16,045 nucleotides of DNA. It comes from Desulfobacterales bacterium (GTDB lineage Bacteria; Desulfobacterota; Desulfobacteria; Desulfobacterales; JAFDCJ01). Every line of letters begins with the position of its first letter. Position 1 is the first letter of the stretch. Both the position numbers and the translations under genes were made by a program. Where the stretch lies: assembly GCA_029939875.1 (NCBI GenBank), contig JAOZSC010000012.1:1-16045 (forward strand). Direction: 5' to 3'. A model generated the notes under the pieces. It saw only the letters and a program-made list of their open reading frames with translations, was not told the origin of the DNA and ran no database searches. Of the stretch, positions 1 to 16,045 are shown piece after piece.

Positions 1-830
1 CGGCCCACCACTGCGGCCAGGGGCATGCCGGCCGCCAGGCTTTTGGCCACCGTGACCAGGTCGGGCTCCACTCCCCAGTGTTCAATAGCAAACATTTTGC
101 CGGTGCGCCCCATGCCGCTCTGGATCTCATCGGCCACAAACAGGATGCCGTTGTCCCGGCAGATCTTGACCAGTTTCTGAAAATAGTCTGGCGGCGGAAC
201 GATAAATCCCCCCTCTCCCTGAACCGGTTCGGCCACCACAGCAGCCACGGCCTCCGGGTTGACCTGCTTGACAAAAAAATCATACAGCTTGTCCGCCCCG
301 ACTTCGTTTCCAAAGGGCATGCGGTAAATTTCGGGCGCAAAGGGACCGAAACCCAATTTATAGGGCTTGACCTTGCTGGTCATGGTCATGGTCAGCAGGG
401 TGCGGCCGTGGTAAGCATTTTCAAAAACAATAATTGCCGGCCGTTTGGTATAGTAGCGGGCGATCTTGACCGCGTTTTCCACCGCTTCCGCACCGCTGTT
501 TAGAAAAACCGCGCGTTTGGCAAAACCGCCCGGCGTGAGCGCACAGAGCTTTTGGGCCAGTCTAACCGCCGGCTCATAGGGATTGACCATAAAGCAGGTG
601 TGGGTCAATTTTTCGGCCTGTTCTTTGATGGCGGCCACCACTTTCGGGTGGCTGTGACCGATGTTCATCACGGCAATGCCGCCGGCAAAATCGATATACT
701 CCCGGCCGTCGACATCCCGTAACACAGCTCCTTTGGCCGACTCGATGAAATTGGGGGTCACGCTGGCCACTCCAACCGAGATGACCTGTTCGCGCAAGTG
801 GTTGAGCTGTTCGTTGGTTGGCTGGCTCAT
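1..830 (-). CDS. GabT-like class III aminotransferase (C-terminus outside window)
   Basis: A PLP-dependent class III (ornithine/GABA type) aminotransferase that moves an amino group from a terminal amine or omega-amino acid to 2-oxoglutarate. About 276 N-terminal residues are visible; the gene runs off the left edge. The start ATG at 828-830 follows GGAGG with good spacing. Family landmarks are clear: DFAGGIAVMNIGHSHPKVV (about 48-66), the cofactor-contact stretch LNSGAEAVENAVKIAR (about 113-128), AYHGRT (about 142-147), EPVQGEGGF, the ADEIQSGMGRTG block, and AKSLAAGMPL with the Schiff-base lysine near residue 263, close to its place in E. coli GabT. It is the last visible gene of the minus-strand operon, 25 bp after the cDPGS-like gene. 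By sequence it most resembles 4-aminobutyrate aminotransferase. The operon would also fit ornithine or N-acetylornithine as substrate, so substrate is uncertain while the family is secure. Confidence 0.9.
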   Translation of the reverse strand, partial: MSQPTNEQLNHLREQVISVGVASVTPNFIESAKGAVLRDVDGREYIDFAGGIAVMNIGHSHPKVVAAIKEQAEKLTHTCFMVNPYEPAVRLAQKLCALTPGGFAKRAVFLNSGAEAVENAVKIARYYTKRPAIIVFENAYHGRTLLTMTMTSKVKPYKLGFGPFAPEIYRMPFGNEVGADKLYDFFVKQVNPEAVAAVVAEPVQGEGGFIVPPPDYFQKLVKICRDNGILFVADEIQSGMGRTGKMFAIEHWGVEPDLVTVAKSLAAGMPLAAVVG

Positions 831-855
831 ATCATCCTCCCTGATTAAAAGTAGA

Positions 856-2196
856 CTACCCGAGATTATGTTTTTTCACAAAATCATCGAGCACCATATC
901 AAAATTCGGCCGCCCGATCTCCTGCAGATTGTAGTACACCCGGGTGCTGGGCTTGTCAATTTTGATAATGCGCTTCAGATCAATGGGGGTGCCAATGATC
1001 ACCGCGTCGCATGCGGTGGCATTAATGGTGGCCTCGAGATCCTTTAACTGTTGCTCGCCGTAACCCATGGCCGGCAAAACGCTGCCAATCTCCGGGTAGG
1101 TCGCGAAGGTTTCACGCAGGCGGCCCACGATATACGGTCGTGGATCCACCAGTCCGGCCGCACCGAATTTCCGGGCGGCAACCACCCCGGCACCGATTTT
1201 CATTCCCCCGTGGGTCAAAGTCGGCCCGTCTTCGACCACCAGCACCTGCCTGCCTTTAATCACGGCCGCATCATCCACGTCTATGGTGGATGCAGCGTCG
1301 ATGACAACCGCACCCGAAGCCTGCGAGGCAATATTACAGCGTACAATCTCGATGCCCTCGGCATCCGCACTGTCCATTTTGTTGATCACCACCACATCGG
1401 ACAGCCGCAGGGTGATGTTACCCGGATAATAGGTCAGTTCATGACCCGGCCGATGGGGGTCGACCACCGTCACGTGCAGATCGGAGCGGTAAAATGGAAA
1501 ATCATTGTTGCCGCCGTCCCACAGAATCACGTCACAGCCGTCGGGATCTTTTTCCGCTGCCCGGACAATGGCCCTGTAATCCACACCGGCGTAAATCACG
1601 TTGCCGCGCACCACATGGGGTTCATACTCCTCCATTTCCTCCAGCGTGCAGTCGTATTTTTCAAGATCCGAAAGTGTCGCATAGCGCTGCACTTTCTGGG
1701 CGGCAATATCGCCGTAAGGCATGGGATGACGGATGGCCACCACTTTCAAGCCCCGGGCCATCAATACTTCAATGATACGGCGCGAAGTCTGACTTTTACC
1801 GCAGCCGGTGCGCACCGCCACGACGGAAATCACAGGCTTGCTGCTCTTGATCTGGGTGTCTTTGGGCCCCAGCATGATAAAATTTGCCCCGGCCGCGTTT
1901 ACCAATGCACCCACGGACATGACGTGCTGATACGGCACATCGCTGTATGCGAAAACGCAATCATCCACATTCAACTCTTTGATCAGCCGTGAAAGATCCT
2001 CTTCGGCATAAATGGGAATTCCGTCCGGATAAAGCTTGCCTGCTAATTGTGCGGGATATTTGCGGTCCTCAATATCTGGAATCTGTGCCGCCGTAAACGC
2101 CACCACGTTATAAGCGCCATTGTCCCTGTAGCAAGTATTGAAATTGTGGAAATCCCTTCCGGCCGCTCCGATGATGATCACGTTCTTTTTCGGCAT
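856..2196 (-). CDS. Cyclic 2,3-diphosphoglycerate synthetase-like P-loop protein
   Basis: A 446-residue homologue of the cyclic 2,3-diphosphoglycerate synthetase family, which in methanogens closes the ring of 2,3-diphosphoglycerate with ATP. The start was set at ATG 2194-2196 because GGAGG lies 8 nt ahead; the in-frame GTG 15 bp upstream overlaps that Shine-Dalgarno. An N-terminal Rossmann-like part opens with IIIGAAGRDFHNFN (about 7-20). A P-loop follows (RTGCGKSQTSRR, about 129-140), then WDGGNNDFPF (about 226-235), a GTPase-like NKMD (272-275) and the glycine-rich VEDGPTLTHGGMKIGAG (321-337). The protein is cytoplasmic with no membrane segment. It sits between carbamate kinase (239 bp away) and the aminotransferase (25 bp). 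That company suggests a role in amino-acid or carbamoyl-phosphate metabolism rather than in the archaeal osmolyte; this is inference. Family assignment is from memory of the motifs; the reaction is unproven. Confidence 0.8.
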   Translation of the reverse strand: MPKKNVIIIGAAGRDFHNFNTCYRDNGAYNVVAFTAAQIPDIEDRKYPAQLAGKLYPDGIPIYAEEDLSRLIKELNVDDCVFAYSDVPYQHVMSVGALVNAAGANFIMLGPKDTQIKSSKPVISVVAVRTGCGKSQTSRRIIEVLMARGLKVVAIRHPMPYGDIAAQKVQRYATLSDLEKYDCTLEEMEEYEPHVVRGNVIYAGVDYRAIVRAAEKDPDGCDVILWDGGNNDFPFYRSDLHVTVVDPHRPGHELTYYPGNITLRLSDVVVINKMDSADAEGIEIVRCNIASQASGAVVIDAASTIDVDDAAVIKGRQVLVVEDGPTLTHGGMKIGAGVVAARKFGAAGLVDPRPYIVGRLRETFATYPEIGSVLPAMGYGEQQLKDLEATINATACDAVIIGTPIDLKRIIKIDKPSTRVYYNLQEIGRPNFDMVLDDFVKKHNLG

Positions 2197-2211
2197 AATT
2201 TTTTCCTCCAC

Positions 2212-2450
2212 AAAAAATATAAAATTTTGGGACGCAGATCTGCGCAGATAAACACTGTTGTTTAATAAAAAAAATCCGTGCCTGCTCCGTTAAATTTTAA
2301 CAACCAGCGCAGCGGATTTAACCGGGGTTCACCCGTACCCCTTACTTAATACCTGAATTTTGCACGAGTCGGAGGCTTTACTTCTCAAATTATTGCAATC
2401 TTTTGGAATTTTAATATTATTCAAACGTCTCATTAATTTTCATGCAAGGT
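2212..2450. other. AT-rich gap with palindromes between carbamate kinase and cDPGS-like gene
   Basis: This 239 bp gap inside an otherwise co-directional operon holds no credible gene. It contains a perfect 12-bp palindrome at 2233-2244, a 13-bp AT-rich palindrome at 2289-2301 (GTTAAA-T-TTTAAC), and a weak GGGGT/ACCCC hairpin at 2324-2341. A separate promoter for the last two genes could lie here, but I see no convincing -35/-10 pair. Confidence 0.5.
2229..2252. repeat. CGCAGAT-type intergenic repeat remnant
   Basis: The string holds the perfect palindrome CGCAGATCTGCG followed by another CGCAGATAA unit. It resembles the CGCAGAT-rich, low-complexity dispersed repeats often found between genes in environmental Desulfobacterota and other genomes. 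Only one copy lies in the window, so calling it a repeat rests on memory of that pattern. Confidence 0.35.
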
Positions 2451-3380
2451 TCAGGTAGTAATTTCAGTCCCTGCGTTGCCTTCTATGGCGTGCTCGATAT
2501 CTTCCAGGTGGCAGATGATCCCGCGCTGCCCGGTGGCTTTATAAAAGTCCATGACGGCTTCCACTTTGGGTCCCATGGAGCCGGCTGGAAACTGACCCTC
2601 CCGGGCATACTGCTGCACCTGCGACAGCGAAACCTTGCCCAGTATTTTTTGATTCTGGCTTCCCCAGTTGACGCCGGCCCCCGGGACATCCGAGGCGATC
2701 ACAAAAGCAGCGGCCTCTATTTCCCGGGCCAGCACGGAGCTGGCGAGATCTTTGTCGATCACGGCCTCCACGCCCCGGAATTTGCGATTCTGGCGAATTA
2801 CCGGTATGCCTCCTCCTCCGCCGCAGATAACGATAAAGTCCATGTCAATCAGCTTTTTGATCTCCCGCCGCTCGACGATGGTCTGCGGTTTCGGCGAAGC
2901 CACCACGCGGCGCAGTCCCCGGTCAGTCCGAACCATGTTGTAGGGCAGTCCCCGCGCCGGCTGTTCGGTGTACGTCGGCCCGATGGGCTTGGTGGGGTTT
3001 TTAAACCCCTCATCGTTTTCATCCACCACCACATATGTAATCAGGGTAACAAACTGCTGCTCCTCGGTGATACCGATTTCCATCAACGCCGTGTCCAGGG
3101 AAGATTCCAGCATGTAGCCGATCTGGCCCTGGGTCATGGCACCGATGATTTCAAGCGGCATTTTCGGAACCTCGCTGCAGCTTTCCTGCTGCAACAGCAG
3201 GTTGCCCACCTGGGGACCGTTGCCGTGGGTGATGACGATTTTATACTTCCTGGAAAGCCGGGCAATCTGGTTCATGGGCAGTTCAAGATTCTTGAACTGC
3301 TGCTCAGCAGTGCCCGCCTGTCCTTTTTTAATCAGGGCGTTGCCGCCCAGGGCGATTAAAATAATAGGGCCATTCGCCAT
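2451..3380 (-). CDS. arcC: Carbamate kinase
   Basis: Carbamate kinase (309 residues, the usual length) reversibly transfers the phosphate of carbamoyl phosphate to ADP, giving ATP and carbamate, which decays to ammonia and CO2. It acts in the cytoplasm as the last, energy-yielding step of citrulline or arginine fermentation. The amino-acid kinase fold is visible throughout: LGGNALIKKG (11-20), HGNGPQVGNLLLQQ (52-65), the family-specific NPTKPIGP (128-135) with a conserved lysine, CGGGGGIPV (186-193), EAVIDKDLAS (205-214) and PAGSMGPKVEA (265-275). The start ATG has GGAG 9 nt ahead. It lies 142 bp downstream of ornithine carbamoyltransferase on the same strand, so the two enzymes probably work in sequence. 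The long gaps on both sides leave room for internal promoters. Identification is secure; the net direction in the cell is inferred from the pairing. Confidence 0.96.
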   Translation of the reverse strand: MANGPIILIALGGNALIKKGQAGTAEQQFKNLELPMNQIARLSRKYKIVITHGNGPQVGNLLLQQESCSEVPKMPLEIIGAMTQGQIGYMLESSLDTALMEIGITEEQQFVTLITYVVVDENDEGFKNPTKPIGPTYTEQPARGLPYNMVRTDRGLRRVVASPKPQTIVERREIKKLIDMDFIVICGGGGGIPVIRQNRKFRGVEAVIDKDLASSVLAREIEAAAFVIASDVPGAGVNWGSQNQKILGKVSLSQVQQYAREGQFPAGSMGPKVEAVMDFYKATGQRGIICHLEDIEHAIEGNAGTEITT

Positions 3381-3522
3381 CTGGGAACACTCCGGCAGAA
3401 AGATTAATGCATAGATATTTTCTAGCCATATAAACTTATTCGTAATGCCATTCTCGACACAACTCTTTTTTATACAACGGACAATTGATCACGAACCACG
3501 GACCCGCCGTATGCGACTGAGC
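3381..3522. other. Intergenic gap between OTC and carbamate kinase, with a repeat-like string
   Basis: This 142 bp gap has no gene. Positions 3475-3503 carry a string combining ACAATTGATCACGAA and ACCACGGAC. It resembles the ACAATTGATCACGAACCACGAAC-type low-complexity sequence seen between genes in related bacteria. No clear terminator hairpin with a T tract follows the OTC stop, so read-through into the kinase gene is plausible. Confidence 0.35.
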
Positions 3523-4524
3523 TTATTGGCCCAATGTCGCCACCATTACCGCCTTGATGGTATGGATGCGATTTTCAGCCTCGTCGAAGACAACCGATGC
3601 CGGGGATTCAAACACTTCCTCGGTCACCTCCATGGCTTCCAGCGCAAACTTCTGATGGATTTGCTCTCCAATCCGGGTCTCACAGTTGTGAAATGCCGGC
3701 AGGCAGTGTAGAAATTTGACCTCTGAATTGCCGGTTTTTTCCATGACTGCGGCATTGATCTGGTAAGGCTGCAGCAAGCCGATGCGCTCTTTCCAGACGT
3801 CCTCCGGCTCGCCCATGGAAACCCACACATCCGTGCATAGGAAATCACAACCCTTGACACCGGCGTCGAGATCATCGGTAATGGTGATCCGGGCTCCGGT
3901 CTGCTCGGCGATCTTCCCGACCTTACCGACCAGCGGTGGGTCGGGTTGCACACTTTTGGGGGCCACGGAACGAAAGTCCATACCCATCTTGGCCGCTCCC
4001 ACCAGCAAGGAATTGCCCATGTTGTTTCTGGCATCCCCCAGGTAGGCAAATTTCACCTGGCGCAACGGTTTGTCGCTGTGCTCCATCATGGTCAACAGAT
4101 CCGCCAGGACCTGGGTGGGATGAAATTCATCGGTCAGCCCGTTCCACACGGGGATCCCGGCATAGCGGGCCAGTTCCTCCACGATATTCTGTCCGAATCC
4201 GCGGTATTCTATGCCGTCGTACATGCGCCCCAACACCCGGGCCGTGTCCTTCATCGTCTCTTTGGCCCCCATCTGGGAGCCGCTGGGTCCCAAATAAGTC
4301 ACGTGGGCCCCCTGGTCATAAGCCGCCACCTCAAACGCACAGCGGGTGCGGGTGGAAGCTTTTTCAAATATCAGGGCGATGTTCTTGCCGGTCAGTAGCG
4401 GCTGTTCAGCCCTGGCATACTTGGATTTTTTCAGATCCCGGGCAAGGGTCAGCAAAAACGCGACTTCTTCAGGAGTAAAATCCAGCAGTTTTAGAAAATG
4501 CCTGTTTTTTAAGTTGGATGCCAT
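3523..4524 (-). CDS. Ornithine carbamoyltransferase
   Basis: Ornithine carbamoyltransferase (333 residues) interconverts citrulline plus phosphate with ornithine plus carbamoyl phosphate. All signature motifs are present: the carbamoyl-phosphate loop STRTR (57-61), the long conserved block [18 protein letters not shown] (69-86), HPTQ (135-138), the ornithine-binding VSMGE (235-239) and HCLPAFH (273-279). It is close in sequence to E. coli ArgI/ArgF, with alanine for aspartate just before STRTR. The start ATG has a strong GGAGG 6 nt ahead. It is the first gene of the minus-strand cluster and is followed by carbamate kinase, which points to a catabolic (arcB-like) role. Sequence alone does not separate catabolic from biosynthetic enzymes, so no symbol is given. 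Confidence 0.96.
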
Positions 4525-4583
4525 TTTTTCCTCCTGCCTTTGAGTGGTGACCCAGGTTCGTTTTGTTACCGAAATTCAAGATG

Positions 4584-4615
4584 GATATAGCATAAATTGC
4601 ACAAATGCGAATCAA
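4584..4615 (-). promoter_or_regulatory. Candidate promoter for ornithine carbamoyltransferase
   Basis: On the minus strand a TTGATT box (4610-4615) lies 17 bp from TGCTAT (4587-4592), which overlaps an extended -10-like TGCTATATC. The overlapping alternatives make the exact start unclear. Position, about 60 bp ahead of the OTC start codon, is sensible. Confidence 0.3.
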
Positions 4616-4650
4616 AAAAATGGGCGACAGCTGCCAGAAAACCTTTTGTT

Positions 4651-4679
4651 TTGACAAGCCCCCGTTTTTTTACTATAAA
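4651..4679 (+). promoter_or_regulatory. Near-consensus sigma70 promoter for the histidine kinase
   Basis: TTGACA at 4651-4656 and TATAAA at 4674-4679 are separated by exactly 17 bp. The -35 box is perfect and the -10 box is one base off consensus. Transcription would start near 4686, giving a leader of about 40 nt to the upstream GTG or about 136 nt to the alternative TTG start. Confidence 0.75.
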
Positions 4680-4728
4680 ATAAGATTATGGCCTAAAAAT
4701 TTCCCCCGTTGAAAATGTTGAAAATACG

Positions 4729-7068
4729 GTGCCCGAGCCGCCATCAGACGGAGAACACTATTGCACCCTCTTTTCCGCAAGGCACCGACGGTGGGCCCTA
4801 ATAATTAAGGATTTATCGAACTTGCCGGAAAAAAACAAAATAGCGCAACGGGCATTGGCCCGCATAAAAATTGCCTTGTTTCTGAACAACATACCGAGCT
4901 TCAGGAACCAAAAGCGATTTTCAACCTACTTGGTCTCCACCTTTGTGGTGCTGACCACCTTTTCGGTGGTTGTAATCCTCGTAACGCTGTACAGCTATTT
5001 CGGCAAACAGGTCGAAACGGAATTTCGCAAAAAAGTTCTTGCGGAAAAGGGCCAGGTGGAAATTCTGTTAAACAGCCGCCTTTCCCGCATCAGCAGTCGG
5101 TTAAAGGAAGTGGGAGCCGACAACATTATCCGGGTGACCGTCATGCTTGACGGCAAATCCCAGATTAAGCAACGGGTGACCGAATTTTATCCTTCCCGGC
5201 AAGGCGTATTCTTTTTTATCAGCAAAGCGGGCCAGACAGCAGTTATTCCGGCTCACTACCCCGGGCTGCCGCCGTCATTGATCAAATTTGCAAAACAAAA
5301 ATATCCCTATGGCGAGGTTCTGGAAAATGACGGCAGCCTGCACCTGTTGTGGTGGTTTTCAACCCCCATCATGCACCAGACCCGTCTAATGGGAACTGCC
5401 TACGCCCTTTACGACATGACCCGGGATCGAAAGCTTTTGGAAACTATTGCCCAAACGGTAAGCGGCGATGTTTCCGTGGTGAAATCCGGCCAGCTTTTCA
5501 GCCTGATATCGCAAAGCTCACGGCCCTTCAAAAGCGACCTGCCTGCCAACCCGCCCATGAACTCGGAACTGCTTTCCTTTGACAAAAAAACAATTTTATC
5601 AAAAATCGGTGGGTTTGATACCCTTTACTACCAGGCATCACCGTCCGCGCTGGTGGGTGAAAAACGAAGGGTCTCTTTATGGATCGGATTGTTTGCCATC
5701 GCAATTCTGGCAATATCAACTCTGACTTCCATTTTGCTCGGCAAGAAATTAGTCCAGCCACTGCGCGAAATGACCAAAAAAGCGATCCAGATCTCCGAAG
5801 GCCAGAAAAATCTGCTGTTTGAAAACAGCAACCGCAATTATTGGGAATTCAACCAGTTGTCCCAGGCCTTTAATTACATGCTCGCCAACCTGAAAGATGC
5901 CGAAGAGCAGTCCCGTTACAAAGAACTGCTGGAAAACGTGGACGACGCCGTTTACATCCTCGATCGCGATGGCAATGTCCTGGAAGCCAATGACGCGGCG
6001 TATTCCCGATTGGGATATACGCCGGAGCAATTCTTCGGGCTCAATCTGTCCGCACTCGTGCCTCCGGAAGACGCACGCTTGATTCTCCGTCAACTGGGCA
6101 ATGATTCCGCAGAGCCAAGCTCGCAGCAAGTTACCATTGAAACCTCCCATCTTAAAACCGACGGCAGCCCCATTGCGGTGGAAATTCATTCCCGGGCTAT
6201 TTCGTACCGGGGTCGAAACGTTATTCTCAATGCTGCCAGGGACATTACTGAACGGATTGAAGCCGAGCAGGAAAAAAAGCATCTGCAAACCCAACTGATC
6301 CACTCCCAGAAAATGGAAGCCGTCGGCACCCTGGCCGGCGGCATTGCCCATGACTTCAACAACCTGCTGATGGGCATCCAGGGATATGTATCCCTGATGC
6401 GGCTGCAGACCAAACCGGACGACCCGAACAACGAATATATCCAGGGCATTGAAAATGCCGTTATGAGCGCGGCCAATCTTACCAACCAGCTTCTGGGTTT
6501 TGCCAGAAAAGGCAAGTACACTCTGCGTCCGACGCGTCTGAATGACATCGTGGAAAACAGTGCCACGATGTTCACCCGCACCCGCAAGGAAATCGTTATC
6601 CACAAAACCCTGCAGGACGATATCTGGAGCGTTAAAGTCGACCGGGGACAAATCGAGCAAGTGCTGATAAACCTGTATCTCAACGCCTGGCACGCCATGC
6701 CCAAAGGTGGAGACATTTTCATTCAAACGGAAAATCTTTTTCTGAGCGATGATTATTGCAATCCCTTTGAAGTAGCCGGCGGCAATTATGTCAAAATATC
6801 CGTAACTGATACCGGCGCCGGCATTGACGATGAAATCATCGAGAGGATCTTTGAACCGTTTTTCACCACCAAAGATGTCGGCAAGGGCACCGGGCTTGGT
6901 CTCGCCTCGGCCTATGGGATCATAAAAAACCATAACGGAATTATCCGGGTCTATAGTGAAAAAGGGCACGGAACCACCTTCAACCTTTATCTGCCGGCCT
7001 CGGAAGTCGAAAAAGCAGAGAAGATAAAAAGCAGCAGCCGGCTGATGATCGGAAAAGAAACCATTTGA
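4729..7068 (+). CDS. Membrane sensor histidine kinase (HAMP-PAS-HisKA-HATPase)
   Basis: A membrane-bound sensor kinase of 779 residues. Domains in order: TM1 (about 66-92), a periplasmic sensor region (about 95-310), TM2 (about 314-337), HAMP (338-390), PAS (398-505), the HisKA dimerisation helix with phospho-acceptor H541 in [11 protein letters not shown], and the ATPase with N-box residues near 648-652, DTGAGID (694-700), FEPFFTT (708-714) and GKGTGLGL (718-725). All catalytic boxes are intact. The HDFNN form of the H box is common in hybrid or NtrB-like kinases, yet there is no receiver domain and no response regulator in the window, so the partner is unknown. The GTG start has no clear Shine-Dalgarno. 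An in-frame TTG at 4822 has AAGGA 10 nt ahead and may be the true start, giving 748 residues. It has its own strong promoter and is transcribed away from the OTC operon. Confidence 0.93.
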
Positions 7069-7113
7069 CATCGTGCAGCTGTCCCACAAACTCCGGCAGG
7101 TTATAGAGGGCTG

Positions 7114-7139
7114 ACGATTTTAAACCCATTACAAATCGT
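7114..7139. terminator. Possible terminator between convergent genes
   Basis: A 7-bp inverted repeat (ACGATTT at 7114-7120, AAATCGT at 7133-7139, 12-nt loop) lies between the kinase stop and the stop of the convergent OmpA-family gene. The stem is AT-rich and has no strong T tract, so support is weak. Confidence 0.3.
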
Positions 7140-7981
7140 TAATCTTGCTGTAGGCTTCCCAGGATAATCTCTATGCGCCGGTTCTGGCGACGGCCCTGCG
7201 GGGTTTTGTTGGAAGCGACCGGCCGGAATAAACTGTAGCCCCTGACCGCCAGCCTTTGGGGCCGAATCCCGGCGTCTTGCTGTAAAAAGCGTGCCACCGC
7301 ACATGCCCTGGCAGTCGAAAGCTCCCAGTTGCTGGGAAATTTCTTCTTCAGTTTCGGCCGCAGGCGGGCATCATCAGTATGGCCCTCAATCACAATGCTC
7401 TGATTCCGGTTGTCCTTCAGGGCGCCTGCCACCATCAGCAACAGCTGCCGGCCCTTGGGATTAATCTCGACACTTCCCGAATCAAAAAGAATCTTATCTA
7501 TAAAAACCACCTTGATCTTATCTTCGACTTCAACGACTTCAATCTGCTGAGCGGCAATCTGATCCTTCAGGCTGTTTTCAATGGTCTTTTTGGTATCATC
7601 CAGCAGACGGATCACTTTTTCCTGCAACGCAATGACGATTTTTTTTTTCCCCATTTCGCGGTTCAGCTTTTTTATATTTTCTAAAAGCTGCTGGTTAATC
7701 TTTTTCAAATACGCGCACTCGGTCCGGCGCTCTTTCAGGTCTTTGGAACGCTGCGTCTGCTGTGCTTCGCAAGTGCTCAGCTCGGCTTGTGTCCATTGCA
7801 GTTTTTCCTCAGTCTCTTTGAGCTCACGGCCCAGGACCCCGGCCTTTGCCTCAGCCTGTTGACTGCGAAGCTGAGCGTCTTCCAGCTCGGATTTTACCGC
7901 CTTGTACCTGGGAGCCGGAACACAGGCGACCAGCAGCATGACAATCATGCACGCGATGGTAAAAAAATTTCTGTGGGCCAT
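7139..7981 (-). CDS. OmpA/MotB-domain lipoprotein with coiled coil
   Basis: A 280-residue envelope protein. The N-terminus is a lipoprotein signal: a short basic start, a hydrophobic stretch, and the lipobox LLVAC with lipidated Cys20. Residues about 28-145 are rich in E, K, Q and L with heptad spacing and should form a long coiled coil. Residues about 155-274 are an OmpA-like peptidoglycan-binding domain: ILFDSGSVEINPKG (164-177), EGHTDDARL (199-207), SNWELSTARA (217-226), RGYS (247-250) and GRRQNRRIEI (263-272). It probably links the outer membrane to the cell wall across the periplasm, as other coiled-coil OmpA lipoproteins do. Its start has GGAG about 11 nt ahead. It lies 129 bp downstream of the HD-domain gene and converges with the histidine kinase. 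It could be a motility or Tol-Pal-like accessory protein, but nothing nearby decides this. Confidence 0.88.
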   Translation of the reverse strand: MAHRNFFTIACMIVMLLVACVPAPRYKAVKSELEDAQLRSQQAEAKAGVLGRELKETEEKLQWTQAELSTCEAQQTQRSKDLKERRTECAYLKKINQQLLENIKKLNREMGKKKIVIALQEKVIRLLDDTKKTIENSLKDQIAAQQIEVVEVEDKIKVVFIDKILFDSGSVEINPKGRQLLLMVAGALKDNRNQSIVIEGHTDDARLRPKLKKKFPSNWELSTARACAVARFLQQDAGIRPQRLAVRGYSLFRPVASNKTPQGRRQNRRIEIILGSLQQD

Positions 7982-8018
7982 GGAAATATCTCCGGAAATC
8001 CCGGTAGCGAGATCACGG

Positions 8019-8109
8019 GGTAAGGGGAACTCAGTTTTGCCAATATTTCAGCATAGCAAAAAAAAATTGCTTTCCCTAACGATATTTTATTTTTTTAGCT
8101 CCCCTTACC
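8019..8109. repeat. 10-bp inverted repeat flanking an AT-rich spacer
   Basis: GGTAAGGGGA (8019-8028) and its exact reverse complement TCCCCTTACC (8100-8109) flank a 71-bp AT-rich segment that itself holds a small AGCAA/TTGCT hairpin around an A tract. The right arm begins just after the stop of the HD-domain gene and the left arm lies just ahead of the OmpA-family gene. It may fold in the mRNA or be chance. Confidence 0.4.
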
Positions 8110-8110
8110 G

Positions 8111-8767
8111 TTACCTGGCAAGATAACCTTTTTTGACAGCTTCTTCTATCATTTCAAGCGTATACTTCCAAAGCTGTTCGGAGCCATCTTTCACAGGCCG
8201 CATGCGTGAAACCACCTGGCTGCTTTTCACCCCGTGCTGACGCCAGGACTGACCCCGGGTAAAACAATTATGCAAGAATGGCTGCAGGCGGTCCAGGGCA
8301 TTGGCAAATCTGGACTCGGGCGTTTTACGGGCTTCGAATTCATCCCATAGCGCCCGCATGGGTTGTGCCAGGTCCGGAGGCAGAATGGCAAAAATACGGT
8401 CTGCGGCACTTTCTTCGCGCTGCAGTTTGTCCCGGCGACCCTCATCGTCATAACAGTATGTATCGCCGGCATCGATTTCCACCAGGTCGTGTACCAGAAG
8501 CATTTTCATGACCCGGGAAAAATCCATCTTCGGATCGTCGGCATATTCCGACAGCAGGGGAACCATCAGGGCGATGTGCCATGAATGCTCAGCGGAATTT
8601 TCCCGCCGGGACCCGTCAACCAAAGGTGTCTGCCGCAGGATGTGCTTGAGCTTGTCGATCTCGAGAATAAATTCAACCTGTTTTTTAAAGCGACGGGATT
8701 GACTCAATACAACAGTACGGTTTAATTCGTCACCCGGCGGCCGCCTATCCGGTAAATCCTGCAGCAT
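8111..8767 (-). CDS. HD-domain hydrolase (YfbR/HDDC2-like, probable 5'-deoxynucleotidase)
   Basis: A 218-residue cytoplasmic HD-superfamily metal-dependent phosphohydrolase. The metal ligands can be read off: H61 in ENSAEHSWH, the HD pair H93-D94 in LLVHDLVEIDAGD, and D159 in NALDRLQP. The spacing, the EIDAGD after HD and the ILPPDL segment match the COG1896 group that includes E. coli YfbR and human HDDC2, which dephosphorylate deoxynucleoside 5'-monophosphates. The true substrate is not shown. The start is supported by AAGGGA 8 nt upstream. That start gives an N-terminal extension of about 25 residues before the core, longer than usual. The gene begins 25 bp after the cytochrome stop on the same strand, so the two are probably co-transcribed, though a functional link is not obvious. 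Confidence 0.87.
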   Translation of the reverse strand: MLQDLPDRRPPGDELNRTVVLSQSRRFKKQVEFILEIDKLKHILRQTPLVDGSRRENSAEHSWHIALMVPLLSEYADDPKMDFSRVMKMLLVHDLVEIDAGDTYCYDDEGRRDKLQREESAADRIFAILPPDLAQPMRALWDEFEARKTPESRFANALDRLQPFLHNCFTRGQSWRQHGVKSSQVVSRMRPVKDGSEQLWKYTLEMIEEAVKKGYLAR

Positions 8768-8792
8768 TTGATGATTCCCTTGGTTTGACCAT

Positions 8793-10298
8793 TTATTTTT
8801 TGGGCGCAGCTAATCGCCTATGCAGCTGCAGCCAGTCGCTGAGTTCCTGAATATCTTCGGACTGCTGGAAACGTCCGCCGGCAAATACGCCGTAGTCACC
8901 GCCACCGGCCATGGCCGAGGCAAAACGAATGGTGTTGGCCCGAAACAACCAGCTACCAACCCATTTTTTTTCCACCGCCTCATCAAACGGATTCCCGCCG
9001 GCACCGGGCCCTCGGGCCAACCCAAGGCGCCAAATTTCTCCCATGATGCCGGTCGCCAAGCGGGTCCTATCGTTGGTGCGCTCAATGGTGTGCTGCAAGC
9101 GCTGCCAGTAACCGTTTACCCAGGAAGCTGCGTGACAGTTCAGACAGACGGCCTGCATCTTTTTGCGGCGAACGGCCTGCTCCTGCTGCCCGATCAGGTA
9201 ATCCATGGCAAACCCGCCATCAAAATCCGTGGGCAGAGGCAGACCGTCCTTGTTGCGGATGATGGTGGTGTCGGGCTTTTGCGGGTGAGGATGAGCGTAG
9301 ATCAGCCCGTAGATACGCCATGGCAACCGGTCATTCATGCGGTGCGTGCGTTCGGAAACCACCTCGCCGTCTGTGTTGACCAGCAGGCTGATATGGCAGA
9401 CCGCGCAGGTGGGCGCGCTAAAATCACGGCCAATTATCCAGGGGACGGTCTCAAAATTCCAGGATTTGTGCATGGCTGAAAAAATGTTGCCATGCTTGCT
9501 CGCGGCGTACACCTTGAAGGCTGGTACATCGGGGCCCACGTGGCATTTTTTGCAGGTGTATGGCTTGCGGGCCATCTCGATGGAAAAGGCATGCCGGCTA
9601 TGGCAGGCCGCGCAGGAACCCAGGCTGCCGTCCGGATTCACGCGTCCCACGCCCTGGTTGGGCCAGCCCTTGATAACAGGAAATTCGAGTTCACCGGCGG
9701 CTTCCGTATCCCGGGTTTCAGTGCCGGTAACTGTCAGTCGGGTGCCGTGGCAGTAATAGCAAGCCTCAGCCCTGGTGTCGTCATCGGATTGTCCAAAGCT
9801 TATTTTGCCGTTTTTTCTGGTTTCTTTTCCAATGATGCTGCGCTGAAGTTCATGGTACAGAGCATTGTCGGCCAGATTGCTGTAAGCATGTGCCATGAGA
9901 TTTTCGCCATACTGCTCGGCTTCCTGCTCGTGACAGGTGCGACAGTCCGCCGGGGTGACCACCACATGGATATCATAGCCGTTGTGCTCGAAGGTGTCGG
10001 CATGGGCTTTGGGGCTGATCATGTGGCATTCAGCACAACCCACGGCCACCTTTTTCAGGGCAGCCGGTACGGTTTTGCTGGAAACCCTGCGCGCCAGCTC
10101 CTCAACATCCAGCGCCTGGCCGGGAGTTCTCCGCGCATGGCGGCTGTCCCGCCAGTCTTTGACGATGCCGGGATGTACCGCCGCGTGGCAGTCCAGGCAT
10201 TCGGTGGTGGCATCACTGAGCGGCACCGGAGCCCCAATTCCGACAAACGGATAAAAAGTACAGGCAAAAAGCAAACATGCAGATATGATGTTTTTCAT
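8793..10298 (-). CDS. Octaheme cytochrome c, hydroxylamine oxidoreductase family
   Basis: A secreted cytochrome of 501 residues with a signal peptide (about 1-23, basic MKN then hydrophobic, cleavage near GIGA) and exactly eight CxxCH heme sites: CLDCH (34), CAECH (88), CRTCH (119), CYYCH (180), CAACH (229), CKKCH (249), CAVCH (298) and CLNCH (385). The heme order, spacing and the HPGIVKDWRDSRHA segment after heme 1 fit hydroxylamine oxidoreductase-like octaheme proteins. Some of these oxidise hydroxylamine or hydrazine and others reduce nitrite or hydroxylamine in anaerobes. The start was moved to ATG 10296-10298, which has AGGAG 7 nt ahead, rather than an in-frame GTG 48 bp upstream that would spoil the signal peptide. 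There is no C-terminal membrane anchor, so it should be periplasmic. No quinol-oxidising partner lies beside it. Oxidative or reductive direction cannot be read from the sequence by eye. Confidence 0.9.
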   Translation of the reverse strand: MKNIISACLLFACTFYPFVGIGAPVPLSDATTECLDCHAAVHPGIVKDWRDSRHARRTPGQALDVEELARRVSSKTVPAALKKVAVGCAECHMISPKAHADTFEHNGYDIHVVVTPADCRTCHEQEAEQYGENLMAHAYSNLADNALYHELQRSIIGKETRKNGKISFGQSDDDTRAEACYYCHGTRLTVTGTETRDTEAAGELEFPVIKGWPNQGVGRVNPDGSLGSCAACHSRHAFSIEMARKPYTCKKCHVGPDVPAFKVYAASKHGNIFSAMHKSWNFETVPWIIGRDFSAPTCAVCHISLLVNTDGEVVSERTHRMNDRLPWRIYGLIYAHPHPQKPDTTIIRNKDGLPLPTDFDGGFAMDYLIGQQEQAVRRKKMQAVCLNCHAASWVNGYWQRLQHTIERTNDRTRLATGIMGEIWRLGLARGPGAGGNPFDEAVEKKWVGSWLFRANTIRFASAMAGGGDYGVFAGGRFQQSEDIQELSDWLQLHRRLAAPKK

Positions 10299-10336
10299 TT
10301 GATTCTCCTGCCGCTGACAATTTTCTTTTTTGCTGT

Positions 10337-10365
10337 TTATTAACACACGAGACGGCCATTGTCCA
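10337..10365 (-). promoter_or_regulatory. Candidate promoter for the octaheme cytochrome gene
   Basis: On the minus strand TGGACA (10360-10365, one mismatch to TTGACA) lies 17 bp from TAATAA (10337-10342, a poor -10). It falls in the 70-bp gap between the transporter stop and the cytochrome start, the right place for a cytochrome-HD hydrolase promoter. Confidence 0.3.
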
Positions 10366-10368
10366 AAG

Positions 10369-11277
10369 TTAAAGGCGCTTAAATAGGCGGCGGCGAATCC
10401 GGATGAGGCTGGCTGGGGGCGTTAAGATAAACAGGTTACCCATAAGAACGATCACGACCCCTATGGCTGCGTTTGCGGTCCAGGAGAAATCTTCGAAAAA
10501 GGTGGAAAGCACCAGCGCAATGACCGGCATCAAAAGGGTGACATAGCCCGCGTATTCGGCACCAATGCGGCCGATGAGCAGCATATAGCACCCGAAGGCC
10601 ACCACCGATCCGAAGATGGTCAAATAAAGCATCGGGGCCAGATAGCCCACCGACCAGTCCATGACCAGTTGTCCGCCGCTGCCGAAATGGAGGGCCAGAC
10701 TCAGCAGGCTGCCGTAGGCCATGCCGAAGACATTGGCCTGGGTGACGGGCACACCTGCTCTGGCGTTGCGCGCGCCCACGATATTGCCCACCGAGGCCAG
10801 ATAGGCCCCGGTCAGCGCGATGAGCATGCCGATCAGCTCCCGGGTGGCGGTAAGGGTCTCCAGTTCATCCCAGAACACCAGGCAGATGCCGGAAAGCCCC
10901 AGAATGCCGCCACAAAATGCGCGCCAGGCCACAGCCTGGCCCATAAACAATCGCAGGTTGAGGATATTCCACATCAGGATGGTGGAAAATACCACTGCCA
11001 CCAGGCCGCTGGTCAGATAGGCGGTGGCCAGATAGCTCATGCAGTAACCCAGTCCGAAGAGGGTGAATCCCTGAATGGCCATGAAAACATGATCCCGCAG
11101 GGAAAACACAAGCTTTTTATTTGTCAGCAAACAGTAAATGCAAAGAATCGAGGACGCCAGGCAGAACCGGTAGCCCACCGAAAGGATCGGCGGCACCTGG
11201 GTCAACTGAAGTTTGATGGCCAGCCAGGTCGAGCCCCAGATCAGGGCGGGCGATGCGTAAAGAATGAAGTTGAGCAT
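10369..11277 (-). CDS. EamA/DMT-family transporter (first of two)
   Basis: A 302-residue inner-membrane protein of the drug/metabolite transporter superfamily, built from two EamA repeats of five helices each (roughly 1-137 and 150-285), ten membrane segments in all. The family opening WGSTWLAIK (14-22) near the start of helix 1 is clear. Members export or import amino acids, nucleosides or other small metabolites; the substrate here cannot be told. The C-terminus ends in a basic tail (RIRRRLFKRL), probably cytoplasmic. The start ATG has no good Shine-Dalgarno. It lies 70 bp upstream of the cytochrome and 109 bp downstream of a second EamA gene, all on one strand. The two EamA proteins are clearly diverged in sequence, so this is not a recent duplication. 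Confidence 0.9.
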   Translation of the reverse strand: MLNFILYASPALIWGSTWLAIKLQLTQVPPILSVGYRFCLASSILCIYCLLTNKKLVFSLRDHVFMAIQGFTLFGLGYCMSYLATAYLTSGLVAVVFSTILMWNILNLRLFMGQAVAWRAFCGGILGLSGICLVFWDELETLTATRELIGMLIALTGAYLASVGNIVGARNARAGVPVTQANVFGMAYGSLLSLALHFGSGGQLVMDWSVGYLAPMLYLTIFGSVVAFGCYMLLIGRIGAEYAGYVTLLMPVIALVLSTFFEDFSWTANAAIGVVIVLMGNLFILTPPASLIRIRRRLFKRL

Positions 11278-11386
11278 AGCTTAAAATCGCTGACTCGTAA
11301 AAAGTTTATTGGAAACGATATTGCTTCTGTGCTGCAGCGAGCCGTTGCCGAAACAATTTCAAAGTTGCCGTGCAAATTTTACATGC

Positions 11387-12259
11387 TTATGTTGCCGGCC
11401 GGTTCGTCAGATACACCCCTGAAGACACCAGGGCCACCCCGATTAACAGGGATACCGTCAGCGATTCTTGCAAAAATATAAACGCGAGCAGGATCGCACT
11501 GATGGGAACAAAGTTGATAAACAGCCCCGCGCGGGTCGGCCCGATTTTCTGGATGCCCTGGTAGTACCACAAAAATCCCAGCACCGTTCCAAAAAATCCC
11601 AGGTAGAAGATGCATGCCCAGTTCAGCAAGGAATAGTGGATAAACCCCAGCCCGCCTTCCATAAAAGCCGGCACCGCCAGAAACACGGTTCCCACAATGG
11701 CGCTGTAAGCAACCGAACGCAACGGCGACAGGCTGGTCATCACCACCTTGCCGATCAGTGAAAATGCCACCCAGCTGGCCACGCAGCAGACAATGTAAAA
11801 CTCACCCAGGCCCAGACCGCCCCGGAAAAGTTCAAAAAAATGCCCCCGCGTGATAACAATGATTGCCCCGCTGATAGAAATCAAAATCCCGCCAACCTTC
11901 ACCACGCTCAAGCGTTCCTTGAAGAAGTATGCTGAAAACAGGGCGATCAGGATAGGATTGTTGGCGATTATTACCGAAGCTCGGCCGGCTTCGATGAGTT
12001 TGAGACCTTTAAAAAAGAAAATGTTGTATAAAAAAACCCCGGTCAGGCCGAGAAGCACAAGCGGTATGATCTGCTTTTTAGCCGGTACTGAAACTTTACC
12101 CTCGACTCTGCACACCAGAAAGATCAGAAAAAAAGAAGCTGTTAAAAATCGGAAAAAGGCGGCGGAAAATGGCCCCACGTCCTGGACCAGGCTACGTCCG
12201 GCGATAAATGTGCCGCCCCAGAAAATCATGGTCAGTATCAATTTCAGGTAAATGATCAT
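11387..12259 (-). CDS. EamA/DMT-family transporter (second of two)
   Basis: A 290-residue inner-membrane transporter of the drug/metabolite superfamily with ten predicted helices in two EamA repeats. Helix 1 carries FWGGTFIAGRSL (14-25). The second repeat contains the typical FLWYYQGIQKIGPTRAGLFIN segment (about 220-240, given here only as its start and end), and the protein ends in VALVSSGVYLTNRP. This is the common EamA form found in many Proteobacteria. The ribosome-binding site is weak: only a GGA far upstream is seen. It heads a minus-strand group with the other EamA gene and is divergent from the kinase-like membrane protein gene. Substrate is unknown. Confidence 0.9.
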   Translation of the reverse strand: MIIYLKLILTMIFWGGTFIAGRSLVQDVGPFSAAFFRFLTASFFLIFLVCRVEGKVSVPAKKQIIPLVLLGLTGVFLYNIFFFKGLKLIEAGRASVIIANNPILIALFSAYFFKERLSVVKVGGILISISGAIIVITRGHFFELFRGGLGLGEFYIVCCVASWVAFSLIGKVVMTSLSPLRSVAYSAIVGTVFLAVPAFMEGGLGFIHYSLLNWACIFYLGFFGTVLGFLWYYQGIQKIGPTRAGLFINFVPISAILLAFIFLQESLTVSLLIGVALVSSGVYLTNRPAT

Positions 12260-12353
12260 ATTTGCAATATTTGAATTGAATGGATCCTGTTTCTGCTTTA
12301 TTTTTTTAGTTGTTAAATCTCAATAAATGCTAAAAACATCAAGGAAATTGTGG

Positions 12354-12359
12354 TATCAT
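12354..12359 (+). promoter_or_regulatory. Possible extended -10 element for the kinase-like gene
   Basis: TGGTATCAT gives an extended -10 (TG-N-TATCAT) with the hexamer at 12354-12359. No -35 box is recognisable at the right distance. If used, transcription would start near 12366, just at the base of the hairpin described next. Confidence 0.25.
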
Positions 12360-12366
12360 AACATAT

Positions 12367-12401
12367 CTGGATCAGCAGTTTGCTGGATCCGGTATTTTTT
12401 T
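12367..12401 (+). terminator. Terminator-like hairpin in the leader of the kinase-like gene
   Basis: CTGGATC-AGCA pairs with TGCT-(G bulge)-GATCCGG around a GTT loop (12367-12392), about eleven pairs including one G-U. A TATTTTTTT tract follows at 12393-12401. This is the layout of an intrinsic terminator on the plus strand, ending 27 nt before the ATG at 12429. The gene upstream is on the other strand, so the only transcript it could stop is the leader of this gene. Confidence 0.5.
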
Positions 12402-12428
12402 ACCTGCAATGCGGCAAGGAACGATTTG

Positions 12429-14930
12429 ATGACCCAGGATACTGGCGTTGACGTTTACCGAAAACTGGAAGATGCGTTTACCCGCACGGCCATACACCGA
12501 CCGATGCACCTGCAGCGCTATGAAGCCGGCACCGATCTGGTCTATCATATAAAAGGAATCCGCAACCCCGGCCGGGTGAAAGTGCGTCTGGTAATTGAAA
12601 AGTTTGTCGGAGGAGGATTTGCCGGGCAGGTTTACCGGGTAAAACTGCTGGATATGGAATCTGACGAGGGCAGCATTGACGATCTTATAATCGGGCAAAC
12701 CTATGCTGTTAAAATCTTAATCCCTCCGAGCGGCTTTTCGCGGCTGTTTCGCAATGCGCTTTACTGGATTGGTTTCCAGGGCCCCTTTCAACTCCAGGTA
12801 AATCCGGCGGCCGCCCGGGCCGGCGCCCTGTGGCAAAAATTCATCCGGCAGGCTGCCGCAACCGTTTTTGGCGAAGAAACGGCCGTGGTAGACATTTACG
12901 CTACCTTTGTGGATCAACACATGGGAAGCTGCGGTGAGCTGAGCGAATGGGTGGACGGACGCACTTGGCGCCTGGAAGTCGATGATCACCTGGATCGACT
13001 CAAACGCTGGTTTAAGGGCCGAAAAGTGGATGTGCAGCAATTGGGATCCCCGGAATACCGGGCCAAGTATGAGTTCATGCGCCGGTTCGTTGCACTGCTG
13101 CATGACATCGGCGCCCATGAATTTGCCCGGCAATATGAATGGTCCACCTGGAAAAGCCAGCCCAACTGCCTGAAACGCAGCAACACCGAAGCGTTGCCAT
13201 CCGAAGGACTGACCGCCGTTGATTTCAGGGCCGGGCTGGCGTTACTGCCCTTTTTGCCCATGAGCCCGGGAGACTTCAAACTGATCATCACCGGGATTAT
13301 GCGTGCCAGTCTGGTACAGTTTGACCGCGGCAGCCTGACACGGCTCAAACAATTCACCCAGGCCCATCCGGAGGATTTTGCCGGCACGCAGACCATGCTG
13401 GAAGAGTTGGAATCCTGCGAGCGGGTTTACCGCAACTCCGTGCCCGATGTCACTCATAACCATGTTCGCCTGCTGTACAGCCGCAGGCTTTGGTCCACGA
13501 TGCTGAACAGTGCGGCTGCCGGCTGGAAGGTGCGCAATTTAATCAGTAACTCCTGCCGGCAGGTGCTGAAAAACAGCACCGCTTTGACCCTGCTGTTCGC
13601 CATGCTCGGTGTGATACCGATCGCCGGCCGTTTTATCCGGCGCATCTGGGGCCAGCCCTTCTGGCGTACCCATTATCGCACCATGCTGACCAGCAGCGAT
13701 TATCTTCGCCGGGCCGTACGGGCCAAATTTATTGAAAAAATTATCGACTGGCACCGCGCCGGCAGGATTGACGATCAAAAAGCCCTGCGCCTGCCGGAGC
13801 AGATATGGCCCTGCTGTTACCACTTGATGCTGGCCTGGCTGCCGGCGGGACTGCACCACTTTTTAACGGACGCTTCCTACGCCAGGCAGCGGCTGGAATA
13901 TATAACGTTGCGGCCGGTGCGGCTGTATTTCAACAACGCCTTGCGGGAACAGTGGCTGCGCGACATGGTCACCGAAGGAAAGGGCAACCACCTGCTTACC
14001 GATGAAGACGCGCAAACCATCCTGTCGCAAATCAAAGAGCCCTATATCCAGAAGTATCTCAAAAGCCTGGCCGTGCACGTGTGCACCTTGCCGGTCACCC
14101 AGGTGGTCTCAGTGCTGACGGCCATTTTATACGTGCTCATGCATCCCGAAATGCCACGCACCCAGGCCTACAGCATCGGCCTTGGAATCATCGCGCTGTT
14201 TCAGGTGGTGCCGATCTCCCCGGGTTCCCTGACCCGGGGCCTTTACGTTCTATACCTGGTTATCCGGGAGAAAAACTTCAAAGATTACAACATCGCCGTC
14301 TTTTTGGGGTTTTTCAAGTATATCGGTTACCTGGCCTTTCCGATCCAGATGACCTATCGCTATCCGGCCCTGGCCCGGTTCATGGCCGGCTACTGGGCCA
14401 CCGAGGCCGTGCACGTGGTACCGGTGTTCGGTGAACGCGGCGCACTGCTGGAACACAAAATATTCAACCTGTTTTACAACTGGCCGCTGACCATCCGCCG
14501 CAGGATGCAAACGCGCAGCCGGATTCGGGCGACCCAACCGCATCGCTACTGGCACATGGCGCTGTGTGCCCTGGCCGGGACGGGAATTTTTATGGTAATC
14601 GACCGCCTTTACGCCCAGTCGTCGGGCCAGCTTCCGGACCTGGAAAAAATCTGGTTTGCGGCGCTGGCAGTGCCGGCCCTGTGCGGTGTTGCGGCAACTC
14701 TGGGAGCCGGTGGAGCACCGATCTGGAAACGGATTGCGGGAGCCGCCCTATGCGGTGCGGCTATAGGGGGCTTCAGTATCGCCGGAGCACCCCTGCTGGC
14801 TCATGTTCATCCTGCAGGATGGTCCGCATTGGCGACAACCGGCGCCTGGCGGGTCTTTATCTTTGCACTGCTGGCCGTAAGCGCTGTGCTGGTCACCGAA
14901 GTCAAGCTGCCCGATGCTGAAACAGGATAA
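12429..14930 (+). CDS. Large protein: kinase-like N-terminus fused to multi-pass membrane domain
   Basis: I do not recognise a named family. The start ATG 12429 was chosen for AAGGA 8 nt ahead; an in-frame ATG at 12327 has no Shine-Dalgarno. The product has 833 residues. The N-terminal third resembles a protein-kinase fold: a glycine-rich loop KFVGGGFAGQVYRV (58-71), a VAIK-like YAVKIL with Lys95, a hinge-like GELSEWVDGRTW (169-180), SQPNCLKR with Asn246 where the catalytic loop would be, and a DFG-like AVDFRAGLAL (263-272). The usual catalytic Asp five residues before the Asn is a Trp by eye, so it may be a pseudokinase. From about 384 on there are roughly nine or ten membrane segments (384-402, 456-478, 545-571, 580-597, 620-643, 706-727, 741-761, 767-789, 804-823). 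The central part 594-693, with PISPGSLTRG and FGERGALLEH, looks strongly conserved. It converges on the DHH gene. Function unknown; possibly envelope sensing or lipid-linked chemistry. Confidence 0.85.
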   Translation: MTQDTGVDVYRKLEDAFTRTAIHRPMHLQRYEAGTDLVYHIKGIRNPGRVKVRLVIEKFVGGGFAGQVYRVKLLDMESDEGSIDDLIIGQTYAVKILIPPSGFSRLFRNALYWIGFQGPFQLQVNPAAARAGALWQKFIRQAAATVFGEETAVVDIYATFVDQHMGSCGELSEWVDGRTWRLEVDDHLDRLKRWFKGRKVDVQQLGSPEYRAKYEFMRRFVALLHDIGAHEFARQYEWSTWKSQPNCLKRSNTEALPSEGLTAVDFRAGLALLPFLPMSPGDFKLIITGIMRASLVQFDRGSLTRLKQFTQAHPEDFAGTQTMLEELESCERVYRNSVPDVTHNHVRLLYSRRLWSTMLNSAAAGWKVRNLISNSCRQVLKNSTALTLLFAMLGVIPIAGRFIRRIWGQPFWRTHYRTMLTSSDYLRRAVRAKFIEKIIDWHRAGRIDDQKALRLPEQIWPCCYHLMLAWLPAGLHHFLTDASYARQRLEYITLRPVRLYFNNALREQWLRDMVTEGKGNHLLTDEDAQTILSQIKEPYIQKYLKSLAVHVCTLPVTQVVSVLTAILYVLMHPEMPRTQAYSIGLGIIALFQVVPISPGSLTRGLYVLYLVIREKNFKDYNIAVFLGFFKYIGYLAFPIQMTYRYPALARFMAGYWATEAVHVVPVFGERGALLEHKIFNLFYNWPLTIRRRMQTRSRIRATQPHRYWHMALCALAGTGIFMVIDRLYAQSSGQLPDLEKIWFAALAVPALCGVAATLGAGGAPIWKRIAGAALCGAAIGGFSIAGAPLLAHVHPAGWSALATTGAWRVFIFALLAVSAVLVTEVKLPDAETG

Positions 14931-14954
14931 ACCTCAACGTTGCAATGTTGAGGT
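14931..14954. terminator. Bidirectional hairpin terminator
   Basis: A perfect 8-bp stem, ACCTCAAC (14931-14938) with GTTGAGGT (14947-14954), and an 8-nt loop begins directly after the stop codon of the kinase-like gene. It ends 20 bp from the stop of the convergent DHH gene. T and A runs on either side are short, but position between convergent genes supports a shared terminator. Confidence 0.55.
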
Positions 14955-14974
14955 AAAAGCAGCGTTTCTTGCGC

Positions 14975-15874
14975 TCATCGGATTTCATTGTTTTTGTTTT
15001 TCTGCAGGACATCAAGAATCTGGGGAAGGTATTCACCGGCCCTGGCGGCGGGAAAACGGGTAGAGGCCGCACCGCGATGACCGCCGCCTTCAAATTCGGC
15101 CAGCAGCAAACCAGCGTTGACCCTGCATCCGGGATTAAAAATACTGTGCCCCACATGGACCGCAATCAGCTCCCGCTTTTTATCCTCAAAACGAATCTTC
15201 AGGTGCACGACCGCCTCGGGAAACAACGAATAGATGAGAAACCGGTTGCCAGCAGGCACTTTCTCCAGATTGCGAAAATCCGTGATGGCGACATGATGCT
15301 GCACATGGGTGTAAGTCTTGAGCGCCTCGGTGTACACTTCGTTTTGCCGTACCACCTCCCGGCAGTGCTGTTTCACATCCGGATCATCCAGGACCTGCCG
15401 GATATCAAATTTTTGCAGAAGATCCACCAGTCGGTTCCAGTAAGACGGGTTTGGATCTTCGCCGTCTGAAACGGTCATCGACAGCAGTACATAATCATAT
15501 TTTTCGGGATGTTCCACTTCATCCAGGCTAAGGTCGGCCGAATCAATTTTGTCTGCGGCGGCAGCCAACTCCCGGTAGTCCCGCCCAAGTCTGCCGCGGT
15601 AATACTCGAAAACAATTCCGGCCGCCGACGGGGCGATTTTAAAAGCGCCGTTGAAGGGGCGATAAATGCGGTTGGTGTAATGATGGTCAAACCAGAGCGT
15701 ACAGCGGTCGTGGTAGGGCAGATTCGCAATGATGTCTCCTTTGCGAATTTCAACCAGCCCTCTTTGCAGGGGGTTGGGTTCTACCCATTTCACCGTTTTT
15801 TTTATCTTCAGGGCATCGGATAACAGGACGGCACAAACCACACCGTCAAAATCCGGCCGGGTCACAATCCGCAT
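14975..15874 (-). CDS. DHH/DHHA1 phosphoesterase (exopolyphosphatase-like)
   Basis: A 299-residue cytoplasmic member of the DHH phosphoesterase superfamily, which hydrolyses phosphodiester or phosphoanhydride bonds with Mn2+ (exopolyphosphatase, NrnA/RecJ-like or cyclic-dinucleotide enzymes). Motifs in order: TRPDFDG with D8 and D10 (motif I; the usual His is replaced), KGD with D47 (II), FDHH (62-65, III), ADKIDSAD (107-114, IV), and the DHHA1 substrate motif GGGHRGAAS (263-271). The start ATG has GGAG 6 nt upstream. I recall similar proteins annotated as exopolyphosphatase in sulfate-reducing bacteria, but polyphosphate, nanoRNA or a cyclic dinucleotide are all possible. It is a single gene, converging on the kinase-like membrane protein gene and with non-coding DNA upstream. 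Confidence 0.87.
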   Translation of the reverse strand: MRIVTRPDFDGVVCAVLLSDALKIKKTVKWVEPNPLQRGLVEIRKGDIIANLPYHDRCTLWFDHHYTNRIYRPFNGAFKIAPSAAGIVFEYYRGRLGRDYRELAAAADKIDSADLSLDEVEHPEKYDYVLLSMTVSDGEDPNPSYWNRLVDLLQKFDIRQVLDDPDVKQHCREVVRQNEVYTEALKTYTHVQHHVAITDFRNLEKVPAGNRFLIYSLFPEAVVHLKIRFEDKKRELIAVHVGHSIFNPGCRVNAGLLLAEFEGGGHRGAASTRFPAARAGEYLPQILDVLQKNKNNEIR

Positions 15875-16045
15875 GGCGTGCTCCGCTATAAAATTTCCGA
15901 AAAATATATTGAAGTTTTAAAATGCTTGACATATCTATCCGACAAGACCAATTGGTATCTTAGAAATTATTTTTGCCTTTTATGGTAAAACATTTTCGCC
16001 ACCAAGACACCAAAACACAAAGATAAATTTTAGCATACAGTTTTG
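15875..16045. other. Non-coding right edge
   Basis: This 171 bp stretch upstream of the DHH gene has no credible gene. It should hold the minus-strand promoter of the DHH gene, but I cannot fix one. A TTGACA at 15926-15931 on the plus strand has no -10 at the right distance. Confidence 0.5.
15999..16023. repeat. CACCAAGACAC-type intergenic repeat remnant
   Basis: A purine/cytosine string of imperfect units (CCACCAAGACACC, AAAACACAAAGA) with no T. It matches the CACCAAGACACAAAGA-style low-complexity repeats often met between genes in Desulfobacterota and other environmental genomes. This assignment rests on memory, and only one copy is in the window. Confidence 0.4.

What the first reader, a model, noticed from the sequence alone, without database searches (positions are those of the whole stretch)
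12429..14930. Uncharacterised fusion of a divergent kinase-like fold to a ten-helix membrane domain
The protein shows, in the right order, a glycine-rich loop (58-71), a VAIK-like lysine (K95), a hinge-like segment, an Asn in a catalytic-loop position (N246) and a DFG-like D265, then about nine or ten membrane segments. By eye the catalytic-loop Asp is missing, so it could be a pseudokinase that binds nucleotide and controls the membrane part, or a new kinase variant. Residues 594-693 look highly constrained, which suggests the membrane part has a specific activity. I know no described system with this architecture.
Basis: partly seen in the sequence, partly recalled or inferred. Interest (0 to 1): 0.75.

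Follow-up and report, generated by a model that had tools for sequence, protein, structure and literature searches.

The report
Kinase-like membrane protein tied to PgpA
A large, unnamed family of bacterial membrane proteins carries what looks like an ATP-binding kinase-type head that lacks the usual catalytic acid, and in some bacteria it sits beside, or is fused to, an enzyme that makes the membrane lipid phosphatidylglycerol, which points to a new lipid-handling machine.

Summary
The 833-aa protein has no Pfam or NCBIfam match but many relatives: 3103 of 8000 scored candidates. In 412 aligned rows G61, G63, G66, Q67, K95, N246 and D265 are present in 412; none has an Asp at 234-247. A kinase-like fold is supported, not proven. 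ABC1/UbiB and protein kinases rank first and second of 17 profile references (P 0.0035, 0.010), in the right register but over the N-lobe motif only; APH and SelO do not score. Eight of ten kinase-type contact blocks are enriched in residue couplings, but I set the blocks after seeing the couplings. Structure prediction never ran. New: a link to PgpA (phosphatidylglycerophosphatase A), directly upstream in 35 of 118 loci (two of them the same place), fused in frame in 2 genomes where it is the only PgpA found, and fused in 34 of 120 listed relatives of one fused protein. All linked loci seen are Planctomycetota; the window's genome has PgpA on another contig. Best reading: a kinase-fold, nucleotide-binding membrane protein that handles anionic phospholipid near PgpA. 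The reaction is unknown.

The parts
12429..14930 (+). whole gene (833 aa and stop): kinase-like N-domain, membrane core, variable membrane tail
12429..13463 (+). N-terminal kinase-like domain (residues 1-345)
   Evidence: motif conservation, profile comparison, residue couplings
12609..12629 (+). glycine-rich loop GGGFAGQ (residues 61-67)
   Evidence: G61, G63, G66, Q67 412/412; G62 and A65 411/412; F64 399/412
12711..12713 (+). VAIK-type lysine K95
   Evidence: 412/412
13128..13175 (+). catalytic-loop segment RQYEWSTWKSQPNCLK (residues 234-249), no Asp; K242, S243, P245, N246 invariant
13221..13223 (+). D265 of the DFG-like motif (DFR; DFG in part of the family, including the PgpA-fused members shown)
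   Evidence: D265 412/412; residue 267 is R 374, G 34, K 3, A 1; fused proteins
13272..13274 (+). D282, invariant; its segment is coupled to the catalytic loop; possible alpha-F Asp or stand-in base (inference)
   Evidence: 412/412; catalytic loop x 278-286 block p 0.006
13329..13430 (+). helical hairpin (residues about 301-334) after the kinase-like lobe
   Evidence: coupling bands 301-313 x 322-334
13581..14507 (+). membrane core (residues about 385-693)
   Evidence: hydropathy, conservation
14208..14507 (+). most conserved membrane segment (594-693), with PISPGSxxRG (595-604) and PVFGExGALxEH (665-676)
14529..14927 (+). variable four-segment membrane tail (residues 701-833); replaced by PgpA or absent in other members

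Best explanation
This is a membrane-anchored, protein-kinase-like protein of a new family. The N-domain binds Mg-ATP (or another nucleotide) with a glycine-rich loop, K95, N246 and D265. Because the HRD-type Asp is absent from all 412 rows looked at, it does not work as a textbook kinase: either another residue (D282, K242 and E237 are candidates) supports a non-standard transfer, or nucleotide binding and hydrolysis drives a shape change. The N-domain is joined to a membrane core whose invariant or nearly invariant polar residues (R603, E669, E675, N684, H676) probably hold an anionic lipid head group. Its field of work is the phosphatidylglycerol branch, next to PgpA: handing over, moving or modifying PGP/PG or a related phospholipid. 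Shown: conservation pattern, missing Asp, operon-type linkage and gene fusion with PgpA in Planctomycetota. Inferred: kinase fold, nucleotide binding, lipid substrate.
For: Pocket residues 412/412 with no Asp at 234-247 in 412 rows. ABC1/UbiB and protein kinase profiles rank 1 and 2 of 17 references (P 0.0035, 0.010; next LPG_synthase_TM 0.13; the 12 other controls 0.17-0.70), aligning the G-loop to the VAIK lysine in the right register; earlier, shallower profiles gave the same order (ABC1 0.031; ABC1 0.015 and PK 0.023). Eight of ten kinase-type contact blocks enriched at p 0.006-0.038, uncorrected. PgpA in 37 of 118 loci, in these 37 always on the same strand: 35 upstream, 2 fused (L166 is the same place as L019). 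34 of 120 listed relatives of the fused protein carry PF04608. In the two fused genomes the fused copy is the only PF04608 match; in four other genomes PgpA is convergent within about 0.4-1.1 kb, so the link survives different arrangements. UppS and CdsA each occur in 12 loci of the same cluster.
Against: No structure model could be obtained. The profile match covers 25-35 columns of the N-lobe only, and two of four kinase-fold references (APH 0.32, SelO 0.55) did not score. No Glu between K95 and residue 169 reaches 90% conservation in A3, so the alpha-C Glu is not seen (Q136, 389/412, lies in that helix). The beta1-beta3 and catalytic loop-beta8 blocks were not enriched (p 0.17, 0.77); the beta4-beta5 band is not among the 14 strongest bands, and couplings suggest an extra strand (29-42) that classical kinases lack. 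The PgpA link is absent in the window's own genome (PgpA on another contig) and was not seen in loci of other phyla, though many have short flanks; 2 of 16 family-bearing genomes, including that of L071, have no PF04608 match.
Confidence: 0.5

Rival explanations
1. A true pseudokinase: the N-domain binds nucleotide without catalysis and only gates or scaffolds the membrane part, which is the enzyme or transporter.
For: No Asp near the catalytic position in 412 rows while the binding residues stay; the membrane segment 594-693 is conserved like an enzyme site.
Against: The would-be catalytic loop is not relaxed: K242, S243, P245, N246 are 412/412 and Q244 411/412, more than binding alone would seem to need (inference). 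SELO lost the same Asp and was still argued to be active (passages of PMC3281104; its AMPylation activity is recalled).
Confidence: 0.25
2. Not a kinase fold: another nucleotide- or substrate-binding domain that shares a G-loop-like hairpin by convergence.
For: No kinase family among the 25 of 34 Pfam families shown for 62 members at E up to 10; two of four kinase-fold references did not score; an extra strand is suggested; the beta1-beta3 block is not enriched.
Against: Order and spacing of the invariant motifs; the two best of 17 profile references are kinases in the right register; beta1-beta2, beta3-beta5, beta4-beta5, alpha-C over beta4/5 and alpha-C to alpha-E blocks are enriched. By the same method SelO, a kinase fold (prediction; solved, recalled), scores no better against protein kinases (P 0.068).
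Confidence: 0.2
3. A lipid flippase or synthase of the LPG_synthase_TM (MprF-type) kind with a kinase-like regulator (can be combined with the other readings).
For: The conserved PISPGS segment resembles the P-[ILV]-P-G-G region of that family by eye (recalled); LPG_synthase_TM was the best of 14 references (P 0.042 and 0.044) and the best of seven (P 0.016).
Against: With the domain-only alignment of the same family it is no better than controls (P 0.21 and 0.096 with other references ahead; 0.14 against controls of 0.13-0.57); no LPG_synthase_TM match on the window protein or among the families shown for 62 members.
Confidence: 0.15
4. The PgpA link is a housekeeping-cluster accident of Planctomycetota and says nothing about function.
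For: The cluster also holds PurA, PhoH, YbeY, HIT and HD genes without a common theme; the linked loci seen are of one phylum.
Against: In-frame fusions in 34 protein clusters at 54-100% identity to the query, with the fused copy as sole PF04608 match in two genomes, and three different arrangements (upstream, convergent, fused).
Confidence: 0.2

Closest known systems
UbiB/ABC1/COQ8 (ADCK) atypical kinases, PF03109
   Same: Best profile match (P 0.0035): the GQVYR...AVK...P stretch aligns with ABC1's GQVH/Y..A...VAVKVQRP; membrane-linked, lipid field of work; a long stretch (79 residues) between the beta3 Lys and the hinge W174.
   Different: Glycine-rich, not alanine-rich, loop; no KxGQ seen in residues 1-60 of the window protein; catalytic Asp absent; carries a large membrane core; no ABC1 match on the window protein.
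SelO pseudokinase family, PF02696
   Same: Missing HRD Asp with Lys, Asn and DFG Asp kept (SELO pattern from passages of PMC3281104).
   Different: No detectable profile similarity (P 0.55); SELO keeps the alpha-C Glu, no such conserved Glu seen here; SelO has no membrane core (recalled).
LPG_synthase_TM / MprF flippase domain, PF03706
   Same: Membrane protein near phosphatidylglycerol metabolism (recalled); a PxSPG / PxPGG-like segment.
   Different: No consistent profile match; no Pfam match on the window protein.
PgpA, PF04608
   Same: Fused to the C-terminus of part of the family.
   Different: The window protein has no PgpA domain; the non-fused tails are unrelated to PgpA by profile (P 0.48).

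Membership tests
Protein-kinase-like (PKL) superfamily | glycine-rich loop, VAIK Lys, catalytic-loop Asn, DFG Asp in order | tested here: met
   G61, G63, G66, K95, N246, D265 412/412
Protein-kinase-like (PKL) superfamily | two-lobe kinase fold | tested here: inconclusive
   8 of 10 coupling blocks enriched, blocks set after seeing couplings; profile rank 1-2 of 17 over the N-lobe only; no structure model (47 requests between met a full queue or no answer)
Protein-kinase-like (PKL) superfamily | catalytic HRD/YRD Asp (active protein kinases) | tested here: not met
   0 of 412 rows have Asp in 234-247
Protein-kinase-like (PKL) superfamily | alpha-C Glu pairing with the beta3 Lys | tested here: not met
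   no Glu at 90% or more between K95 and 169 in 146 rows
UbiB/ABC1 (PF03109) | Ala-rich loop replacing the Gly-rich loop | tested here: not met
   G61, G63, G66 412/412; UbiB feature from PMC4718504 passages
UbiB/ABC1 (PF03109) | KxGQ motif in the N-terminal extension | tested here: not met
   not present in residues 1-60 of the window protein (read); other members not searched for it
UbiB/ABC1 (PF03109) | ExD motif in the N-lobe insertion | not tested
   feature from PMC4718504 passages
UbiB/ABC1 (PF03109) | match to the Pfam model | tested here: not met
   none on the window protein at E up to 1 or 10 (member 1); not among the 25 of 34 families shown for 62 members
SelO (PF02696) | profile similarity | tested here: not met
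   P 0.55
LPG_synthase_TM (PF03706) | profile similarity of the membrane core | tested here: inconclusive
   P 0.016 with one alignment, 0.14 with the other, controls 0.13-0.57; 0.042 best of 14; 0.21 and 0.096, not best
PgpA (PF04608) | PgpA domain in the window protein | tested here: not met
   no Pfam match; profile of 278 non-fused tails against PgpA P 0.48

The most novel reading that the evidence does not exclude
A new class of kinase-fold enzyme without the catalytic Asp that uses ATP, through a K242/S243/Q244/N246-D265 (and perhaps D282) site, to modify or move PGP/PG in the membrane. It would be coupled directly to PgpA, so that in some Planctomycetota one polypeptide carries both the ATP-dependent step and the phosphatase step of phosphatidylglycerol synthesis.
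Probability: 0.2. Interest if true: 0.85.

Novelty: new variant of a known kind. Interest (0 to 1): 0.62.

Why it matters
If right, this is a large unnamed kinase-like family, so far met almost only in metagenome-assembled genomes (titles), that is tied by gene fusion to a core phospholipid enzyme. It gives a directly testable question: what does an ATP-binding head do at the PGP-to-PG step? It would also add another natural experiment, besides SelO, on chemistry in a kinase pocket without the HRD Asp. I know of no other such family (recall). That none is in print was looked for only in the searches and 118 of an open-access library, of which I saw the capped listings.

Tried and rejected
Structure prediction: requested 47 times; the queue was full (100 jobs waiting) 40 times, up, and the machine did not answer 7 times, from then on. 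No model was made and no fold search was run.

LPG_synthase_TM (MprF) membership of the membrane core: first raised by eye, then tested by profile comparison. Best of 14 references (P 0.042-0.044), not best, best of seven with one alignment (0.016) but not with the domain-only one (0.14). Not adopted. A first comparison of the C-terminal tail with PgpA gave P 0.00036, but that profile held rows that really carry PgpA; without the 34 fused rows P is 0.48, so the tail is not a decayed PgpA.

Replacement of PgsA (PGP synthase) by this protein: not supported. CDP-alcohol phosphotransferases (PF01066) are found in 14 of 14 genomes examined. Which of them is PgsA was not resolved, and the window's own genome (80% complete) showed only one, at E 4.7e-11, so this is not a proof for the window's species.

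Stand-alone versions of the kinase-like or membrane domain: not searched for separately. In 192 genomes of the window's class the profile found 9 full-length matches (the window's included) and one chance-level match (E 0.07).

Pfam scan of 62 members: 34 families matched at E up to 10, 25 shown; NDUF_B6 in 6 members (best E 2.8e-6; P0196, residues 510-591, 28.0 bits against a cut-off of 27.9) and DUF7700 in 8 (best E 0.0013). I take these for chance or composition matches in the membrane core; not followed up.

Caveats on counts: the 118 loci are not all independent. L166 is the place of L019, and L076-L080 and some others appear to lie in the same genomes as, or to be near-copies of, earlier loci; many have only 1.5 kb of flank and the PgpA queries were all from Planctomycetota, so a missing PgpA is not always absence. 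The contact blocks were set after I had seen the coupling lists (the catalytic loop-D282 and hinge-beta8 blocks because of them), so their p-values lean in favour; null blocks were not matched for conservation and nothing was corrected for ten tests. The hhalign reference sets kept 11 ABC1, 16 APH, 13 protein kinase and 12 LPG domain rows out of 30 loci fetched for each (those that did not read cleanly from base 1501 of the locus, or were short, were dropped), and 10 of 10 SelO loci. The coupling alignment used 411 of 412 rows (one with coverage of 70% or less over residues 1-700 dropped).
Full report
What is there. The ORF at 12429-14930 (+) encodes 833 aa. It has no match in Pfam or NCBIfam at E up to 1 and no convincing relative in the PDB by sequence (single protein, best E 0.19; profiles of 63 and 62 members, best E 0.63 and 1.2). 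It is not rare: 3103 of 8000 scored candidates match at E <= 1e-3, and a scan of one genome per species gave 74 loci in many phyla at 42-84% identity. Those records are nearly all titled MAG. In the window's own lineage it is patchy: 6 of 40 genomes, all six in the window's genus and the window's own included, and 9 full-length matches in 192 genomes of the class, the window's included. In the class of L019 (Planctomycetota) it is in 36 of 150 genomes. A quick tree groups rows mostly by phylum with several exceptions; bins are of uncertain origin, so I do not claim transfer.

Motifs. In 412 aligned rows (63 rows of A1 plus the proteins listed by three searches, aligned; about 183 effective sequences at 80%), G61, G63, G66, Q67, K95, R108, Q117, W174, R178, W180, E209, K213, R234, Q235, Y236, W238, K242, S243, P245, N246, D265, G269, D282, Q297 and D299 are 412/412. 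The position of the HRD Asp (241 if N246 is the PKA Asn171 equivalent; PKA numbering as in PMC4718504, passages read) is Cys, Trp, Met, Leu, Gly or Ala in 409 rows, and no row has an Asp from 234 to 247. Position 267 is Arg in 374 and Gly in 34 rows, so part of the family has a plain DFG; the PgpA-fused proteins shown are of that kind.

Is it a kinase fold? Three lines, none decisive. First, order and invariance of the motifs. Second, profile comparison: with the 412-row N-domain profile, ABC1/UbiB (P 0.0035) and protein kinases (P 0.010) are first and second of 17 references, LPG_synthase_TM is 0.13, the 12 other controls are 0.17-0.70, but APH (0.32) and SelO (0.55) do not score. Shallower profiles gave the same order. 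The aligned stretch is only the G-loop to VAIK-Lys part, in the right register. True kinase families find each other at 94.6-98.5% probability, while SelO, whose kinase-like fold was predicted in PMC3281104 (passages) and later solved (recalled), reaches only P 0.068 against protein kinases, 0.27 against ABC1 and 0.026 against APH in the same test. So a weak score does not exclude the fold. Third, mean-field residue couplings with an effective 178 sequences: bands for beta1-beta2 (48-54 x 74-80) and an alpha-C/alpha-E contact (141-147 x 222-228) are among the three strongest antiparallel bands found without prior choice; pairs 161-168, 156-172 and 154-173 would fit a beta4-beta5 hairpin (154-170 is out of that register), though this band is not among the 14 strongest. 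Of ten kinase-type blocks, eight are enriched at p 0.006-0.038, beta1-beta3 is not (0.17), and catalytic loop-beta8 is not (0.77; nearly invariant columns carry no signal); the blocks were set after seeing the couplings and the p-values are uncorrected. Couplings also suggest a strand at 29-42 beside beta1 and beta3, which is not in a standard kinase, and no alpha-C Glu is conserved. I put the kinase-like fold at about 0.7.

Membrane part. Hydropathy averaged over A1 gives about four core and four tail segments. The core has its own invariant or nearly invariant polar residues: R603 412/412, S600 410, E669 410, E675 410, N684 410, H676 400 of 412, within or near PISPGSxxRG and PVFGExGALxEH. 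Region 594-693 has the highest mean conservation of the membrane part (0.78). The tail is poorly conserved (0.35) and optional.

Link to PgpA. Clustering of neighbour genes found PgpA next to the gene in 20 loci. A direct tblastn over 118 loci found PgpA in 37, in these always on the same strand: 35 upstream with gaps of 0-184 bases between the matched stretches, 23 of them under 50, and 2 downstream (L166 repeats L019). Those two are in-frame fusions: L184 1435-4071 (878 aa) and L182 1507-4095 (862 aa). P0201 has PgpA at 707-879 with E 2.5e-30. A search with the fused protein gave 34 fused proteins as its 34 best of 120 listed, at 54-100% identity. Genome-wide, 16 of 16 genomes examined have exactly one PF04608 match. 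In the two fused genomes (G229, G262) it is the fused one; in G253, G311 and G340 it is directly upstream; in G238, G261, G288 and G365 it is convergent within about 0.4-1.1 kb; in G275 about 5 kb away; in five others and in the window's genome (G000, contig 10) it is on another contig (positions). In another set, 14 of 16 genomes have PF04608 (13 with one match, one with two) and two have none. The linked loci are all from Planctomycetota records or from the class of G205. So the link is real there and not obligatory. In the same cluster lie UppS and CdsA (12 loci each), with PurA, PhoH, YbeY and others.

How it most likely works. Inference: the N-domain binds a nucleotide with the kept pocket. 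The membrane core binds an anionic phospholipid or its head group with the Arg/Glu/His/Asn set. Nucleotide binding or use is coupled to handling of that lipid, and PgpA acts on the same or the next molecule. UbiB proteins are the nearest functional picture: the review read in passages (PMC4718504) describes ADCK3 as a kinase fold in isoprenoid lipid metabolism with nucleotide binding and latent activity; UbiB proteins regulate CoQ distribution in yeast (title and start of abstract of PMC8346625 in the listing). It is not a UbiB member: it lacks the Ala-rich loop and the catalytic Asp, and the window protein shows no KxGQ in residues 1-60. A plain PGP synthase role is not supported, because CDP-alcohol phosphotransferases are present in 14 of 14 genomes, although PgsA itself was not singled out.

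Literature. Seven searches of the open-access library showed, in their capped listings, no paper whose title or abstract start names this architecture or a PgpA fusion of this kind; passages of PMC4718504, PMC7877690 and PMC3281104 were read. Catalogues of unknown families from uncultivated taxa (PMC10849945, listing only) may hold it under a number; not checked.

Noticed in passing
window 2451-4524 (-): Carbamate kinase (TIGR00746, over cut-off) and ornithine carbamoyltransferase (TIGR00658, over cut-off) side by side, followed by a 451-aa protein at 856-2211 without NCBIfam match at E <= 1e-10 that has a P-loop-like stretch by eye.
   Followed up: partly
window 8793-10346 (-): Cytochrome-like protein of 517 aa with several CxxCH motifs by eye and only a far-below-cut-off match to hydrazine dehydrogenase (60.5 of 900 bits).
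   Followed up: no
window 14975-15874 (-): Phosphoesterase-like gene (DHH-type by eye) convergent to the target, with relatives in 11 loci, next to the target in those shown (cluster 10); no NCBIfam match at E <= 1e-10, MYG1 match below cut-off.
   Followed up: partly
L019 10710-11516 and 11539-12021 (relatives in 17 and 15 loci): Two conserved proteins without Pfam match at E <= 0.01 lie just downstream of the family gene in the Planctomycetota cluster.
   Followed up: no
L186-L194, in genomes G238, G261, G288 and others: A form of about 880-930 aa whose profile match is split near position 400, as if it had an insertion; PgpA is convergent nearby in four of these genomes.
   Followed up: no
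L020, L029, L066: In three loci a 392-425 aa protein (cluster 39) sits 18-31 bases upstream of the family gene; not identified.
   Followed up: no
P0196 residues 510-591: NDUF_B6 Pfam match just over its cut-off in the membrane core (28.0 bits, cut-off 27.9; 6 of 62 members match at E up to 10); probably chance.
   Followed up: no
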